NCBI RefSeq assembly: GCF_002843385.1
Contig: NZ_MVDE01000003.1
Span: forward strand, 62,001-126,000
Direction of reading: 5' to 3'
Source of the DNA: Labilibaculum manganireducens
GTDB taxonomy: Bacteria > Bacteroidota > Bacteroidia > Bacteroidales > Marinifilaceae
Length of the DNA: 64,000 nt
The notes beneath the pieces are model-generated. The model made no database searches, was not told where the DNA came from, and saw only the letters and a program-made list of their open reading frames with translations. This document shows, piece by piece, positions 1 to 64,000 of the stretch (positions are counted from its first letter, which is position 1; each line of letters begins with the position of its first letter). A program made the position numbers and the translations under genes.

Positions 1-391
1 CAGCACTAAAACCAGCCATTTGATGCATATATAACCCCATACCCGTTGCTTGAACAGACATGTTTCCAATGGCCAAACCCAAATCATGACGTGCATGATG
101 ATTCTCTTTTTGACTCTGAGCAAACTTTTTTGAAGCCAGTGTCAAAATAATCATAGGTGCAGTTTTTACCCACATCTGATTAAACTCTACCAAACAAGAC
201 ATCAGTTGATCATACCGCTCCGGATAATCCTTTGTTGCATAAATAAACCGCCAAGGCTGTTCGTTAAAACAAGACGCGGCAAATGATGCTGCCTCGAATA
301 ATTTTTCAATCTTGGTTGGTTCAATTTCCTGATCCGAAAAGGCTCTTGGACTCCATCGTTTATCAATCAATTCATGAATTTTCGCACTCAT
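1..391 (-). CDS. Nitroreductase family protein, 3' part missing
   Basis: The reading frame starts at an ATG complementary to 389-391 and runs off the left edge, so only about the first 130 residues are present. It begins MSAKIHELIDKRWSPRAF and continues with SFNEQPWRFIYATKD-like spacing (ASCFNEQPWRF), the arrangement of nitroreductase-fold FMN oxidoreductases, in which the early R-S-P-R and N-x-Q-P-W-R segments line the FMN pocket. These proteins reduce nitro compounds, quinones or flavins with NAD(P)H in the cytoplasm; the physiological substrate cannot be told. It is one of three nitroreductase-fold genes in the window. Family assignment is good; the exact subfamily is unknown because the C-terminus is absent. 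Confidence 0.8.
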   Translation of the reverse strand, partial: MSAKIHELIDKRWSPRAFSDQEIEPTKIEKLFEAASFAASCFNEQPWRFIYATKDYPERYDQLMSCLVEFNQMWVKTAPMIILTLASKKFAQSQKENHHARHDLGLAIGNMSVQATGMGLYMHQMAGFSA

Positions 392-532
392 TGCTCTATA
401 GGTTTGTAGTGAATAAATGTCCTGACATCAGTAAAACCGGGATACTGAAGTAGGTTTTAGTGATGGGGTTATAATGCTTTGAAGATAAGCATATTTTAAC
501 AAAAATTAAGGACTTGCTTGTATTTTATTGTC

Positions 533-540
533 TATATTTG
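533..540 (+). promoter_or_regulatory. Candidate Bacteroidota -7 element
   Basis: TATATTTG matches the Bacteroidota -7 consensus TAnnTTTG exactly and lies 40 bases before the start of the metallophosphoesterase gene. A clear TTTG at the -33 position with normal spacing is not seen (TTG occurs slightly too close), so this is a candidate only. Confidence 0.35.
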
Positions 541-580
541 AGGCTATTTAATAATCAATGAACCACTTATAAAAACTTGG

Positions 581-1846
581 ATGAAAGCAAGTGTATATTT
601 ATTGATTCCTCTGTTACTATTTATGCTGTTGGTAGATATTTATACCTACCGTGGCGTGAAACCTCTGATTGCCCGAATAAAATATTCGCTGGCAAGACAA
701 TCATTAACCATGCTGTTTTGGGGTATTTCCGTTTTAATTTTTGCTGGTTTTGTCCTGTTTATATTCGGGATCAAGCATGTGCGGCAATCTGAAGCCTACA
801 TCTATGTTGGATATCTGGTAGCTGGTTTTTCATTGTTTTACATTCCAAAGTTTGTATTTATACTTTTCGTTCTGTTAAAAGATATACTAGGGGCGATTGC
901 AGGAATCATTAATTGGTTCGGGGAGAGAAAGAAAAAGAGTGTACCACAATTTAATTCGAAGAGAAAAATGGAGAGATCCGAGTTTTTATATCAAATGGGA
1001 TTGGTTTTAGCAGCCATCCCGTTTGCATCCATATTGTATGGAGTAACCAAAGGGAAATTTAACTACAGGGTAATGCGCGAAAAGATCGGTTTCGATCACC
1101 TTCCCAAATCATTTAAAGGACTGAAAATCGTTCAAATATCAGACATGCACCTGGGCAGTTTCAATAAGAATTTTGAGAAAATTGCCAAGGCTGTTGAACT
1201 GATCAACGAACAGGAACCGGACCTGATTCTATTCACAGGCGATTTGGTAAATAACTTTGCGGAAGAAACAGAAGGATGGGCTCCTATACTATCCAAAATG
1301 AATGCTAAAATTGGAAAATATTCCATCATGGGAAATCACGACTACGGTGATTATTCGTACTGGAAATCTTCTGGCGACAAAGCTGAAAATTTACAGGCAA
1401 TTAAGGATTTCCATAAAGATATGGGCTTTAAGCTGCTTTTAAATGAATCGGAAACCATATCAGTAAACGGGGAAGAAATTGCACTGCTTGGTGTCGAAAA
1501 TTGGGGCAAACCTCCTTTTCCGCAACACGGCGACTTACAAAAAGCAATCAACGGATCAGCCAATATCCCCTTTAAAATTCTGATGAGTCACGATCCTTCG
1601 CATTGGGATGCGCAGGTTTTGGATACGGATATCGCCCTTACCTTCTCGGGTCATACGCATGGCATGCAGTTTGGACTCGAACGGGCTGGCATAAAATGGA
1701 GTCCGGTGCAGTACAAATATCCTCGCTGGGGCGGATTGTATCAGCAAGGAGATCAATACCTTTATGTGAACCGCGGCTTTGGTTACATCGGATTCCCCGG
1801 CCGGATTGGTATGCCTCCGGAAATTACGTTGGTGGAACTGGCCTAA
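581..1846 (+). CDS. Membrane-anchored calcineurin-like metallophosphoesterase (YkuE/YaeI type)
   Basis: 421 residues. The first ~110 residues form three to four hydrophobic membrane segments; after a basic linker and another hydrophobic stretch (~145-165) comes a metallophosphoesterase domain. The di-metal motifs are all visible: ISDMHLG near residue 186, TGDLV near 220, MGNHDYGD near 250, a histidine in MSHDPSHW and the closing SGHTHGMQFG near 356. In related YaeI/YkuE proteins this domain sits at the membrane surface and hydrolyses phosphodiesters or lipid pyrophosphates such as UDP-diacylglucosamine; whether this one acts on lipids is inference from the anchor. It appears monocistronic. 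The overlapping frame beginning at 577 was judged a shadow because it has none of these motifs. Confidence 0.85.
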   Translation: MKASVYLLIPLLLFMLLVDIYTYRGVKPLIARIKYSLARQSLTMLFWGISVLIFAGFVLFIFGIKHVRQSEAYIYVGYLVAGFSLFYIPKFVFILFVLLKDILGAIAGIINWFGERKKKSVPQFNSKRKMERSEFLYQMGLVLAAIPFASILYGVTKGKFNYRVMREKIGFDHLPKSFKGLKIVQISDMHLGSFNKNFEKIAKAVELINEQEPDLILFTGDLVNNFAEETEGWAPILSKMNAKIGKYSIMGNHDYGDYSYWKSSGDKAENLQAIKDFHKDMGFKLLLNESETISVNGEEIALLGVENWGKPPFPQHGDLQKAINGSANIPFKILMSHDPSHWDAQVLDTDIALTFSGHTHGMQFGLERAGIKWSPVQYKYPRWGGLYQQGDQYLYVNRGFGYIGFPGRIGMPPEITLVELA

Positions 1847-2436
1847 TTAAAAGCTGGCTGATGCTAACACATCTAATTTTAATGAGATTCTAAAATTATA
1901 CATGAGGATTCGCACTGTGCGTATCCTTTTTTTATTCCACACCTCAACCTTGGCTGAAGAATACCACACAGGCATTCTGTTTTTGGGCAACTGTTAACTG
2001 CGTTTTTAAAATCTCTGTGAACCTCAGCGTTCTCAGCAGTGAAAATCGTTTTACCACAAAGTACACGAAAGGATTGCACAAAGTAACACGAAGGAGATAG
2101 GCTTACCCAATAATGGTTGATGCACTATCACTCAATACTGTTTTCTCCTCTCCTGAAGGAGAGGGATAGGTTGAGGTATTTTTATTTTACACCTCATCCC
2201 CGACCCAACTCCTTACATAGAAATAAGAATCGTTAACAAACAAAATCTTCCCATCTTAAAGGGAACACTACGCTCCTGTACTATCTGGTTTTAGAATCAA
2301 CACTGAAAGAACCCGAAAGAGTCTTTTTTTATTTTGGTATTCATTGATCTCCCCGAGTAATCCCACTCAACATCGAAACATTGTGCAGTTCCTTACCTCT
2401 GGTCAGGATCACAAATCAACTTTTCCTTTTCCATAT
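1847..2436. other. Non-coding gap with fragments of dispersed repeats
   Basis: No convincing gene. 2012-2095 holds phased short words (CTCTGTG, then CCACAAAG and ACACGAA words) of the kind discussed under the GxxExxY unit. 2140-2200 carries a fragment of the TCTCCTGAAGGAGAGGG palindrome family that also makes up the 52.7-53.7 kb array, and 2250-2270 resembles the CCCCTTAAAATGGGAG family found at 49.8-50.4 kb. These look like remnants of repeats that have spread through this genome's intergenic DNA. Confidence 0.5.
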
Positions 2437-2595
2437 CCACGACCACAACGGTCGTGGTGCTACGACCACAACGGTCGTGGTGTTACGACCACAACGGTCG
2501 TGGTGCTACGACTACAACAGTCGTGGTACTACGACTACAACAGTCGTGGTGCTACGACCACAACGGTCGTGGTACTACGACCATAACAGTCGTGA
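2437..2595. repeat. Tandem array of seven 23-bp hairpin units
   Basis: Seven head-to-tail units of 23 bases, each holding an inverted repeat ACGACC-ACAAC-GGTCGT (first unit extended to CCACGACC/GGTCGTGG). Units 4 and 5 read ACGACT-ACAAC-AGTCGT: both arms changed together so pairing is kept. Unit 7 (ACGACC-ATAAC-AGTCGT) breaks one pair. Because 23 is not a multiple of three, all three forward frames stay open through the array and give repetitive Thr/Val/Tyr peptides, which I do not regard as genes. The array starts about 590 bases after the metallophosphoesterase gene and 530 before the next gene. Confidence 0.9.
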
Positions 2596-3125
2596 AAAAA
2601 CAAGAGCCGATTCAAAACTATAATTGGCAAAACAGATCCATTTTTATGCTAATAAAAACACTTCAACCCGCGGCATACGTTCTGTTTACAGGGTTTTGAG
2701 GAAAAATGTAAAGAATGTTAAATTTATCAGATGCACCAAAATACAAACAAGCGCCAATCGCAAATAAACAGGCATTTATTCCTGACGAACAACACTAAAT
2801 CCCAACTAAATCAATTCTCTTTAGTAAAACCAAGCAGACAACACAAAGCACAAACCACTGACTGCGAGTCCTTTCTTTACTATTTACATTGATAATTAAT
2901 AAGCGAATCTACTTCCCTGTTTTTATTTTATACTTATTTTTAGGGGGCAAATGTAAAAAGCAAGTGAAATTTAGATTCATCTGATTAAAAAACCTCTTCC
3001 ATAATTAAAAAGTCCATTGGATGTAATTTTAACGGATAAGAATAACATCAAATTATAAAAACAGCTGGTAGGTGATATAAAGTGCACTTTTACTTTCACT
3101 TTAGGGCACATAAAGGCAGAGATTT
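2596..3125. other. AT-rich intergenic stretch
   Basis: No gene, RNA or repeat was recognised here. The sequence is AT-rich with many short A/T runs, has stop codons in all frames, and ends 5' of the hypothetical gene that starts at 3126. Confidence 0.4.
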
Positions 3126-3716
3126 ATGACAATAGATTTGACAATAAATGAGCGTAATATTGATTCTGATTTTCAAAGAATCGCCTTTGACTTAATGAAT
3201 CATTGGATTCTCAAAGTGCAATCAAAAGCATATCGGATTACAGAGATTGAATTTTATTTTAAAAGTGATTCTCATAATGACAAATATATTCATGGGCATA
3301 AGTTGCAAATGGAGAAAGAAAGATGGTATTTTCATGGTTCAGGGGTTGATATAACGTTTGGCACGAATAGATCCTACGGCAGCATTCTGATTAGGGCAAT
3401 ATATGACTATACAAATGACAGTTATATTTATGGGCCACTCAATTGTGTGACAGAGTTGTTTAGTAATATTGATTTCGTTTATGAGACAAATATATCGTTT
3501 GGATTAGTCAATGCAGAACCACCGGATTTTGAAATTGAAAAACCGATTTCTGCTCCACGAGTAGGCTTAAATCCACAAAAAGACAAGGAAAATTTTGATG
3601 CTTTTTACCGTTACTTAATAATGCCTAAAAAAAGACATGCTGAGAAATCAAAAATTGCACAAGGAATGAAACAGCAGAAATATTTGGAAGAACAAATTAA
3701 GGAAATATGGGGATAA
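3126..3716 (+). CDS. Hypothetical protein, possibly distantly 3-methyladenine-glycosylase-like
   Basis: 196 residues with no signal peptide or membrane segment. I do not recognise it firmly. The stretch YRITEIEFYF followed by D-x-H residues, then WYFHGSGVDITFG and GSILIRAI, has the order seen in Mpg/AAG-type DNA glycosylase-fold proteins (an R-I-x-E-x-E-x-Y strand, then a G/D-rich loop, then a hydrophobic strand), but the similarity is by eye only. The C-terminal ~40 residues are basic and helical (KKRHAEKSKIAQGMKQQ). The gene stands alone, is AT-richer than its neighbours, and ends in a hairpin that contains its stop codon; these features suggest recent acquisition. Confidence 0.6.
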   Translation: MTIDLTINERNIDSDFQRIAFDLMNHWILKVQSKAYRITEIEFYFKSDSHNDKYIHGHKLQMEKERWYFHGSGVDITFGTNRSYGSILIRAIYDYTNDSYIYGPLNCVTELFSNIDFVYETNISFGLVNAEPPDFEIEKPISAPRVGLNPQKDKENFDAFYRYLIMPKKRHAEKSKIAQGMKQQKYLEEQIKEIWG

Positions 3717-3747
3717 CAGTTCTATTAACTACAAAATAGACTGTTAT
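3713..3747 (+). terminator. Hairpin at end of the hypothetical gene
   Basis: ATAACAG-t-CTATT pairs with AATAG-a-CTGTTAT around a short loop, giving a 12-bp stem with one internal mismatch. It overlaps the TAA stop codon (3714-3716). There is no uridine tract immediately after it; T runs occur some 20 bases later, so termination is likely but not certain. Confidence 0.45.
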
Positions 3748-3944
3748 TAGAAAAATTAGTTTAGTGCCTTTTTTTGATGTTTATTAATTTATGTTTAAAA
3801 AAACAGAGCAGTACTTGTGGACAAATTCCTCATAAAAACCACCCGTCTGCAAAGCTGGGCTTACTGGGTAAACATAGCCTATTTTGTTACCATCTGTACC
3901 GCAAACAGCAAACTACAAAACAGTCGGCTGCTGCTCTTATACTA

Positions 3945-4063
3945 AACGTCAGACTGTCTAAAAAGCAAAGCTTGACAGTGATTTATATAAGTAGTAGTCT
4001 GTAAAAATGAATAAATAGGAGAATCTAAGCAAGTTAGTTTAGGTTATTAGACAGACTGACGTT
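3945..4063. repeat. 17-bp inverted repeat between two lone genes (attC-like?)
   Basis: AACGTCAGACTGTCTAA at 3945-3961 is repeated inverted at 4047-4063 (TTAGACAGACTGACGTT) with one mismatch and 85 bases between. The right arm runs into GTTGGAC, which fits the integron core-site pattern GTTRRRY, 18 bases before the ATG of the nitroreductase gene, a spacing typical of cassette genes. The left arm does not carry a matching RYYYAAC core and no integrase is in the window, so an integron origin is only a possibility. The 369-base gap 3717-4085 holds nothing else recognisable. Confidence 0.4.
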
Positions 4064-4085
4064 GGACATAATTGTATAAAAGACT

Positions 4086-4703
4086 ATGGAATTAAAAGAT
4101 GTTATCGAAAAAAGAAGAACCATTCGGGATTTTCAAAGTAATAAAATATCTAAGGACATTATTGATTACGCGATAGAAAACGGATTTAAAGCACCGACAT
4201 ATAACCATCTTAGGGATTGGGATTTTATTATTTTAAATCATCTTGAATCCAAATTAAAACTGATTGAATCGGAGAATCTTGATAAATCAATTGATAGCAA
4301 AGAACTTGAGCATCAATTCAAGAATGAGGAAAAGATAATGAAGGAAATGTATCTTGATGCAATCCCTAAACAGAAAAAAATGATTCTTGAAGCGCCAACA
4401 GTTATTATTGTTGCATTTAAACCTAAAACAAGAGTTGCAGAAGCTAAAAAAATATACGACTTAAATTGTTTAGCATCAATATGGACTTGTATTGAAAATT
4501 TCTTGTTAAGCCTTGCAGAGTATAATGTTTATGGAGTAACATTCATTCCTCAAAATATAGAAACCATTAAGAAAAAATTGGAAATTCCTGATGAACTTGA
4601 AATTGCATCAATAATTCCGATTGGCTATATGGCTGATAATGCAAGAATCTTAAAGCAGAAAACTATCAATATTTCTGAGAGAAAACATTACGAAAAATGG
4701 TAA
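4086..4703 (+). CDS. Nitroreductase family protein
   Basis: 205 residues starting MELKDVIEKRRTIRDFQ, the canonical N-terminus of nitroreductase-fold FMN proteins, followed by KAPTYNHLRDWDFIIL (FMN-pocket segment) and a C-terminal GYMADNA-like strand. A charged helical insertion (residues ~60-100) lies between the two, as in several larger members. Expected to be a cytoplasmic FMN- and NAD(P)H-dependent oxidoreductase; substrate unknown. It stands alone between an inverted repeat (left) and a strong palindromic terminator (right) and is AT-rich, consistent with a transferred single-gene unit. It is not closely similar by eye to the other two nitroreductases in the window. Confidence 0.85.
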   Translation: MELKDVIEKRRTIRDFQSNKISKDIIDYAIENGFKAPTYNHLRDWDFIILNHLESKLKLIESENLDKSIDSKELEHQFKNEEKIMKEMYLDAIPKQKKMILEAPTVIIVAFKPKTRVAEAKKIYDLNCLASIWTCIENFLLSLAEYNVYGVTFIPQNIETIKKKLEIPDELEIASIIPIGYMADNARILKQKTINISERKHYEKW

Positions 4704-4767
4704 AACAACTATAACCAACACTCGTACCTCTTGCACAACCAAATAATATTCCCATAAAATAAAAGCT

Positions 4768-4797
4768 TTAAAAGTTCGCTAATTAGCGAACTTTTAA
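4768..4797 (+). terminator. Perfect 30-bp palindromic terminator
   Basis: TTAAAAGTTCGCT at 4768-4780 is exactly complementary to AGCGAACTTTTAA at 4785-4797 around AATT. A T-rich stretch (TTTCTTTTTT) follows within a few bases. It closes the nitroreductase transcript. Confidence 0.75.
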
Positions 4798-4903
4798 GGT
4801 TTCTTTTTTAGATTAATAATCTTGAAACTTTAAATTATCGAAGGATTAAAATGGATTTAAATACACCTTTAGTTGTGATATGGTTTCGAAAGCTTTCGAG
4901 ATT

Positions 4904-4961
4904 ACCATACTGGAATAATCATCCCCCTGTGTGTCACAAATACCTTTCATGCACGTTTCAT
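4904..4961 (-). repeat. Third copy (inverted, decayed) of the start-linked leader repeat
   Basis: Read on the minus strand this begins ATGAAACGTGCATGAAAGG, continues through ACACACAGGGGGATGATT and ends CCAGTATGGTAA, closely matching 45600-45660 and, less closely, 12611-12660. In this copy the reading frame is closed by TGA at codon 5, so whatever is conserved need not be a peptide. It lies upstream of the FemAB gene but in the opposite orientation. Confidence 0.75.
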
Positions 4962-4987
4962 ATTAAGTATTTTATTATTTAATTTTG
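4956..4987 (+). promoter_or_regulatory. Candidate promoter of the FemAB-type gene
   Basis: TTTC (one mismatch to TTTG) at 4956-4959 is followed after 20 bases by TAATTTTG at 4980-4987, an exact TAnnTTTG. The start codon lies only 13 bases further on, implying a very short leader. The -33 half overlaps the inverted leader repeat. Confidence 0.35.
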
Positions 4988-5000
4988 TAGCAAAAAAAGG

Positions 5001-6104
5001 ATGATTTGTAATTTAGAGAAGAAAAATATTGAAGAATTTAAGACCACAAATATATTACCTCAAACTCCTTTCTGGGCACGCGTAAAAAGAAATCAAGGAT
5101 TTATTCCAAAGGGGTTTGAGTTGACAATCTCAAAGGATTTATTATTTAGCACAGCTAACTCTTTGGAGAAAAAAAGTGAAGATTTATTGGTTTTAATCAA
5201 GTACGTAGATAATGTTAATTGTTTTGCATATATCCCATACGGGCCGAAATTAGAACCTGCATTTGAAAATCAAGGATTATTTTTAGAACAATTATCTGAA
5301 TCGATAAAAGCATTTCTTCCACCAAACTGCATTTTTATTCGTTACGATTTAATTTGGGAGAATCAGTGGGCACTTGAAGAGGAGTATTTTGACAAAAATG
5401 GAAATTGGATAGGACCACCGCCAAGTGCAACTCAAGAATACCGGCTAAATTTTAATACGGCTAATTGGAATTTACACAAAAGCATAGAGGACAATTTGCC
5501 AAAAAATACCTTTTTTCTTGATTTGACTTTAAAAGAGCAGGATTTGCTCAATAATATGAGATACAATACACGGTATAACGTAAAAAAAGCGAATAAGAAA
5601 GGTATTAGGGTACTTGAATATGGTATTGACCATATTGGGCAATGGTATAAATTGTATCAAGAAACAGCTGTACGCCATAACATGCCATTGCAAAATCAAG
5701 AATACTTTGCGGCCATATTAAAAAATCAGGACAACGGTAAAAAAGGAGTAAGCGTTAAAATGCTAATGGCTGATTTTGGCGGTAGTTTTCTTTCATCAAT
5801 GTTTTTGGTTTTGTCAAAAAAACGGGGAACATATTTATATGGAGCATCCACATCCTGTAAAAATAATTTAATGGCAAGCTATTCTTTGCAATGGGAATCG
5901 ATACGAATTGCAAAAGAATGGGGATGTTCTGAATATGATATGTTTGGTTCTGCTCCTAACTTAAATCAGGCTCATCCTTTACATGGAGTTCATATTTACA
6001 AAAAAGGATTTGGTGGAAATATTTACCATAGAATGGGATGTTGGGATTATCCGTACAATAAAAAGTTGTATAATTTATATCGGGTACAAGAGATCAAAAA
6101 ATAA
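5001..6104 (+). CDS. FemAB/FmhB-type aminoacyltransferase family protein
   Basis: 367 residues, preceded by AAAAAAAGG as a weak ribosome site. The features are those of the FemABX family (two GNAT-like domains): QTPFWARVKRNQGF near residue 20, MRYNTRYNVKKANKKG near residue 185, then LYGASTS, ASYSLQWESIRIAKEWG and DMFGSAPN, and a C-terminal GVHIYKKGFGG motif. Gram-positive members add amino acids to the peptidoglycan bridge using aminoacyl-tRNA; Gram-negative homologues are mostly uncharacterised and may modify peptidoglycan or other cell-envelope acceptors. No membrane segment. Monocistronic; the sequence gives no clue to the amino acid or acceptor. Confidence 0.85.
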   Translation: MICNLEKKNIEEFKTTNILPQTPFWARVKRNQGFIPKGFELTISKDLLFSTANSLEKKSEDLLVLIKYVDNVNCFAYIPYGPKLEPAFENQGLFLEQLSESIKAFLPPNCIFIRYDLIWENQWALEEEYFDKNGNWIGPPPSATQEYRLNFNTANWNLHKSIEDNLPKNTFFLDLTLKEQDLLNNMRYNTRYNVKKANKKGIRVLEYGIDHIGQWYKLYQETAVRHNMPLQNQEYFAAILKNQDNGKKGVSVKMLMADFGGSFLSSMFLVLSKKRGTYLYGASTSCKNNLMASYSLQWESIRIAKEWGCSEYDMFGSAPNLNQAHPLHGVHIYKKGFGGNIYHRMGCWDYPYNKKLYNLYRVQEIKK

Positions 6105-6244
6105 TTTGTGTTTATGTATTTTCTCAGCTATGTATACTAAGAATAGTTGCCAAGCTTAGTACGTGTGAGCGTGCAGGTAATTGTCTTAAGATAGTGAAAG
6201 CAAAGATTAACATGCTTACGACATCTACATTAAACCAAATCACA

Positions 6245-6967
6245 ATGAATACAAACAGCCTTGCCCTCATCCTGTTCTTTCTGCTAACGGGATGTGCACA
6301 TCAGGGAATCTATAATATCAAACAATTAAACGTAAGGCCGATAAGCCGGGAATCGGAAGGAACCATACTGCAAAGCGATTCGCACGAATTACAAATGACT
6401 CCTGATGGAATGTTTCAACGGCAAATGGTGTTCGATGTGCAATTCAAAAACACCTCTGCCGACAGCCTGATTATTGATCCCTCACAATTTAGATATTGTC
6501 CGGCTTTTCCAAAAAATTATACTCCTGAAGATCAAAAGTATGTGCAATGTGTCAATCCGGATGCAACACTTGAACAAATGAGGGAAAACAAGACAAACTT
6601 AATCGCTGCAAAAAATCCATATAGCTTAAAAGATAAGAGTATTGGAGATATACTAACAGATGGACTAATTGAAGGTTCAATTAATCTTATTTTTGGGATC
6701 GATACAGATGATGAAAATTATGAAACCCCTGAAGAGAAAGAACTTAACTGGAACAAAGAAAAGGAAAGTGAATTAAAATCTATTGCTGCGAATATGGATT
6801 TTTTGGAGAACAAGGCATTGCTGAAAACCACCTTGCCTCCCAATAAAACCATTGCTGGCAAAATACTTTTCCCAATTGAAACAAAGGCAATTCAAATACA
6901 AGTAATTTTGCCTGTTGGAAACCAATCGGATACAGTTAGTTTTAAGCAAGCCATTGATTGGTATTGA
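6245..6967 (+). CDS. Hypothetical lipoprotein
   Basis: The start is placed at the ATG at 6245 because it gives a compact lipoprotein signal, MNTNSLALILFFLLTGC, with lipobox LTGC at residues 14-17; a GTG at 6194 would put 17 polar residues in front. The mature part (about 220 residues) has a predicted beta-rich N-terminal half (FQRQMVFDVQFKNTSADSLII, the pattern of an immunoglobulin-like DUF with a conserved strand) and a charged helical middle (ETPEEKELNWNKEKE). Function unknown. Its end faces the end of the large metalloprotease gene on the other strand, with 77 bases between. Confidence 0.65.
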   Translation: MNTNSLALILFFLLTGCAHQGIYNIKQLNVRPISRESEGTILQSDSHELQMTPDGMFQRQMVFDVQFKNTSADSLIIDPSQFRYCPAFPKNYTPEDQKYVQCVNPDATLEQMRENKTNLIAAKNPYSLKDKSIGDILTDGLIEGSINLIFGIDTDDENYETPEEKELNWNKEKESELKSIAANMDFLENKALLKTTLPPNKTIAGKILFPIETKAIQIQVILPVGNQSDTVSFKQAIDWY

Positions 6968-7044
6968 CCGGAACAATTACTCACGTTTACAACCGTATTT
7001 GCACCTACACTTATTCATGTTCAACCATTCCGGATTACCCTCTG

Positions 7045-10000
7045 CTAAAACGCACTCAACGAAAAGGATATTAACAAATTCGCAAACATGCTGCCTGTTT
7101 GATCCTCATATCCGACACGAATACCCAAATCAACAGGAGCCGAAAAGCGAAGTACATGCAAATCGGTGCTTAGCTCAGCACCAAAAGATGTGAATGCATC
7201 ATCATAGGCAAATAGATTCTGATTTACATCTGATACTTTTCCTTTCTGATATCCGTAATCTATAAAAGTATTCATTTTCACTCGTTTAAAATAGGCCAAT
7301 GGTCCCAAATTCCAATCGGGATAAAACAAAGGCAATGCATAATCAAAGCCAGTCGAAAAAATATCTTCCCCATAAATATCAGTCATTCCCCGCGGACTTT
7401 TAATCATATTTGAAAAACGGGAATTGCAGCTGGAACGGTTTTGGTATCCGCCATACATTTTAATGCCATGATGCTTCACAAATCCGGGGAAATACAAGTG
7501 ACCTTCGGCCGACCATGTTTCACCCAGTTTTGAATCGCCAAATGGTGTGTGGCGATAGTTCAATTCCAACACCTGTGCCCATTGATACTGCACATCGCGT
7601 GGAGCCTTTTTTGCAATGTTATAGGCAAAAATCTGATACTCCATAATCTCCTGAGTAATATTTTTGTCGCCAAAATCATACTCCCCCAATCCTAATGGAT
7701 TTGTTTGTGTAGCAGCCAATGGAGTATATTTTATATTGGCCAGCTTTGCCAAACTGTAGGTTATCTTAGGGATAATGCGTGTGGAATATTTTCCTCCTGA
7801 AAGATCGAACGGCAACTTGATACTATTCTCCCATTCCCACTGTTTTAAAGCGCGGTGAACCAATATGGTATCAACCTGAACCGGCGAAATTCGATCGGCA
7901 AGGGTCGCAAACTGCGCTTCCTTATTTCCCACAGTCAGTTTTGAGTCGATAATCGGAAACCATCCCTGATAAGATAGGTTCACATAAAACTGTCCGTTTT
8001 TATAGCCCTGTTCTTTCTTATATCCTACGGTGGTCAATAAAGTACTCAGCTTATTTTGCGAGGCGACCGACACACCTATATCGGATTTTTGATCCAACCC
8101 ATCGATAAACAGAGGTGCCCAGGAATGAAAATTGAACAAATGTCCCAATTTTGAGTAATTCTTCACCTCGAAACGAGCCAGATTTGTTGTATCAGGAGCC
8201 AATTTTTCACCCAATTGCTCAGATAGACTTTCCGCCAATTGGAATGACGAATAGTCACCCTCCCACTCTTTCCAATTACTAACCCGGTAATCTGTCTTTA
8301 CAGGCAAATAGCCATCGGATGTGTAATCGGAATAATAAAGTTGATTACCATTCGCATGAAGATCGCGTGCACCAAACCTCGATGATGTGGCCTGATACAC
8401 TTTCCCACTCGATTTATCAAAAGCAAACACATTATCGATTCCCGTGAAACCGGCTGTAAAAAAGATATGTTCATGGCTTACCTCCAGCTGAGAGATTTCC
8501 TGTTTCCCGGAAAAAAACAAGCAGGTTCTGTTTCCAGTATTTACATCGAGAGATACCAATTGCTTTCCTTTTTTATTCAATAAAATGTGTACTATCGATT
8601 GGTTTCCATCCCACTTTGGTGATAAAATAAACTCACCTTTTCCAGCATCAATTCGTTGCTCTGTCAGCTTACTTTCAGCATTAATGATTACCAGATGATT
8701 ATCGCCCAGTTCATCTGTTTCCACCGCTGCAATTTGCTTCCCATCCTCTGAAAATGCCGGTGCAAACAAAGAGTTTTTGTTTTTAATTTTGCTTCTTCTT
8801 TTCGATTTGGTATCATACATCACCAATACACTTTTATCGGCTTTTTCCCAACGCAGATGATCCTTTCGTTCCGACCAAATCAGTTTCCCGTTTTTGCAAT
8901 CGAAACCAGTATTAAAATCGTATCCGGGAACGAACAGTTTCTCTTGTTTTCCTTCTTTACTGATTTTCTCAAAATAAGCAGCATCAGCCAAGCCTTCTTT
9001 CAATACAATTACTTCGCCCGATTCGTTAACATGGGGAAAGCGTTTGTTGGTATAGATTCCCTCACGATTTGCCAATGGTTCAAAATCTGTCAAATTCAAT
9101 TGAGCATCCTGAACTTCCCATTCCCATTGCAATTCCTTCATGGTATCGTAATACAACATCAGCTTGCCGTCGGCCCGGGTATTTTTCTCTTTTACCTGTT
9201 CCCAATCAATATCCTCTATCTTTATTCCTTGGGCAAGAATCTCTTTTTGCTTTTCGGATAACGAATCGAATACAGCATCTCGTTTCCCATTCATTCCCTG
9301 CTTAATTCCATCAGCAAAACTGGTAATCCCTAAAGGTCTTCGCCCAACCCGATTCAATGTATTTTCCCACAATTCATCTCCGTAATGTATTCTTGCTTTG
9401 CCAACCAAATAGTAACCCAATTTGTAGCGATCGGCTGCATAATCCTGATACGATCCGTTGATTGCCTTATCGTAAGAATAGTTTCCTTTTTCAATCAATT
9501 GAGCCCGCAGTTCCTGCTCAAAAAACGGCAGGCGTCCCCGCCCCGATTCGCTTAAAGCTGTTTCAGTACAAACCGCATCGCCTTCCAAAAACCAGGGAGG
9601 TAAATACAGCCCAACCACAACAACAGTAGCTTGCTGGCCAAATACATAGTTAAAAAAGCGCGTAAATCCTTGTTCTAATTTATCCATCTGAATAACATGC
9701 CGGTATTCATGAGTGGTTACATGATCAATCCAAACCTGAGCATCATTATCGGGTGCCGAAGTATTATAAATCTCCATTCGCTTCGGAGCCCAAGCCACCA
9801 TACCATTACTTGCAGCGCTTTGGGTATGCACAACTACTGAAAATTTCTTAGGTTTATGATTGAGATCTTTTCCACCTTTTTGAAGTAAATCCTGAAAAAC
9901 AGCAGCCATGTATTTGGCCTTTTGTTCGTACCCTTCAGGAAATATAATTTGAAAATCCTTCGTATTAATTTGTTTCCAGTTTATGGAAGCAGGGTCTTGT

Positions 10001-10086
10001 CCCGTACTAAAATATTGTCCTTTAGCAAGGCTGTAAGTTGTTATCAAAAAGGAGAAAACAAAACATATTCTAACAAATTTCATCAT
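7045..10086 (-). CDS. Secreted metalloprotease / beta-propeller / outer-membrane barrel protein
   Basis: 1013 residues. A signal peptide (residues 1-23) is followed by a gluzincin-like metallopeptidase domain with HEYRH at 126-130 and a downstream glutamate in WFLEGD (E168), matching HExxH...E zinc ligation. The middle (~330-620) has repeated strands of a TolB/WD-like propeller (KLIWSERKDHLRWE, SPKWDGNQSIVHI). The last ~350 residues are rich in amphipathic aromatic strands (WSAEGHLYFPGF, ISFSLSAF), and the chain ends in phenylalanine, as outer-membrane barrels do. This looks like a surface or outer-membrane protease-type protein of Bacteroidota; its substrate is unknown. Monocistronic, divergent from the PPK2 gene. 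Confidence 0.75.
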   Translation of the reverse strand: MMKFVRICFVFSFLITTYSLAKGQYFSTGQDPASINWKQINTKDFQIIFPEGYEQKAKYMAAVFQDLLQKGGKDLNHKPKKFSVVVHTQSAASNGMVAWAPKRMEIYNTSAPDNDAQVWIDHVTTHEYRHVIQMDKLEQGFTRFFNYVFGQQATVVVVGLYLPPWFLEGDAVCTETALSESGRGRLPFFEQELRAQLIEKGNYSYDKAINGSYQDYAADRYKLGYYLVGKARIHYGDELWENTLNRVGRRPLGITSFADGIKQGMNGKRDAVFDSLSEKQKEILAQGIKIEDIDWEQVKEKNTRADGKLMLYYDTMKELQWEWEVQDAQLNLTDFEPLANREGIYTNKRFPHVNESGEVIVLKEGLADAAYFEKISKEGKQEKLFVPGYDFNTGFDCKNGKLIWSERKDHLRWEKADKSVLVMYDTKSKRRSKIKNKNSLFAPAFSEDGKQIAAVETDELGDNHLVIINAESKLTEQRIDAGKGEFILSPKWDGNQSIVHILLNKKGKQLVSLDVNTGNRTCLFFSGKQEISQLEVSHEHIFFTAGFTGIDNVFAFDKSSGKVYQATSSRFGARDLHANGNQLYYSDYTSDGYLPVKTDYRVSNWKEWEGDYSSFQLAESLSEQLGEKLAPDTTNLARFEVKNYSKLGHLFNFHSWAPLFIDGLDQKSDIGVSVASQNKLSTLLTTVGYKKEQGYKNGQFYVNLSYQGWFPIIDSKLTVGNKEAQFATLADRISPVQVDTILVHRALKQWEWENSIKLPFDLSGGKYSTRIIPKITYSLAKLANIKYTPLAATQTNPLGLGEYDFGDKNITQEIMEYQIFAYNIAKKAPRDVQYQWAQVLELNYRHTPFGDSKLGETWSAEGHLYFPGFVKHHGIKMYGGYQNRSSCNSRFSNMIKSPRGMTDIYGEDIFSTGFDYALPLFYPDWNLGPLAYFKRVKMNTFIDYGYQKGKVSDVNQNLFAYDDAFTSFGAELSTDLHVLRFSAPVDLGIRVGYEDQTGSMFANLLISFSLSAF

Positions 10087-10292
10087 ATCAAAAGAGTAAT
10101 AATATTGATTGTACTTTTAAAATAATATCGGGAAAATTTATAATATTGATCCATAGGAACAAAGCCATGCTCAAAGAATAACAATTAAACTGGATACCAT
10201 CAAAACAGTGCAAGTATGCTAGCAATTCCAAATAAATATTAATTTTATAAGCCACTAAAAATACTTATTTTTAATTGAATATAAACTTCCCT

Positions 10293-11150
10293 ATGAATAT
10301 CGATCAATATAAAATCTCGAAAAAAATAAGCTTAGCAAAAACAGACACGTTCAAAGAAATTGAAAATGCTAAAGAAAAGCTAAAACACATCCGCAGAAAA
10401 ATCAGCGAATTGCAGGACACCATGTATGCGCACGGCAAATACAATATGCTTATTTGCCTGCAGGGAATGGACACATCCGGAAAGGATAGTTTGGTGAGAG
10501 AAGTGTTTAAAGATGTAAACGCCAGAGGTGTTGTGGTACATAGTTTTAAAGCTCCTACTTCTGCAGAATTGAAACATGATTTTTTGTGGCGGCATTACAT
10601 TGCGTTGCCGCAAAGGGGCAAAATTTGTGTTTTTAACCGCACCCATTACGAAAATGTTTTGGTTACACGGGTACACCCGGAATATATTTTGGGTGAAAAC
10701 ATTCCTTCGGTGACCAGCCTTAACGATTTGGACGATGCCTTTTATCACAAGCGCATGGAGCGGATCGTGAATTTTGAAGAGCACATTGCAGAGAGTGGTA
10801 CCATTATTTTAAAATTCTTTTTGCACCTTTCAAAGGATGAACAGAAAAAGAGATTGTTTCGAAGACTTCGCCGAAAAGAAAAAAACTGGAAGTTTTCCAA
10901 AGATGATTTAAAAGAACGAAAGTCGTGGAATGCTTATCAGGAATGTTACGAAGATGCCATTAATCGTACATCGAAAGATTGTGCTCCCTGGTACGTTGTT
11001 CCTGCTGACGATAAAGCAACTGCCAGATTGATTGTAGCTGAAACAATACTTCAAAGTCTGCAATCATACAAAGATATGGTGGAACCAAGCCTCGACGAAG
11101 AAACATTATCTCATTTAGATGAATTTAAAAAACAGCTTGAAATTGATTAG
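10293..11150 (+). CDS. ppk2: PPK2 family polyphosphate kinase
   Basis: 285 residues from the ATG at 10293 (a TTG at 10275 would add six residues and is not needed). The Walker A-type loop LQGMDTSGKDSL is near residue 58, the Walker B segment ICVFNRTHYENVLVTRVHPE near 118-135, and the basic lid helices KRLFRRLRRKEKNWKFS near 190. This is the single-domain PPK2 pattern (PHB-depolymerase-unrelated, TIGR03709-like) that transfers phosphate between polyphosphate and nucleoside di- or monophosphates in the cytoplasm. Class I, II or III cannot be set by eye. A three-copy tandem repeat follows the gene directly. Confidence 0.92.
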   Translation: MNIDQYKISKKISLAKTDTFKEIENAKEKLKHIRRKISELQDTMYAHGKYNMLICLQGMDTSGKDSLVREVFKDVNARGVVVHSFKAPTSAELKHDFLWRHYIALPQRGKICVFNRTHYENVLVTRVHPEYILGENIPSVTSLNDLDDAFYHKRMERIVNFEEHIAESGTIILKFFLHLSKDEQKKRLFRRLRRKEKNWKFSKDDLKERKSWNAYQECYEDAINRTSKDCAPWYVVPADDKATARLIVAETILQSLQSYKDMVEPSLDEETLSHLDEFKKQLEID

Positions 11151-11159
11151 GGAGCAGAG

Positions 11160-11500
11160 AACAAGGGGCAAAGGAAGAAGGAAAAAGGTATTGTCATCCC
11201 GAGGAACCGAGGGATCTCATTCATAAGGTTTCGGAAGAATAAGGAAAAAGGGGCAAGGGAAAAAGGAAGAAGGAAAAAGGAGAAAGGACAAAGGACAAAG
11301 GTATTGTCATCCCGAGGAACCGAGGGATCTCATTCATAAGGTTTCGGAAGAAAAGGAAAAAGGGGCAAGGGAAAAAGGAAGAAGGAAAAAGGTTAAAGGA
11401 GAAAGGACAAAGGTATTGTCATCCCGAGGAACCGAGGGATCTCATTCCTTAGGTTTCGGAAGAAAAGGAACAAGGGACAAGGGACAAGGAAAAAGGGAAT
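11160..11500 (+). repeat. Three tandem copies of a ~112-bp purine-rich unit
   Basis: The segment TTGTCATCCCGAGGAACC recurs at 11191, 11304 and 11416 (periods 113 and 112), each followed by GAGGGATCTCATTC and AGGTTTCGGAAGA and by A/G-only tracts of AAGG words. The CCGAGGAACCGAGG core belongs to the widespread 'GTCATCC...GGATCT' class of Bacteroidota intergenic repeats, also seen here at 25.0 kb and 52.7-53.7 kb. No gene is present between 11151 and 11677. Confidence 0.85.
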
Positions 11501-11677
11501 AGTTATCGGTGACTGGTTATGTTAGTAAATGCGTTAACTCCAATATATCTTCAACCCGTTAGAATGAATAAAATCTCCTGAAATTTGAGTCTTATTTGAT
11601 TTGCATAATTCGATTTCTATGCAGACCTTTGCCTTTCTAAATATGCAAAACAATCAGGTTTTTGCGAACACAAAATT

Positions 11678-12457
11678 ATGAGTAAAATTATTATTAAAAC
11701 TCCGGAGCAAATTGAGGGGATTCGAAAAAGTGCTCAGCTAGCCGGAAATACTCTAAAATATATTAGCGATTTCGTTAAAGAAGGAGTTAGCACAGAATAC
11801 TTAAATCAGTTGATTGAAGACTACATTCGAAACAATGGTGCAATACCTGCGCCTCTGAATTATCATGGTTTTCCAAAATCATGTTGTATTTCTTTAAATG
11901 ATGTGATCTGCCACGGTATTCCGGATGAAAAAACCATTCTTAAAAATGGTGATATTTTAAATATTGATGTAACTACAATTCTGGATGGTTACTATGGCGA
12001 TACAAGCTCCATGTTTACTATAGGTGAAATTTCTGAACAAGTGGCAAAATTGGTTGAAGATACAGAGCATGCTTTGTATTTGGGAATTGAGCAAGTGAAA
12101 CCGGGCAACTACTTTGGCAATATCGGATTTATGATCGGAAGATTTGCGAAAGGAAAAAAATATAGTGTTGTTTACGAATTTTGTGGTCATGGTGTTGGTA
12201 TCGACTTTCACGAAGCACCTCAGGTTGAGCATATCGCTCCCAAAAATTCCGGACCAAAGATGAAAGCAGGAATGATTTTCACCATTGAGCCAATGATTAA
12301 TCTCGGAAAACCAAGAGCCGTTGTTGATGAAAAAGATGGATGGACAGCGCGCACGATTGACAAGAAATTATCTGCTCAATTTGAACATACCGTTTTAGTA
12401 ACTGAAGATGGATATGAAATTCTTTCGGATGTTGGAGAATACGATATTTTTAAATAG
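11678..12457 (+). CDS. map: Type I methionine aminopeptidase
   Basis: 259 residues, the usual length for bacterial MetAP-I. All metal ligands are visible: D97 and D108 (NIDVTTILDGYYGDTSS), H171 (FCGHGVGIDFHE), E204 (FTIEPMIN) and E236 (QFEHTVLV), with the substrate-contacting H79 in VICHGIP. It removes the initiator methionine from nascent proteins. It is not in the usual secY-infA neighbourhood, so this may be a second, stand-alone copy. Followed by a good intrinsic terminator. Confidence 0.95.
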   Translation: MSKIIIKTPEQIEGIRKSAQLAGNTLKYISDFVKEGVSTEYLNQLIEDYIRNNGAIPAPLNYHGFPKSCCISLNDVICHGIPDEKTILKNGDILNIDVTTILDGYYGDTSSMFTIGEISEQVAKLVEDTEHALYLGIEQVKPGNYFGNIGFMIGRFAKGKKYSVVYEFCGHGVGIDFHEAPQVEHIAPKNSGPKMKAGMIFTIEPMINLGKPRAVVDEKDGWTARTIDKKLSAQFEHTVLVTEDGYEILSDVGEYDIFK

Positions 12458-12525
12458 ACTTTAGAAATTAGACCTTAAAGAGCACTTCCAGTAAAATACA
12501 ATTCTCCTGCTCTACTAAAAAAATA

Positions 12526-12554
12526 AACCGCTTCATTTGGAGCGGTTCTTTTTT
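12526..12554 (+). terminator. Intrinsic terminator after map
   Basis: AACCGCT (12526-12532) pairs with AGCGGTT (12541-12547) around an 8-base loop and is followed by CTTTTTTG. Confidence 0.85.
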
Positions 12555-12610
12555 GCTTTTTAAAACGCCGATTTAATTGTAATTTCGATGCGTTAATTTA
12601 AATCAGAAAA

Positions 12611-12722
12611 ATGAAACGTCCATGTAAAAAGTGTTACACACAGGAAGATAAGTGTAATTGGGGAGTTCTCCCGAAACAAGTTCGGGACAGGCTATATGGC
12701 AAAAGTTTAAAATTATAATCAT
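12611..12722 (+). repeat. Leader repeat copy A with a small Cys-rich reading frame
   Basis: A 35-codon frame (12611-12718) begins MKRPCKKCYTQEDKCNWG and stops 4 bases before the cytidylyltransferase start. The DNA is related to 45600-45698 and to the minus strand of 4904-4961: shared parts are ATGAAA-YGT-NCATG, ACACACAG, and the last 30 bases ATATGGCAAAA..TTAAAATTATAATCATATGA, which include the start codon of the next gene. A short hairpin, CCCGAAACAAGTTCGGGA, is present only in this copy, near its middle. Role unknown: a translated leader or a duplicated 5' untranslated region. Confidence 0.6.
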
Positions 12723-13415
12723 ATGAAAAATACAGCTGTTATATTGGCCGGAGGAAGCGGAAAACGGATGGGAGGATCGTTACCTAAACAATTCATGATT
12801 CTTGGCGGAAAACCAATCATTCAGCATTCTATTGAAGCGTTTGAAAATCATCCTCAAACCGACGAAATCTGCATCATTATTCATGCCGATTTTATTCATG
12901 AAGTTGAATGCATTGTGAGAGAGAATAACTTCAAAAAAGTGAGATACATTTTACCGGGAGGTAAAGAAAGAAGTGATTCAAGTCTCGCCGCTATTCGTGC
13001 ATATCAAGAAGAACAAAATATCAACTTAATCTTTCATGATGCTGTACGCCCCTTTATTTCCAGCGAAATTATTTCTAATGTAATTCGAGAACTTAATGCT
13101 GGAAAATCAGTTGCTGTTGCTATAGCAACTGTTGATACCATTTTTGAAGTTGACGAGAAAAACAAAATCGTTTCTGTTCCTCAAAGAAGTTTTTTAAGAA
13201 GAGCACAAACGCCACAGGCCTTCTCTTATCATACAATTAAATCAGCTTATGAAATTGCTTTAAAAGATCCTGATTTTTTGGCAACAGATGATTGCGGTGT
13301 TGTATTGAAATATCTGCCAACAGAAGCCATCTTCATTGTTGAAGGTGATAAATCCAACATCAAAATTACTTTTGAAGGGGATTTAGTGTTGGGGGAGGAG
13401 ATTCTAAATAAATAG
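12723..13415 (+). CDS. IspD/TarI family cytidylyltransferase
   Basis: 230 residues with the full signature: LAGGSGKRMGGSLPKQFMIL (CTP-binding glycine-rich loop), GGKERSDSS, HDAVRPFIS (metal/CTP site), and RRAQTPQAF. IspD makes CDP-methylerythritol for isoprenoids; the close relatives TarI/Bcs1 make CDP-ribitol for wall or capsule polymers. The next gene and two others in the locus are CDP-polyol phosphotransferase or cytidylyltransferase types, so I lean towards a polyol-phosphate (TarI-like) role, but IspD cannot be excluded from sequence alone. It starts right after leader repeat A with no Shine-Dalgarno sequence. Confidence 0.85.
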   Translation: MKNTAVILAGGSGKRMGGSLPKQFMILGGKPIIQHSIEAFENHPQTDEICIIIHADFIHEVECIVRENNFKKVRYILPGGKERSDSSLAAIRAYQEEQNINLIFHDAVRPFISSEIISNVIRELNAGKSVAVAIATVDTIFEVDEKNKIVSVPQRSFLRRAQTPQAFSYHTIKSAYEIALKDPDFLATDDCGVVLKYLPTEAIFIVEGDKSNIKITFEGDLVLGEEILNK

Positions 13416-13524
13416 AATACCACTTTAGTTGTTTCTTCAAATGCAAATATACCATTGGCTAGATTCTCTAATTTAAAAATAAGGCTACCTTTGGAGCTCT
13501 GATCCACTTAATAAAATTTACGAA

Positions 13525-14589
13525 ATGAATATTTGCTTTGATGTATTAAACATATACTACATCCCTCAATATTTTCCAGTTTGGAGAGAACTAAAAAAAA
13601 GAGGTCACAATTGTTCCCTTGTAGTCTACTCCAAAAAGAACGACAAAAATTTACTTACCTATACTCTGGAAAATTTGGATATTTCGTATACATGGGTTTA
13701 TGATGACAATGAAGCAAAGGATTTATACCTGACTAAAAAACCTGATTGGATTTTCTTTGGCAATGAATTTGCTTTTCTTGATGAAATCCACAAGAACTCG
13801 AAAACGGTTCAAATGGGACACGGAGTTGGACCTAAACCAAGTTATTATCGAAAATCGGATAGTCCAATGACTGTTCGCTTCATGGAAGGGAAATTAAGGT
13901 TAAAGAAAATTGAGGAAATGTATCCTAACGATAAGTTTGTTCAGGTTGGATTTAGTAAGCTTGATCCTATTTTTGATGAAACGGAACAAGGTTTAGATCT
14001 TGCGAATTTGGGATTGGATCCAAATAAAAAAACAATTTTATATGCTCCTACATTTAATCCTACTTCATTAGGATGTTTCCCTAAAAATTGGCCAAGCGAA
14101 TTCTCTGAATATAATATTTTAATAAAAGTTCATTCACTTACTCTTTCTCGTAACCGTTATAAAATAGATCAAGAAAGAATTCAGGCATGGAAACAGTACT
14201 CTAATGTTTATGTTGCTGGAGTTGATGAATTTTCATTAGTCCCATTTCTTAAAACTGCAGATATTTTGGTGAGTGAAGCCTCTTCGACTCTATTTGAATT
14301 TGCGGCTCTAGATAAACCTGTAGTTATATGTGACTTTTATGATTTAAAGTGGTCTTATAAAGGCATCTTTAAATATCGTTTTGAAAAAAGATTTGGTAAA
14401 GACTCAGCAATATATAAAGACTTAGGAGCACATGCCACTAACTATAAAAAACTTAACACGGTAATTAAGGATGAAATTGAAAATCCTGAAAACTTTAAAA
14501 ATAGCAGACTCAAATACAATATTGATCATGTTGGCCCTACAGATGGTAATGCTTCGATTAGAATTGCAAATTATTTAGAAAGTAAGTAA
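13525..14589 (+). CDS. CDP-glycerol/ribitol phosphotransferase (TagF/TarL-like)
   Basis: 354 residues, a single-domain member of the CDP-glycerol:polyglycerophosphate glycerophosphotransferase fold. Diagnostic pieces are QMGHGVGPK near residue 95, VGFSKLDP near 140, ILYAPTFNP near 172, IKVHSL near 200 and ADILVSEASSTLFEFAALDKP near 255-275, which in TagF hold the nucleotide and the catalytic histidines. The enzyme would transfer a polyol phosphate from its CDP carrier to a surface glycan. 109 bases separate it from the cytidylyltransferase upstream; both point the same way and probably share a transcript. It has no membrane segment. Confidence 0.85.
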   Translation: MNICFDVLNIYYIPQYFPVWRELKKRGHNCSLVVYSKKNDKNLLTYTLENLDISYTWVYDDNEAKDLYLTKKPDWIFFGNEFAFLDEIHKNSKTVQMGHGVGPKPSYYRKSDSPMTVRFMEGKLRLKKIEEMYPNDKFVQVGFSKLDPIFDETEQGLDLANLGLDPNKKTILYAPTFNPTSLGCFPKNWPSEFSEYNILIKVHSLTLSRNRYKIDQERIQAWKQYSNVYVAGVDEFSLVPFLKTADILVSEASSTLFEFAALDKPVVICDFYDLKWSYKGIFKYRFEKRFGKDSAIYKDLGAHATNYKKLNTVIKDEIENPENFKNSRLKYNIDHVGPTDGNASIRIANYLESK

Positions 14590-14622
14590 AAGGCTATTTT
14601 TATGAAACAGCCTTTACTTTTA
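14586..14622. terminator. Bidirectional terminator between convergent genes
   Basis: GTAAAAGGCT (14586-14595) pairs with AGCCTTTAC (14609-14617) with one bulged A; TTTT follows on the plus strand and a matching T run (complement of AAAA) on the minus strand. Confidence 0.65.
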
Positions 14623-14623
14623 A

Positions 14624-15463
14624 TTATTTTATCAATTTTAAAGTATCTTTTAAAATCGTAGAACTCACACTTGGTGTGTAAGGGAAATAAACCATTTCAC
14701 AACTAACGGAAGGGTATTTACCTTTCCAATCATCTCCTACAGAAATAGCATCAATATGATGTTCATCTACAACTTTTTGTTTGTTTTTATCTCCTTGAGG
14801 AATCACTTCATCTACAAATCTTATTGAGGATATAATTTTTGCACGTTCCGCGTATGGAATTACAGGTTTTTTACCTTTTGATTTGAAAATTAATTCATCA
14901 GTTGATACTCCAACTATAAGATGTTCACACAGCTTTTTAGAATTCTCCAAGATGTTTAAATGTCCGTAATGAAACAAGTCAAAACATCCCGAGGTATAAA
15001 TTCTTTTGTATTTCTTTTGTGGAGATGATTCTCCTAATTCAGACTGTACTTTCTTTTGAAGAAAACTAAACATTTCTGAACTAACCAAATTATTATTTAC
15101 TGCAAAATTTACTGGCCCTGGCCAGAATGCATCAATAAACTCCTGATTATTGACTGTAACAGATTTCTCATAACGAGGAATTACATGAAAATGAACCTCC
15201 GGATCAACCATCATCAGCATCAAATAATTAATTTTCTGATTGCCAAAAGCTTTATTTATTCCTATCTCAACATCTTTAGTAATAAACGATAATTCACTCA
15301 TTGCATTAGAAGAAATAGACTGAAAACTAGTTTTCTCTTCTTTGCAAATTAAAATCATTGAACCTAAAGTTACCTGATCCTTCCGCAACAACAACAACCA
15401 ATATTTATATTCCTTTATTAAAGATTGAGGGTAATAAAATTTTGTCAAAGTATCATTAAGCAT
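14624..15463 (-). CDS. HIT-like domain fused to TagD-type glycerol-3-phosphate cytidylyltransferase
   Basis: 279 residues with two domains. Residues ~15-105 look like a HIT-fold hydrolase/transferase: LGSMILICKEE, a helix, then VDPEVHFHVIPRY, where H91 and H93 correspond to the second and third histidines of the HIT triad (H91 aligns with the nucleophile); the first His is replaced by Glu. Residues ~154-279 are a nucleotidyltransferase of the TagD class: YTSGCFDLFHYGHLN with the H-x-G-H motif at 165-168, RFVDEVIP, GDDWKGK and a C-terminal S-S-T segment. TagD makes CDP-glycerol. The role of the HIT part is unknown; acting on a nucleotide-linked intermediate is an inference. Confidence 0.85.
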   Translation of the reverse strand: MLNDTLTKFYYPQSLIKEYKYWLLLLRKDQVTLGSMILICKEEKTSFQSISSNAMSELSFITKDVEIGINKAFGNQKINYLMLMMVDPEVHFHVIPRYEKSVTVNNQEFIDAFWPGPVNFAVNNNLVSSEMFSFLQKKVQSELGESSPQKKYKRIYTSGCFDLFHYGHLNILENSKKLCEHLIVGVSTDELIFKSKGKKPVIPYAERAKIISSIRFVDEVIPQGDKNKQKVVDEHHIDAISVGDDWKGKYPSVSCEMVYFPYTPSVSSTILKDTLKLIK

Positions 15464-16094
15464 TTTTAATCTCCTATTATTTTCATATAATCCAAACTAA
15501 TCTTTAGTTACAATAATACTACTTAGCTATTTGAATGAAGAGACCAAATTAATTAATAGTTCCCATTATCAACAAAAGAAGCAATATTAAATGGAATCTT
15601 TTATGCTGGTATTCTTCTATTAAATTAAAAAAAACACATCGACCTCCATAATTAACTCCATCGAAATCTCCATGTAAAAAACCTTGGTAGACTTCCTCTT
15701 ATTTTCATTTCAATTTGTATTTAATTCAAAAGACAAAGATAAGGATTAAAAATTGGGGTTCTTAAAAATATTGTGACTTATCAAACGCTATCGAGAGTAT
15801 AATTTAGAGGGAATTGGGTATATACTTTAGAATATCCCTTTTTCAAATACTATCAAAACATAGCAGTAAGCTATTCTCAAGAAACTCCTGTGCCATTCTT
15901 TATTGTTAGAAGTAAAAGGATACTAAAAAAAATAAATAATAAGGGCGAAAATTTTGAAATTTATAGTCAGTAATAAAATAAGTATCTATTATCACAAATT
16001 TCTCTAATACGAGGAAGGTTATCAAAATATTCGACAACCCTATTTTATTTTTCAGCCTGTCTTGTCAATATCTAAATATTCATAATAAAAAAGC
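15464..16094. other. AT-rich gap, nothing recognised
   Basis: 631 very AT-rich bases between the HIT-TagD start and the left end of the IS remnant. No open frame of interest, RNA or repeat was recognised. The HIT-TagD promoter presumably lies near 15470-15540 on the minus strand, but I found no clear consensus. Confidence 0.4.
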
Positions 16095-16944
16095 TAATTA
16101 GGGTTTACTGAAAAACGGATAAAGCAAACTTTGTCGGTTTTTCATATCCTAACATTTTTATGAGCATGATTTTTCCATATTGAGTAGATATTTATCAAAC
16201 TTATACTCATTTGAGCAAGAGGCATAAAAATTTGCTCCAATCGAAGCAAATTAAGAACAAATATGATATAGCTCAACCATGACTGCGATGTATCAAGTCT
16301 TTTAGCTCTAATGTTATTCATGTTGTATCCTCTTTTGGCTTGTCCGAATTTTCCTTCAACATGCCTCTGTTTTTAGGATTTCCCTTTTCATCCCTGTTTC
16401 TTTTGTTGTGTCCATGATCTTTCCTGGCCTCAGCACATTTAATAATCTCCTGATTGAACTGATCAAATAATTCTGCTGACATCCTCCTTCTTATTGTAAC
16501 AAACAAAGATGAATCAAAGACTGGTGCTTCTTGAAATTCACTCAAACCAAGCATGAACTGCATGTATGGATTTTCTTTAATGGTCTCAATGGTTTCAACA
16601 TCACTAAGCTTGAGCTTATGTTTTATTATCATTGCTCCAATCACTGTTTGTGGTGAAACGCCTGTACGACCAGTCTCAGTGCTCATTGTTTTCATGTAGT
16701 AAACAGCCAAATGATCCCATGGAATAACTTCGCTTAATTTTACCCAACGATTCTCTTTTGACAGATTAGTTTCGAAAGGTGTTTTGAATTCTTCGATCGT
16801 TAATTGAGAATGAAATGAATATTTTATCATAAGTGCATGACTTTAAGACCTTAAGATAATAAAAACCATGCACACTTACTAGTTGAAAATAGATTAATTT
16901 ACTGAACATCAGGAGATTGAATGTTTTTCAGCAAGCCCTAATTA
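16095..16944 (-). mobile_element. Deleted IS1182/IS5-like insertion sequence
   Basis: The ends are matching 22-bp inverted repeats: TAATTAGGGTTTACTGAAAA+AC at 16095-16116 and the complement of TAATTAGGGCTTGCTGAAAA+AC at 16923-16944, two mismatches. About 850 bases lie between, much less than a full element of roughly 1.5-1.9 kb, and they encode only the two ends of a transposase. The element splits the teichoic-like locus between the HIT-TagD gene and the TagF-kinase gene. No clear target duplication was seen. Confidence 0.85.
16142..16830 (-). pseudogene. Transposase remnant, internal deletion and frame change
   Basis: The N-terminal frame (16318-16830, 170 codons) begins MIKYSFHSQLTIEEF and contains WVKLSEVIPWDHLA, VIGAMIIKHKLKLSD and ENPYMQFMLG, the N-terminal domain of IS1182/IS5-type transposases. 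In another frame, from about 16365 down to 16142, comes the C-terminal end: HVEGKFGQAKRGYNMNNIRA and SWLSYIIFVLNL. The part between, including the DDE catalytic core, has been lost and the frame has shifted, so the enzyme is dead. The remaining ends could still be mobilised by a complete copy elsewhere. Confidence 0.85.
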
Positions 16945-17121
16945 AACTTGCCTAGTGTAATTTTCATTGATACTCATTAACTTTCTCCTTAAACGTAGAT
17001 TTATTTCTAAAAAAAGATTAAATCTGTTCAATAATCTCAAAAGGCCTTAACTGAGCAATAAATAAACTATCATCAAGTAAATTATTTTCTCTTAAAAAAA
17101 TTTCCTCATAAGTTTCAATAT

Positions 17122-18963
17122 TTACTGTCCTTTAAACCATTTCTTAGATGTTGCCTTCAAAAATTTTTTTTGTTTAATTTTGGATTTATGAGCAATATCA
17201 AATTTAATTAACAATTGAAAAGCCTCATCTTCATTCCTGTTATTAATACGTGCATACTCCCTGGCTACAATTTCTAATTCATCTTCGCTAGCCCATATTT
17301 GAGAAAAATTTTTTAATCCTTTCAAGTAGCCCATTTTCTCAAATTTTAGTCGGTTAATATCAACTATAGAAAAATCGTATTTACCGTTTCCTTTTTTGGT
17401 AATTAATATATTACCCCGAGAATAATCTAAATGATGAATACCATTTTTATGGAGTTTCTCATAAGTAAAAACAGCAAATTGCTTTAGAATATTCTCTTTA
17501 TCTGGAAATTCAAAGCCTATTAAATCACGAATGGTAAAATCATAATTATTATGAACTGAAACATAATAGCTTTTATTAAATAATCCATTCTTTAACACTT
17601 CCACAACAGCTATTGGTTTCGGTGTATTCGCCCCTCTTCTAAGGATTTCCATTCCGTACTCGTAAGAATGTTTCGCTTTAGACCCCCTAAACCATGCATA
17701 GGCTATCTTATTAATGAAATGCGGCACTTTAAACGATTTAACATTAATTAATAAACCTTTATGCTTAAACGTTTTAATTGTATTTCTACCCGTATAAATA
17801 CAATCCCCCTCTTTTTCAAAAACACTAGGTAATTTTTTAACAAAATCAGTGAGAATTGAATAATCCTCATTTACTAAATAGCGCATTTTTCTTTCAGACA
17901 TCGTCTTTTCCTCCTTCTTATCAAGCTCAGGCAAAACTTCCATTATTTTATTTGCAACGCGTTCCCCTGCCCGGCCATCCAGCGTTTCAAACATTCTTCT
18001 ATTGGCAATCTCGCGTTCTTTTTTTTTGAGTCCTGAATTTGCATGTGCATACGCCAGCATTTCATTCAATTCCTCTTCCGTTTCAATTTGAAAACTAATC
18101 GAACTGATTATTTCCCGTACTTCCGGTACTGTTCTCTTCATTACAGGCACTTTAAATGTCACAATTGGTTTATGTAAAGCACACATTTCAGAAAGAATTG
18201 AACTTGTATCACCAACACAAATATCTGAAATCATTATATATGGTGTTATATCTTGTGTTTCGACGTAGCGAACACCTTCCGTATTCTTAATTACATTTTT
18301 ATATTTTTCTGAAGTCCAAATATGAAGTGTAACCAGAACATTGTATTTCTCAGTGTAACTTGATAGTTTATCATACCAATGATGCACTGCGGACATTTGC
18401 GAACTATCCCAAGTAGCTGAGAACAAAACAGTTCTTTTATTACTGTCAAGATTTAATTCTGCTCTTATTTTTGAAAGAACCTCTTCAGAATAAGTTCCGT
18501 TAAAAGCATCGTCTATTTTTGGAAAACCTAAGCCAACTCCAGATGTAATTCCGATCAATCGGGCTTCCTCCACCTCTTTTGAACTGGTAAAATGAAATTG
18601 ATTAAACATATTGTGTCCATTTACATTGGCAAAAGGTTTAAAATGATATGCTCCATGCGCAATCCCAATTCTAATAATTTTTGATTCCGGAAATAAATAA
18701 CATGCCTGACGGCACATTATCACTGCCGTGGGAAACACGGGCATCACCCTTGCTTTTATTCCTTTTTCAAGCAATTTTTTCTGAAGACTGCGATTTTTAA
18801 CAACGATTGGAATTGGCTTTAAATGCCTCTGTACATTTTTAAAAATCTCTAAATCAAGCTCATTTGCACAGTAAAATACAACTGCCCTTCTTCTTTTTAT
18901 CACATTGAGAAGATTCCATATCACCTTATAAGGAAACTTTATAACATAGTATGTTAGAACCAT
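17122..18963 (-). CDS. TagF-like polyol phosphotransferase fused to an LPS-kinase-like domain
   Basis: 613 residues. Residues ~1-345 carry the CDP-glycerol phosphotransferase pattern: IGIAHGAYHFKPF near 100, LGFPKIDDAF near 145, VLFSATWDSS near 180, LHIWTS near 213 and SDICVGDTSSILSEMCALHKP near 246-265. Residues ~360-613 resemble the WaaP/KdkA/InaA protein-kinase-like LPS kinases: a lysine near 409, catalytic loop GIHHLDYSRGNILI with D513 and N518, and metal-binding SIVDIN with D535. One chain could thus place a polyol phosphate and phosphorylate a sugar. It lies 9 bases downstream of the Wzi gene in an apparent three-gene operon. No membrane segment or signal. Confidence 0.82.
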   Translation of the reverse strand: MVLTYYVIKFPYKVIWNLLNVIKRRRAVVFYCANELDLEIFKNVQRHLKPIPIVVKNRSLQKKLLEKGIKARVMPVFPTAVIMCRQACYLFPESKIIRIGIAHGAYHFKPFANVNGHNMFNQFHFTSSKEVEEARLIGITSGVGLGFPKIDDAFNGTYSEEVLSKIRAELNLDSNKRTVLFSATWDSSQMSAVHHWYDKLSSYTEKYNVLVTLHIWTSEKYKNVIKNTEGVRYVETQDITPYIMISDICVGDTSSILSEMCALHKPIVTFKVPVMKRTVPEVREIISSISFQIETEEELNEMLAYAHANSGLKKKEREIANRRMFETLDGRAGERVANKIMEVLPELDKKEEKTMSERKMRYLVNEDYSILTDFVKKLPSVFEKEGDCIYTGRNTIKTFKHKGLLINVKSFKVPHFINKIAYAWFRGSKAKHSYEYGMEILRRGANTPKPIAVVEVLKNGLFNKSYYVSVHNNYDFTIRDLIGFEFPDKENILKQFAVFTYEKLHKNGIHHLDYSRGNILITKKGNGKYDFSIVDINRLKFEKMGYLKGLKNFSQIWASEDELEIVAREYARINNRNEDEAFQLLIKFDIAHKSKIKQKKFLKATSKKWFKGQ

Positions 18964-18972
18964 TTTCCAGAA

Positions 18973-20460
18973 TTATTTATTGGTTAATTTTTTCTTCCCT
19001 GATAAAATTCCTGTTTTAACCAACTTTATTTGAAAACCAATATTATTGTCTAAATATTTACCGCGATCAACGGCAATACTTGTTGATACTTCAAATGGTA
19101 CTGCTTTCCATCTTGGAAAAATTACCTCCATTAAATAAGATTGTTGAGAAAGACCATTCGGGTACGTATAACTTTTTGAATAATTTTCTTCCTGATTTCC
19201 TTGTCCATCATTTACAAGCAGTGCCCGACCGTAATTCTCTGAAAAAGTCAGTAAGGTTTTGTACTTAAACTTCCCAACGACACCCGTAATACCAAAATGA
19301 TGAGCAACAACAGCATTATTTGAAATTCCTCCCACAACACCATCATTTATAGAAGCTGTGAACAAAGGCAAACCAATTATTCGTTGATGATTAGTCCAAC
19401 CTGACTGAAAAATGCCATTAGAAAAGTACCCATCAAATCCAATTACTGGTTCAATCGGATGATTGGGACGAATACTGTAGCCTCCCTGATCTTTAGTGTA
19501 GTAGTACTCATACAGAAAGGATGAAATCAATTTTTTGTTTTTCATCTTCACGAATAGACTAACATTCCAATCGTTTACTTTATTGATATGCTTAAAATCA
19601 CCTGATTTATCCTCATAAATATTTTTAAAACTCAACACTGATTCTATTTTCGAAGTTGAATATGAAAACTCAAACATATTTTGTCCGATATGATTTCCAG
19701 ATTTATTATAACTCTCGCTTATTGACTCATTCCCATTTTCATCAATTAATACTTTTCCTCCTCTTACAAGCACTGCATCTGCAAAAGCATCAAAACCGCC
19801 TAAGTTACCCCACTTAGGCGAGGTTCCTCCCCATTGAGCATAATGATCCAACCCAATAGTAAATGACAAGCCCTTCTTTTTACCAATTCTTAAAAACGCA
19901 TTCTTGTGATGGACATTAGTTTTGTCAACATATCTATCATCACACATAATTCCATTCCCAAAGCTTCCTTTTACCCACAACCAATTATTTGAGAAAGGTA
20001 GAGGAATAAATTCTTTTAATTGAAATTTTAATTCCGGATACATCCTGGCATTACCTGAATAAAGCAAATCATTATTAGTTACAGACAAACCATCAAATTG
20101 GACATCCCGATGTTGCATACCTAAATTAATGCTGATTTTTTTCCATTCCGCAGAAACATATAGTTCATCAATAAAAAATTTAGACTCACTGGCTCGGCTT
20201 CCAACTAAAGAAGCTCCATAATTAAAATCTATACCCTTTATATTCTTAGCCGGAGTACTGTATATTTTAAAATTTGCAATACCACTATTTTCATCAGGAA
20301 CAATACCATACTTATTGGTAACCATCCAAAACGGAAGGTTGCTTTTAGAAGAAACCTGTGCTGAAATTTCAGTTTCATAATTCACTTTCTTCTTTTGTCC
20401 GAAAAGAGTTTGACCCGATGCAAAGAGCAATATCAGTAAATAAAGATTTTTTTTGTACAT
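18973..20460 (-). CDS. Wzi-like capsule assembly outer-membrane protein
   Basis: 495 residues. A signal peptide (MYKKNLYLLILLFASGQTLFGQ) is followed by a chain of amphipathic beta strands. SSKSNLPFWMVTNKYGIVP near residue 37, IDELYVSAEWKKISINLGMQHRD near 100 and DHYAQWGGTSPKWG near 205 match the Bacteroidota capsule-assembly/Wzi family (PF14052). Wzi is an outer-membrane barrel that anchors capsule to the cell. Its place between a NUDIX gene (5 bases upstream) and the TagF-kinase fusion links the polyol-phosphate enzymes to a surface capsule. Confidence 0.85.
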   Translation of the reverse strand: MYKKNLYLLILLFASGQTLFGQKKKVNYETEISAQVSSKSNLPFWMVTNKYGIVPDENSGIANFKIYSTPAKNIKGIDFNYGASLVGSRASESKFFIDELYVSAEWKKISINLGMQHRDVQFDGLSVTNNDLLYSGNARMYPELKFQLKEFIPLPFSNNWLWVKGSFGNGIMCDDRYVDKTNVHHKNAFLRIGKKKGLSFTIGLDHYAQWGGTSPKWGNLGGFDAFADAVLVRGGKVLIDENGNESISESYNKSGNHIGQNMFEFSYSTSKIESVLSFKNIYEDKSGDFKHINKVNDWNVSLFVKMKNKKLISSFLYEYYYTKDQGGYSIRPNHPIEPVIGFDGYFSNGIFQSGWTNHQRIIGLPLFTASINDGVVGGISNNAVVAHHFGITGVVGKFKYKTLLTFSENYGRALLVNDGQGNQEENYSKSYTYPNGLSQQSYLMEVIFPRWKAVPFEVSTSIAVDRGKYLDNNIGFQIKLVKTGILSGKKKLTNK

Positions 20461-20465
20461 TTTAA

Positions 20466-21002
20466 TTATTTCATTTTTTTCACAAAAGATTTAACAATTT
20501 TCTTCATTGAAATGGATCCGATTTCCTGATACGGAATAAATTCAGGCTCATAAAACTCAAATCCTGATATGTCATCCTTTGCATCAATTTCTTTAAAAGA
20601 TTTTATTTTGCAAATATAGACCAAATCCAATGTAAATACAGATAATCCACCAAAAACATATTCGTTTGGATAAGACATAAAATAGGACAATTCTGAAACT
20701 TCTAAATTCAACTCTTCTTTAATTTCACGACAAAGTGCCTGTTCTGCTGTTTCCATTACATCCACAAAGCCTCCTGGTAAATCGAGCATTCCTTTCTGGG
20801 GCTCAACAGCTCGTTTAGCAAGTAACAACTCTCCTTTTTCGTTAACTATTAAAGCAGCAACTGCTGCAGAGGCATTTACATACAAATGAAAATTACAGTT
20901 CTCACACAAAAATGAATTATCACTTTTGTAAAGAAACTCTGCTCCACCACATTTGGGACAATATTTAATTACTTTTTGAGGGAATGTTGGACTCATCTTC
21001 AA
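20466..21002 (-). CDS. NUDIX hydrolase with N-terminal zinc ribbon
   Basis: 178 residues. Two Cys pairs, CPKCGG and CENCNF, form a zinc ribbon at residues ~15-38, as in NADH pyrophosphatase-like and ADP-sugar-type NUDIX proteins. The NUDIX box is complete: GGFVDVMETAEQALCREIKE with ELNLEV following. It would hydrolyse a nucleoside diphosphate linked to another moiety in the cytoplasm. As the first gene of the operon with Wzi and the TagF-kinase fusion, it may control the level of a CDP- or sugar-linked precursor; that is inference. Confidence 0.85.
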   Translation of the reverse strand: MKMSPTFPQKVIKYCPKCGGAEFLYKSDNSFLCENCNFHLYVNASAAVAALIVNEKGELLLAKRAVEPQKGMLDLPGGFVDVMETAEQALCREIKEELNLEVSELSYFMSYPNEYVFGGLSVFTLDLVYICKIKSFKEIDAKDDISGFEFYEPEFIPYQEIGSISMKKIVKSFVKKMK

Positions 21003-21346
21003 CTTTTTTTTATGAACAACAAATCTACGTGAATGAAATTTGTTTCACAATAATCAAACGACATTTTTAGCTGAATATTGGCATTACATTTATTTGGATT
21101 GACAAAAAATAAGCCTGTGATTTCTATTTAGCTGTTTGATATTTTGAAAAAGTTATTACTTTTAAAACGAAGCAAATTACTAATGGGACGAGCCAACCTC
21201 GTTTCTATCCTGACACTTTTTGGGGGTTTATCTTTTTCATGTTTCATTAAGTCGCTATTACTGATTAAGAAAAGATATCCTGGCCTCCCATTATTTTTTT
21301 TGCTGTTTAAACAGGAATAAATTTCTAACCCAACTACCATAAAATC
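21003..21346. other. Intergenic gap, upstream region of the NUDIX operon
   Basis: About 340 AT-rich bases. The minus-strand promoter of the NUDIX-Wzi-TagF operon should lie in its left part. No gene or repeat is recognised; open frames here overlap the terminator palindrome and are not credible. Confidence 0.35.
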
Positions 21347-21382
21347 AAAAAAGGCAAATTTCATTTGAAATTTGCCTTTTTT
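21347..21382. terminator. 17-bp-stem terminator after the gamma-glutamyltransferase gene
   Basis: AAAAAAGGCAAATTTCA (21347-21363) is perfectly complementary to TGAAATTTGCCTTTTTT (21366-21382) around TT. The stem with A tracts and T tracts at its ends works in both directions; the ggt stop codon is immediately beside it. Confidence 0.9.
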
Positions 21383-21383
21383 A

Positions 21384-23081
21384 CTAATAGCCAGACGCCC
21401 GGCTGTCCTTATGTCTTTTAGTATCTGCAACACCAATGTATTCTCCCGAGTCCGAAACAAAAATATCGGCCATCATTCCAATTTTCGATTGAGGTTTTAC
21501 TATATGTTTCAGATCTTTAAGTTTATTTACAACTTCCTTCGATGGAAAATCCGTTTCTACATATATTTCATCGGGCAACCATTGTGAATGAACGCGAGGT
21601 GCGTCAACAACCTCCTTCGGATCCATATTAAAATCAATTTTATTAATTATATTTTGAAAGACTGAGGTTATTATTGTCGATCCTCCGGGAGAACCCAACA
21701 CCATAAACAGTTTTCCATCTTTCTCAACAATTGTTGGTGTCATACTGCTCAGCATTCTTTTTCCGGGCTGAATGGCATTCGCCTCACCGCCAACCAATCC
21801 GAACTGATTTGGGAAGCCTGGTTTACTACTAAAATCATCCATTTCATTATTCAGAAAAAAACCGCCTTCTTCCACCACTACTTTACTACCGTAATTCCCA
21901 TTTAACGTAGTGGTTACAGCAATTGCATTTCCTTCTGAATCGGCGATTGAAAAATGAGTGGTTTCAAAACTCTCTATCAGCTCAACGCTTCCGGCTTTTA
22001 TATCCTGCGAATTTGTTTTCTTATCCATTTCAATATCAGCAAATCGATTCTCTAAATACTCATCGTCAACTAATCGATTAACAGGAACTTCGTAATAATC
22101 GGGATCGCCAAGCCATGCAGCCCGATCGGCATACACTCTTCTCTCTAATTCTACCATTAAATGAATGTGCTCAAAAGATCCAAAACTATACTTATTCATT
22201 TTATACATCCCGGCTCCTTTCAGCAACTGAACCAATGCTACACCTCCACTTGATGGCGGAGGCATTGAAATGATCTTATGCCCCCGGTATTCACCTAACA
22301 ATGGCTTACGCCAGACAGATTGATAATCCTGTAAATCCTTAGCTGTAATAATACCGCCATGTTTTTCCATCTCCGAAACAATCAAGCCAGCAGTTTCCCC
22401 TTCATAAAATCCATTGCGTCCACTTGCTTTTATTCGTGACAATGTTCTTGCCAATGCAATATTGCTCAAGGTATCTCCCTCGCTAAAAAGACCTTCCCTT
22501 AAATAAGGAACTAAACTCTTCCCTTTGTTTTGCTTTTGTATTTGATCGTGGTAATCATTTAATTTATTTGCTTCCAACAAACTTAAAGCAACACCATTCT
22601 CAGCCAGTTTAATTGCTGGTTCTAACAATGCCTTCCAATCCATTTTCCCATACTTCTGATGTAACTTTACCATTCCATCTACGGTACCTGGAACTCCAAC
22701 AGCCAGATCTCCATTTTGACTCAAATCAGAATTAACTTCCCCATCCTCATCACAATACATCTGTTCATATGCAGCTTTTGGTGCTGTTTCCCGAAAATCA
22801 AGAGAATTATAATCTCCGCCAGAAGTTCTGATAACGGCAAAACCTCCTCCGGCAATATTTCCAGCTCTTGGGTAAACAACTGCCAATGCAAATTGTACGG
22901 CAACAGCCGCATCAAAAGCATTTCCACCTTTTTGTAATATCTCCTTTCCAACTTCAGAAGCCAAATAATGAGCCGTTACCACAACCCCGTTTTTATAAGA
23001 TTGGGCATTTTGAGGTTTACTGCATGAAGAAACCAGAAGAATAAAGGCTAAAAGAATTGAGGTTAATTTTGTTTTGCACAT
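21384..23081 (-). CDS. ggt: Gamma-glutamyltransferase, lipoprotein form
   Basis: 565 residues. A lipoprotein signal (LLAFILLVSSCS, lipobox VSSC) would anchor it to the periplasmic side of the inner membrane or to the outer membrane. GGNAFDAAVAVQFALAVVYP near residue 52 and GNIAGGGFAVI are family signatures; the proenzyme cleaves itself before the threonine of ETTHFSIAD near residue 370, which becomes the N-terminal nucleophile, and PPPSSGG and GSPGGSTIITS line the active site. It hydrolyses or transfers the gamma-glutamyl group of glutathione and similar compounds. The gene stands alone. Confidence 0.93.
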   Translation of the reverse strand: MCKTKLTSILLAFILLVSSCSKPQNAQSYKNGVVVTAHYLASEVGKEILQKGGNAFDAAVAVQFALAVVYPRAGNIAGGGFAVIRTSGGDYNSLDFRETAPKAAYEQMYCDEDGEVNSDLSQNGDLAVGVPGTVDGMVKLHQKYGKMDWKALLEPAIKLAENGVALSLLEANKLNDYHDQIQKQNKGKSLVPYLREGLFSEGDTLSNIALARTLSRIKASGRNGFYEGETAGLIVSEMEKHGGIITAKDLQDYQSVWRKPLLGEYRGHKIISMPPPSSGGVALVQLLKGAGMYKMNKYSFGSFEHIHLMVELERRVYADRAAWLGDPDYYEVPVNRLVDDEYLENRFADIEMDKKTNSQDIKAGSVELIESFETTHFSIADSEGNAIAVTTTLNGNYGSKVVVEEGGFFLNNEMDDFSSKPGFPNQFGLVGGEANAIQPGKRMLSSMTPTIVEKDGKLFMVLGSPGGSTIITSVFQNIINKIDFNMDPKEVVDAPRVHSQWLPDEIYVETDFPSKEVVNKLKDLKHIVKPQSKIGMMADIFVSDSGEYIGVADTKRHKDSRASGY

Positions 23082-23150
23082 GTTAAATTTGCTAAATGAT
23101 TCAGAATTCTAAAGATAAATAGGATTTATTCAGTACCATATATTTAATAC

Positions 23151-23176
23151 AAAAAAAGATGCCCTTTTTGGACACC
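23151..23176 (-). terminator. Intrinsic terminator of the CBM9-like gene
   Basis: On the minus strand GGTGTCC pairs (with two G-U pairs) with GGGCATC around AAAAA and is followed by a run of seven T. The words GGTGTCC-AAAAAGG also form the ends of the 158-bp element at 24967-25124. Confidence 0.7.
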
Positions 23177-23187
23177 CTCAAATTTTC

Positions 23188-24219
23188 TTATTCACTCCAT
23201 ATCTTACTTTCGTGATCGATATACCAAGTTTTCCCTGATTTTCCTTTGGCATAAATTAAAAATTGCTTTTTCGTTACTTCCACCTGAATTGCAAAAGGTG
23301 ATTTCAATTCTTTTTCGAAACACGCCTTATCCTTATAGTATTGTTTCTGCTTATTATACAATCTAATAAGCTCCATTTTCAATGAATAATCTTCATCCAT
23401 TTTAAACACATCACTTCCCTCGCCTGACTTTGTTGTTGAAAACTGTACATACCCCCATGTTTCAGGCTGATGCATTGCAATAACTCCTTGTGGAGACCAT
23501 ACCCAATTGTGTTCCGGAAAGGGGTTTCCAGTTTCTGGATCAATACATTTTAAGTACGTCCCCTGATCTGCTTTCACATCCCAATTGACCCTTGAAAAAT
23601 TGACCCTCCATTGTTCTCCGTTTTTCGGCTTTCGCTGTTCAGGAGCACACTCCTTCAATACTTCCCAAGGGAAAGCAATTTCCAATGTCCACTTCTCATC
23701 TTTGTCCGAAGAATCATTTATTGTTCCGTAAATGGCTGTTGCCGATTTTAATCCTTTTATATCCCATGCATTAATTGCAGGAGCACCATCACGATATGGT
23801 TTTGCCAGCATCAAATCCCAAATGGTATTGAAAGCATTCATTTCAAACTCATAATATCTGTGATTATCCCCTTGAGGATCAATAAATACCTCGAAATCAT
23901 TATCGTAAAATATTACTGTATCCCGTTGTTTTAACTTTGCCCAAACATGTGGTTCTTCCAATTCTGCGGCCACATAAAAATAATCCTCATCCCATGCCAT
24001 TTTAACATTAGTTTTATAGGCAGGCAAAGGTTTTTTATCTCCTTCTATATCTACAAAATATTCTGACCAATTTATATCTCCCCACTCCGAATCACTTAAA
24101 ACTCCATCTATATTTATTGGATTAGACGTTTTACAGCACATATATGATCTTGCCTGATCCTGAGCTTTTCCCAAAGCAATAACAGTTAGCATCAAAACGA
24201 TTAGCAATGTTGTTCTCAT
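23188..24219 (-). CDS. Secreted carbohydrate-binding family 9-like protein
   Basis: 343 residues with a signal peptide (MRTTLLIVLMLTVIALGKAQ). INIDGVLSDSEWGDINWSEYF near residue 35, VKMAWDEDYFYVAAELEEP, FYDNDFEVFIDPQGDNHRYY and EFEMNAFNTIWDLML follow the CBM9-like (PF06452) beta-sandwich pattern found alone in Bacteroidota periplasmic or extracellular proteins. The family can bind sugar chain ends; no hydrolase domain is attached here. The last ~60 residues are a short charged tail. Function beyond likely glycan binding is unknown. Confidence 0.8.
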   Translation of the reverse strand: MRTTLLIVLMLTVIALGKAQDQARSYMCCKTSNPINIDGVLSDSEWGDINWSEYFVDIEGDKKPLPAYKTNVKMAWDEDYFYVAAELEEPHVWAKLKQRDTVIFYDNDFEVFIDPQGDNHRYYEFEMNAFNTIWDLMLAKPYRDGAPAINAWDIKGLKSATAIYGTINDSSDKDEKWTLEIAFPWEVLKECAPEQRKPKNGEQWRVNFSRVNWDVKADQGTYLKCIDPETGNPFPEHNWVWSPQGVIAMHQPETWGYVQFSTTKSGEGSDVFKMDEDYSLKMELIRLYNKQKQYYKDKACFEKELKSPFAIQVEVTKKQFLIYAKGKSGKTWYIDHESKIWSE

Positions 24220-24438
24220 ATCAAGCAGTGTATTTATTTTTATTTAAAATTAAGTAACAAAATAAGCATTTAACTAATTTCAAATCTAAGGATAATTTTC
24301 AGCATTAAAATCCGAACTTTGCAACATTTTCGGGAGTTTAAAAAGGAATTCCGCTACATCATCAGTACTAATCTGGTTTAGTAGGATGAAAAAAAAACAT
24401 TTATTCCTACTTTTGGAACGAAGCTAAAAATCAAACTC

Positions 24439-24957
24439 ATGTTAGAATTATTTTACCAACGACGAAGCATTCGAAAATTTACCGACAAACCTATCGAAAC
24501 AGAAAAATTGGACCGTATTATGCAAGCCGCCTTATTGGCTCCTTCATCAAAAAGTGCATATCCATGTGAATTTGTAGTTGTTGAGCAAAAGGAAATCAAT
24601 GAAAAACTTTCTGCCTGCAAACCACTTGGAGCTGGATTCCTAAAAAATGCAGCTTGTTCCATAATAGTGGCAGGCGATGCTGACAAAAGTGATGTTTGGA
24701 TAGAAGATTGTGCCATTGCATCCACTTTTATTCAGTTACAAGCGGAAAAGGAAGGATTGGGAACCTGTTGGATTCAGATAAGAGAAAGAGAATACAATGA
24801 TAAGCAATCAGCAGAATCTTATATTCAGGAAGTGGTAAACATGCCTGCAAATATTAAAATTCTGGCCATTATTGCTATCGGTTATAAGGATGGTGAAAAA
24901 GCAGGCCGTGATGAAAGCTTTCTCAAAAAAGAAAAAATCCATATTAATTCATTCTAA
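24439..24957 (+). CDS. Nitroreductase family protein
   Basis: 172 residues, compact form. MLELFYQRRSIRKFTDKPIE, LLAPSSKSAYPCEFVVVE, DCAIASTFIQLQAEKEGLGTCWIQ and IIAIGYKDGEKAG are the four segments that build the FMN site of nitroreductase-fold proteins. Substrate unknown. It converges on the his operon, with a MITE-like element between the two stop codons. Confidence 0.9.
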   Translation: MLELFYQRRSIRKFTDKPIETEKLDRIMQAALLAPSSKSAYPCEFVVVEQKEINEKLSACKPLGAGFLKNAACSIIVAGDADKSDVWIEDCAIASTFIQLQAEKEGLGTCWIQIREREYNDKQSAESYIQEVVNMPANIKILAIIAIGYKDGEKAGRDESFLKKEKIHINSF

Positions 24958-24966
24958 AATACGACT

Positions 24967-25124
24967 AAGAAGGTGTCCAAAAAGGAATATTTTGTAATGG
25001 ATTGTCATGTTAACCGATCCCAATGGCTATCGGGACGAAACATCTGTTTTCTAAAGTGAAAGATTCTTCGTCCCGATTCATCGGGATCAGAATGACAATA
25101 GAACAACTTTTTAGACACCCTCTT
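24967..25124. mobile_element. 158-bp MITE-like element with terminal inverted repeats
   Basis: The ends are AAGAAGGTGTCCAAAAAGG (24967-24985) and the complement of AAGAGGGTGTCTAAAAAG (25107-25124). The inside is itself an imperfect palindrome: ATTGTCAT and CGATCCCAATGGCTATCGGG near the left face CCCGATTCATCGGGATC and AGAATGACAAT near the right. It lies exactly between the convergent ends of the nitroreductase and hisIE genes and probably also terminates both transcripts. No gene inside. Confidence 0.7.
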
Positions 25125-25144
25125 TTCTTTGTTCAAATAAATTT

Positions 25145-25765
25145 TTATTTGCTGTGGCGCTCTACCAAAAGATTAACAACTTCTTCCAACTTATAATCCT
25201 TCGCTGCAAGGAGCACCAGGTAATGAAACATCAGATCAGCAGCTTCACCCATAAATAAATCTTTATTATCATCCTTGGCTTCAATCACGAGCTCAACGGC
25301 CTCTTCACCTACTTTTTGAGCAATTTTATTGATTCCTTTGTTGAAAAGACTTGCGGTATAAGATTTCTCAGACAAATTCTTCTTTCTCTCAGTAATTACC
25401 TGCTGCAACTGCAATAAAAAATCAATGGATGATGCTTTGTTCTCTTCCTGCCAGCAAGTGTCCGTGCCTTTGTGACAAACCGGACCTACCGGAGCCACTT
25501 TTATCAGTAAAGTGTCATTATCACAATCTAAGCTTAAATCTTTCAACTCAAGAAAATTACCGCTTTCTTCTCCTTTGGTCCAAAGTCTTTGCTTACTCCG
25601 GCTGTAAAATGTCACTTTTCCGGACTCTATTGTTTTTTCATACGATTCCTTATTCATGTATCCCAGCATCAACACCTTTTGTGTTTTTACATCTTGAATA
25701 ATAGCTGGAACAAGTCCTTCTCCTTTTTCGAAATCAATTTGGTTTGTCAGATCTTTAAAATTCAT
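25145..25765 (-). CDS. hisIE: Bifunctional phosphoribosyl-AMP cyclohydrolase / phosphoribosyl-ATP diphosphatase
   Basis: 206 residues. The HisI half (1-~115) shows the zinc-site residues in FYSRSKQRLWTKGEESGN, SLDCDNDT and GPVCHKGTDTCW; the HisE half (~120-206) shows QKVGEEAVELVIEAK and the all-helical MazG-like fold. It performs steps 2 and 3 of histidine synthesis. It is the last gene of the operon, 20 bases after hisF. Confidence 0.95.
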   Translation of the reverse strand: MNFKDLTNQIDFEKGEGLVPAIIQDVKTQKVLMLGYMNKESYEKTIESGKVTFYSRSKQRLWTKGEESGNFLELKDLSLDCDNDTLLIKVAPVGPVCHKGTDTCWQEENKASSIDFLLQLQQVITERKKNLSEKSYTASLFNKGINKIAQKVGEEAVELVIEAKDDNKDLFMGEAADLMFHYLVLLAAKDYKLEEVVNLLVERHSK

Positions 25766-25785
25766 CTTTTATAATTGTGGTTCGT

Positions 25786-26541
25786 TTATATTCTAACTGG
25801 TATATTTTTACTTTTTAGATAATTTTTCAAATTGGGAATTTCTATTTCCTTAAAATGAAAAACACTTGCCGCCAAAGCAGCATCAGCCTTCCCTTCGGTA
25901 AATGTATCGGCAAAATGTTCCATATTTCCTGCTCCACCCGAGGCTATAATAGGAATATTGATCATCTCAGATAGCTTTGCCAAAGTCTCATTTGCGAATC
26001 CATTTTTGGTTCCATCGTGATTCATTGAGGTAAACAAGATTTCTCCTGCGCCTAATCTCTCCGCCTCCAAAATCCAATCGAACAGGTCAATTCCTGTTGC
26101 AAGTCTTCCGCCATTCAAATAGACTTCCCATTTGCCATCAGCAAAGCGGGCATCTACAGCAACAACAACGCACTGACTTCCGAATCGGGAAGCCAAATCT
26201 GAGATTAACTTCGGATTTCGAACTGCAGAAGAATTTATCGAAACCTTATCAGCTCCGGCATTCAACAGAACGCCAACATCCTCCGGAGTGGAAATGCCTC
26301 CCCCAACCGTAAAAGGTATATTTAGTTCTTTGGCTACTTTTTGCACCAAATCAACAAGCGTTTTCCTCTTTTCATGAGTGGCCGTAATGTCTAAAAAAAC
26401 TAACTCATCGGCTCCTTGCTCTGCATAATATGCAGCCAGCTCAACAGCATCACCCGCATCTCTTAAGTCAACAAAATTAACTCCCTTAACTGTTCTTCCG
26501 TCTTTTACATCCAAACAGGGTATTATTCGTTTCGATAGCAT
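25786..26541 (-). CDS. hisF: Imidazole glycerol phosphate synthase, cyclase subunit
   Basis: 251 residues, a TIM barrel. The two catalytic aspartates are in [14 protein letters not shown] and [16 protein letters not shown]; phosphate sites are TVGGGIST and ASGGAGN. It takes ammonia from HisH to convert PRFAR into imidazole glycerol phosphate and AICAR. Separated from hisA by two bases, so translation is probably coupled. Confidence 0.96.
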
Positions 26542-26543
26542 AT

Positions 26544-27275
26544 TTACAGGATAAATTCGTTAACCAATTCATTCATGTCAATTCGTTTTTCGTAAATTGC
26601 TTTGCCGATAATCACTCCCCAACAACCAATTTCATTCAAAATACGAACATCTTCAATATTACCAACACCTCCGCTTGCAACCAGTTCTAAACCAGGAAAC
26701 TCTTTCATTACCGATTGATACAACTCAACAGCTGGTCCCTGCAGCATTCCATCTTTCGAAATATCTGTACAGATTACTGTTTTAACGCCTTTTCTCTGAT
26801 AATTCTCTAAAAATTTGAACAAGTGATAATCCGAATCTTCTTTCCAACCAGAAATTGAAACCATTTCGTTTCGAACATCAGCTCCCAAAATCATTTTTTC
26901 AGATCCGTATTTACCCATCCATTTTTCGAACAGTTCAGGATTCGAAACGGCAATACTGCCACCTGTAACCTGATTCGCTCCGCACTGAAAAGCCAATTCA
27001 ATATCTTCATCAGATTTTACTCCTCCGCCAAAATCGATTTTCAGATTGGTTCCGGAAGCCACTCTCCGCAACACTTCCGAATTGCAAATATGTCCTGATT
27101 TTGCACCTTCCAAATCGACCAAATGCAAACGGGTTATTCCCAATTCTTCAAAACCTTTAGCTATCTGTAATGGATCTTCGCTATATACTTTTTCGGTATC
27201 GTAATCACCTTTTGTTAATCGCACACATCGTCCGTTTATGGTATCGATGGCTGGTATTATTTTTATTTTGGTCAT
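26544..27275 (-). CDS. hisA: ProFAR isomerase
   Basis: 243 residues from the ATG complementary to 27273-27275, giving [20 protein letters not shown], the normal N-terminus; catalytic aspartates are in PAIDTINGR and [12 protein letters not shown]. The reading frame stays open for another 67 codons upstream, but that part translates a heptanucleotide repeat (K/R/E/G only) and is rejected as coding. The enzyme opens the ribose ring in step 4 of histidine synthesis. A repeat-filled 220-base gap separates it from hisH, unlike the tight spacing elsewhere in the operon. Confidence 0.95.
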
Positions 27276-27316
27276 TTTTTTTAGATATAAGACATGAGAC
27301 ATGAGATATGAGATTT

Positions 27317-27493
27317 GCCCCCCACAACAGCTAAAGCAGTTGGCAGCGCAGAAAACCTTTCTCCTTTTTCCTTTCACCTTTTCCCTTTTTCCTTTTTCCT
27401 TTCTCCTTTCTCCTTTCTCCTTTCTCCTTTCACCCTTTACCTTAAAAATCCCCACAACAACGAAAGAAGCTGGCAAAACAGAAAACCTTTTCC
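27317..27493. repeat. Heptanucleotide (GGAGAAA)n tract flanked by direct repeats, inside the his operon
   Basis: On the minus strand the centre is four to five tandem GGAGAAA/GGAAAAA heptamers within an A/G-only tract. On both sides lie related ~42-base segments, CCCCACAACAGCTAAAGCAG at 27317 and CCCCACAACAACGAAAGAAG at 27448, each ending CAGAAAACCTTT. The A/G words resemble the 11.2-11.5 kb array. The tract separates hisH from hisA. Confidence 0.75.
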
Positions 27494-27495
27494 CT

Positions 27496-28086
27496 TTACA
27501 GATTGATAAAATTTTCGAGTATCCTAACTCCTACTTCTCCCGATTTTTCGGGATGAAACTGACAGGCATAAAAATTATCTTTCTGAAGAGATGCGCTAAA
27601 ATTTAAAATATAGTCACAAGATGCAACAGTTTCTTCCGAACAAGGCACATAGTAAGAATGTACAAAATAGGCAAATTCCATTTCAGAGACTCCTTTAAAC
27701 AAACTGCCTTTTAGTTCCTCCAACTGATTCCAGCCCATGTGCGGCACTTTGCGTTCATTGGTAAAGCGTTTTACTTGCAGCGGAAAAATACCCAATCCTT
27801 TTGTATTACTTTCCTCGGAGCTTTCGCACATCAGCTGCATTCCCAAACAAATACCCAGCACAGGCTGTGTTAATTGAGGAATCAATTGATCCAAGCCATT
27901 CTTCCGAAGCGAATTCATAGCCCAGGCGGCTTCACCAACTCCGGGAAATATCACTTTATCTGCACTGCGAATCACTTCTTCATCATTTGAAACAACAGGT
28001 GTAATTCCCAGACGCTCAAAAGCATATTTTACAGATTGAATATTTCCTGCATCATAATCGATGATAACAATTTTCTGATCTTTCAT
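27496..28086 (-). CDS. hisH: Imidazole glycerol phosphate synthase, glutaminase subunit
   Basis: 196 residues from the ATG at 28084-28086, giving MKDQKIVIIDYDAGN, the normal start; a further upstream start would add 17 residues translated from a short hairpin (CCCGGGAATTCGGGA). The glutamine amidotransferase triad is present: nucleophile Cys in LGICLGMQLM, and His-Glu in CQFHPEKSG. It feeds ammonia to HisF. Confidence 0.95.
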   Translation of the reverse strand: MKDQKIVIIDYDAGNIQSVKYAFERLGITPVVSNDEEVIRSADKVIFPGVGEAAWAMNSLRKNGLDQLIPQLTQPVLGICLGMQLMCESSEESNTKGLGIFPLQVKRFTNERKVPHMGWNQLEELKGSLFKGVSEMEFAYFVHSYYVPCSEETVASCDYILNFSASLQKDNFYACQFHPEKSGEVGVRILENFINL

Positions 28087-28154
28087 TTTATTTAGACTAA
28101 GATGAGAGTCCCGAATTCCCGGGATTAGATAAATCACTTCCCTTACCCATTTAT

Positions 28155-29309
28155 TTAAAGTTTCCCCTTAGTGGACGGCAACTGCAAACAATTTGCGTCT
28201 CTTCGAATCGCCATGCTGATGGCTCTGGCCAAAGCTTTAAAAATGCCTTCTATTTTATGATGCTCATTTTGTCCTTCGGCCTTGATGTTCAGATTGCATG
28301 AAGCTCCATCGGAGAATGACTTAAAAAAGTGGAAAAACATCTCTGTTGGCATTCCTCCAATCATTTCGCGATTGAATTCAGCCTCCCAAACCAACCAGTT
28401 TCTACCTCCAAAATCAATAGCAACCTGCGCCAAACAGTCATCCATCGGCAAACAAAATCCATAACGATCCAATCCCAATTTATTGCCAAGAGCTAACTTA
28501 AATGCTTCTCCCAAAGCAATTGCAGTATCTTCTATGGTGTGATGTTCGTCAACTTCCAAATCGCCTTTTACGGTAACGCTCAAATTAACTCCGGAGTGTT
28601 TGGCAATCTGATCGAGCATGTGATCAAAAAATCCGATTCCTGTATCAAATGTGCCTTTTCCTTCTCCATCCAGATCTAAAACAATTCTAATCTTTGTTTC
28701 GTTCGTATTCCTTTCAACCGTTGCGGTTCGTTCACTTAAGCGCAAAAACTCATATATTTTCTCCCACGATTCTGTGCGTAATTCAATACAAGCTTCCAAT
28801 TCCTGTTTCGATTCCGACAACTCATCATCACCAATATTTCCACTTGATGAAATAAAAATTGCTTTTGCATTCAAATTCTTAGCCAATTCAACATCAGTCC
28901 AACGATCACCAATCACAAACGAATTTTCCAAATCATACTCTTCCGAGAAATACTTTGTTAACAAAGCGATACCTGGTTTTCTTGTTGGTGCATTTTCATG
29001 CGGAAACGTTTTATCGATACATATATCAGCAAATTCGATTCCTTCGCTCAAAAAAGCCTGTATCATTTTATTCTGAGCCGGCCAAAAGGTATCCTCAGGA
29101 TATGAATCGGTTCCCAAACCATCTTGATTGGTAACCATCACCAATTCAAAATCGAGTTGCTTTACAATTTTTGCCAGTCCATTAAAAACACCAGGATAAT
29201 ACTCCAGTTTCTCCAGACTATCCACCTGATAATCAACAGGAGGCTCCAGAATCAATGTTCCATCTCTATCAATAAACAGAACTTTCTTTTTTGTAGTTGT
29301 ATCCTTCAT
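28155..29309 (-). CDS. hisB: Bifunctional histidinol-phosphatase / imidazoleglycerol-phosphate dehydratase
   Basis: 384 residues. N-terminal HAD phosphatase domain with [11 protein letters not shown] (nucleophile Asp), MVTNQDGLG and [14 protein letters not shown]-terminal dehydratase from ~residue 195 with [34 protein letters not shown] and [12 protein letters not shown], whose histidines bind Mn. Same domain order as the E. coli enzyme. It carries out steps 6 and 8. Its start overlaps the end of hisC by four bases. Confidence 0.96.
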
Positions 29310-30373
29310 GATTTCAATTCAAATTTTGTTAATGTATTTTTCAAAATCTCATTTTCCTCCCTTGTACCAATACTAATGCGAACACAGTTTCCCAGACTTT
29401 GAATTTTTGACCGGTCCCGAATAATGATTTCATCGGTAAGCAAATAATCATATAAGCCTCTTGCATCATTCACAAGAATCAAAATAAAATTAGCATCAGT
29501 AGGATATACTTTCTCAACAAAAGACAAATCACTCAAAAAAGTGATCAAAACTTCTCTTTCTGTGATGATATTCTTCACCTGTTCTTCATACAAATCATCA
29601 GCTTCCAATAATTCAAGAGCTTTGGTCTGAGTCAGGCAATTCACATTATAAGGTGGCTTTATTCGATTCAATATATTGATGATTTCCTTTGATGCCAAAC
29701 CAATACCCAAACGAATTCCTGCCATTCCCCATGCTTTTGACAATGTTTGCAGGATCACCAAGTTAGGATAGCTTTCCAGCCTGTCCAACAGACTTTTACC
29801 CGGAGAAAAATCGATATACGCTTCATCAACAATTACAAGTCCAGAAAAACTCTCAAGCAATTCAACAACCTTACTCTCATCCAACAAATTAGCCGTTGGA
29901 TTATTCGGCGAACACAGAAACAACAGTTTCGATTTCTCATCTACAATTGAAAGTACGTCATTTACTTCCGGTTGAAAATCCTTATCAAGCGGTACTTCGC
30001 GATTCTCAATCGCATTGATTCCTGCTGCAACTTCATACATCCCATAGGTTGGCGTACAAATAATTACATTATCGATATTCGGCTCACAAAATGCTCTAAA
30101 CAAAAGATCAATAACCTCATCACTGCCATTTCCAAGAATCATATTTTCAGGATTCACAGCTTTCAATTCTCCCAAACGTGCTTTTAATGTTCTTTGCATA
30201 GGATCCGGATAACGATTTACTCCATTTTCATACGGATTTTCGTTGGCATCCAAAAAGACAGATCCCTTTCCTGAAAATTCATCTCTTGCAGAAGAATACG
30301 GCACCAGTCTTTTCACGTTCTCCCGAACCAATTTGTTCAAGTCTATGCTTGATTTTATTTTTGCTCCCATCAT
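29306..30373 (-). CDS. hisC: Histidinol-phosphate aminotransferase
   Basis: 355 residues, fold-type I PLP enzyme. [47 protein letters not shown] and [18 protein letters not shown] (lysine binding PLP) are all present in order. It overlaps hisD by four bases at its start and hisB by four at its end, so the three genes are translationally coupled. Confidence 0.96.
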
Positions 30374-31662
30374 GAATTCAATTTTATCTTATTCAAACGA
30401 ACCGTTACTGCATTACTGTGAGCATCCAATTGTTCGGCTTTTGCCATAACTTCGATTACAGGCCCCAAATTCAGCAAGCCCTTCTCACTTATTTTTTGGA
30501 AACTGATACTCTTCATAAAAGAGTCCAGACTCACACCGGAATATGCCTTTGCGGCTCCGTTTGTTGGTAAGGTGTGATTGGTTCCAGATGCATAATCGCC
30601 TGCACTTTCCGGAGTATAATTTCCTAAAAAAACAGAACCTGCGTTTTTGATTTCATCAATCAACAAATCTTCATTTTTTACTGATACAATAAGATGTTCC
30701 GGCGCATACGAATTGCTTAATTCAAGAGCTTCTTCCTTTGATTTCACCAAAACAATTTTCGAGTTCTCCAAAGCTTTGGCAGCAACATCTTTTCTCGAAA
30801 GAGCCTGCAATTGTTTTTCAAGTTCTTGTTCAACTCCTTCTATTAGCTGCTCAGCCCAAGTCACTAATACCACCTGACTATCAGCACCATGCTCTGCCTG
30901 AGACAATAAATCTGCGGCAACAAATTCCGGCTCTGCTGTTTCATCAGCCAAAATCATTACCTCCGAAGGTCCCGCCGGCATATCAATTGCTACTCCTATT
31001 CTATTTGCCCGTTGTTTGGCCGCAGTCACATACTGATTTCCCGGTCCGAATATTTTATGAACTTTTGGTATCGATTCGGTTCCATAAGCCATTCCTCCGA
31101 TTGCCTGAATGCCGCCGACCTGAAAAACCCGATCGATTCCTACCAACTTGCAGGCATATAGAATTGCCGGATTAATTTTTCCATTCTTCCCTGGAGGTGT
31201 ACAAAGAACAACCTCTCCACAACCAGCCAATTTTGCAGGAATCCCCAACATTAACACCGTTGAAAACAAAGGAGCACTTCCACCAGGAACATACAAACCA
31301 ACCTTTTCGATTGCTGTTGATTTCCTCCAGCAACAAACTCCTTCACTTGTCTCAATCACCTCAGAATCCTGAAATTGAGCCTCATGAAATGTTCGTATAT
31401 TCTTTGCCGCAATTACCAAAGCTTGTTTTAATTCATCATCAAGCATACTCTCCGATGCATCAATATCTGCTCGGTTAACTTCCGTTTTATTAATATTTAC
31501 GCCATCATACTGCAGGGTATATTTAAACAATGCTTTATCGCCATCCCGTTTTATTTCTCCAAAAACCAGATTTACGGCATCCTCCAACTCATCCACATTA
31601 AAGATAGGACGGGTTAATACACTATTCCAAGATTCTTTCGCCGGGTATTTTATTACTTGCAT
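30370..31662 (-). CDS. hisD: Histidinol dehydrogenase
   Basis: 430 residues, normal length. VGLYVPGGSAPLFSTVLML, GPGNQYVTAAKQ, DMPAGPSEVMILADE and LLSQAEHGADSQ (zinc and NAD sites) are clear, as is the C-terminal NHTLPT motif. It oxidises histidinol to histidine in the last two steps. 17 bases follow hisG. Confidence 0.97.
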   Translation of the reverse strand: MQVIKYPAKESWNSVLTRPIFNVDELEDAVNLVFGEIKRDGDKALFKYTLQYDGVNINKTEVNRADIDASESMLDDELKQALVIAAKNIRTFHEAQFQDSEVIETSEGVCCWRKSTAIEKVGLYVPGGSAPLFSTVLMLGIPAKLAGCGEVVLCTPPGKNGKINPAILYACKLVGIDRVFQVGGIQAIGGMAYGTESIPKVHKIFGPGNQYVTAAKQRANRIGVAIDMPAGPSEVMILADETAEPEFVAADLLSQAEHGADSQVVLVTWAEQLIEGVEQELEKQLQALSRKDVAAKALENSKIVLVKSKEEALELSNSYAPEHLIVSVKNEDLLIDEIKNAGSVFLGNYTPESAGDYASGTNHTLPTNGAAKAYSGVSLDSFMKSISFQKISEKGLLNLGPVIEVMAKAEQLDAHSNAVTVRLNKIKLNS

Positions 31663-31679
31663 TTTCGTAGGAATTAAAC

Positions 31680-32540
31680 TTACAACACCATTTTCTGAAT
31701 TGGAATAATCAATATTCCTTCTGCACCATTCAATTTTAACTGATCAATGACTCCCCAAAAATCATTCTCATTTATAACAGAGTGAATAGAACTCCATCCT
31801 TCCTGTGCCAAAGGCAATACAGTTGGACTTTTCATTCCAGGCAGCACCTTAATAATATCCTCCACTTTATCATTAGGAGCATTCAGCAAAATATATTTGT
31901 TGTTTTTTGCGGCTAAAACCGATCTCATCCGAAACAGTAATCGTTCCAATATTGCACTCTTCAAATTGCTGATATTTTTATTCGCAACCAAACAGGCCTC
32001 CGAAACCAAAACCTCTTCCACTTCAACCAGTCCATTCTTAAACAATGTACTACCAGAACTCACCAAATCGCAAATTCCATCGGCTAAACCAATATTAGGC
32101 GCAATTTCAACAGAACCGGAAATTACGTGAATTTCACAATCTAAATTATTGGCATCTAAAAACTGCTGCAAGGAATTTGGATAGGAAGTGGCTAATTTTT
32201 TTCCGTTAAAATATTCCAATCCGGTATACTCCACATCTTTCGGCAAAGCCATTGCCAACCGGCACTTCGAAAATCCCAGTTTCTGCAGAACCTCAAGTTC
32301 CTTTTGTTTTTCAATAATTACATTCTCTCCTACGATAGCAATATCTGCAACCCCATCCTGAACGTACTGAGGAATATCAGAATTTCTTAGGTATAAAACT
32401 TCGAGCGGAAAGTTGGAAGCGTTTGCTTTTAACTGATCTTTTCCATTATCGATGGAAATACCACACTCTTTCAAAATCCGCAATGAATCTTCCTGCAGTC
32501 TTCCTGATTTTTGTACTGCAATTGTTAATTTTTCTCCCAT
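31680..32540 (-). CDS. hisG: ATP phosphoribosyltransferase, long form
   Basis: 286 residues: the long, self-regulated type with a C-terminal ACT-like histidine-binding domain (LPGMKSPTVLPL near residue 225), so no HisZ is needed. AVQKSGRLQEDSLRILKECG at the N-terminus and GLADGICDLVSSGSTLFKNG (PRPP loop) are family signatures. It starts the pathway and is the first structural gene after the attenuator; feedback inhibition and attenuation would act together. Confidence 0.96.
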   Translation of the reverse strand: MGEKLTIAVQKSGRLQEDSLRILKECGISIDNGKDQLKANASNFPLEVLYLRNSDIPQYVQDGVADIAIVGENVIIEKQKELEVLQKLGFSKCRLAMALPKDVEYTGLEYFNGKKLATSYPNSLQQFLDANNLDCEIHVISGSVEIAPNIGLADGICDLVSSGSTLFKNGLVEVEEVLVSEACLVANKNISNLKSAILERLLFRMRSVLAAKNNKYILLNAPNDKVEDIIKVLPGMKSPTVLPLAQEGWSSIHSVINENDFWGVIDQLKLNGAEGILIIPIQKMVL

Positions 32541-32581
32541 GGTTAAAATTTTTGGTGCCTTACGGTATCTGTTTCAGGCAT

Positions 32582-32614
32582 AAAAAAACGCCCGACTGTT
32601 ACCAGCGGGCGTTT
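32582..32614 (-). terminator. Attenuator terminator of the his operon
   Basis: On the minus strand AAACGCCCG (from 32614) pairs with CGGGCGTTT (to 32586), with a possible inner CTG/CAG extension, and is followed by a run of seven T (32582-32588 region). It lies between the leader-peptide stop codon and hisG, 42 bases before hisG, where no gene ends, so it must act as a conditional terminator. Its loop holds UGGUAACAGU, which can pair with ACUUACCA just after the His codons of the leader. Confidence 0.85.
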
Positions 32615-32656
32615 AAATGTTAGTTAAAATATCTTTAGAAATACTGCATAACATCC

Positions 32657-32713
32657 TCAGCTCACCGGTTGGTAAGTATAATGATGATGATGATGAATTG
32701 CAGTAAATTTCAT
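32657..32713 (-). CDS. hisL: Histidine operon leader peptide
   Basis: An 18-codon frame, MKFTAIHHHHHYTYQPVS, with five consecutive CAT histidine codons, preceded by the purine-rich GAAAAAAG. It sits about 40 bases before an intrinsic terminator and 117 bases before hisG. This is the classic arrangement in which a ribosome short of His-tRNA stalls on the His run and changes the RNA fold so that transcription continues. ACUGCA inside the frame can pair with UGCAGU just after the stop. The mechanism is established for enterobacteria; here it is inferred from sequence. Confidence 0.9.
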   Translation of the reverse strand: MKFTAIHHHHHYTYQPVS

Positions 32714-32734
32714 TTTTTCTTTTTTGATACGCCA

Positions 32735-32766
32735 CAAAGATTAGTAAAATATTTTAAGCATCCAAA
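32735..32766 (-). promoter_or_regulatory. Candidate his operon promoter
   Basis: On the minus strand TTTG (32766-32763) is followed after 20 bases by AATCTTTG (32742-32735), one mismatch from TAnnTTTG. Transcription would begin near 32728, about 15 bases before the hisL start. Confidence 0.5.
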
Positions 32767-32874
32767 TTCAGACTCAAAGAATTACAATAATATAAACTTA
32801 AATTAACAACACCTGATTTAGGCTGTATGCAATAAATTACATGACATTTTACGACACAAAACCACACCTTACAT

Positions 32875-33079
32875 GGGGGTCATCTCAAAAAAAAAAACAA
32901 TTTTTCTTCTTTATACCCCTTATCGTAATCGTTATAAATACTAAAAACATCATTTTTTATAAATTACCCCCTATTTTTCTGTTGTAGTTTTGATTTTTTT
33001 AATACTTTTACAAAATCAAACTATTAAATATAGGGGTCACATTAAAAAAAAACCACATTTTACAAACCGATACCCCCAC
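32875..33079. promoter_or_regulatory. Cluster of five GGGGT/ACCCC words upstream of glnK
   Basis: In a very AT-rich gap the words ATGGGGGTCA (32873), ATACCCCT (32932), TTACCCCCTA (32964), ATAGGGGTCA (33029) and ATACCCCCA (33069) recur in alternating orientation. Two blocks have the same plan: GGGGTCA, then a run of nine to eleven A, then C-rich ATACCCC about 40-50 bases on. This looks like a repeated operator for the glnK-amtB operon, or the hisG promoter side; the binding protein is unknown. Confidence 0.45.
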
Positions 33080-33147
33080 ATTACGAATGGTCTGATTGAA
33101 ATAAACCATTTTTACTAACTATTGTAGAAAACCTAAATTTTTACCAC

Positions 33148-33304
33148 ATGCAAAAACATTATTTAGCTCTTCGAAACAAAGCCACATTGCATTCCGAAGA
33201 TAAAAAAGAGCAATCCCTTTCTTCAAATTTTCGACAACGGTCGAATTTACGCTTGGTCTAAACCCGAAACCCGAGATTCCTTAATCCGGGGAATCTCGGT
33301 GTTT
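33148..33304 (+). promoter_or_regulatory. Possible structured leader of glnK with a small open frame
   Basis: A 37-codon frame (33148-33261, starting MQKHYLALRNKATLHSE and ending SNLRLV) is followed by a strong hairpin: CCGAGATTCC (33271-33280) pairs with GGAATCTCGG (33290-33299), extended by AAAC/GTTT with one bulge. There is no T run, so it is not a standard terminator. It could be a leader that controls glnK; the peptide has no codon run to suggest which signal. Confidence 0.3.
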
Positions 33305-33359
33305 CAATTAGCCGAAAATGAAAGAGTATGATTTGAGAAACTATTAAAACAATTAGCTC

Positions 33360-33707
33360 ATGAAAAAGATCGAAGCAATTATTCGTAAAACAAAATTTGA
33401 AGAAGTAAAAAAAGGCCTGCACAATATCGGAATTGACTACTTGTCATTCTGGGATGTAAGAGGTGTAGGAAAATCAGTAGAAGAGAGAGTTTATCGAGGT
33501 GTAATCTACGACACCAGCAGTATCGAAAGAACATTAATTTCTTTCATTGTGCGGGATAAATATGTTGATAACTGTATTGTAAGCATTCGTGAAAATGCTT
33601 TCACCGGAGAAATTGGAGACGGTAGAATCTTCGTTTACAATGTTGAGGATGCTTACCGTATTCGAACAGGAGATTCGGGTGATCGTTCCTTATACGACGA
33701 AGAGTAA
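33360..33707 (+). CDS. glnK: P-II nitrogen regulatory protein
   Basis: 115 residues. MKKIEAIIRKTKFEEVKKGL is the standard start; the T-loop YRGVIYD places Y50 at the position of the uridylylated Tyr51 of E. coli P-II; the B-loop FTGEIGDGRIFV and the C-terminal RIRTGDSGD are present. It senses 2-oxoglutarate and ATP/ADP and blocks the ammonium channel encoded 35 bases downstream. The T-loop is somewhat divergent (VGKSVEERV before it). The pairing with amtB is what marks it as GlnK. Confidence 0.93.
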   Translation: MKKIEAIIRKTKFEEVKKGLHNIGIDYLSFWDVRGVGKSVEERVYRGVIYDTSSIERTLISFIVRDKYVDNCIVSIRENAFTGEIGDGRIFVYNVEDAYRIRTGDSGDRSLYDEE

Positions 33708-33742
33708 TCAACAAGCATTTTTCACTATTTAAATTACCTATC

Positions 33743-34984
33743 ATGGAAGAAACACTTACTTTAAATACTTTACAAGCAGCCGTTACCGAAACGGGACACT
33801 CAATTGATATTGTCTGGGTTTTAATAGCAACAGCACTTGTTATGTTTATGCAGCCAGGATTTGCCATGGCTGAAGCTGGTTTTACAAGATCAAAAAACAC
33901 AGCCAACATCCTAATGAAAAATCTTGTTGATTTTGCTGTTGGATCCATTGCATTTTTCCTAATTGGATACGCCCTGATGTTTGGCACAGATATAGGAGGA
34001 TTGATTGGAAAACTGCCTTTTATGGAAGATATCAGACCTGATATTGACCTGTCATTTTTAATGTTCCAAACCGTTTTTGCGGCAACAGCGGCTACCATTG
34101 TATCCGGTGCCGTAGCTGAACGAACCGAATTTAAAGCCTATATTCTTTTTAGTATTGTAACTACAGCTATTGTTTACCCAATATCAGGACACTGGATTTG
34201 GGGCGGCGGATGGTTAAGCGATCTTGGCTTTCACGATTTTGCCGGATCAACTGTTGTTCACTCCGTTGGAGCATGGATGGGACTTGTAGGAGCAGCTATA
34301 ATTGGCCCCAGAATAGGAAAGTATAATGGCAAAGTCAACGCAATTCCCGGTCACAACCTTACCTTTGCTGCACTTGGTGTATTTATTCTTTGGTTTGGAT
34401 GGTTTGGTTTTAATGCAGGCTCTCAATTAGCTGCCAACGGAACAGCAAACACTGTTGCAATATCTCACATATTTCTGACAACCAATTTATCCGGAGCTGC
34501 GGGTACTTTAGCAGCACTGGTAATTAGCTGGATTCGCTATAAACGTCCTACTCTTTCATTAAGTCTGAACGGTTCATTAGCCGGCTTGGTAGCAATTACT
34601 GCCGGTTGTGATATTGTATCGCCTGAATCTGCTATTATTATTGGTTTAATTGCTGGTACAGCCCTTGTATTTGGAGTAGAATTTATTGACAAAGTTTTAC
34701 GAATTGACGATCCGGTAGGTGCTGTAACCGTACACGGAATTAATGGTGCTCTGGGAACAATATTAGTAGGATTTTTCGCTAAAGAAGGCGGTGTATTCTA
34801 CGGAGGTGGTTTCAGTTTACTGGGAGTTCAGGTTTTAGGTGTTGTTGCTGTTGCAGCATGGGCCTTGGGAACAGCATTTATTATTTTTAAAGTACTAAAA
34901 GTAACTGTTGGACTAAGAGTATCGGCCCGTATAGAAGAAGAAGGTCTTGACATCTACGAACATGGAGAAAAAGCATATCACTAA
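33743..34984 (+). CDS. amtB: Ammonium transporter
   Basis: 413 residues with about eleven membrane segments. FMQPGFAMAEAGFTRSKN, the ammonium-recruiting aromatic region, GSTVVHSVGAWMGLVGA and AVTVHGINGALGTILVG (the twin pore histidines) are all present. It carries ammonium across the inner membrane and is closed by GlnK when nitrogen is sufficient. Ends with a strong terminator. Confidence 0.96.
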   Translation: MEETLTLNTLQAAVTETGHSIDIVWVLIATALVMFMQPGFAMAEAGFTRSKNTANILMKNLVDFAVGSIAFFLIGYALMFGTDIGGLIGKLPFMEDIRPDIDLSFLMFQTVFAATAATIVSGAVAERTEFKAYILFSIVTTAIVYPISGHWIWGGGWLSDLGFHDFAGSTVVHSVGAWMGLVGAAIIGPRIGKYNGKVNAIPGHNLTFAALGVFILWFGWFGFNAGSQLAANGTANTVAISHIFLTTNLSGAAGTLAALVISWIRYKRPTLSLSLNGSLAGLVAITAGCDIVSPESAIIIGLIAGTALVFGVEFIDKVLRIDDPVGAVTVHGINGALGTILVGFFAKEGGVFYGGGFSLLGVQVLGVVAVAAWALGTAFIIFKVLKVTVGLRVSARIEEEGLDIYEHGEKAYH

Positions 34985-35010
34985 CACTTTCTCATAAACT
35001 CGTTTCTCAT

Positions 35011-35050
35011 AAATGGCAAGGTACAATATTTGTTCCTTGCCATTTTTTTT
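35011..35050 (+). terminator. Intrinsic terminator of glnK-amtB
   Basis: AAATGGCAAGG-t-ACAA pairs with TTGT-TCCTTGCCATTT and is followed by eight T. Confidence 0.9.
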
Positions 35051-35155
35051 GCTTATCCATGTTTTATTGCAAGATACTTTGTAATTTCATGTGAAATTCT
35101 GCGTTAGGTTAGAATGAATAATCACAAATTTTTTAACCAAATAAAATTAAATCAA

Positions 35156-35737
35156 ATGAAGAAAGTAAATGTATTTTTATTAGCTTGTTTTTTTCTAGTG
35201 CTAAGCATTGGACAATCCGGTTGTTACGGACCATTCCGCCTGACAAAAAATTTGCACGAATGGAACAGTACTGTAGGTGACAAATTTATTAACGCACTGG
35301 TATTTTTTGCCTTTATTGTAATTCCAGTTTACGAAGTTGCTGTTTTTGTTGACGGTGTTGTACTGAATACCATTGAATTTTGGACCGGAGATAATCCTGT
35401 TACAATGGGCGAAAATGATAAAGATGTTCAAATTGTAAAAAAAGACGGTAATAAATACCGTATCACAGCCACGCAAAATAAATTTCATATAGAACAACTT
35501 CAAGGTGACAACAAAGGTGATACAGCAGAATTAATCTTCAATCCTGAAAATAACTCATGGAGTTTAAAAGATGGTAATAAAGAACTTCAGAAACTTGTTG
35601 ATCTAAACGTTGAAGCGAATCTGATTCACATCTACAAACCTGATGGTCAGGCTGTAACTTTTGATCAGAATACAAATAATATGGCATCTATTGAAGCCCA
35701 ACTAAAAACAGAATCAGTAAACTGGGCCCGAAAATAA
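35156..35737 (+). CDS. DUF3332-like lipoprotein
   Basis: The start at 35156 gives a clean lipoprotein signal, MKKVNVFLLACFFLVLSIGQ then SGC (lipobox QSGC); an ATG at 35114 would add 14 polar residues. The mature N-terminus CYGPFRLTKNLHEWNSTVGDK, a second hydrophobic segment (FINALVFFAFIVIPVYEVAVF) and NTIEFWTGDNPVTM are typical of the DUF3332 family of Bacteroidota and other Gram-negatives. The C-terminal half looks like repeated beta hairpins. Function unknown. Confidence 0.8.
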   Translation: MKKVNVFLLACFFLVLSIGQSGCYGPFRLTKNLHEWNSTVGDKFINALVFFAFIVIPVYEVAVFVDGVVLNTIEFWTGDNPVTMGENDKDVQIVKKDGNKYRITATQNKFHIEQLQGDNKGDTAELIFNPENNSWSLKDGNKELQKLVDLNVEANLIHIYKPDGQAVTFDQNTNNMASIEAQLKTESVNWARK

Positions 35738-35761
35738 ACGATAAACCCAGCCAAAATGAAT

Positions 35762-35797
35762 GAAACCCCAATTGTTGTGTCTGACTTTTGGGGTTTC
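35762..35797. terminator. Hairpin terminator after the DUF3332 gene
   Basis: GAAACCCCAA (35762-35771) pairs with TTGGGGTTTC (35788-35797), with CTTC rather than a long T run after it. Confidence 0.6.
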
Positions 35798-35901
35798 CTT
35801 CAATTGCATTGACCCCAACTCTAAAATTATATAGTCTAAAAATTTTTTCCTTGAACTGATAGATGTAACTTTATTTAGTAATGATTCAACTTTAGGACAA
35901 T

Positions 35902-38550
35902 ATGAACGCAAAAGTAACTGAACCTATCAAAAGTGCTTTTTCAAGGTATTTTTTTGTCCTTCTTTTCCTTTTATCACACTTATACTCTTTCAGTTTACCT
36001 CTCAGCAAATCTCCCGAAAACAAAAAAATCACCCTACAGCTTAAATACTTCCATCAATTTCAATTTGCGGGCTATTATGCAGCTCTTCACAAAGGGTTTT
36101 ATGAAGATGCAGGATTAACAGTTGAATTAATTGAAGGGGGTGCAATAAACTCAATAAGTAAGGTATTAAACGGCGAGGCTGATTACGGTATCGCTGCCAA
36201 TGATTTACTAATAGAACGACTTAACAACAAACCAATAGTTTTATTAGCCTCCATATTCCAAAGCTCTCCGTCCATATTTATCTGCCTGAAAGAATCAAAC
36301 ATTCATACGGCGCATGATCTTATCAACAAAAGAATAATGTTGCTGGATGAATACAGAGATCCGGAACTAATGGCTATTTTTTATAAGGAAGGAATTCAAA
36401 TAAATGACATCAACCGAATTAGCACAACCTACAATATTAATGATTTGATTGATGGAAAAACTGATGCATTAAATGCGTACTCTACCAACGAAGCCTTTTA
36501 TCTGGAGGAAAAAAACATTCCATACACAATTATATCACCCAAAACCTACGGTATCGATTTTTATGGTGACTGCCTGTTCACAAGCGAAAAAGAAATCAAA
36601 AATCATCCAAAAAGAGTTAAGGCATTTCTCGAGGCAAGCAAAAAAGGCTGGGAATACGCACTGAAGAATCAAGATGAAATTATCGATTTAATTCTTGAAA
36701 AATATTCAGCAAATAAAACCCGGGAGCATTTAGAATTTGAAGCAAATGAAATTCAAAAGCTAATTCTGAATGAGTATGTTGAGATCGGTCATATCAACCC
36801 CGGCAGATGGGAAAACATTGCCGAAACATGCTCTAAGATGGGAATGATCTCAAAAAACTACGACTTAAACGGTTTTATATACCAACAAGAAACATACAAC
36901 ACTCCTGCATGGCTAAAATGGGTACTGGGAATTGCTGTATCACTTAGTGCTATCGTAATTGCCATATCTTATTATCTGTATTTTTTTAACAAACAATTGC
37001 AAAAAGCCGTTTCGAAACAAACATCAAACCTACGCCAAAAAAACATCGAATTGCAAAATGAAATATCAGAAAGAATAAGAACTGTAGCTGCACTAAAGCA
37101 ATCTGAAAAGAGATTTCGAGAGATGATTGAAAACCTGCCCTCAGGTGCTATTTTAGTAGAAGAAGATGAAAGTTTGTTCTCCAATAAAAAAGCATTTGAA
37201 ATTACCGGTTACACCAATTCCGAACTGCAGGATATCAACTCATGGTTTTCAACCCTTTATCCAAAAAGCAGGGAGGAAAACATTCAATTGTATTTGGAAA
37301 ATAAGATCAACAACTTTAAGAGTGCTTCGATCTCAAGCATAACATGCAAAAATGGTGATCGCAGGCATATTGAATTTCACGCCTACAAGTTTGACAACAA
37401 GGAAATTTGGCTGATAAATGATATAACAGAAAGATTAAAAACTGAAAATGATTTAATCTCCAGCGAAAATAAACTCAGAACTTATATTGAAGAATCTCCA
37501 AACGGTCTGGTTATTTTCAATTCAAACACAAAGGTAAAATTTGCCAACCAGGCATTTACAGACCTTATGGAAATTTCTGAATCCAAATTAGATGATATTT
37601 GTATTACTGATTTTTTTGCTCCCACACATCTTCAACAAAATAAAAAACTATTCAATCAGCTTTTAAACAAAGGAAAAACTCAAGGCGAAATATTCATTCA
37701 AACAACATCCGGCAAAAACATTCCGGTATACATCAGCGCTGTTCAATTAATCAATCAGGAATTTTTAGCTTTTATTGTCGATATTTCAGCAATAAAAGAA
37801 GCAGAGAACAAATTAAGCCTGGCATTAAAACATGCAGAAGAAAGCGACCGTTTAAAATCTGCATTTCTAGCCAATATGAGTCATGAAATACGAACTCCTA
37901 TGAATGGAATTTTAGGATTTAGTCAACTACTGCTAAAAGAGGATCTAAGTCAGGAAAAAAAAGAAAGATACATTGATATACTAACACAAAACGGGAAACA
38001 GCTTTTAGTAATTATCGACAACATTATTGATATTTCCTATCTGGAAGTAAATCAACTTAAAATAAATTCTTCTGTTTTTCAGGTTCAACAATTATTCGAT
38101 AATCTGCAGCTTTTTTTTTCTGTTGATAAAAACAGATACAAAAAAGATCATTTGGAAATTCGTTTCAACAATACCATCTCCGTTGAACATGATCAAATAA
38201 GTTCTGACTATGAAAAAATCAATCAGATACTCATTAATTTAATAAACAACGCTTTAAAATTTACCGAAAAGGGAACAATAGCCATATCATCAAGAATTGA
38301 GAAATCCTTGCTTTACATCACTGTTGAAGACAGCGGGATTGGCATCCCCAAGGAAAAACAGGATATAATTTTTGAACGTTTCGGTCAGGTAGAAAACGCC
38401 TACACCCGTCAATTTGGTGGTGCCGGTCTCGGCCTGCCTATTTCGAAAGGTTTAATCGAACTTTTAGGCGGTGAAATATTTTTCGAATCCAATGTCGGAA
38501 TTGGTTCAAAATTCGAATTTTACATCCCTATCAACAAAAAAAGAAGATGA
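35902..38550 (+). CDS. Sensor histidine kinase with NMT1/THI5-like periplasmic binding domain
   Basis: 882 residues. Signal/anchor at residues ~15-35; an NMT1/SsuA-type solute-binding domain at ~38-325 (LQLKYFHQFQFAGYYAALHK, ADYGIAANDLLIER); a membrane helix near 338-358; PAS domains at ~400-505 and ~525-630; then a kinase core with ANMSHEIRTPMNGILGFSQL (phospho-acceptor His), NLINNALKF (N box), DSGIGIPKEKQ (G1) and GGAGLGLPIS (G2). No receiver domain. The binding domain suggests it senses a small amphipathic ligand such as a pyrimidine, sulfonate or nitrogen compound, but the ligand is unknown. Its partner regulator is not beside it. Confidence 0.92.
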   Translation: MNAKVTEPIKSAFSRYFFVLLFLLSHLYSFSLPLSKSPENKKITLQLKYFHQFQFAGYYAALHKGFYEDAGLTVELIEGGAINSISKVLNGEADYGIAANDLLIERLNNKPIVLLASIFQSSPSIFICLKESNIHTAHDLINKRIMLLDEYRDPELMAIFYKEGIQINDINRISTTYNINDLIDGKTDALNAYSTNEAFYLEEKNIPYTIISPKTYGIDFYGDCLFTSEKEIKNHPKRVKAFLEASKKGWEYALKNQDEIIDLILEKYSANKTREHLEFEANEIQKLILNEYVEIGHINPGRWENIAETCSKMGMISKNYDLNGFIYQQETYNTPAWLKWVLGIAVSLSAIVIAISYYLYFFNKQLQKAVSKQTSNLRQKNIELQNEISERIRTVAALKQSEKRFREMIENLPSGAILVEEDESLFSNKKAFEITGYTNSELQDINSWFSTLYPKSREENIQLYLENKINNFKSASISSITCKNGDRRHIEFHAYKFDNKEIWLINDITERLKTENDLISSENKLRTYIEESPNGLVIFNSNTKVKFANQAFTDLMEISESKLDDICITDFFAPTHLQQNKKLFNQLLNKGKTQGEIFIQTTSGKNIPVYISAVQLINQEFLAFIVDISAIKEAENKLSLALKHAEESDRLKSAFLANMSHEIRTPMNGILGFSQLLLKEDLSQEKKERYIDILTQNGKQLLVIIDNIIDISYLEVNQLKINSSVFQVQQLFDNLQLFFSVDKNRYKKDHLEIRFNNTISVEHDQISSDYEKINQILINLINNALKFTEKGTIAISSRIEKSLLYITVEDSGIGIPKEKQDIIFERFGQVENAYTRQFGGAGLGLPISKGLIELLGGEIFFESNVGIGSKFEFYIPINKKRR

Positions 38551-38600
38551 CAAAAAATTAGCCTTGAAAGTAGAATACACAAACTAATTTAGGACTTGAA

Positions 38601-40046
38601 TCAATTCTTTTTAATTTTTTCCTTTTGGTGTAGAAATCCTTTTCGCTCCATTTTACCCCAACTTCTGTTTCCCATTAAATATTCTATATTTCCCTTAACT
38701 GCGAAAAATAAACTTATTGGATGAAGAATAAATGGCTCTAACAAGGCCGCAATCCACAAGCGAAAAACGTCCATTTTTCGTTCGTAACGATGAAAAGTTA
38801 ATTCCTCGTACAAAATTGCCCATGTAGAAAAAAACACCGCAAAAGTATATACAAACAAAGACGTAACCAGTATAAAACTCAGGCTTAAATTATCTGTAAA
38901 AAACAACACAATCATATAGATTATACCCACCACTTCCACCAGAGGTGCTAACCACTCAAATAAAAACCAGAAAGGATAACCCAGCAAACCCATGGCACCA
39001 TATTGTGGTGAAAGAAATATTTTTGAATGATCAGTCAGTGTTTCAATCGTACCACGGGTCCACCTACTCCTCTGTCTTCCAAACACTTTCAAACTTACAG
39101 GAGCTTCTGTCCAACACAAAGGATCAGGAACATATTCGATCTTATACTTCTCGCGATTCTCGGACATGTATCGTCGAATTCGAACAACCAATTCCATATC
39201 CTCACCAATCGAATGTGCATAACCACCACTTTGAACCACCACTTCTCTGTCGAACATTCCCATTGCACCTGAAATAATAATCAGCCCATCGAGCTGAGCC
39301 CAAGCCATTCTGCCCATTAGAAATGAACGCGTATATTCCAAAACCTGCATTCTGGCTAAAATATTCCGCGGGACTTTCACGTTGGTTATTCGTCCGTTTT
39401 CAACCAAACACGAGTTGGCTATCCGCACAACGCCCCCGGCAGCAATTACTCTTCTGTCGGTTCTTTCCAGGAATGGCTTAACTAATTTCAAAACGGCATC
39501 CGGCTCCAAAATAGAATCAGCATCAATCGCCATAAATAAAGCTTTATCTGATACATTAATTCCTGCATTCAAGGCATCTGCTTTCCCTCCGTTTTCTTTG
39601 TCGATAACCACTAAATTGGAATATGTAGAAAGAATCGATTTGTACACTCCTCTCACCTCTTTAGTTGGAATCTCCATATTAACTGCAAAATCGACCTTCT
39701 CTAATTTAAATGCAGTTTGCAAATCCTCAAATGTCGAATCCGTACTCCCATCATTAATAACGATAACATCAAAATTATTGTAATGAATCGTATAAATAGA
39801 CTCAACATTATCTACAATAGTTTTGGACTCATTAAATGCCGGCACAAGCACCGAAACAGAAGGAGCCAAAGGAGAATCAAGAATTACATTGTAATCTACA
39901 AAGCTATTCTTCTTCAAATAATAATTCAAAGCAACTCCCGAAATAATACTCAACGTTGTATAACTAAAGATCAAAAGAAATGCATAGGAGATAAAAATCC
40001 CATCCAAAAAATAACTTATAAATCTTATAAACTCATCGTAATTCAT
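38601..40046 (-). CDS. Membrane glycosyltransferase family 2 (PgaC/BcsA-like processive synthase)
   Basis: 481 residues. One or two N-terminal membrane helices, then a GT2 domain with VLVPAFNESKTI, INDGSTDST, AIDADSILEPDA (D-x-D), GEDMELVVRIRRY and the RQRSRWTRG (Q-x-x-R-W) motif of processive beta-glycan synthases, then three to four C-terminal helices. It should polymerise and push out an exopolysaccharide across the inner membrane. Its ATG overlaps the stop of the HEAT-repeat gene by four bases (ATGA), so the two are coupled. The sugar cannot be read from sequence. Confidence 0.9.
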   Translation of the reverse strand: MNYDEFIRFISYFLDGIFISYAFLLIFSYTTLSIISGVALNYYLKKNSFVDYNVILDSPLAPSVSVLVPAFNESKTIVDNVESIYTIHYNNFDVIVINDGSTDSTFEDLQTAFKLEKVDFAVNMEIPTKEVRGVYKSILSTYSNLVVIDKENGGKADALNAGINVSDKALFMAIDADSILEPDAVLKLVKPFLERTDRRVIAAGGVVRIANSCLVENGRITNVKVPRNILARMQVLEYTRSFLMGRMAWAQLDGLIIISGAMGMFDREVVVQSGGYAHSIGEDMELVVRIRRYMSENREKYKIEYVPDPLCWTEAPVSLKVFGRQRSRWTRGTIETLTDHSKIFLSPQYGAMGLLGYPFWFLFEWLAPLVEVVGIIYMIVLFFTDNLSLSFILVTSLFVYTFAVFFSTWAILYEELTFHRYERKMDVFRLWIAALLEPFILHPISLFFAVKGNIEYLMGNRSWGKMERKGFLHQKEKIKKN

Positions 40047-41236
40047 ATTCTTGGATCTAAAACATGACTGATTATCCTCTTCAATTCTTCATCCCCGTTT
40101 TCGGAAAGTGATTGCAGCTTCACAATACCAGGTACGCCAACAAGTGCCAGAGACTTACAGCATTCCATTCTAATCTTAAACTCTTCATTGTTGATATTTT
40201 CAATAAGGAAATTCATCTCACTCTCCAAACGCAACTGACCAATCGATCTTATAATATTAATCTGATTAGGAAGCTCCTCTAATAAAAAAAGCTTTTTCAA
40301 CTTACCAACAGCCTCCTCACTCTCCAAATCAACCAGAGTTTTAATAACCTTTCCTTTCACCAAATCATTGTCATGATACAGTAATTCCATCACTTTTGGA
40401 GCTGCTTCCCTTTGTTTTAAAACGCGTATCATGTCCAAACAAAACATCACCACAGAGTCATTCCAGTGATCAAGCCACAAATGAAATTCTGGTATTTCAA
40501 TTCTCTTTTTGCGAATTAAATCGAAAACATTAATCTGCTCCCAAACAGTAAACGGTTTTTCCTGAGAATCCAGAAAAGCAAAGGGTACAAAAGGCAGCAA
40601 CTTAATTAATCCCATCTGAGATTCAATTCGAAGAATTTCATTTGGTCTTTTAAGAAACTCCATAATATTTTTATTCTCACTCTTCACTCTCATGTGACTG
40701 AGTTCACGAATCCCCCTAATTTTATGGTGCCATCTCTTACGAAGTTTTCCTACGGAATCTTCATTTAATTTCATATCCAGATACAACTTTCTAATTTCAC
40801 TGCTTACCAACTTACTCTCTGCCGTATCAATTGAAATTAAAACCGCCGTCAATATCTTTCTATGAAATTTAGACTTGACATTTTTCAAATCTGACAATTC
40901 TTTCTCCGACAAATCATCGATCAAAAAGCGAACAATAATTTTAGAATACTTTTGATACAACAATTCTGTTTTCTTCTTCCGATAAGAAAGGTATAACTTA
41001 GAAAAAAGAATTGATGGAAGAAGAAAAACCAATGCAACAAAGAAAACAATGATCATGGAAATGATCAATCCATTCAGTGCATTGTATGGCAGCCTTTCAA
41101 ATGCATAATTTACAATTGACTGAGTTTTCTCTATAAATGTCTTTAAAAAATCAAAAAACACGAGTAGTACCCCCTGAACATGACCAGCATATTCTAACAG
41201 CTCAATTAAAATTATATATATAAACTTTATCTGCAT
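40043..41236 (-). CDS. Membrane-anchored HEAT-repeat protein of the exopolysaccharide operon
   Basis: 397 residues. Hydrophobic segments at ~5-30 and ~58-85 (IISMIIVFFVALVFLLPSIL), then a helical chain whose last ~200 residues are HEAT-like repeats (VMELLYHDNDLVKGKVIKTL, KIRMECCKSLALVGVPGIVK-like helices). Such repeats bind proteins. Coupled to the synthase gene downstream, it could be a scaffold or regulator of the synthase, in the place where other systems use PilZ or TPR proteins; that is inference. HEAT-GT2 pairs with YaiO occur elsewhere, but I know of no assigned function. Confidence 0.7.
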   Translation of the reverse strand: MQIKFIYIILIELLEYAGHVQGVLLVFFDFLKTFIEKTQSIVNYAFERLPYNALNGLIISMIIVFFVALVFLLPSILFSKLYLSYRKKKTELLYQKYSKIIVRFLIDDLSEKELSDLKNVKSKFHRKILTAVLISIDTAESKLVSSEIRKLYLDMKLNEDSVGKLRKRWHHKIRGIRELSHMRVKSENKNIMEFLKRPNEILRIESQMGLIKLLPFVPFAFLDSQEKPFTVWEQINVFDLIRKKRIEIPEFHLWLDHWNDSVVMFCLDMIRVLKQREAAPKVMELLYHDNDLVKGKVIKTLVDLESEEAVGKLKKLFLLEELPNQINIIRSIGQLRLESEMNFLIENINNEEFKIRMECCKSLALVGVPGIVKLQSLSENGDEELKRIISHVLDPRI

Positions 41237-41432
41237 CCTACTTCCTGCCCTCCTCCTTAATTTCCAATTCTTTTTTCACAGCCTTTATTTGTTACACAAT
41301 AAATGATTCCTGTCCAGAAACATAAGCTCCAATATTCTCCACACTCCCAACCGCTGAATGAACATTTGTCCAGAACTCTTTGTTGGCATACATTTTAATG
41401 AATTATTAACTGGAATAATCCATTCCTAATAT

Positions 41433-42722
41433 TTAAAATTGATAAGACAACTTCACCGAGAAAGAAAACGCTTTCCTCTTTTCATTAACCCTATACTCTT
41501 CCCGTTCATAACCAAATTTCAGGAGATAAAGCAAGCGATCGGTCCCTAATCGGTCCTGATAGGACAATCTTAATTTTCTACTTTTGTATTTGTATACATC
41601 CGGTGACGAAAAATTCCCTCTGGGTTCATCAGGCGAAATACCTGTGGCTAATTCAAGACCTATATAATTCTTCGAATCTCTTAAATACCTTCTTGCTTCC
41701 AACCAATACACCTGTGAGACATTACCATTTTCGGGGGTCAGGTATGTTCGAAAAGAAAACCAGTATTTCCTGTAGTATTTTTCCAGCGAAGCTGTGTAAA
41801 TGAAAATATTTTTATTCCCTGCATCAGAATTGAACTGAAGAAACCGCATGCCTGCCGACACACCAAATTCCTCTGGTAATTTATGATACAATTCAGCTCC
41901 TGCACGATGTTTAGGAAACAAATTATTGGGAGAATATCCATAATTTAAATAAGCATAACTCATTTTAGTTACCCGTGGGTAGGCATCTATTTCAAATTGT
42001 TTCGCCACCTCCCTGGACCAAAAACTTTCACCATCAGAAATTAAATCACCCAAATTTATCTTCCCAATAACAGTACCCCAACTATTGCGCCGGGCCAACT
42101 GAAACGAACTTAAATGCCACTTTCTATTGTAAGGCTCTTTGAAATACTCATAATCATGCTGATAAATCGCTTTATAAACCATTTTAGATGATCTGTATTT
42201 TTTCATCAGAGCCAACCCCTCTTCACTGCCGGGATTCAACTCTAACAGTTCATCAAGAACAAGTAATGATTTACTTTCCTCACCAATATCCTGCAGCAGC
42301 TTAACTTTCTGAACTAAAAAGGCCTCTTCATTAGGAAAAAACGACAAACCATACTCACAATAAAAAATTGCCTTATTAGGATCTCCTGCCCATTTTTCCA
42401 TATCAATCATAGCAAAAATGGCATCACTATTATCAAAATCTTCATCCAAAACCAGTTGTAACTCCGCTCTTCCCGGTTTAAAATTTTTATCCCAGCCATA
42501 AGTTCTCCCAATTAGTATTCTCGCATCATAAAACTTTGGATTTTGATTCAAAATTTCAGAACAGATACTTCTGGCTTCTTCACGATTCCCTGCAAAAGCC
42601 AATTCCCTTGCCCGATTAAATTCATCTAAACTATTTTGCTTAGGCACAGAAGTTTCCTGAGCAAACCCTTGCCCAATCATGCAAAATAATAAAAGTGTTA
42701 AGAGAGATAAAAATTTCACCAT
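41433..42722 (-). CDS. YaiO-like outer-membrane barrel protein with TPR domain
   Basis: 429 residues: signal peptide (1-21), a TPR-like helical part (~30-165: GNREEARSICSEILNQNPKF, AIFYCEYGLSFFPNEEAF), then a YaiO-type beta barrel (~185-429) with alternating aromatic strands, ending VKLSYQF with a C-terminal phenylalanine. The TPR-plus-barrel plan is that of exopolysaccharide export porins such as PgaA and BcsC. Here it would carry the product of the GT2 synthase through the outer membrane. Confidence 0.82.
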   Translation of the reverse strand: MVKFLSLLTLLLFCMIGQGFAQETSVPKQNSLDEFNRARELAFAGNREEARSICSEILNQNPKFYDARILIGRTYGWDKNFKPGRAELQLVLDEDFDNSDAIFAMIDMEKWAGDPNKAIFYCEYGLSFFPNEEAFLVQKVKLLQDIGEESKSLLVLDELLELNPGSEEGLALMKKYRSSKMVYKAIYQHDYEYFKEPYNRKWHLSSFQLARRNSWGTVIGKINLGDLISDGESFWSREVAKQFEIDAYPRVTKMSYAYLNYGYSPNNLFPKHRAGAELYHKLPEEFGVSAGMRFLQFNSDAGNKNIFIYTASLEKYYRKYWFSFRTYLTPENGNVSQVYWLEARRYLRDSKNYIGLELATGISPDEPRGNFSSPDVYKYKSRKLRLSYQDRLGTDRLLYLLKFGYEREEYRVNEKRKAFSFSVKLSYQF

Positions 42723-42820
42723 CCAAAATACATTGTTTATGTTTATTTAAAATAATCAATTAAAGTAAAACAAAGCACAAATGTCCAACTTATACTTGAC
42801 AATATCAAATTAGTTTAAGT

Positions 42821-43993
42821 TTAATCCACACACATCACCTTTCGAGCCTTTCTTGCTGATATACTATCCATTACAGTCCCCATAAATGGCCGGTAATACT
42901 TCCAGAAAAACATTTTCCTATCTTTAACCTGATTCGCATTGTAAAATGCACCACTCAATCTATTAATTCCATTAAAGTAGGAAGAATAAATTCCCATTTC
43001 GTTGTTTGAAAAATCACAGGCAAAATAAATAAACCGATAATCCTGATCGTGTTCCAAAATTGCCGGAAACTTTTTTGGCAAATTAAACTGATCCAACAAA
43101 GCCTTTCCTTCTTCATTCACATCTAAATTAAACCACGCCAAAACATGATTGCGTGAATCGGTTGAATTGATGTCAAACCAAAATGGATAATATATTGATT
43201 CAGGTACATTATATTGCAATTGTGTACTCAATTCACTTTCCAAAACGGGAAAATGTCTGTTTAAATGTTTTTTAGCATCCAGAATAACAATTCTCTCTTT
43301 ATTATCAACCAAAACGATTCCGGCATTTTTAAAATCATACTTCTTCTTATAATTCTTTTTATACAAATCCGGCAACCAGCTGGGAATTTCCGGATCAAGC
43401 ACTGTATCTAAAGTATGGTAATATTTACCAACCCATCCACTCCATTTTAGTCCCAGCAATTGTTCTGTTTGATTTCTAACCAATTCCGAAGTAGGCGCTG
43501 CAATAAAATTAAACTCTGCAATGATCGTTTTGCCTTTTCTCTTCATCTCTCTTATCAGGTTGAACTCTGCCGGTTGTAATCCACCATAAAATAAGGATAT
43601 TGTATCCTTTCCATAATCCGGATGATCTTTCCAGTTGGAATTATAAATTCCATATGTATCGGCAAAAAATGCGAGATCCAAAGAATCAGCAAGTGCAGAC
43701 AACCCCTGCTTTTCTAAAATGCGCAGATCCTTTATTATATACCTGCCATCACCTCCGGGATGAAAGCCGTAAAAATCCTCCGCAAAGTTATATTCCTCTC
43801 CATTCGATTTTACCCAACGCTTTTGATTGGCAACCCAAAAAAAAGACAGGTGCTCAGAATAATTGCCGTTTGGAACTGTTTTATCAACAACTAACAGATT
43901 CATTTGAACCTTATCTTTAAACTTCCAACAGATCCAGGAAATAACAGGAATCATCAGAAGCAAGAGAATTATTATTCGTAGTAATTTCCACAT
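42821..43993 (-). CDS. Unknown membrane-anchored protein of the exopolysaccharide operon
   Basis: 390 residues with one N-terminal helix (LLRIIILLLLMIPVISWICW) and a periplasmic rest. I do not recognise a family. The middle (ISLFYGGLQPAEFNLIREMK, RKGKTIIAEFNFIAAPTSEL) looks like alternating strands and helices of a Rossmann- or amidotransferase-like fold, and the C-terminal part is beta-rich with many aromatic residues. It is probably the first gene of the operon with YaiO, HEAT and GT2, 98 bases before YaiO. A role in modifying or sensing the polymer is a guess from position only. Confidence 0.6.
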   Translation of the reverse strand: MWKLLRIIILLLLMIPVISWICWKFKDKVQMNLLVVDKTVPNGNYSEHLSFFWVANQKRWVKSNGEEYNFAEDFYGFHPGGDGRYIIKDLRILEKQGLSALADSLDLAFFADTYGIYNSNWKDHPDYGKDTISLFYGGLQPAEFNLIREMKRKGKTIIAEFNFIAAPTSELVRNQTEQLLGLKWSGWVGKYYHTLDTVLDPEIPSWLPDLYKKNYKKKYDFKNAGIVLVDNKERIVILDAKKHLNRHFPVLESELSTQLQYNVPESIYYPFWFDINSTDSRNHVLAWFNLDVNEEGKALLDQFNLPKKFPAILEHDQDYRFIYFACDFSNNEMGIYSSYFNGINRLSGAFYNANQVKDRKMFFWKYYRPFMGTVMDSISARKARKVMCVD

Positions 43994-44197
43994 TCGCTCT
44001 TTTTATTTTAAATTACTTGCAATATTCATCTTTATAACGGATTTAGTCAATATTAAGTTTGTTTTTTTTGATAAGTAATTTTTATTCAAGGATGTAAGGC
44101 TCTTTTTTTGACTTGACTGATTTCATCCTCCTTTTAATAAAAATAAATTTCATAGCCGAAACCATGATATTCATCTATTAATTAAAAGTATTTTTCC

Positions 44198-44299
44198 ATG
44201 AAAAACATTCTTGCCGCAACATTTTCCGCTTTCAGGAAATCTGTTTCAATTCAACGGATTCTTATTGTCAGACCCCCAATACTCATGAACAAGATATGA
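44198..44299 (+). CDS. Possible small upstream peptide of dsrE
   Basis: A 33-codon frame, MKNILAATFSAFRKSVSIQR..., whose TGA stop overlaps the ATG of the next gene (ATGA), the usual sign of translational coupling. It is basic and short with no known relatives by eye. It may be a real small protein, a leader, or chance. Confidence 0.25.
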   Translation: MKNILAATFSAFRKSVSIQRILIVRPPILMNKI

Positions 44300-44646
44300 A
44301 ACCAAACAGAAAACAAAAATTAGCAGTTGTCTGGACAAGCGGAGACCGGGATGTGGCTCTTAAAATGGTATTTATGTACACCTACAATGCTAAGAAAATG
44401 GGCTGGTGGGACGAAATTAACCTTATCGTTTGGGGACCATCCTCAAAACTGTTATGTGAAGATGCAGAGCTTCAAGAATACATTGAAAGAATGCTGCAAG
44501 AAGGAATATCCATTTTTGCATGCAAAGCCTGCGCTGATATGTATGATGTTACTCCTCAACTTGAAAAATTAAATATTGATGTCAAATTCATGGGTGAAGC
44601 ACTAAGCGAAACTCTTCAAAAAGACTATAAAGTAATTACCTTTTAA
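44296..44646 (+). CDS. DsrE family protein
   Basis: 116 residues with the DsrE/DsrF-like fold: AVVWTSGDRDVALKMVFMYT, WWDEINLIVWGPSSKLL and FACKACADMYDVT. The cysteine pair in CKAC is at the position where sulfur-relay members carry their active Cys. Stand-alone members are of unknown role, possibly in sulfur transfer or redox sensing. Nine bases separate it from the DUF2461 gene. Confidence 0.85.
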   Translation: MKPNRKQKLAVVWTSGDRDVALKMVFMYTYNAKKMGWWDEINLIVWGPSSKLLCEDAELQEYIERMLQEGISIFACKACADMYDVTPQLEKLNIDVKFMGEALSETLQKDYKVITF

Positions 44647-44655
44647 CATTACAAC

Positions 44656-45318
44656 ATGCTAAGCAATAGTATTTACGAGTTTTTACTCGAACTAAGAGAG
44701 AATAACAACAGAGATTGGTTTCATGCGAATAAAAAAAAGTACGATAAGGCCAAAAAGGATTTTGAACTTTTCGTTGAACTAAGTATCGAACAAATCAAAG
44801 TTATTGATCCGGATCTATCAGGACTAAATGCCAAAGACTGCATTTTTAGAATATTCCGGGATGTTCGGTTTTCTGAAAACAAACAACCCTACAAAACACA
44901 TTTTGGAGCTTTTCTGTCAAAAAATGGTCGGAAAAGCAAATATGGAGGTTATTACATCCATATTGAACCCGGAGGAAGCTTTTTGGGAGGCGGTTGCTAC
45001 ATGCCTGCACCAAATGTTCTTAAGGCCATTCGTGAAGAAATATTTCACAACCCACTGGAATTTCAAGAAATCATCACGAATAAAGAATTCTCATCTCATT
45101 TTCCTGAAATGTACGGTGAAAAACTAAAGACTGCTCCACGTGGTTATCCTAAAGATTTTGAATACATCGACCTGCTAAATTTCAAGAATTATGCGGTAGG
45201 GAAAATGGTGCCCGATCGAATCGTGTTATCAGAGCAATTTTCTGATGAGATTTTAGAATGCTTCACCAGTTTACGAACGCTAAATACATATCTAAACGAA
45301 ATACTGGCAGATTTATAA
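44656..45318 (+). CDS. DUF2461 / TIGR02453 family protein
   Basis: 220 residues. FLLELRENNNRDWFHANKKK at the start, then RIFRDVRFSENKQPYKTHFG and GGYYIHIEPGGSFLGGGCYM are the three signature segments. The family is widespread in bacteria and fungi, cytoplasmic, and has no established activity. It shares a transcript with dsrE and ends at a long hairpin. Confidence 0.92.
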   Translation: MLSNSIYEFLLELRENNNRDWFHANKKKYDKAKKDFELFVELSIEQIKVIDPDLSGLNAKDCIFRIFRDVRFSENKQPYKTHFGAFLSKNGRKSKYGGYYIHIEPGGSFLGGGCYMPAPNVLKAIREEIFHNPLEFQEIITNKEFSSHFPEMYGEKLKTAPRGYPKDFEYIDLLNFKNYAVGKMVPDRIVLSEQFSDEILECFTSLRTLNTYLNEILADL

Positions 45319-45380
45319 AACGAAATTCTCTTTTCATGATGAAATTTCCTTACTAATATTAGCGGAGGAAACCGTAAAAC

Positions 45381-45436
45381 AAAACCTTTTCTTAGTTGGA
45401 GCAGATCACTCTTAACCTCCTAAAAGAAAAGGTTTT
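45381..45436 (+). terminator. Long hairpin after the DUF2461 gene
   Basis: AAAACCTTTTCTT (45381-45393) pairs fully with AAGAAAAGGTTTT (45424-45436), with GGAG/CTCC able to pair inside the loop. The rest of the gap 45437-45599 is AT-rich and empty apart from the expected promoter of the next gene. Confidence 0.65.
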
Positions 45437-45599
45437 CTACTGATGGCTGTCGATACAATTTAAATTACCTGTTCAATTTAAGTTGATAAAACCATGTATC
45501 CTGAGATTTAGATTCATTCTTTTATGTTCGTTTACTATATTAGACGAGCTATACAAAAATTTACCTGATTAAGTACAATTGAGATTGAAAACGAACAAA

Positions 45600-45698
45600 A
45601 TGAAATGTTCATGCCAAAGATATTATAACACACAGGGGGATGATTATTCCAGCATGGTAAGTTGCATATGGCAAAAACTTAAAATTATAATCATATGA
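45600..45698 (+). repeat. Leader repeat copy B with a small Cys-containing frame
   Basis: A 32-codon frame begins MKCSCQRYYNTQGDDYSSMV and its TGA overlaps the ATG of the transglutaminase-like gene at 45695. The DNA matches copy A (12611-12722) at the start (ATGAAA...CATG), at ACACACAG and over the last 30 bases, including the ATGAA of the next gene; it matches copy C (minus strand of 4904-4961) over the GGGGGATGATTATTCCAG stretch. Confidence 0.6.
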
Positions 45699-47623
45699 AG
45701 CAAATCACACTACTAAGTCTAATTGCTTTCTTTTTAGTTCTTACGCCTGCCTTTGCAAAAAAAGAAACATTTAAATATCCTGCATTTACCATCCCTGCCG
45801 AACTTAAAAAAAATGCCAATGCCGTAGTTCGTTTGGATGAAGCCGAATTTACGGTACACTCAAGAAAAAGCTCCAGTCTGACACAAAAAATGGTGATTAC
45901 AATTCTAAATAAAAAGGGAGAAGTTTACGCATCAATTCCATTTGGATACAGCAAATTTGAAACTTTGGAGAGTTTAAAGATCACCATCTATAATTCCCTT
46001 GGCATAGTGATTAAAAAAGTAAAGGAATCAGAAATTAAAGATTACAGCTATAGTTCTGCGGGTGAGTTGATAGGAGATTCGCGTTTCAAAATTTACGAAC
46101 CTGTTCAAAAGCAATATCCATATACTATTGAATACGAATCGGTATCAGACTACAAAGGTCTTTTTGTTTATCCAAGCTGGAAAGCCTATCCCGGCTATCT
46201 GATAGGTGTTGAAAAATCCATCATGAAAGTCATTATTCCTTCGGAGGAAAAATTACGATACAAATGCATTAATTTTAAAGATTCAATCAGTACTACAACA
46301 ATAAATGACCAAAATATCTACCAATGGGGTATCGATAGTTTGCCTGCCTTAAAAAGCGAAGCTTACTCTACCGGCGTACTCTCACAATCACCTCAAATTC
46401 TTTTGGCTCCTCTCGATTTTGAAATGGATAATTACCCAGGCAGTTTAGAAAGCTGGAATAGTCTGGGGAAATGGTCGGCCGTTTTAAATCAAGGACGCGA
46501 TCAGATTCCTGAAGAAGAACAGGCTCATATCCTGGAACTTACCAAAGACTGCCAGACAGATATTGAAAAAGTAAAAATATTGTATGAATACATGCAATCG
46601 AAAACACGTTATGTTGGTATACAATTGGGAATAGGTGGCTGGCAAAGTTTTCCGGCCGAAATGGTTTCGGAAAAAGGCTACGGTGATTGCAAAGCATTGT
46701 CGAACTACATGAAGTCCCTGCTTAAAGTCGTTCATATTCCATCTAATTACACTTTAGTGAAAGCAGGGGAAAGCAATAATTTACAACATACAGATTTTGT
46801 ACACAGCTATTTTAATCATGTTATTTTACGGGTTCCGCTGCAGAAGGACACCATTTGGCTCGAATGCACAAGTCAGAAGATGCCTTTTGGCTATCTGGGA
46901 ACCTTTACCGACGACCGCGATGTGCTGTGTGTAAATGATGATGGCGGAGAACTATGCCATACTCCTTTATATACCATAGAACAAAACCAGCAGATTCAAA
47001 ATGGTACTTTTACCCTATTGGAAAATGGAAACGCGCATGCTGAAATCTCGACTGTTTACACTGGAATTCAATACGAAAACATTGAAACTCTTTACCATAG
47101 AAGCAGTGTGGATGATCAAAAGAAATTCCTTTACGAAGAACACATCAACCTACCCGATTTTACAATTAATGATTATCATTTTCAGGAGGATAAAAAACAA
47201 ATTCCATCGTCAGTTTTAAGTGTAAACCTTGATGTAAGAAACTATGCTTCGCAAACAGGGGATCGTTTATTCATCCCATTAAATAAAATCAACAGAATTA
47301 CTTACATTCCTCCCAAATTGGAAAACAGACTCACCGACATTCGCTATATCAGATCAACTGAAGATAAAGACAGCATCTGTTTTATACTACCTGAAGGATA
47401 CAAAATTGAAAGTCTTCCTGAGGAAAAAATTATTGAATCGGACTTTGGATACTATCAAAGCAATGCTGAATTGGTTGACAGTAAAGTTTACTACATACGA
47501 ATTTTCCGTAAAAATAAAAACACATTCAATGCATCCCGCTACGAAGAGTTTCGGTCATTTAGGAAAGAACTCGCAAAAGCCGATAAAGCAAGTTTGGTAC
47601 TAAAAAAGATTACGAAATCCTGA
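45695..47623 (+). CDS. DUF3857 / transglutaminase-like secreted protein
   Basis: 642 residues. Signal peptide 1-21 (cleavage after AFA). DUF3857 at ~40-250 (beta-rich), transglutaminase-like core at ~270-400 with the cysteine in GYGDCKALSNYMKSLL, the histidine in YFNHVILRV and an acidic third residue in IWLECTSQ, then a DUF3858-like C-terminal beta domain. The family is common in Bacteroidota, exported to the periplasm; it may cross-link or cleave peptides, with no proven substrate. It begins at the end of leader repeat B and is followed at once by a repeat array. Confidence 0.88.
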   Translation: MKQITLLSLIAFFLVLTPAFAKKETFKYPAFTIPAELKKNANAVVRLDEAEFTVHSRKSSSLTQKMVITILNKKGEVYASIPFGYSKFETLESLKITIYNSLGIVIKKVKESEIKDYSYSSAGELIGDSRFKIYEPVQKQYPYTIEYESVSDYKGLFVYPSWKAYPGYLIGVEKSIMKVIIPSEEKLRYKCINFKDSISTTTINDQNIYQWGIDSLPALKSEAYSTGVLSQSPQILLAPLDFEMDNYPGSLESWNSLGKWSAVLNQGRDQIPEEEQAHILELTKDCQTDIEKVKILYEYMQSKTRYVGIQLGIGGWQSFPAEMVSEKGYGDCKALSNYMKSLLKVVHIPSNYTLVKAGESNNLQHTDFVHSYFNHVILRVPLQKDTIWLECTSQKMPFGYLGTFTDDRDVLCVNDDGGELCHTPLYTIEQNQQIQNGTFTLLENGNAHAEISTVYTGIQYENIETLYHRSSVDDQKKFLYEEHINLPDFTINDYHFQEDKKQIPSSVLSVNLDVRNYASQTGDRLFIPLNKINRITYIPPKLENRLTDIRYIRSTEDKDSICFILPEGYKIESLPEEKIIESDFGYYQSNAELVDSKVYYIRIFRKNKNTFNASRYEEFRSFRKELAKADKASLVLKKITKS

Positions 47624-47863
47624 AGGGGCTGAATAAAGTCTTGAAGGGTCTTGAAGGGTCTGGAAAAGTCTAAAAGCCAGAATAATCAAAGAGGCTGGAA
47701 AGATCGAAGGGGCTGAATAAAGTCTGGAAAAGTCTTGAAGGGTCTGGAAAGGTCAAAAGGTCTGGAAAAGTCTAAAAGCCAGAATAATCCAAGAGGCTGG
47801 AAAGGTCGAAGGGGCAGGAAAAATCCAGGAGTTTAAAAGAGTAAAAAAATACGAAATAATTAT
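47624..47863 (+). repeat. Left array of the IVP unit (10-nt phased GTCTGGAA words)
   Basis: Starts directly after the preceding stop codon. It is built of ~10-base words GTCTTGAAGG, GTCTGGAAAA, GGTCGAAGGG, and contains a longer direct repeat: CTAAAAGCCAGAATAATC...AGGCTGGAAAG at ~47668 and again at ~47771 (period about 103). It faces the inverted array at 48250-48327 across the four-helix-bundle gene. Confidence 0.8.
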
Positions 47864-48217
47864 ATGAGTACAATTAAAAAATTTGAAGAACTGGTGATTT
47901 GGCAAAATGCCCGGAAATTGATTAATGAGATATACAAAGAAATGAATGGGATTAAAGATTTTGGATTCAAAGACCAAATTCAACGAGCTTCAGTTTCTAT
48001 CATGAATAATATAGCCGAAGGTTTTGAAAGATATTCAGACACTGAATTCAGACGTTTTTTGGACATTTCGAAAGCTTCATGCGGTGAGGTTCGAAGTATG
48101 CTTTATTTAGCCGAAGATCTCCATTATCTTGATAATAATACAGCTGAAAATTTACGGAAAGATTGCAGGCTAATATCAGGTAGTATTCAGAATTTAATTA
48201 ACAGCTTAAAATCCTAA
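47864..48217 (+). CDS. Four-helix-bundle protein of the 23S rRNA IVP (S23) family
   Basis: 117 residues, normal for the family. FEELVIWQNARKLINEIYKE, DQIQRASVSIMNNIAEGFER and FLDISKASCGEVRSMLYLAE are the signature helices. The family was first seen encoded in intervening sequences of 23S rRNA genes and includes the Avd accessory proteins of diversity-generating retroelements; it forms pentameric basic bundles that bind nucleic acid. No reverse transcriptase is near. The gene sits between two inverted repeat arrays, which suggests it moves as, or helps, a small mobile unit. Confidence 0.92.
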   Translation: MSTIKKFEELVIWQNARKLINEIYKEMNGIKDFGFKDQIQRASVSIMNNIAEGFERYSDTEFRRFLDISKASCGEVRSMLYLAEDLHYLDNNTAENLRKDCRLISGSIQNLINSLKS

Positions 48218-48249
48218 TCATTCAATCATAAGCCACTTCCATACTATTT

Positions 48250-48327
48250 TAACCTTTCGACCTTTGGACTCTTCAAAACTGTTTGACGCTTCGACATTTC
48301 AAGACTCTTCGACCTTTCCAGACTTTA
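48250..48327 (-). repeat. Right, inverted array of the IVP unit
   Basis: Read on the minus strand it is AAAGTCTGGAAAGGTCGAAG, AGTCTTGAAATGTCGAAG, GTCAAACAG, AGTCCAAAGGTCGAAAGG: the same ~10-base words as the array at 47624-47863 but in the opposite direction. It stops next to the stop codon of the response-regulator gene. Related words recur at ~49680-49720 (plus strand) and in the 222-bp units at 49.8-50.4 kb. Confidence 0.75.
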
Positions 48328-48328
48328 G

Positions 48329-49498
48329 TTAGTACACCGGAAGCTGAAATGAAACCCGAACACCACCTTCGCTAAGATTCTCCACATCAACAATGGCCTT
48401 GTGTAAATCCATAACCAATTTCACAACTACCAAACCAGCGGTAAAGCGTTTAAAATCCTGTCTTCGGTCTTCTTTGCTTAGTTCAAAAAAGTGGAATGTG
48501 TAATTCACTTCGGATGGAGTAAACTGCACTCCTAAATCCTGAACAAAAACCTTGACACTTTGACCTTCCAACGAAGCGCCAACCAAAACTTCGGAACGCG
48601 AAGGTGCATTGGTAACTGCATTTTCAATTACTTTCTCCATGCTGATGCCAAACAATTTCTCATCACCACGAATGATATAATTCTTAGGGATCTCTACCTT
48701 TACTTTAATCTTTCGCTCAGCGATCAATGGTTTTAATTTTTCGATGCTGTCTTTGACTACCTCGTAAACAGAAATTCCCAAAATTTTCATTTCATAACGA
48801 TCAAAACGCAAAGCAGAAAGAAGTAAGGCCATATCCGAAACACCAGTCAGTTTTTCACAAGCCTGAATAATGTAACGCACATATTTTAAATTGGTTTTAT
48901 TTTTAATGGAAAATTCCAACATTTCAGCAAAACCCACAATACCATTTAGCGGCTCTCTCAGTTCTGTTGACATGAGTGACAGAAAATCGTTTTTAGCATC
49001 TTCGAGAGTTGAAAGCTGATGGTTTGCATGCTCAAGACTTTGGTTTGACTCAACCAACTCCATGGTTCGGGCAGCAACCCTCTCCTCCAATTCCAGATTC
49101 ATCATTTTCAGCTCCTGATTTTTACTTTTTAAATCAAGATGCGTATTCACTCTGACAACTAATTCCTGTGGATTGAATGGTTTGGTGACATAATCCTGAG
49201 CTCCTGCTTCAAAACCTTTAATTATGGATTCTTCATCAACTCTCGCAGTGAGGAAAATTACAGGTATATCTTTTGTTTTTTCTTTTGATTTAAAATACTC
49301 ACAAACCTCATAACCATCCATTTCCGGCATCATGATGTCCAGTAAAATCAAATCAAAACTTTTTGCAACACACAGCATTATCGCATCTTTACCATTTAAT
49401 GCGTAACTAATTTCGTAGGAGTCGTCGGAAAGAATGGATTGTAATACTTTAATGTTATCTGGTATATCATCAACGATTAAAATCTGGTATTTCTTCAT
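48329..49498 (-). CDS. Response regulator fused to a degenerate histidine-kinase module
   Basis: 389 residues from the ATG at 49496-49498 (MKKYQILIVDD, the normal receiver start). Receiver domain 1-~120 is intact: ILIVDDIP (acid pair), LILLDIMMPEMDG (phospho-acceptor Asp), VIFLTARV and YVTKPF (Lys). A coiled coil follows (ELKMMNLELEERVAARTMEL), then a HisKA-like segment LMSTELREPLNGIVGFAEML in which the usual H of S-H-E-L-R is T, and an ATPase-like domain whose G1 box reads QDLGVQFT. It should accept phosphate but not autophosphorylate on the standard His, so the kinase half may only bind partners. Confidence 0.85.
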   Translation of the reverse strand: MKKYQILIVDDIPDNIKVLQSILSDDSYEISYALNGKDAIMLCVAKSFDLILLDIMMPEMDGYEVCEYFKSKEKTKDIPVIFLTARVDEESIIKGFEAGAQDYVTKPFNPQELVVRVNTHLDLKSKNQELKMMNLELEERVAARTMELVESNQSLEHANHQLSTLEDAKNDFLSLMSTELREPLNGIVGFAEMLEFSIKNKTNLKYVRYIIQACEKLTGVSDMALLLSALRFDRYEMKILGISVYEVVKDSIEKLKPLIAERKIKVKVEIPKNYIIRGDEKLFGISMEKVIENAVTNAPSRSEVLVGASLEGQSVKVFVQDLGVQFTPSEVNYTFHFFELSKEDRRQDFKRFTAGLVVVKLVMDLHKAIVDVENLSEGGVRVSFQLPVY

Positions 49499-49790
49499 TT
49501 CCGGTAAATTATATAAGTAGTCAGTAGTCATTGAAACAGAAAATGTAAGAATCAGAATATTTAACATTCATGCACTCTCACAATATTAACGCATAAATAT
49601 AACACATAATTCTTTACATAGAAACCTAAAAACTGTTTTTTTTTGAATGCTTGTTTTTTAGATTGGATCGTCGAACATTCTAAAAGTAAAAAGTCAAAAA
49701 GTCTGGAAAGGTTGAATGGTCAAAACAAATACCTTTTTTTGACTATTGGATCTTGTGGCGCAGAAGAAGATTCTCTTTTTATTTTAAAGG

Positions 49791-50445
49791 CACCCCTCTG
49801 CCTGTCGGCATCTCCCCTTAAGATGGGAGAATTATTTCATTAGGCATTCGGCTTTTAATCCACTGGCTGAAGCCAAGTGGCAAAGCAAAGTTATCCTTAT
49901 TCTATACCATGGGCCAAAGTCACATGACAATCCAATCCTCTACCTCTTTTGATTACAATGGACTTTTAGACTCTTTGACCTTTCAAGACTGTTCCAGATT
50001 TTTTTCATCAAACACCCCTCTGCCTGTCGGCATCTCCCCTTAAAAAAGGGAGAATTATTACATTAGGCATTCGGCTTTTAATCCACTGGCTGAAGCCAAG
50101 TGGCAAAGCAAAGTCATCCTTATTTTATACCGTGAGCCAAAGTCACATGAAAATCCAATCCTCTACCTCTTTTGATTACAATGGACTTTTGGACTCTTTG
50201 ACCTTTCGAGACTCTTCAAGACTTTTTATCAAACACCCCTCTGCCTGTCGGCATCTCCCCTTAAAATGGGAGAAATATTACATTAGGCATTCGGCTTTGA
50301 ATCCACTGGCTAAAGCCAAGTGGCAAAGCAAAGTTATCCTTATTTTATACCATGAGCCAAAGTCACATAGTAATCCAATCCTCTACCTCTTTTGATTACA
50401 ATGGACTTTTGGACTCTTTGACCTTTCGAGAGTGTTCCAGATTTT
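49791..50445 (+). repeat. Three tandem copies of a ~222-bp unit
   Basis: Units start at 49791, 50013 and 50234 with CACCCCTCTGCCTGTCGGCA. Each contains TCTCCCCTTAAAATGGGAG, GGCATTCGGCTTTTAATCC, a GGCTGAAGCCAAGTGGCAAAG segment and, at the end, GACTCTTTGACCTTTCAAGA words like those of the IVP arrays. The units differ at a few positions. Frames inside are not credible genes. The left flank 49499-49790 holds more GTCTGGAAAGG words. Confidence 0.9.
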
Positions 50446-50624
50446 TTAACTTTTGGACTTTTCAACCACCATAATGATAGATTAAAAGACTAATTATCCT
50501 GACAAACAGACTGATTTTAATGATTATTAACATTTATTTTGATTTTTAATTAAACATCCGAAAGGATTATATAAATATTTTTATTTACATTTATTTTAGA
50601 ATTATGTTACAGCTGTTTTAATTC

Positions 50625-50860
50625 TTTGTTTGCAGGTTGATATGCGAAGAAAAATATCAATTTGAATGTGATGCCGTATCGAAAGAGATGCTTCTCCGGT
50701 AAGAATCCGGACAACTATCGTCTCCTGATCAGTATGGGAAATCAGGAACCAGGCGGATGTCTCCCGGTACCAGATCCAATTACTCTCTGGGTTATTTGCC
50801 AAGCAATTCGTGCAAATCAACCCGCATCATCTGCACAAAGCGATTTCTGCAAATGACTTA
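50625..50860 (+). ncRNA. Candidate structured RNA (weak)
   Basis: An island clearly richer in G+C than its surroundings. GGTTGAT (50635-50641) can pair with ATCAACC (50816-50822), with neighbouring GC/GAA pairs, enclosing three local hairpins: CCGG-TAAGAAT-CCGG (50697-50711), CCTGAT...ATCAGG (50724-50746) and CCAGA...TCTGG (~50770-50790). Frames on both strands here (up to 73 codons) show no known motif. It does not match any RNA family I can recall. It could also be a gene fragment. Confidence 0.25.
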
Positions 50861-51238
50861 CTTTCAACAATTGTTTTTATCCATCAATACTCAATTCTAT
50901 TTCAACAACAATTAAAACAGCTTTATTTCCTTCAATAGATCGTTAGATATCAGACATGAAGTATTAGATTGATTTACAATACGCTTATTTTCGAATGTTT
51001 GCATCGAAACACATACCCGTTCAAAAAATCACTCTAAAAAATCAAGCACTTACAAAACCTTAACGAACTATTGTCATTTATTTTCAGTTATAAATTTAGT
51101 TATAAATCATTGGTAGATTACAGGAACGAAAGTGCTCCGGACAAAGGTGAATCCTCCGCAAGGAATAATATTTCTCTGTGGCACCATTTCTGATCAGTGA
51201 ATTAACAGAAGTAAATTCCGGCATCATTTGATGACCTG
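50861..51238. other. Intergenic stretch, nothing recognised
   Basis: AT-rich sequence between the GC-richer island and the 105-bp repeat. The last part (51120-51238) already contains single TGATCAG and TTCCGG words related to the repeat that follows. Confidence 0.3.
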
Positions 51239-51591
51239 ATGAAGTTCTGGATTGACTTTGTTTTTTCATCTGATCAGTTGATGAAGTTCAGGAATCACTT
51301 GGTGAAGTCCGGGAATCACATTGTATTTTCATTTGATGACCTGATGAAGTTCTGGATTGACTTTGTTTTTTCATCTGATCAGTTGATGAAGTTCAGGAAT
51401 CACTTGATGAAGTCTGGGAATCACATTGTATTTTCATTTGATCACCTGGTGAAGTTCTGGATTGACTTTGTTTTTTCATTTGATCAGTTGATGAAGTTCA
51501 GGAATCACTTGGTGAAGTCCGGGAATCACATTGTATTTTCATTTGATCACCTGGTGAAGTTCTGGATTGACTTTGTTTTTTCATTGAATCA
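51239..51591 (+). repeat. 105-bp tandem repeat, 3.4 copies, open in frame
   Basis: Units start at 51239, 51344, 51449 and 51554 (partial). Each contains GATGAAGTTCTGGATTGACT, TGATCAGTTGATGAAGTTCA and GGTGAAGTCCGGGAATCACA, so the unit is itself made of diverged ~20-base GAAGTTC words. As 105 is a multiple of three, one forward frame stays open for 123 codons (51239-51610) and would encode 35-residue repeats (MKFWIDFVFSS..., MKFRNHLVKSG...). I see no start signal or signal peptide, and treat it as a repeat that may or may not be translated. Confidence 0.9.
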
Positions 51592-51673
51592 AGCTCTGTT
51601 TCATTTTTGAGCTGTACTTCGCTCAAGTACCCGAAGTTATGTTCCTGTTTTCTAACATTTAAAACAAAAAATT

Positions 51674-52588
51674 ATGCAAAAATCATTAGAGTCTCAAAAA
51701 GAAATGCAAAGAACATTTCGAGGTTTTATAAGTGGTAATCAAGTTAAACTGGATGCAGTCCCTGTTGTGAAGGAAATCACTGATTTGCAGGTGGCTAAAA
51801 TGGATCGGTTCGATGTTCTGTGGGAGCTTACTCAAACGAATAACAGCGGCACCACCATTACCAAACACAACACAAAGGCATTGGCAGCCAATTATCTGAA
51901 CCGCATTAATCTTCTTTTCTACAATTATTGCCTGAAAAGCAACAAACTGGAAGATCTTCCCAATTTAAAGGGCAGTGTTTCGTTTTACCTGAATTTGTCC
52001 GATGAAAAATTCATCAGTAAACTGGACTTTACCTGCAGATTTGGTGACAACTTGGGCGATCAACTGGCCGAAACAGCTGTGAGTACAGAAGAATTGGCAG
52101 ATCTTAAGGTGCTTCGCTCGGGCTATATCGATCTGGCTCCAAGACCCAGGGAAATAAAGAGCAATACAAAAATTTCGAATCAGGAACTGAAAGATGTGGG
52201 GGCAGAAATTCTCAACATTAACAAAATCAGACTGGACAATGTGATGCAATCTCTCTTTGCCGGTTCCGATCCAGAATTGTATCAAAGTTATCTGGAAGCT
52301 ACCAACATGATGAAAGTGGGGCGTCGAAAAACTGCCGTATCCGGAAGCATTACCGATAAGGTAAGCAAACTAGCGGTTCTTCAGGCGCACATCCTGATTC
52401 CTGAAGCGGGAATTGATCACATCTGTACCAGTAAAAAAGGCGGGTTCCGAATTGATAAACTGAACCCGGGCACCTATCAAATTCAAATTAAAGCCGTAAC
52501 CTATAAAACAATCAGCATGGAATTGGTACACCGTTACGGTGAAACCAATGTGCTTGAGGTGGAAATGGAGACCGAGAACGGGTTATAA
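51674..52588 (+). CDS. Hypothetical protein with C-terminal carboxypeptidase-regulatory-like domain
   Basis: 304 residues, no signal peptide or membrane helix. Residues ~1-210 are mostly helical and unrecognised (QKEMQRTFRGFISGNQVKLD; LWELTQTNNSGTTITKHNTK). Residues ~218-300 look like the CarboxypepD_reg/CNA-B-like sandwich: VSGSITDKVSKLAVLQAHIL, then GGFRIDKLNPGTYQIQIKA. Such domains are common in Bacteroidota, usually exported, so a cytoplasmic one is odd. It stands alone between two repeat arrays. Base composition is less AT-rich than the neighbourhood. Function unknown. Confidence 0.7.
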   Translation: MQKSLESQKEMQRTFRGFISGNQVKLDAVPVVKEITDLQVAKMDRFDVLWELTQTNNSGTTITKHNTKALAANYLNRINLLFYNYCLKSNKLEDLPNLKGSVSFYLNLSDEKFISKLDFTCRFGDNLGDQLAETAVSTEELADLKVLRSGYIDLAPRPREIKSNTKISNQELKDVGAEILNINKIRLDNVMQSLFAGSDPELYQSYLEATNMMKVGRRKTAVSGSITDKVSKLAVLQAHILIPEAGIDHICTSKKGGFRIDKLNPGTYQIQIKAVTYKTISMELVHRYGETNVLEVEMETENGL

Positions 52589-52714
52589 TAGTCATTGGGA
52601 ACTGGTCATTCGGAATCCCAAAAATGGAAACATTCCTGCAAGCTTTAAAATGCAAAACCCAAAGAATTGAATTTCTTTGGGTTTTGTTCTGCTGTTAATT
52701 CCTCATAAATAGTT

Positions 52715-53715
52715 TAGCCCCGAAATGGAAATGCTGCGCATGTGGTCATCCTGAACGGAGGAACGAAGTGAAGGATCCCATCCATTTTGGCTTTTCGTCA
52801 GTGCTTGTTGAAACACCTCTCCCCGGCCTTTCCTCTTTTAAACAACTCTATTAAACACCTCTCCCCAGCCCTCTCCTGAAGGCGAGGGAGTTAGCCCCGA
52901 AATGGAAATACTGCGCATGTCGTCATCCTGAACGGAGAAACGCAGTGAAGGATCTCATCCATTTTGGCTTTTCGTCAGTGCTTGTTGAAACACCTCTCCC
53001 CGGCCTTTCCTCTTTTAAACACCTTTATTAAACACCTAACCCCGGCCCTCTCCTGAAGGTGAGGGAGTTAGCCCCGAAATGGAAATACTGCGCTGTGGTC
53101 ATCCTGAACGGAGAAACGCAGTGAAGGATCTCATCCATTTTGGCTTTTCGTCAGTGCTTGTTGAAACACCTCTCCCTAGCCTTTCCTCTATTAAACACCT
53201 TTATTAAACACCTCACCCCAACCCTCTCCTGAAGGCGAGGGAGTTAGCCCGAAATGAAAATACTGCGCTGTGGTCATCCTGAACGGAGGAACGCAGTGAA
53301 GGATCTCATCCATTTTGATTTTTCGTCAGTGCTTGTTGAAACACCTCTCCCTAGCCTTTCCTCTATTAAACACCTTTATTAAACACCTCACCCCAACCCT
53401 CTCCTGAAGGCGAGGGAGTTAGCCCGAAATGAAAATACTGCGCTGTGGTCATCCTGAACGGAGGAACGCAGTGAAGGATCTCATCCATTTTGATTTTTCG
53501 TCAGTGCTTGTTGAAACACCTCTCCCTAGCCTTTCCTCTATTAAACACCTTTATTAAACACCTCACCCCAACCCTCTCCTGAAGGCGAGGGAGTTAGCCC
53601 GAAATGAAAATACTGCGCTGTGGTCATCCTGAACGGAGAAACGCAGTGAAGAATCCCATCCATTTTGGCTTTTCGTCAGTGCTTGTTGAAACTGAAGGTG
53701 AGGGAGTTCAAATGT
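52715..53715 (+). repeat. Six tandem copies of a 175-177-bp unit
   Basis: Units start at 52715, 52892, 53069, 53245, 53420 and 53595; the last is truncated. Each carries two known-type modules: GTCATCCTGAACGGAG...GAAGGATCTCATCC and CACCCCAACCCTCTCCTGAA+GGCGAGGGAG (a palindrome). Units 4 and 5 are nearly identical and the unit length falls from 177 to 175 along the array, a sign of stepwise duplication. No gene inside. Confidence 0.92.
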
Positions 53716-54218
53716 GCAATCAGAGGAATCTCCCTTTCTACTTTAGCTACTTTTTATACACAAATATTCGCTTTCCCAGACAATTGTTTAATTGTAAACA
53801 TAAACACCCCTCTGCCTGTCGGCATCTCCCCTTAAAATGGGAGAATTCACTTCTTTAACTTTTGCATGTATTTTCAATCGGCTTCGTTGCCGAGCTTGCG
53901 GGATCACTGAAAGTAAAGACAGCATTGAATTGTATTGAAACAGATCCCTCTCCCGATTCTCGGGAGAGGGATGACAGCCCGACGGATGGAAGAATCTGAA
54001 GTTTGAGTCCACTCCGAAAAGTCTAAAACCCCTAAATCCCCTGAAGGGGACTTTGAGGAGCAGACTCAACTTTGATCCTTGGAATTTAGAATTTGGTTGT
54101 TGGTGGTAAATGGTCAGTGGTAAATGGTCAATGGTCAATGGACAATAGTCAGTGGTTGGGCTTTGGATTTTAGAATTTGGTTCCTTGAAATTTGGAATTT
54201 CTCCTTTCTCCTTGGAAT
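53716..54218. other. Repeat graveyard upstream (3') of manC
   Basis: Fragments of several repeat families lie side by side: CACCCCTCTGCCTGTCGGCA (53806), CTCTCCCGATTCTCGGGAG (~53947), CCCCTAAATCCCCTGAAGGG (~54030) and a run of TGGTCAATGG/TGGTAAATGG words (54105-54160). No gene is present. Confidence 0.7.
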
Positions 54219-55460
54219 TTAAGCACCCAACACCGCCGCCCGAAACTCTTTAATTCTTTGCTCTTCTTCCTTTTTACAAATCAACAAAACCTCATTATCT
54301 TCCACTACAATATAGTCGTCTAAGCCTTGAATGACCACTTTTTTATCCTTTGGCATGTTCACAATACAATTGTTCGATTCAAATACATGAACCCTATCGC
54401 CTACCACAGTATTCCCCTGTTCACAGCGTTCGCGTTTTTCCCAAAGTGAGCCCCAGGTTCCCAAATCGGACCATCCAAAATCAGCCGGCTGCACATAGAT
54501 ATTATCTGCCTTTTCCATCACCGCATAGTCAATGGAAATGTTGGTGCAAGTGGGGAACATTTCATCAATAAAGGCCTGTTCTTTTTCTGTATTGTAGAAG
54601 ACCTCTCCTTTTTGAAAGATACCTGCGACTTCAGGAACAAAAGATTCAAATGCAGAAAGAATACTCTTAAGAGACCACAAGAAAATTCCTGAATTCCAGA
54701 AATAGTTTCCTTCTGACAAATATGTTTTTGCCGTTTCCAGATTTGGCTTCTCTCTAAACGAAGCAACTTTACAGATACCCCCTTCGGTTCCCTCTGAAGG
54801 GGAGAAGTTGCCACACTGATCATCAGAAATACCCCTCTCGGTCTCCCCTGAAGGGGAGAAGTTGGTAGGCACATCGGTCATTTTCACATAAGAATTACCT
54901 TCAGAACCAATTTGAGCTGAACTATTAATTCTTTCCCGATAGCTATCGGGATCATCATTATTAATTAAAGGTGAAGCCGATTGAATGTATCCATAACCCG
55001 TTTCCGGGCGATGAGGTTGTATCCCCAAAGTGAGTAAAGTGTCATTAGCAACAGTGAAATCCAAGCCATTTTCGATGATGCGAATAAACTCCGCCTCATT
55101 GGTAATCAAATGATCCGAAGGAGCGACTACCATATTGGCATTCGGATTTAATCCTTTTATTTTATAAGCTGCATACGCAATACAGGGCGCGGTATTTCGC
55201 ATGCATGGCTCCAGCAAAATATTGCTTTCCAGAAGCTCAGGGCACTGAGCTATTACTAGTTCCTTATATTTCGAAGATGTTACGATCAGAATGTTTTCAG
55301 CCGGAGCAATTGTTTTGAAACGGGCTACGGTTTGCTGCAACAGCGTTTTGCCAATTCCCAAAACATCTAAAAACTGCTTTGGCTTTTCTTCTGTACTCAT
55401 GGGCCAAAAACGGGAACCGACTCCCCCGGCCATTATTACGATGTAGTTGTTGTTGTTCAT
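54219..55460 (-). CDS. manC: Mannose-1-phosphate guanylyltransferase with repeat-derived insertion
   Basis: 413 residues, about 50 more than usual for the single-domain enzyme. Core motifs are intact: IMAGGVGSRFWPMSTEEKPK (GTP loop), VAPSDHLI, RPETGYGYIQ, SFREKPNLETAKTYL, FLWSLKSIL context NSGIF, and FGWSDLGTWGSL. It makes GDP-mannose for surface glycans. Between GYGYIQ (160) and VASFREKP (232) lie ~60 extra residues: two copies of a palindromic repeat (NFSPSGETERGI and NFSPSEGTEGGI, residues 198-229) and an inverted repeat CCCGATAGCTATCGGG encoding DSYRE (~170-177). The frame is kept, so the protein may still work. Confidence 0.92.
   Translation of the reverse strand: MNNNNYIVIMAGGVGSRFWPMSTEEKPKQFLDVLGIGKTLLQQTVARFKTIAPAENILIVTSSKYKELVIAQCPELLESNILLEPCMRNTAPCIAYAAYKIKGLNPNANMVVAPSDHLITNEAEFIRIIENGLDFTVANDTLLTLGIQPHRPETGYGYIQSASPLINNDDPDSYRERINSSAQIGSEGNSYVKMTDVPTNFSPSGETERGISDDQCGNFSPSEGTEGGICKVASFREKPNLETAKTYLSEGNYFWNSGIFLWSLKSILSAFESFVPEVAGIFQKGEVFYNTEKEQAFIDEMFPTCTNISIDYAVMEKADNIYVQPADFGWSDLGTWGSLWEKRERCEQGNTVVGDRVHVFESNNCIVNMPKDKKVVIQGLDDYIVVEDNEVLLICKKEEEQRIKEFRAAVLGA
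54774..54953 (-). repeat. Palindromic repeats inside the manC reading frame
   Basis: Plus strand 54774-54805 and 54833-54869 carry CCCTCTGAAGGGGAGAAGTTG- and CTCCCCTGAAGGGGAGAAGT-type palindromes of the same family as the intergenic CTCTCCTGAAGGAGAGGG repeats; 54933-54952 is TTTCCCGATAGCTATCGGGA. They are spaced so that manC is not interrupted. Confidence 0.85.
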
Positions 55461-55502
55461 TGTCTGTTGCTGTTATTACTTTTTGAGACTTCTGTCTTTT
55501 TT

Positions 55503-55990
55503 AACCACGAGCTAAAGCATCTTGCAAGGAATCAATTTTCAACCACGAGCTAAAGCACGTGGCAATTGCTAGGCTGCAGTTCTCTTTTTTGTTTACTTTC
55601 TACTTTATCCTTGTTCCTTGTTCCTTGGAATTTGGAATCTTGTCCTTGTTCTTTGTATCCACGAGCTAAAGCACGTGGCAAAGGATCAGCTGCGGATTTC
55701 TTTCTTGTTACTTGATACTTTTTACTTGATTTTCTCACCTCACCCCAACCCTCTCCTGAAGGAGAGGGAGCCGGCTCCCGCACCAACTGCAGTGTTCCTT
55801 TTTATCTGTCTTTGCGAGGGAGCCTCCGCCAGTTTTTCTGGTTCCGAAAATCGGGAACTGAAGCAATTTGTCAACTATTGGTAGCCCCCTCCTTTTTTTG
55901 TTTGCCTGTATGCGAACAGATTGCCACGGCTTTCCCGATTCTCGGGACAGGCTGTACCTCAGACTCGCAATGACAGCATTGAATAGGGTA
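55503..55990. repeat. Cluster of dispersed hairpin repeats upstream of manC
   Basis: Three copies of CCACGAGCTAAAGCACGTGG (55505, imperfect; 55543; 55659), each a hairpin with CCACG/CGTGG arms, then an ACCCTCTCCTGAAGGAGAGG palindrome (55748) and CCCGATTCTCGGGACAGGCT (55934) beside TCGCAATGACAG. The 540-base gap 55461-56004 holds no gene. The manC promoter must lie among these repeats. Confidence 0.8.
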
Positions 55991-56004
55991 GTACGCCGAA
56001 GGTT

Positions 56005-56484
56005 TTATTTTTCACTCAATTTGAGCACCTGTTTTTTCAAACTTGCAAGATATAACTCACAAGCATCACTCTCTGAATGTTCCGGTGCCCAGGGAGCAAA
56101 TTCCATACCTGCATTTGGTATGTAGGGTCCTTGCTTTATCTCGTAAATTACCGATCCTGACTCCTCTGCTAAAATGGTGTGCCAAACTCCTGTTGGAATT
56201 TCTACGCCATGGTTTCCAACTAATGGATCCAATTTCTGTGTTTCAATAATATTCCCAAAATCATCAAAAAATACCACTGTAAGCTTCCCTCTCAACAAAA
56301 GAAAAATTTCTACTTGTTTTGTATGCCTATGAGGAGGCAAATAAGTTTCAGGCTCCAAAGCATTGAGCATTCGTTGTAATAATTCATCACCAGTTTTGTG
56401 AAAATTGTAATTCATTCGCTTTCGGGGACTGTTTTTTGCCTCCGCAGTTAGCGTATTCAGTAAATCGGTATTGATGTATTTCAT
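56005..56484 (-). CDS. wbuC: WbuC-family cupin-fold metalloprotein
   Basis: 159 residues. SPRKRMNYNFHKTGDELLQRM is the WbuC start region, and PPHRHTKQVEIFLLLRGKL plus VEIPTGVWHTILAEE are the two cupin metal motifs (His and Glu ligands). WbuC is found next to WbuB in O-antigen clusters containing N-acetyl-fucosamine; its activity is not known. A WbuB homologue is at 61908-63116 in the same cluster, which supports the name. Confidence 0.85.
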   Translation of the reverse strand: MKYINTDLLNTLTAEAKNSPRKRMNYNFHKTGDELLQRMLNALEPETYLPPHRHTKQVEIFLLLRGKLTVVFFDDFGNIIETQKLDPLVGNHGVEIPTGVWHTILAEESGSVIYEIKQGPYIPNAGMEFAPWAPEHSESDACELYLASLKKQVLKLSEK

Positions 56485-56576
56485 TCTAAAATAAGATGTA
56501 TATCCAATAAAACCACGGAAGAAGTAAAAATTTCATCTCTCCCTCTTGTTGGCATTTTATCGGCTGATTAGTCCCT

Positions 56577-57554
56577 TTACGACAATTGGTGCAAATGAAA
56601 GTACTTTCGCTTTACTGCAGTATATACAAATGCCAGTAACAGAAGAATTCCAATCACAATTAGAACTGTTGTGACAGCAGAAAAATCAGATTGCAACAAA
56701 TACAATGCTAAAAAATTTAAGCCTATCTGCACAAGCATATAGCCTGCAGAAACTATCAAGTGCGGAACTTTTGCCTCATTTGCCAGTATTTGATACAAAT
56801 GTTTACGATGTGCCTGAAATATATTTTCTCTTAAAATCAATCGATGTACAATGGTTAAAACAGAATCCACGCCATATACGGCTAAAAGTAACAGCACAAC
56901 AAAAGAAGGTTCCAACAAGATCAACTTCCCGATCATAAACAAGAGAATAAAGGCGATGGCGATGGATCCAACATCTCCGGCAAAACATTTTGCCTTTTTT
57001 CTGAAATTGTAGAAATTAAAAACCAAAAGCCCCAAAGCCGTACAGTAAATCAGTTCGTTCTCCACAAAATTTACATGATAGTTATTAATCATCCACAAAC
57101 CAGAAAGAACAGCCAAACTGTAAGCTCCTGTTATGCCATTGATCCCATCCATAAAGTTGTAAGCATTGGTGATACCAATAAACAGAATGAAAGCGATTAT
57201 AATCCAAACCCATTGCAAGTCAAACAAGTTCAACTGATAAAATAACAAGCCCATAGACACCAAATGGACAGTTAGGCGCAATTTATTGGAAAGCGTTATT
57301 ACATCATCCAAAAAACTTACTAAAGTGATTAGTGTTAATCCCATAAAAAACCAGGGATAAACAAAACCTGAAGAAATAAAAAAGGCCAAAGCACCAAAAT
57401 AAAAGATAATCCCTCCACCACGCAAAGTGATTGAAGTGTGAGAACTTCTTTGATTGGGTTTATCGATGATATTGAAGTGATCGGCAAGCTTAAAATAAAA
57501 TACAATAATTATGAATAAGCTTATTAAAACAAGAAGATACTGAGAATAACACAT
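56577..57554 (-). CDS. WecA/WbpL-like polyprenyl-phosphate glycosyl-1-phosphate transferase
   Basis: 325 residues with about ten membrane helices. DKPNQRSSHTSITLRGGGII, VSFLDDVITLSNKLRLTVH (D-D pair), ITNAYNFMDGINGITGAY and AGDVGSIAIAF, plus the basic loop IFQAHRKHLYQIL, are the MraY/WecA family signatures. It links the first sugar phosphate (HexNAc-type) to undecaprenyl phosphate to start O-antigen assembly. It is the likely initiating enzyme of this cluster. Confidence 0.92.
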   Translation of the reverse strand: MCYSQYLLVLISLFIIIVFYFKLADHFNIIDKPNQRSSHTSITLRGGGIIFYFGALAFFISSGFVYPWFFMGLTLITLVSFLDDVITLSNKLRLTVHLVSMGLLFYQLNLFDLQWVWIIIAFILFIGITNAYNFMDGINGITGAYSLAVLSGLWMINNYHVNFVENELIYCTALGLLVFNFYNFRKKAKCFAGDVGSIAIAFILLFMIGKLILLEPSFVVLLLLAVYGVDSVLTIVHRLILRENIFQAHRKHLYQILANEAKVPHLIVSAGYMLVQIGLNFLALYLLQSDFSAVTTVLIVIGILLLLAFVYTAVKRKYFHLHQLS

Positions 57555-57633
57555 TTGAGATTCAATTACGGTTTATGAACTTAAAGCTATTTTAGAAAAT
57601 GTAAAAAATAGCTCTAAGTCACCCAATTACTTT

Positions 57634-58683
57634 CTATTTGGAATACATCTCTTCGTAGTACTTTTCGTACTCACCGCTGGTGATGTTCTCCATCCATTCC
57701 TTATTTTCCAAATACCATTTTACAGTTTTCTCAATTCCTTCTTCAAACTGAAGTGATGGCTCCCAGCCCAATTCATTCTTTAATTTGGTAGAGTCAATCG
57801 CATAACGCAAATCATGGCCGGCACGATCGGTAACATAGGTAATCAATTTTTCAGAAGCACCTTCTTCCCGACCCAATAATCGGTCAACGGTTTTAATCAT
57901 CACCTTAATCAAGTCGATATTTGTCCATTCGTTAAAACCACCAATATTATAGGTATCTCCTTGCTTTCCCTTGTGGAAAATCACATCAATGGCACGCGCA
58001 TGATCTTCTACATACAACCAATCGCGAACATTCTCCCCTTTCCCATAAACCGGAAGAGCTTTGTTGTTGCAAATATTGTTGATAAATAATGGAATTAATT
58101 TCTCAGGAAACTGAAAGGAACCATAGTTATTGGAGCAATTGGAAATTACGGTTGGTAATCCAAAAGTATCCTGAAAAGCTCTCACAAAGTGATCCGAAGA
58201 AGCTTTGGATGCAGAATAAGGTGAATGAGGATCGTAAGCTGTCGTTTCCAAAAAGAAACCTTCTCCCCCTAAAGAGCCATATACTTCATCTGTAGATACA
58301 TGATAAAACAATTTTCCTTCGTAATTACCTTCCCAGGCAAATTTTGCAGCTTGTAATAGACTCAATGTTCCCATTACATTGGTTTGAGCAAAGGAAAACG
58401 GATCTTTTATGGAACGGTCAACATGAGATTCTGCCGCCAAATGAATAACACTTTCGATCTGATAATCTAAAAATACTTTTTGAACCTTTTCAAAATCACA
58501 AATGTCACATTTTACGAATTCGTAATTTTCTTTATTTTCAATATCTGTCAAATTAGCAAGATTTCCTGCATAAGTCAAAACATCCATGTTTACGATTCTA
58601 TAATCAGGATATTTATTAACCAGCAAACGAACTAAGTGAGATCCGATAAACCCGGCGCCACCTGTAACTAATATACTTTTCAT
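57634..58683 (-). CDS. rfbB: dTDP-glucose 4,6-dehydratase
   Basis: 349 residues, extended SDR fold. VTGGAGFIGSHLVRLLV (NAD loop), HLAAESHVDRS, STDEVYGSLG and YSASKASSDHFV (catalytic Tyr-Lys), and TCSNNYGSFQ-like SNCSNNYG are all present. It makes dTDP-4-keto-6-deoxyglucose, step 2 of dTDP-L-rhamnose synthesis. A 175-base gap with T/C-rich simple repeats separates it from rfbD. Confidence 0.96.
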   Translation of the reverse strand: MKSILVTGGAGFIGSHLVRLLVNKYPDYRIVNMDVLTYAGNLANLTDIENKENYEFVKCDICDFEKVQKVFLDYQIESVIHLAAESHVDRSIKDPFSFAQTNVMGTLSLLQAAKFAWEGNYEGKLFYHVSTDEVYGSLGGEGFFLETTAYDPHSPYSASKASSDHFVRAFQDTFGLPTVISNCSNNYGSFQFPEKLIPLFINNICNNKALPVYGKGENVRDWLYVEDHARAIDVIFHKGKQGDTYNIGGFNEWTNIDLIKVMIKTVDRLLGREEGASEKLITYVTDRAGHDLRYAIDSTKLKNELGWEPSLQFEEGIEKTVKWYLENKEWMENITSGEYEKYYEEMYSK

Positions 58684-58858
58684 TGTTTATGTGTTTTTTA
58701 TAGTTTAAATATTGTAGATGAAACATGGGTAAAGTTATAATAAGGATAAAGGAAAACAAGATGAAAGATGAAAGGAAAGACAAGGTTAAAAACCAAATTA
58801 ACTGCACTTTATACTTATTCCTTTACACTTTCTACTTTACACTTTATACTTTTCTCCT

Positions 58859-59728
58859 TTAGACTTCCTCCTTTATCCTTGAGATACATTCCTTTAAAGA
58901 ATCTCTCCAGTAAGGAACCTCTATTCCAAAATCAGCTTTAATTTTCGCCTTATTCATCACTGAATAATGAGGACGCTGAGCTGGTGTTGGATAATCTTTT
59001 GTTTCGATTGGCTTCACAAGACAATCCACCATCCCAATCTCCATAATAGCCTTCGAAAAGTCGTACCAGGAAGCCACCCCTTCGTTCGAGAAATGATAGA
59101 TTTTCCCTTTTTGGTCTAATTTTTCTTCTTTAGAAAAAATTTCCAGACAAGCTTGTGCCAAATCTCTCGCATAAGTTGGCGTTCCCACCTGATCGAAAAT
59201 AACGCCCAACTCATCTCGCTCCTTCCCCAAACGTAACATCGTTTTCACAAAATTGTTTCCAAAAGAAGAATACAACCAGGAAGTACGAATTACAATGGAT
59301 TCTGATTCCGAATTAATCACATACTCCTCCCCTTTTCGTTTCGTAGCCCCATATACTCCAATTGGAGAAACCTCATAATCTTCTGTATAAGGAAAATGAG
59401 CAGTTCCATCAAAAACGTAATCAGTAGAAATGTGAATCAACTTCAAATTCTGCTCTTCAGCTACAAACACCAAATTACCAACTGCCGTAGCGTTCACTAA
59501 TTCTGCCGTTTCAAAATCTTCTTCTGCTTTGTCCACAGCAGTGTAAGCAGCACAATTGATGATTGCTTCGATTTTATTTTCGCTTACGAACTGAGATAGT
59601 TTCTCTTTATTACAAATATCCAATTCCGGCAAATCAGAAAACACAAAATCCAAATTTGAATAAGAATCGGCTAGTCCATTTATTTCTGAGCCCAACTGCC
59701 CATTGGCTCCTGTTACTAATATTTTCAT
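58859..59728 (-). CDS. rfbD: dTDP-4-dehydrorhamnose reductase
   Basis: 289 residues from the ATG at 59726-59728 (MKILVTGANGQLGSEI, preceded by AATAAGGAA); a GTG further up would start inside a repeat. The NAD(P) loop, INCAAYTAVDKAE, STDYVFDGTAHFPYTE and YGATKRKGEEYV (Tyr-Lys) are clear. It reduces the 4-keto group in the last step of dTDP-rhamnose synthesis. Confidence 0.95.
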   Translation of the reverse strand: MKILVTGANGQLGSEINGLADSYSNLDFVFSDLPELDICNKEKLSQFVSENKIEAIINCAAYTAVDKAEEDFETAELVNATAVGNLVFVAEEQNLKLIHISTDYVFDGTAHFPYTEDYEVSPIGVYGATKRKGEEYVINSESESIVIRTSWLYSSFGNNFVKTMLRLGKERDELGVIFDQVGTPTYARDLAQACLEIFSKEEKLDQKGKIYHFSNEGVASWYDFSKAIMEIGMVDCLVKPIETKDYPTPAQRPHYSVMNKAKIKADFGIEVPYWRDSLKECISRIKEEV

Positions 59729-59741
59729 TTCCTTATTTTTT

Positions 59742-59847
59742 TCCACAAATTACTCAAATGACACAAATTTAAAAGTTTAACTGGGAGGTTAAGACCTTTA
59801 GATTATCATCATAAATAATTAGTGGTCATTAGTGAAAATTAGTGGTT
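59742..59847. repeat. Pair of phased triple-word repeats between rfbD and rfbC
   Basis: Left, 59742-59770: CCACAAATTACT, CAAATGAC, ACAAATT. Right, 59817-59847, on the minus strand: AACCACTAATTTT, CACTAATGAC, CACTAATT. Both have three 6-base words about 10 bases apart, in inverted orientation, as do the ends of the GxxExxY unit next door, but here with no gene between. Confidence 0.6.
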
Positions 59848-59856
59848 CCTTATAAT

Positions 59857-60405
59857 TTAGAAAGGGTTTTCAGTTTGTGACAATGGCTTCAGCTCCTTAT
59901 CTTTTCCAGACAATTGAACTTCATTAATAGCAATTTGCCAATCCACAGCAATCTCTTCATCATTCCAGACAATGCCGGAATCATGATCGGGAGCATACCA
60001 ATTGTCCACCTTATAGGCAAATGTTGCTTTTTCACTCAATACCACAAAACCATGTGCAAACCCTCGTGGCACAAACAATTGCCGTTTATTATCTCCGCTT
60101 AAGTTTACCGCCACATATTTTTTATAGGTAGTAGAACCTTTTCGAAGATCCACTGCTATATCCAAAACTTCACCTTCAATACAACGCACCAGTTTGGCTT
60201 GATTGAAAGGTGGTTTTTGAAAATGAAGACCTCGAAGCACTCCTCTTGAAGACTTCGATTCATTGTCCTGAACAAAATCGACTTTCCCAATGTTTTCTTC
60301 GAATTCCTTCTGATTGAAAGATTCAAAAAAGTAGCCCCTGTCATCCCCAAATACTTTTGGTTCAATGATGACTACTTCGGGTATTTCTGTTTTTATAAAT
60401 TGCAT
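59857..60405 (-). CDS. rfbC: dTDP-4-dehydrorhamnose 3,5-epimerase
   Basis: 182 residues, cupin fold. DRGYFFESFNQKEF, SSRGVLRGLHFQKPPFNQAK (catalytic His in LHFQ), VDLRKGSTTY, FVPRGFAHGFVVLSE and the C-terminal YAPDHDSGIVWND are family hallmarks. It converts the 4-keto-6-deoxyglucose intermediate to the L-rhamno form. It is separated from rfbA by the inserted GxxExxY unit. Confidence 0.96.
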   Translation of the reverse strand: MQFIKTEIPEVVIIEPKVFGDDRGYFFESFNQKEFEENIGKVDFVQDNESKSSRGVLRGLHFQKPPFNQAKLVRCIEGEVLDIAVDLRKGSTTYKKYVAVNLSGDNKRQLFVPRGFAHGFVVLSEKATFAYKVDNWYAPDHDSGIVWNDEEIAVDWQIAINEVQLSGKDKELKPLSQTENPF

Positions 60406-60420
60406 TAATTATATTTTATT

Positions 60421-60886
60421 AACCACAGATGACACAGATTTTCACAGATTAAATTACAAAACGTTTATATTCTAGGCTTGTTGCTCCAAAATTGATCAGA
60501 TAACCGACTTGCATTCCTGTCGCCTTTAAATAATTCATCAACTGTGCGATATGAACATCTTCAATTGCTTTAACTGATTTTAACTCTAAAATGATCTTAT
60601 CATGACATATAAAATCGGCATAGTACTTCTTATCCAAGATAATTCCCTTATAATTGATATCAATTTGAGCTTCTCGTTCATAAGAAATACATTTTCGCGA
60701 AAACTCATACTCTAAAGCCTCTTGATATACTGCTTCTAGAAAACCACAACCTAATTCAGAATGTACTGCCATACAACAACCTAAAATAGCATAGCATTCA
60801 TCTTTAAATAAGAAATTATCATAGCTCATCGCGATCATCTTTTATTTAAAATTATTAATCTGTGCAAATCTGTGTCATCTGTGGTT
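60421..60886. mobile_element. GxxExxY gene unit bounded by 32-bp inverted repeats
   Basis: Left end 60421-60452 begins AACCACAGATGACACAGATT and right end 60855-60886 is its inverted copy; the 32-base arms differ at one base. Each arm is three ACAGAT words at 9-10-base spacing. The right arm touches the rfbA stop codon and the left arm lies 15 bases from the rfbC start. The gene inside uses a stop codon that lies within the left arm. No transposase is encoded. Confidence 0.85.
60449..60838 (-). CDS. GxxExxY family protein (PD-(D/E)XK nuclease-like)
   Basis: 129 residues. The name-giving motif is GCGFLEAVYQEALEYEF; YEREAQIDINYKG, YYADFICHDKIILELKSVKA (the D...E-x-K nuclease-like core) and IAQLMNYLKATGMQVGYLIN with final FGATSLEYKRFVI follow exactly the TIGR04256 pattern. 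The catalytic-type acidic and lysine residues are kept. Function is unknown; members occur in rRNA intervening sequences and as scattered single genes. Here it breaks an otherwise standard rfb operon and lies between inverted repeats. Confidence 0.93.
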   Translation of the reverse strand: MIAMSYDNFLFKDECYAILGCCMAVHSELGCGFLEAVYQEALEYEFSRKCISYEREAQIDINYKGIILDKKYYADFICHDKIILELKSVKAIEDVHIAQLMNYLKATGMQVGYLINFGATSLEYKRFVI

Positions 60887-61768
60887 TTAATTTTTTTCTC
60901 CAATAAGATTTAACAAATACTGACCATATCCATTCTTCTTCAACGGCTCCGCCAATTTTTTCACCTGTTCGGCATTAATGTAGCCTTTAGCATAGGCAAT
61001 TTCCTCTAGACAAGCCACTTTCAATCCCTGACGGGTTTCAATGGTCTCAATAAAACTTCCGGCAGCCAATAAAGATTCATGTGTACCCGTATCCAACCAA
61101 GCATAACCTCGGCCCATCAATTCGACTTTCAAGCGTCCTTGCGCCAAATATTCCTGATTTACCGTAGTAATTTCCAATTCTCCACGATGTGATGGTTTCA
61201 CATTCTTTGCTACTTGAACCACATCGTTCGAATAGAAATACAAACCTACCACGGCATAATTGGATGCTGGATTCTCAGGTTTTTCCTCAATCGAAGTTAC
61301 AGTTCCATTTTCATCAAAAGCAGCTACACCATAACGTTCCGGATCATTCACATAGTACCCAAAAACGGTAGCTTTTCCTTCCTCTTCCACATTTTTACGG
61401 GCATTTTTCAACATGCCGGTAAGGTTGTGTCCGTAGAAAATATTGTCACCCAAAACCAAACAAACCGAATCATCACCAATAAATTCATCCCCAATAATAA
61501 AAGCCTGAGCCAATCCGTCAGGACTTGGCTGCTCTTTATAAGATAATTTCAGTCCCAATTCTTCCCCTGTTCCCAATAATTTCTCAAAATTAGGAAGATC
61601 CTCAGGAGTCGAGATGATTAATATTTCCTGAATCCCTGCCAACATCAATACTGACAATGGATAATAAATCATGGGTTTATCGTAAACCGGTAATAGCTGC
61701 TTCGAAACTCCTTTGGTAATGGGATACAAACGGGTTCCGCTGCCTCCTGCTAAGATTATTCCTTTCAT
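60887..61768 (-). CDS. rfbA: Glucose-1-phosphate thymidylyltransferase
   Basis: 293 residues from the ATG at 61766-61768, [20 protein letters not shown]; a TTG nine bases earlier is less likely. [51 protein letters not shown] and [13 protein letters not shown] are standard. It makes dTDP-glucose, the first step towards dTDP-L-rhamnose. Its gene is first in the rfbA-C-D-B order on the minus strand. Confidence 0.96.
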
Positions 61769-61907
61769 ATTTTTCAAGGTAATTACCTGTATTTAGGTAA
61801 ATTAAAAACTCATTTATAAACACATCCAATTTCTTTAACCAATCGATATACAATCAACCAATTATAAACAACATATTCGTTAAAGAAATATGCAATAATT
61901 AACGTAA

Positions 61908-63116
61908 TCAATGCTTAACAGATTTCAATATCCTTTCTAGCTGATCAAATAACATTTTTTTGTCAAAAAAATCATTATAATGACTCAAAGCATTTTTCTC
62001 AAATATTTTCTTTTCCTGAGAAGAAAGTGACGCTAAAAATATAGCCTTCTCTGCCAATTGAATAAAATTACCAGCAGGTACTGAAAATCCACATTTTGAT
62101 ATTTTTATTAATTCAGCCCCTTCTCCATTCAACATTCCTAAAATAATCTTCCCGGAAGCCATATAAGCTTGAATTTTTGCAGGAACTGTTAAACTAAATA
62201 TAGGTTCATCTTTCAAAGAAACTAACATAACATCCGCTTTTTTGAAGAAAGAAGGCATCATTTCTATTGGATGACGTCCTAGAAGGTAAACGTTAGATAA
62301 TTGTTTCTCCTTTATTTCTTGTTTTACCCAAGACGTTTTTCTGCCCTCTCCTATAATTATCCAATTAACACCGGCAGTTTCTGTTATTTTTGCAGCCTTT
62401 AAGATTGATTCGAAGTCTTGCGATTCCCCCACATTACCAGCAAACATAATATTAAACCCAGAAGACAAACCTGAAATATTAGTTAACACTCCATTTTTGT
62501 TCGTAAATAGATCTTCTGCCCAATTGGGAAAATAGGTTATATCAATATTCTTTTTTACTTTTTCCTTAATGGATTTTTCAAAATTACGAGAACTTATTAA
62601 TATATGATCTGAAGACGAATAAACTTTTTTAACTATACTATTAATCCAGTCTAATAATATGCCAGATTTAAAATTACTCGCCGCAGAAATACTTTCTGGC
62701 CACAAATCTAATACCCATAAAACCATTGGAATCTTATATTTTTTTTTCATCCAAACTCCAGGCAATGCAGAAAAAATTGGGGATAATTGTTGTACAAGTA
62801 TTATATCATAATTATTTTTCAACTTAAATAAAAAAATGATAAAACTAAAAAAGACAAACGAAAAATAATTTAAAGCTAAATGAATTGCATTTCCATTTTT
62901 CCTTGGTATGATTGGAGTACGAATAATACGAACACCATTTACAATTTCTTCATTGGGCTTGAAAAATCCATACCCTTCGTAAAAATTTCCTTCTGGATAA
63001 TTTGGCTTAGCAGTCAATACAGTAATCTCATGGCCTTTTTTTGCCAATTCAAAAACAATATCATTACCTTTAAAAGTCTCTGGCCAAAAATATTGAGAAA
63101 CAAAAAGAATTTTCAT
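61908..63116 (-). CDS. wbuB: WbuB-like glycosyltransferase (GT4)
   Basis: 402 residues. VSQYFWPETFKGNDIVFELA at the start, LTAKPNYPEGNFYEGYG, MVLWVLDLWPESISAAS, FNIMFAGNVGESQDFESIL and PAKIQAYMASGKIILGMLNG match the WbuB branch of GT4 enzymes, with a membrane-associating hydrophobic patch at ~85-105. In E. coli O26, WbuB is the proposed L-FucNAc transferase. The neighbouring FnlC-like epimerase would make its donor. Six bases separate the two genes. Confidence 0.88.
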   Translation of the reverse strand: MKILFVSQYFWPETFKGNDIVFELAKKGHEITVLTAKPNYPEGNFYEGYGFFKPNEEIVNGVRIIRTPIIPRKNGNAIHLALNYFSFVFFSFIIFLFKLKNNYDIILVQQLSPIFSALPGVWMKKKYKIPMVLWVLDLWPESISAASNFKSGILLDWINSIVKKVYSSSDHILISSRNFEKSIKEKVKKNIDITYFPNWAEDLFTNKNGVLTNISGLSSGFNIMFAGNVGESQDFESILKAAKITETAGVNWIIIGEGRKTSWVKQEIKEKQLSNVYLLGRHPIEMMPSFFKKADVMLVSLKDEPIFSLTVPAKIQAYMASGKIILGMLNGEGAELIKISKCGFSVPAGNFIQLAEKAIFLASLSSQEKKIFEKNALSHYNDFFDKKMLFDQLERILKSVKH

Positions 63117-63122
63117 ATATAA

Positions 63123-64000
63123 CTATTTACTCCAAACAACTCTGTTGATATAATCCGTATAGGATAAAATTATTCTCACAACTTTATCTGAAACATTGGG
63201 CATTGAATAATCAGATACAGGGCGCAAATTACGTTCCTCTCCTCGCTTTTGAGTATCAATTACAGCCAAGCCCTGCATGATTCTTTCAGGATTTAAACCG
63301 ACCATCATTACCGAAGCTTCTTCCATTGCTTCAGGACGCTCGTGAGCTTCTCGAATGTTCAATGCCGGAAAATTCATGATAGACGATTCCTCTGAAATAG
63401 TTCCGCTATCAGATAGTACAGCTCTGGCATTTTTCTGCAAATGATTGTAATCATGAAAACCCAATGGCTTCATTAGTTGAATCAATGAATTAAATTCAGC
63501 TCCAGTTTCTTCAATACGATTGCGGGTCCGGGGATGAGTTGAAACAATAACCGGCAATTGATATTTTTCAGCTACCGCATTTAAAGAAATCACTAAATTC
63601 ATGAAGTTATCTGAATTGATGTTCTCCTCACGATGCGCTGAAACAACAAAATATTCTCCCTTCTTCAAATGTAATCTTTCCAATACGTCCGATCCATCTA
63701 TTTGCCCCTGATAGGCATGAACTACCTCGAATATAGGCGATCCTGTTTTTATAATGCGATCTGCAGGTAAACCTTCACGCAACAAATATTCCCTGGCAAT
63801 ATCACTATAAGTCAGGTTAATATCAGATATATGATCCACAATTTTACGGTTGGTTTCCTCCGGAACCCGTTGATCAAAACAACGGTTTCCTGCTTCCATA
63901 TGGAAAATCGGAATTTTACGCTTTTTCGCTGCTATGGCACACAAACAAGAGTTGGTATCCCCCAATACCAAAAACGCATCAGGTTGTATCTCTTCTAATA
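63123..64000 (-). CDS. fnlC: UDP-GlcNAc 2-epimerase family, FnlC/CapG-like, 5' part missing
   Basis: The frame is open to the right edge; the in-frame TTG at 63971 is an internal Leu codon (FLVLGDTNSC), not a start. HMEAGNRCFDQRVPEETNRK, DINLTYSDIAREYLLREGLP, VSAHREENI, STHPRTRNRIEE and LSDSGTISEESSIMNFPALN belong to the WecB fold, and the GNRCFDQRVPEE version is the one I associate with WbjD/Cap5G/FnlC, which finish UDP-N-acetyl-L-fucosamine synthesis by 2-epimerisation, rather than plain WecB. The likely donor for WbuB next to it. FnlA and FnlB would be expected just outside the window. Confidence 0.85.
   Translation of the reverse strand, partial: LEEIQPDAFLVLGDTNSCLCAIAAKKRKIPIFHMEAGNRCFDQRVPEETNRKIVDHISDINLTYSDIAREYLLREGLPADRIIKTGSPIFEVVHAYQGQIDGSDVLERLHLKKGEYFVVSAHREENINSDNFMNLVISLNAVAEKYQLPVIVSTHPRTRNRIEETGAEFNSLIQLMKPLGFHDYNHLQKNARAVLSDSGTISEESSIMNFPALNIREAHERPEAMEEASVMMVGLNPERIMQGLAVIDTQKRGEERNLRPVSDYSMPNVSDKVVRIILSYTDYINRVVWSK

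Follow-up and report, generated by a model that had tools for sequence, protein, structure and literature searches.

We think it somewhat probable that the GxxExxY gene in the rfb operon of the window (the whole 64,000-nt stretch of DNA that was analysed) belongs to a minimal homing-like selfish element, in which the gene of a sequence-reading nuclease is bracketed by inverted arrays of the nuclease's recognition word. The unit is read on the − strand. Its arms (60421-60452 and 60855-60886) are 32 nt each, 97% complementary and separated by 402 nt, and it was confirmed that they match at 31 of 32 positions, as the earlier note had claimed, and that they enclose the GxxExxY gene alone, with no transposase ORF between them. 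The gene (60449-60838, − strand) encodes 129 amino acids with a predicted exonuclease-like PD-(D/E)XK fold; it matches TIGR04256 (E 1.3e-44; 151.3 bits against a cut-off of 35) and PF13366 (PDDEXK_3; E 3.6e-42; 143.8 bits against a cut-off of 22), and its stop codon (60449-60451) lies inside the rfbC-side arm. As read from the sequence, this arm, which is the 3′ arm in the unit's sense, carries CACAGAT three times on the + strand (60424-60430, 60433-60439 and 60443-60449), and the rfbA-side or 5′ arm carries it three times on the − strand (60858-60864, 60868-60874 and 60877-60883), which makes six copies in total, spaced 9 and 10 nt within each arm.

The neighbors are rfbA (rmlA; 60887-61777, − strand) upstream and rfbC (rmlC; 59857-60405, − strand) downstream. 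The statement that the unit fits the gap between them exactly is true on one side only: the 5′ arm ends at 60886 and abuts the rfbA stop codon, the rfbA ORF ending at 60887, but 15 nt (60406-60420) separate the other arm from the rfbC start. The arm 20-mer AACCACAGATGACACAGATT occurs twice in the window at up to 3 mismatches (shuffles, mean 0.01), and the 5.32-Mb genome contains two perfect matches to it, which are both window arms, and one 3-mismatch match elsewhere. There are five GxxExxY genes in this genome, each with different words.

Arms are a feature of the family across phyla. The 260 nt on the upstream side of each GxxExxY gene were compared with the 260 nt on its downstream side, reverse-complemented. 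Controls were fake genes slid to other positions of the same loci, and their 95th and 99th percentiles served as thresholds. In the first set (111 units, 80 from many phyla and 31 from the window's genus), the 105 units with enough flank had a median inverted-repeat score of 18.0, versus 9.8 in the slid controls, and 87 of the 105 lay above the 95th percentile and 62 above the 99th. The corresponding counts were 46 and 36 of 49 further units, and 61 and 54 of 62 units from a second genus. The question of whether arms recur at other GxxExxY genes is thus answered in the affirmative, and the two outcomes that the earlier note had set against its own proposal, GxxExxY genes without arms, and arms mostly geneless together with the lack of an empty site, did not occur. 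The gene is present in 152 of 296 sampled Bacteroidota genomes and in 8 of 72,556 plasmid records. The largest number of matches among 12 genomes searched was 17, in Tangfeifania diversioriginum (G019, the genome of L083). The names GxxExxY, PF13366 and PDDEXK_3 are scarcely mentioned in the literature that was searched, and when six arm strings were searched for, the shortest, GTCTGAACC, was the only one found among the matches listed.

Rather than as plain terminal repeats, the arms are more plausibly seen as arrays of a word that goes with the protein of the unit. The word is about 7 nt long and particular to each unit: it is CACAGAT in the window unit, and CACAAAT, CACGAAT, CACGGAT, CGCAAAT, CACAGAG, CGCAAAG and more in others, and one large protein clade has words in the style of GTCTGAACC...TGATT. 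If pairing of the arms were all that mattered, facing words should match; recognition by a protein would require agreement among all words of a unit. Three sets of 46, 34 and 25 units were scored for identity at the variable word positions. Neighboring words of the same arm agreed at 0.80-0.83; across the two arms, the values were 0.84-0.88 where the words face each other and 0.79-0.83 where they do not; words of different units agreed at 0.44-0.55. Mismatches between the arms affect 27-35% of columns in the linkers versus 8-10% in the words.

These figures bear on a different explanation, which we regard as unlikely, namely that the unit is an RNA element resembling the intervening sequences (IVS) of 23S rRNA, so that the arms pair in the mRNA, RNase III excises the unit, the protein binds RNA and ordinary recombination accounts for the spread. 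Pairing alone leaves unexplained that agreement between non-facing words is almost as good as that between facing words, and that the linkers do not preserve pairing. On the other hand, the RNA of the unit does fold with its arms paired (z −5.98; 0 of 100 shuffles as good), and both arms change together at one address: in the second genus, 210 double changes that keep pairing were counted, versus 36.9 expected if the arms changed independently (2,337 columns in 14 address groups), although the count leans upward because the unit pairs overlap and the arms were picked by best match. The anatomy is also very similar. As described in PMC4990558, the IVS of Coxiella 23S rRNA is 444 nt long, has a 28-bp terminal inverted repeat, is excised by RNase III, and contains an S23p (four-helix) ORF in its loop with heptamer repeats (GACAGAT) ahead of the ORF. 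GxxExxY units share with it their size, a terminal inverted repeat of about 30 bp with one mismatch, an ORF in sense orientation within the loop, heptamer repeats in the arm and the occurrence of geneless versions. They are unlike it in lying outside rRNA (an Rfam search gave an rRNA match in 0 of 80 GxxExxY loci, which argues against the RNA explanation), in encoding an unrelated protein and in having words that agree beyond pairing.

The word also follows the protein. Word themes track protein clades across phyla in a tree of 111 proteins, and protein similarity is correlated with arm similarity both over all pairs (Spearman 0.427; null sd 0.046) and over pairs from different phyla (Spearman 0.276; null sd 0.063, maximum 0.20 in 300 permutations). 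Of the 49 new units, 5 were set aside for lack of a clear word class; for the other 44, the class of the nearest protein in the first set was correct 37 times. Guessing the commonest class gave 2, and shuffling gave a mean of 7.3 and a maximum of 28 in 2,000. Leave-one-out prediction was correct in 77 of 83 units.

At the level of single residues, the analysis covered 95 of 222 units, those in which three or more words are readable. Of all protein columns, the one that tracks word position 5 (A or G) most closely corresponds to C15 of the window protein, a residue with which the first long helix begins in the predicted structure (model residues 12-29). The excess information for this column is 0.53, that of the next column 0.24 and the median 0.018. 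T15 was found with G at word position 5 38 times and with A never. Among 28 disjoint close pairs that differ at this position, T15 is present only in the G unit in 19 and only in the A unit in 0, and residue 15 is unchanged in 9 (sign test, p 3.8e-6); column 15 changes in 77% of position-5 pairs versus 26% of control pairs. A tree-based test on well-supported branches left four usable pairs, which point in the same direction where they differ but are too few for significance. The window clade itself (C15, with CACAGAT or CACAAAT) departs from the rule, positions 2 and 4 have no standout residue column in the same 95 units, and position 7 follows deep protein clades at many columns rather than a single residue; these points count against homing. 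The broader candidate, that the whole face of the recognition helix (residues 23 and 26) tracks the word, was not upheld, and only the correspondence of residue 15 with position 5 stands. From the covariation of word and protein we infer that the protein may bind the word, and perhaps cut there, with the word as its target.

A structure model of the protein, made from 58 sequences, has a pLDDT of 93.3. Its best Foldseek match in the PDB is SSO0001 (4ic1; E 5e-5), which we take to be Cas4, and the next matches are lambda-type exonucleases (LHK-Exo, lambda exonuclease and RecE). In the 58 sequences D75 is invariant, E85, K87, Q99 and Y103 are conserved in at least 90%, and E35 is also among the invariant or nearly invariant residues. 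The modeled fold, together with the conserved D and E-x-K, makes the protein a likely PD-(D/E)XK nuclease; the sequence match to T7 endonuclease I was weak and non-significant (E 0.35). PD-(D/E)XK is one of the six families of homing endonucleases that are listed in PMC6083498. Nevertheless, the predicted fold seems nearer to lambda exonuclease and Cas4 than to known homing enzymes, which weighs against homing. A fold that appears to be of the DNA-exonuclease type likewise speaks against the RNA element.

The gene is under strong purifying selection (dN/dS 0.07-0.17 in 11 pairs), and the protein has weak profile similarity to Cas4. Both observations would suit a gene that is useful to the host, for example in repair or defence, which travels as a small cassette and whose word arrays are self-regulating operators. 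We hold this to be quite unlikely, and operators would not be expected on both sides of a gene in mirror orientation, or as geneless pairs at the same address.

Units occupy the gaps between stop and start codons of operon genes. In the first set, clear neighbors on both sides were available for 87 of the 111 units, and in 76 of these both neighbors run in the unit's direction (only the upstream neighbor in 6, only the downstream one in 4, neither in 1); in 48 units of the new set, the numbers are 33 for both, 6 and 6 for one only and 3 for neither. This sense orientation favors the RNA element, and it would be explained under homing as well, since a gene that is read with the host operon has no evident need for its own promoter. 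The left arm starts no more than 12 nt from the upstream stop codon in 45 of 78 units. The neighbors are varied operon genes, mostly unrelated metabolic ones, which argues against usefulness to the host, but type I restriction genes are prominent among them, which argues for it (Methylase_S, 9 of 69 upstream neighbors and 9 of 68 downstream; HSDR_N, 7 of 68). Type I restriction operons appear to house seven units from unrelated genomes (L026, L045, L053, L064, L066, L083 and L084), often with an hsdM-like gene on one side and an hsdS-like gene on the other, as named from the sequence. The three matches from the Rfam search of the 80 loci were one to an RNase P RNA and two to TPP riboswitches. 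The GxxExxY gene of one Anaerolinea genome directly follows the RNase P RNA gene (L032, 1899-2335 and 2501-2854). Another shared address is seen in two different Bacteroidota genomes (L025 and L077), whose thiamine loci include a TPP riboswitch and carry a unit ahead of what is apparently one and the same gene.

That the gene is a passenger in a MITE-like element whose movement depends on a transposase from another locus strikes us as very improbable. The units do resemble MITEs and insertion sequences in their inverted ends, their compactness and the occurrence of geneless versions, and a few have flush direct repeats that resemble target duplications. Such repeats reach a score of at least 12 in only 4 of 89 units (L045, 46 nt; L038, 21 nt; L068, 27 nt, overlapping a further arm copy; L026, 15 nt), with lower-scoring ones in L053 (10 nt) and L066 (a degenerate 25 nt), and they were found in 2 of 46 units of the new set, both explained by neighboring arm copies. 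Fixed-stagger transposition was therefore rejected as the main mode: the duplications vary in length from about 10 to 46 nt, and insertion at new places looks rare, to judge from the sequences. In L026 and L053, the flush direct repeat leaves both overlapping genes complete.

A second candidate, that the arms are a dispersed genome repeat, was also rejected. There were 18 strict arm matches in nine genomes (reversed-pattern control, 0); the three in the window genome are all within the rfb operon, and three others (in G002, G006 and G007) are one sequence, CCACATATGCACCAATATTCACGTAT, that is not arm-like in appearance. The units thus differ from MITEs and insertion sequences in having no transposase, in their variable-length duplications and in not being dispersed in the genome; neither a target duplication of fixed length nor several similar copies per genome were found for the unit. 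It also argues against a MITE-like element that near-identical units are never at different addresses and that the ends go with the protein they enclose. REP/BIME elements with RAYT transposases are similar in being intergenic inverted short repeats with a partner protein, but there the protein fold is different, and GxxExxY units have word arrays around the gene and few copies per genome. Site D of the window genome (L234, G000:C16) has a short palindrome, GACGTAGCATGCTACGTC, that recalls REP-type elements, and in three relatives the same gap bears a GxxExxY gene.

Units were compared address by address in nine genomes of the window's genus, one genome per species (G000 is the window genome), with 31 of 40 GxxExxY matches used in the dS comparison. 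In the rfbA-rfbC gap, G000 and G006 have a near-identical unit, and G004 and G001 have different members of the family. The junction without a unit that the earlier note had asked for was found in part: G002 has no gene there, but its gap holds a geneless inverted pair of another theme. The rfbC-rfbD gap contains a unit in G002 and G004 and none in G001, and in G000 it contains the geneless remnant of a second GxxExxY unit (59725-59856, − strand) that keeps the last codons, the 3′ arm and the spacer. Positions 59725-59781 of this remnant align with the gene 3′ end, 3′ arm and spacer of the G002 unit, and the words in its other arm (59818-59845; CCACTAATTTTCACTAATGACCACTAAT) are of the same style. 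The pattern recurs at six further addresses, where some genomes of the genus have the unit and others lack the gene. Address J has a GxxExxY gene in G000 and G003, a four-helix gene in G001 and G007 (and, by position, in G006), and in G002 and G008 a geneless pair in a style found around some DUF559 genes.

The window unit differs between G000 and G006 by a dS of 0.045, versus 0.84 for the upstream and 1.04 for the downstream flank. Further same-address pairs gave unit values of 0.069 (flanks 0.48/0.32, upstream/downstream), 0.14 (1.69/1.01), 0.088 (1.60/0.76), 0.095 (0.72/0.34) and 0.029 (0.35/0.16). Altogether, the unit is 3.6-18.7 times less diverged than the less diverged flank in 7 of 38 same-address pairs, at six addresses, and at least 2.5 times more diverged in 9 of the 38, the remainder being between these or identical throughout; the lowest dS among 53 different-address pairs is 1.31. 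This shows that in the window's genus the history of a unit is decoupled from that of its address. The shared tract is short: in the G000/G006 comparison, identity rises from about 80-90% to 92-100% some 80 nt before the arm, inside rfbA, and drops back about 50 nt past the other arm. In five of six young-unit pairs, every 300-nt window beyond the unit is less similar than the unit itself. The exception is L112/L108, in which 16 of 71 outside windows, and the downstream flank, are as similar as the unit, and this pair counts against homing. Sharing between species that is limited to the unit and to one address fits homing, which predicts it. Ordinary recombination, as invoked for the RNA element, leaves such short unit-centered tracts at several addresses unexplained, and for a host-useful cassette, sharing of about 600 nt limited to one address would require targeted exchange.

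The steps by which homing would produce this pattern can be outlined as follows. The putative nuclease would bind the word through its first helix and cut an allele that lacks the gene, for example a geneless arm pair, in which the words are close together and could form a hairpin or cruciform. The unit would then be copied in by repair that uses the gene-bearing allele as its template, and the gene, by separating the two arrays, would protect the occupied allele. G000 has a geneless pair of the same theme in its rfbC-rfbD gap, and four genomes have one at site G; the pairs at other addresses have other themes. The L096/L103 pair most suggests that a geneless pair may be the landing place: its shared tract comprises the gene and right arm without the left arm, and in the recipient-like genome the left arm is similar to the geneless pair that G001 has at this address. 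It tells against homing that the arm pairs which gene-free genomes bear at several addresses differ in theme and would not be obvious targets of the protein. Compared with free-standing homing endonuclease genes, the units are alike in consisting of a single nuclease gene between host genes, in their presence/absence polymorphism, in being younger than the flanks at an address and in their short shared flanks. They are unlike them in having inverted arrays of a word that follows the protein, in their operon-gap position and in the geneless arm pairs of relatives.

The second genus, which is more diverged, behaves differently. In 25 genomes drawn evenly, 19 of them with the gene, no young unit was found among 86 same-address pairs, the lowest unit dS being 0.62; units are about as diverged as their flanks, which are mostly saturated, and the lowest dS among 48 different-address pairs (at least 60% identity) is 0.86. 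Because no young unit was found, these units look vertically inherited and long-lived, which counts against homing in that a purely selfish homing gene should show boom and bust; they are old and conserved, and have kept their arms. Spread independent of the flanks was thus seen in the window's genus and not, with flanks mostly saturated, in the second. The long retention at the same addresses favors a gene useful to the host. This leaves three readings: homing may come in episodes, the window's genus may be an exception, or the gene may serve the host as well. The original proposal of a single-gene homing or mobile unit is accordingly upheld in part, in that arms go with the gene across phyla and sharing at one address is limited to the unit, but new-site insertion looks rare (the 4 of 89 flush repeats) and unit-limited sharing was absent from the second genus.

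GxxExxY genes are not the only ones in this type of setting. The window contains a four-helix bundle gene (TIGR02436, S23 type; 47897-48211, + strand); another lies just past the window end (contig C3, 126312-126635), and the window genome has six matches to the family. Among 30 four-helix genes from the genomes of the genus (L115-L144), 22 lie between inverted arms above the control 95th percentile, in the styles AGTCGAA, TTAGTAATTAGTA, AATTACGAATTACG and AAAGGTAAAAGG, and 26 have both neighbors in the sense direction; the 30 loci are not independent, because several are orthologues. That these genes, too, stand between inverted arms is a point for the RNA element. Young units also occur among the four-helix genes (7 of 35 same-address pairs, three addresses), and the 13 different-address pairs all have a dS of at least 2.05. 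For DUF559 genes, arms were detected in 5 of 10 tested and sense orientation in 4 of 9, and with so few arms and no sense bias their place beside the others is weak. Arms resembling CCTCACCCTAACCCCTCTCCT and CCCCTAAATCCCCTAAAGGGG stand beside some DUF559 genes (L246-L251 and L256); they also occur geneless at sites B and J (L207-L209, L217 and L222), where relatives have GxxExxY or four-helix units.

As a tentative generalization, which we hold to be possible rather than probable, there may be a class of selfish elements of operon gaps, in which a small protein reads a word and carries inverted arrays of it on both sides, different families compete for addresses and leave geneless arrays behind, and spread occurs by targeted gene conversion. 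Its members would be the GxxExxY nuclease, probably the S23-type four-helix protein and, more weakly, DUF559. If the class is real, its protein-word pairs evolve rapidly and constitute a natural recognition code, part of which is seen in the correspondence of residue 15 with word position 5, and the rRNA intervening sequences are a branch that settled in rRNA; the S23 parallel would make the origin of those sequences testable. If the arms are the protein's own targets, a widespread family with no assigned role gains a function, a substrate for assays and a partial recognition code, and, at 129 amino acids, a reader of 7-nt words would be a nuclease module of very small size that looks programmable.
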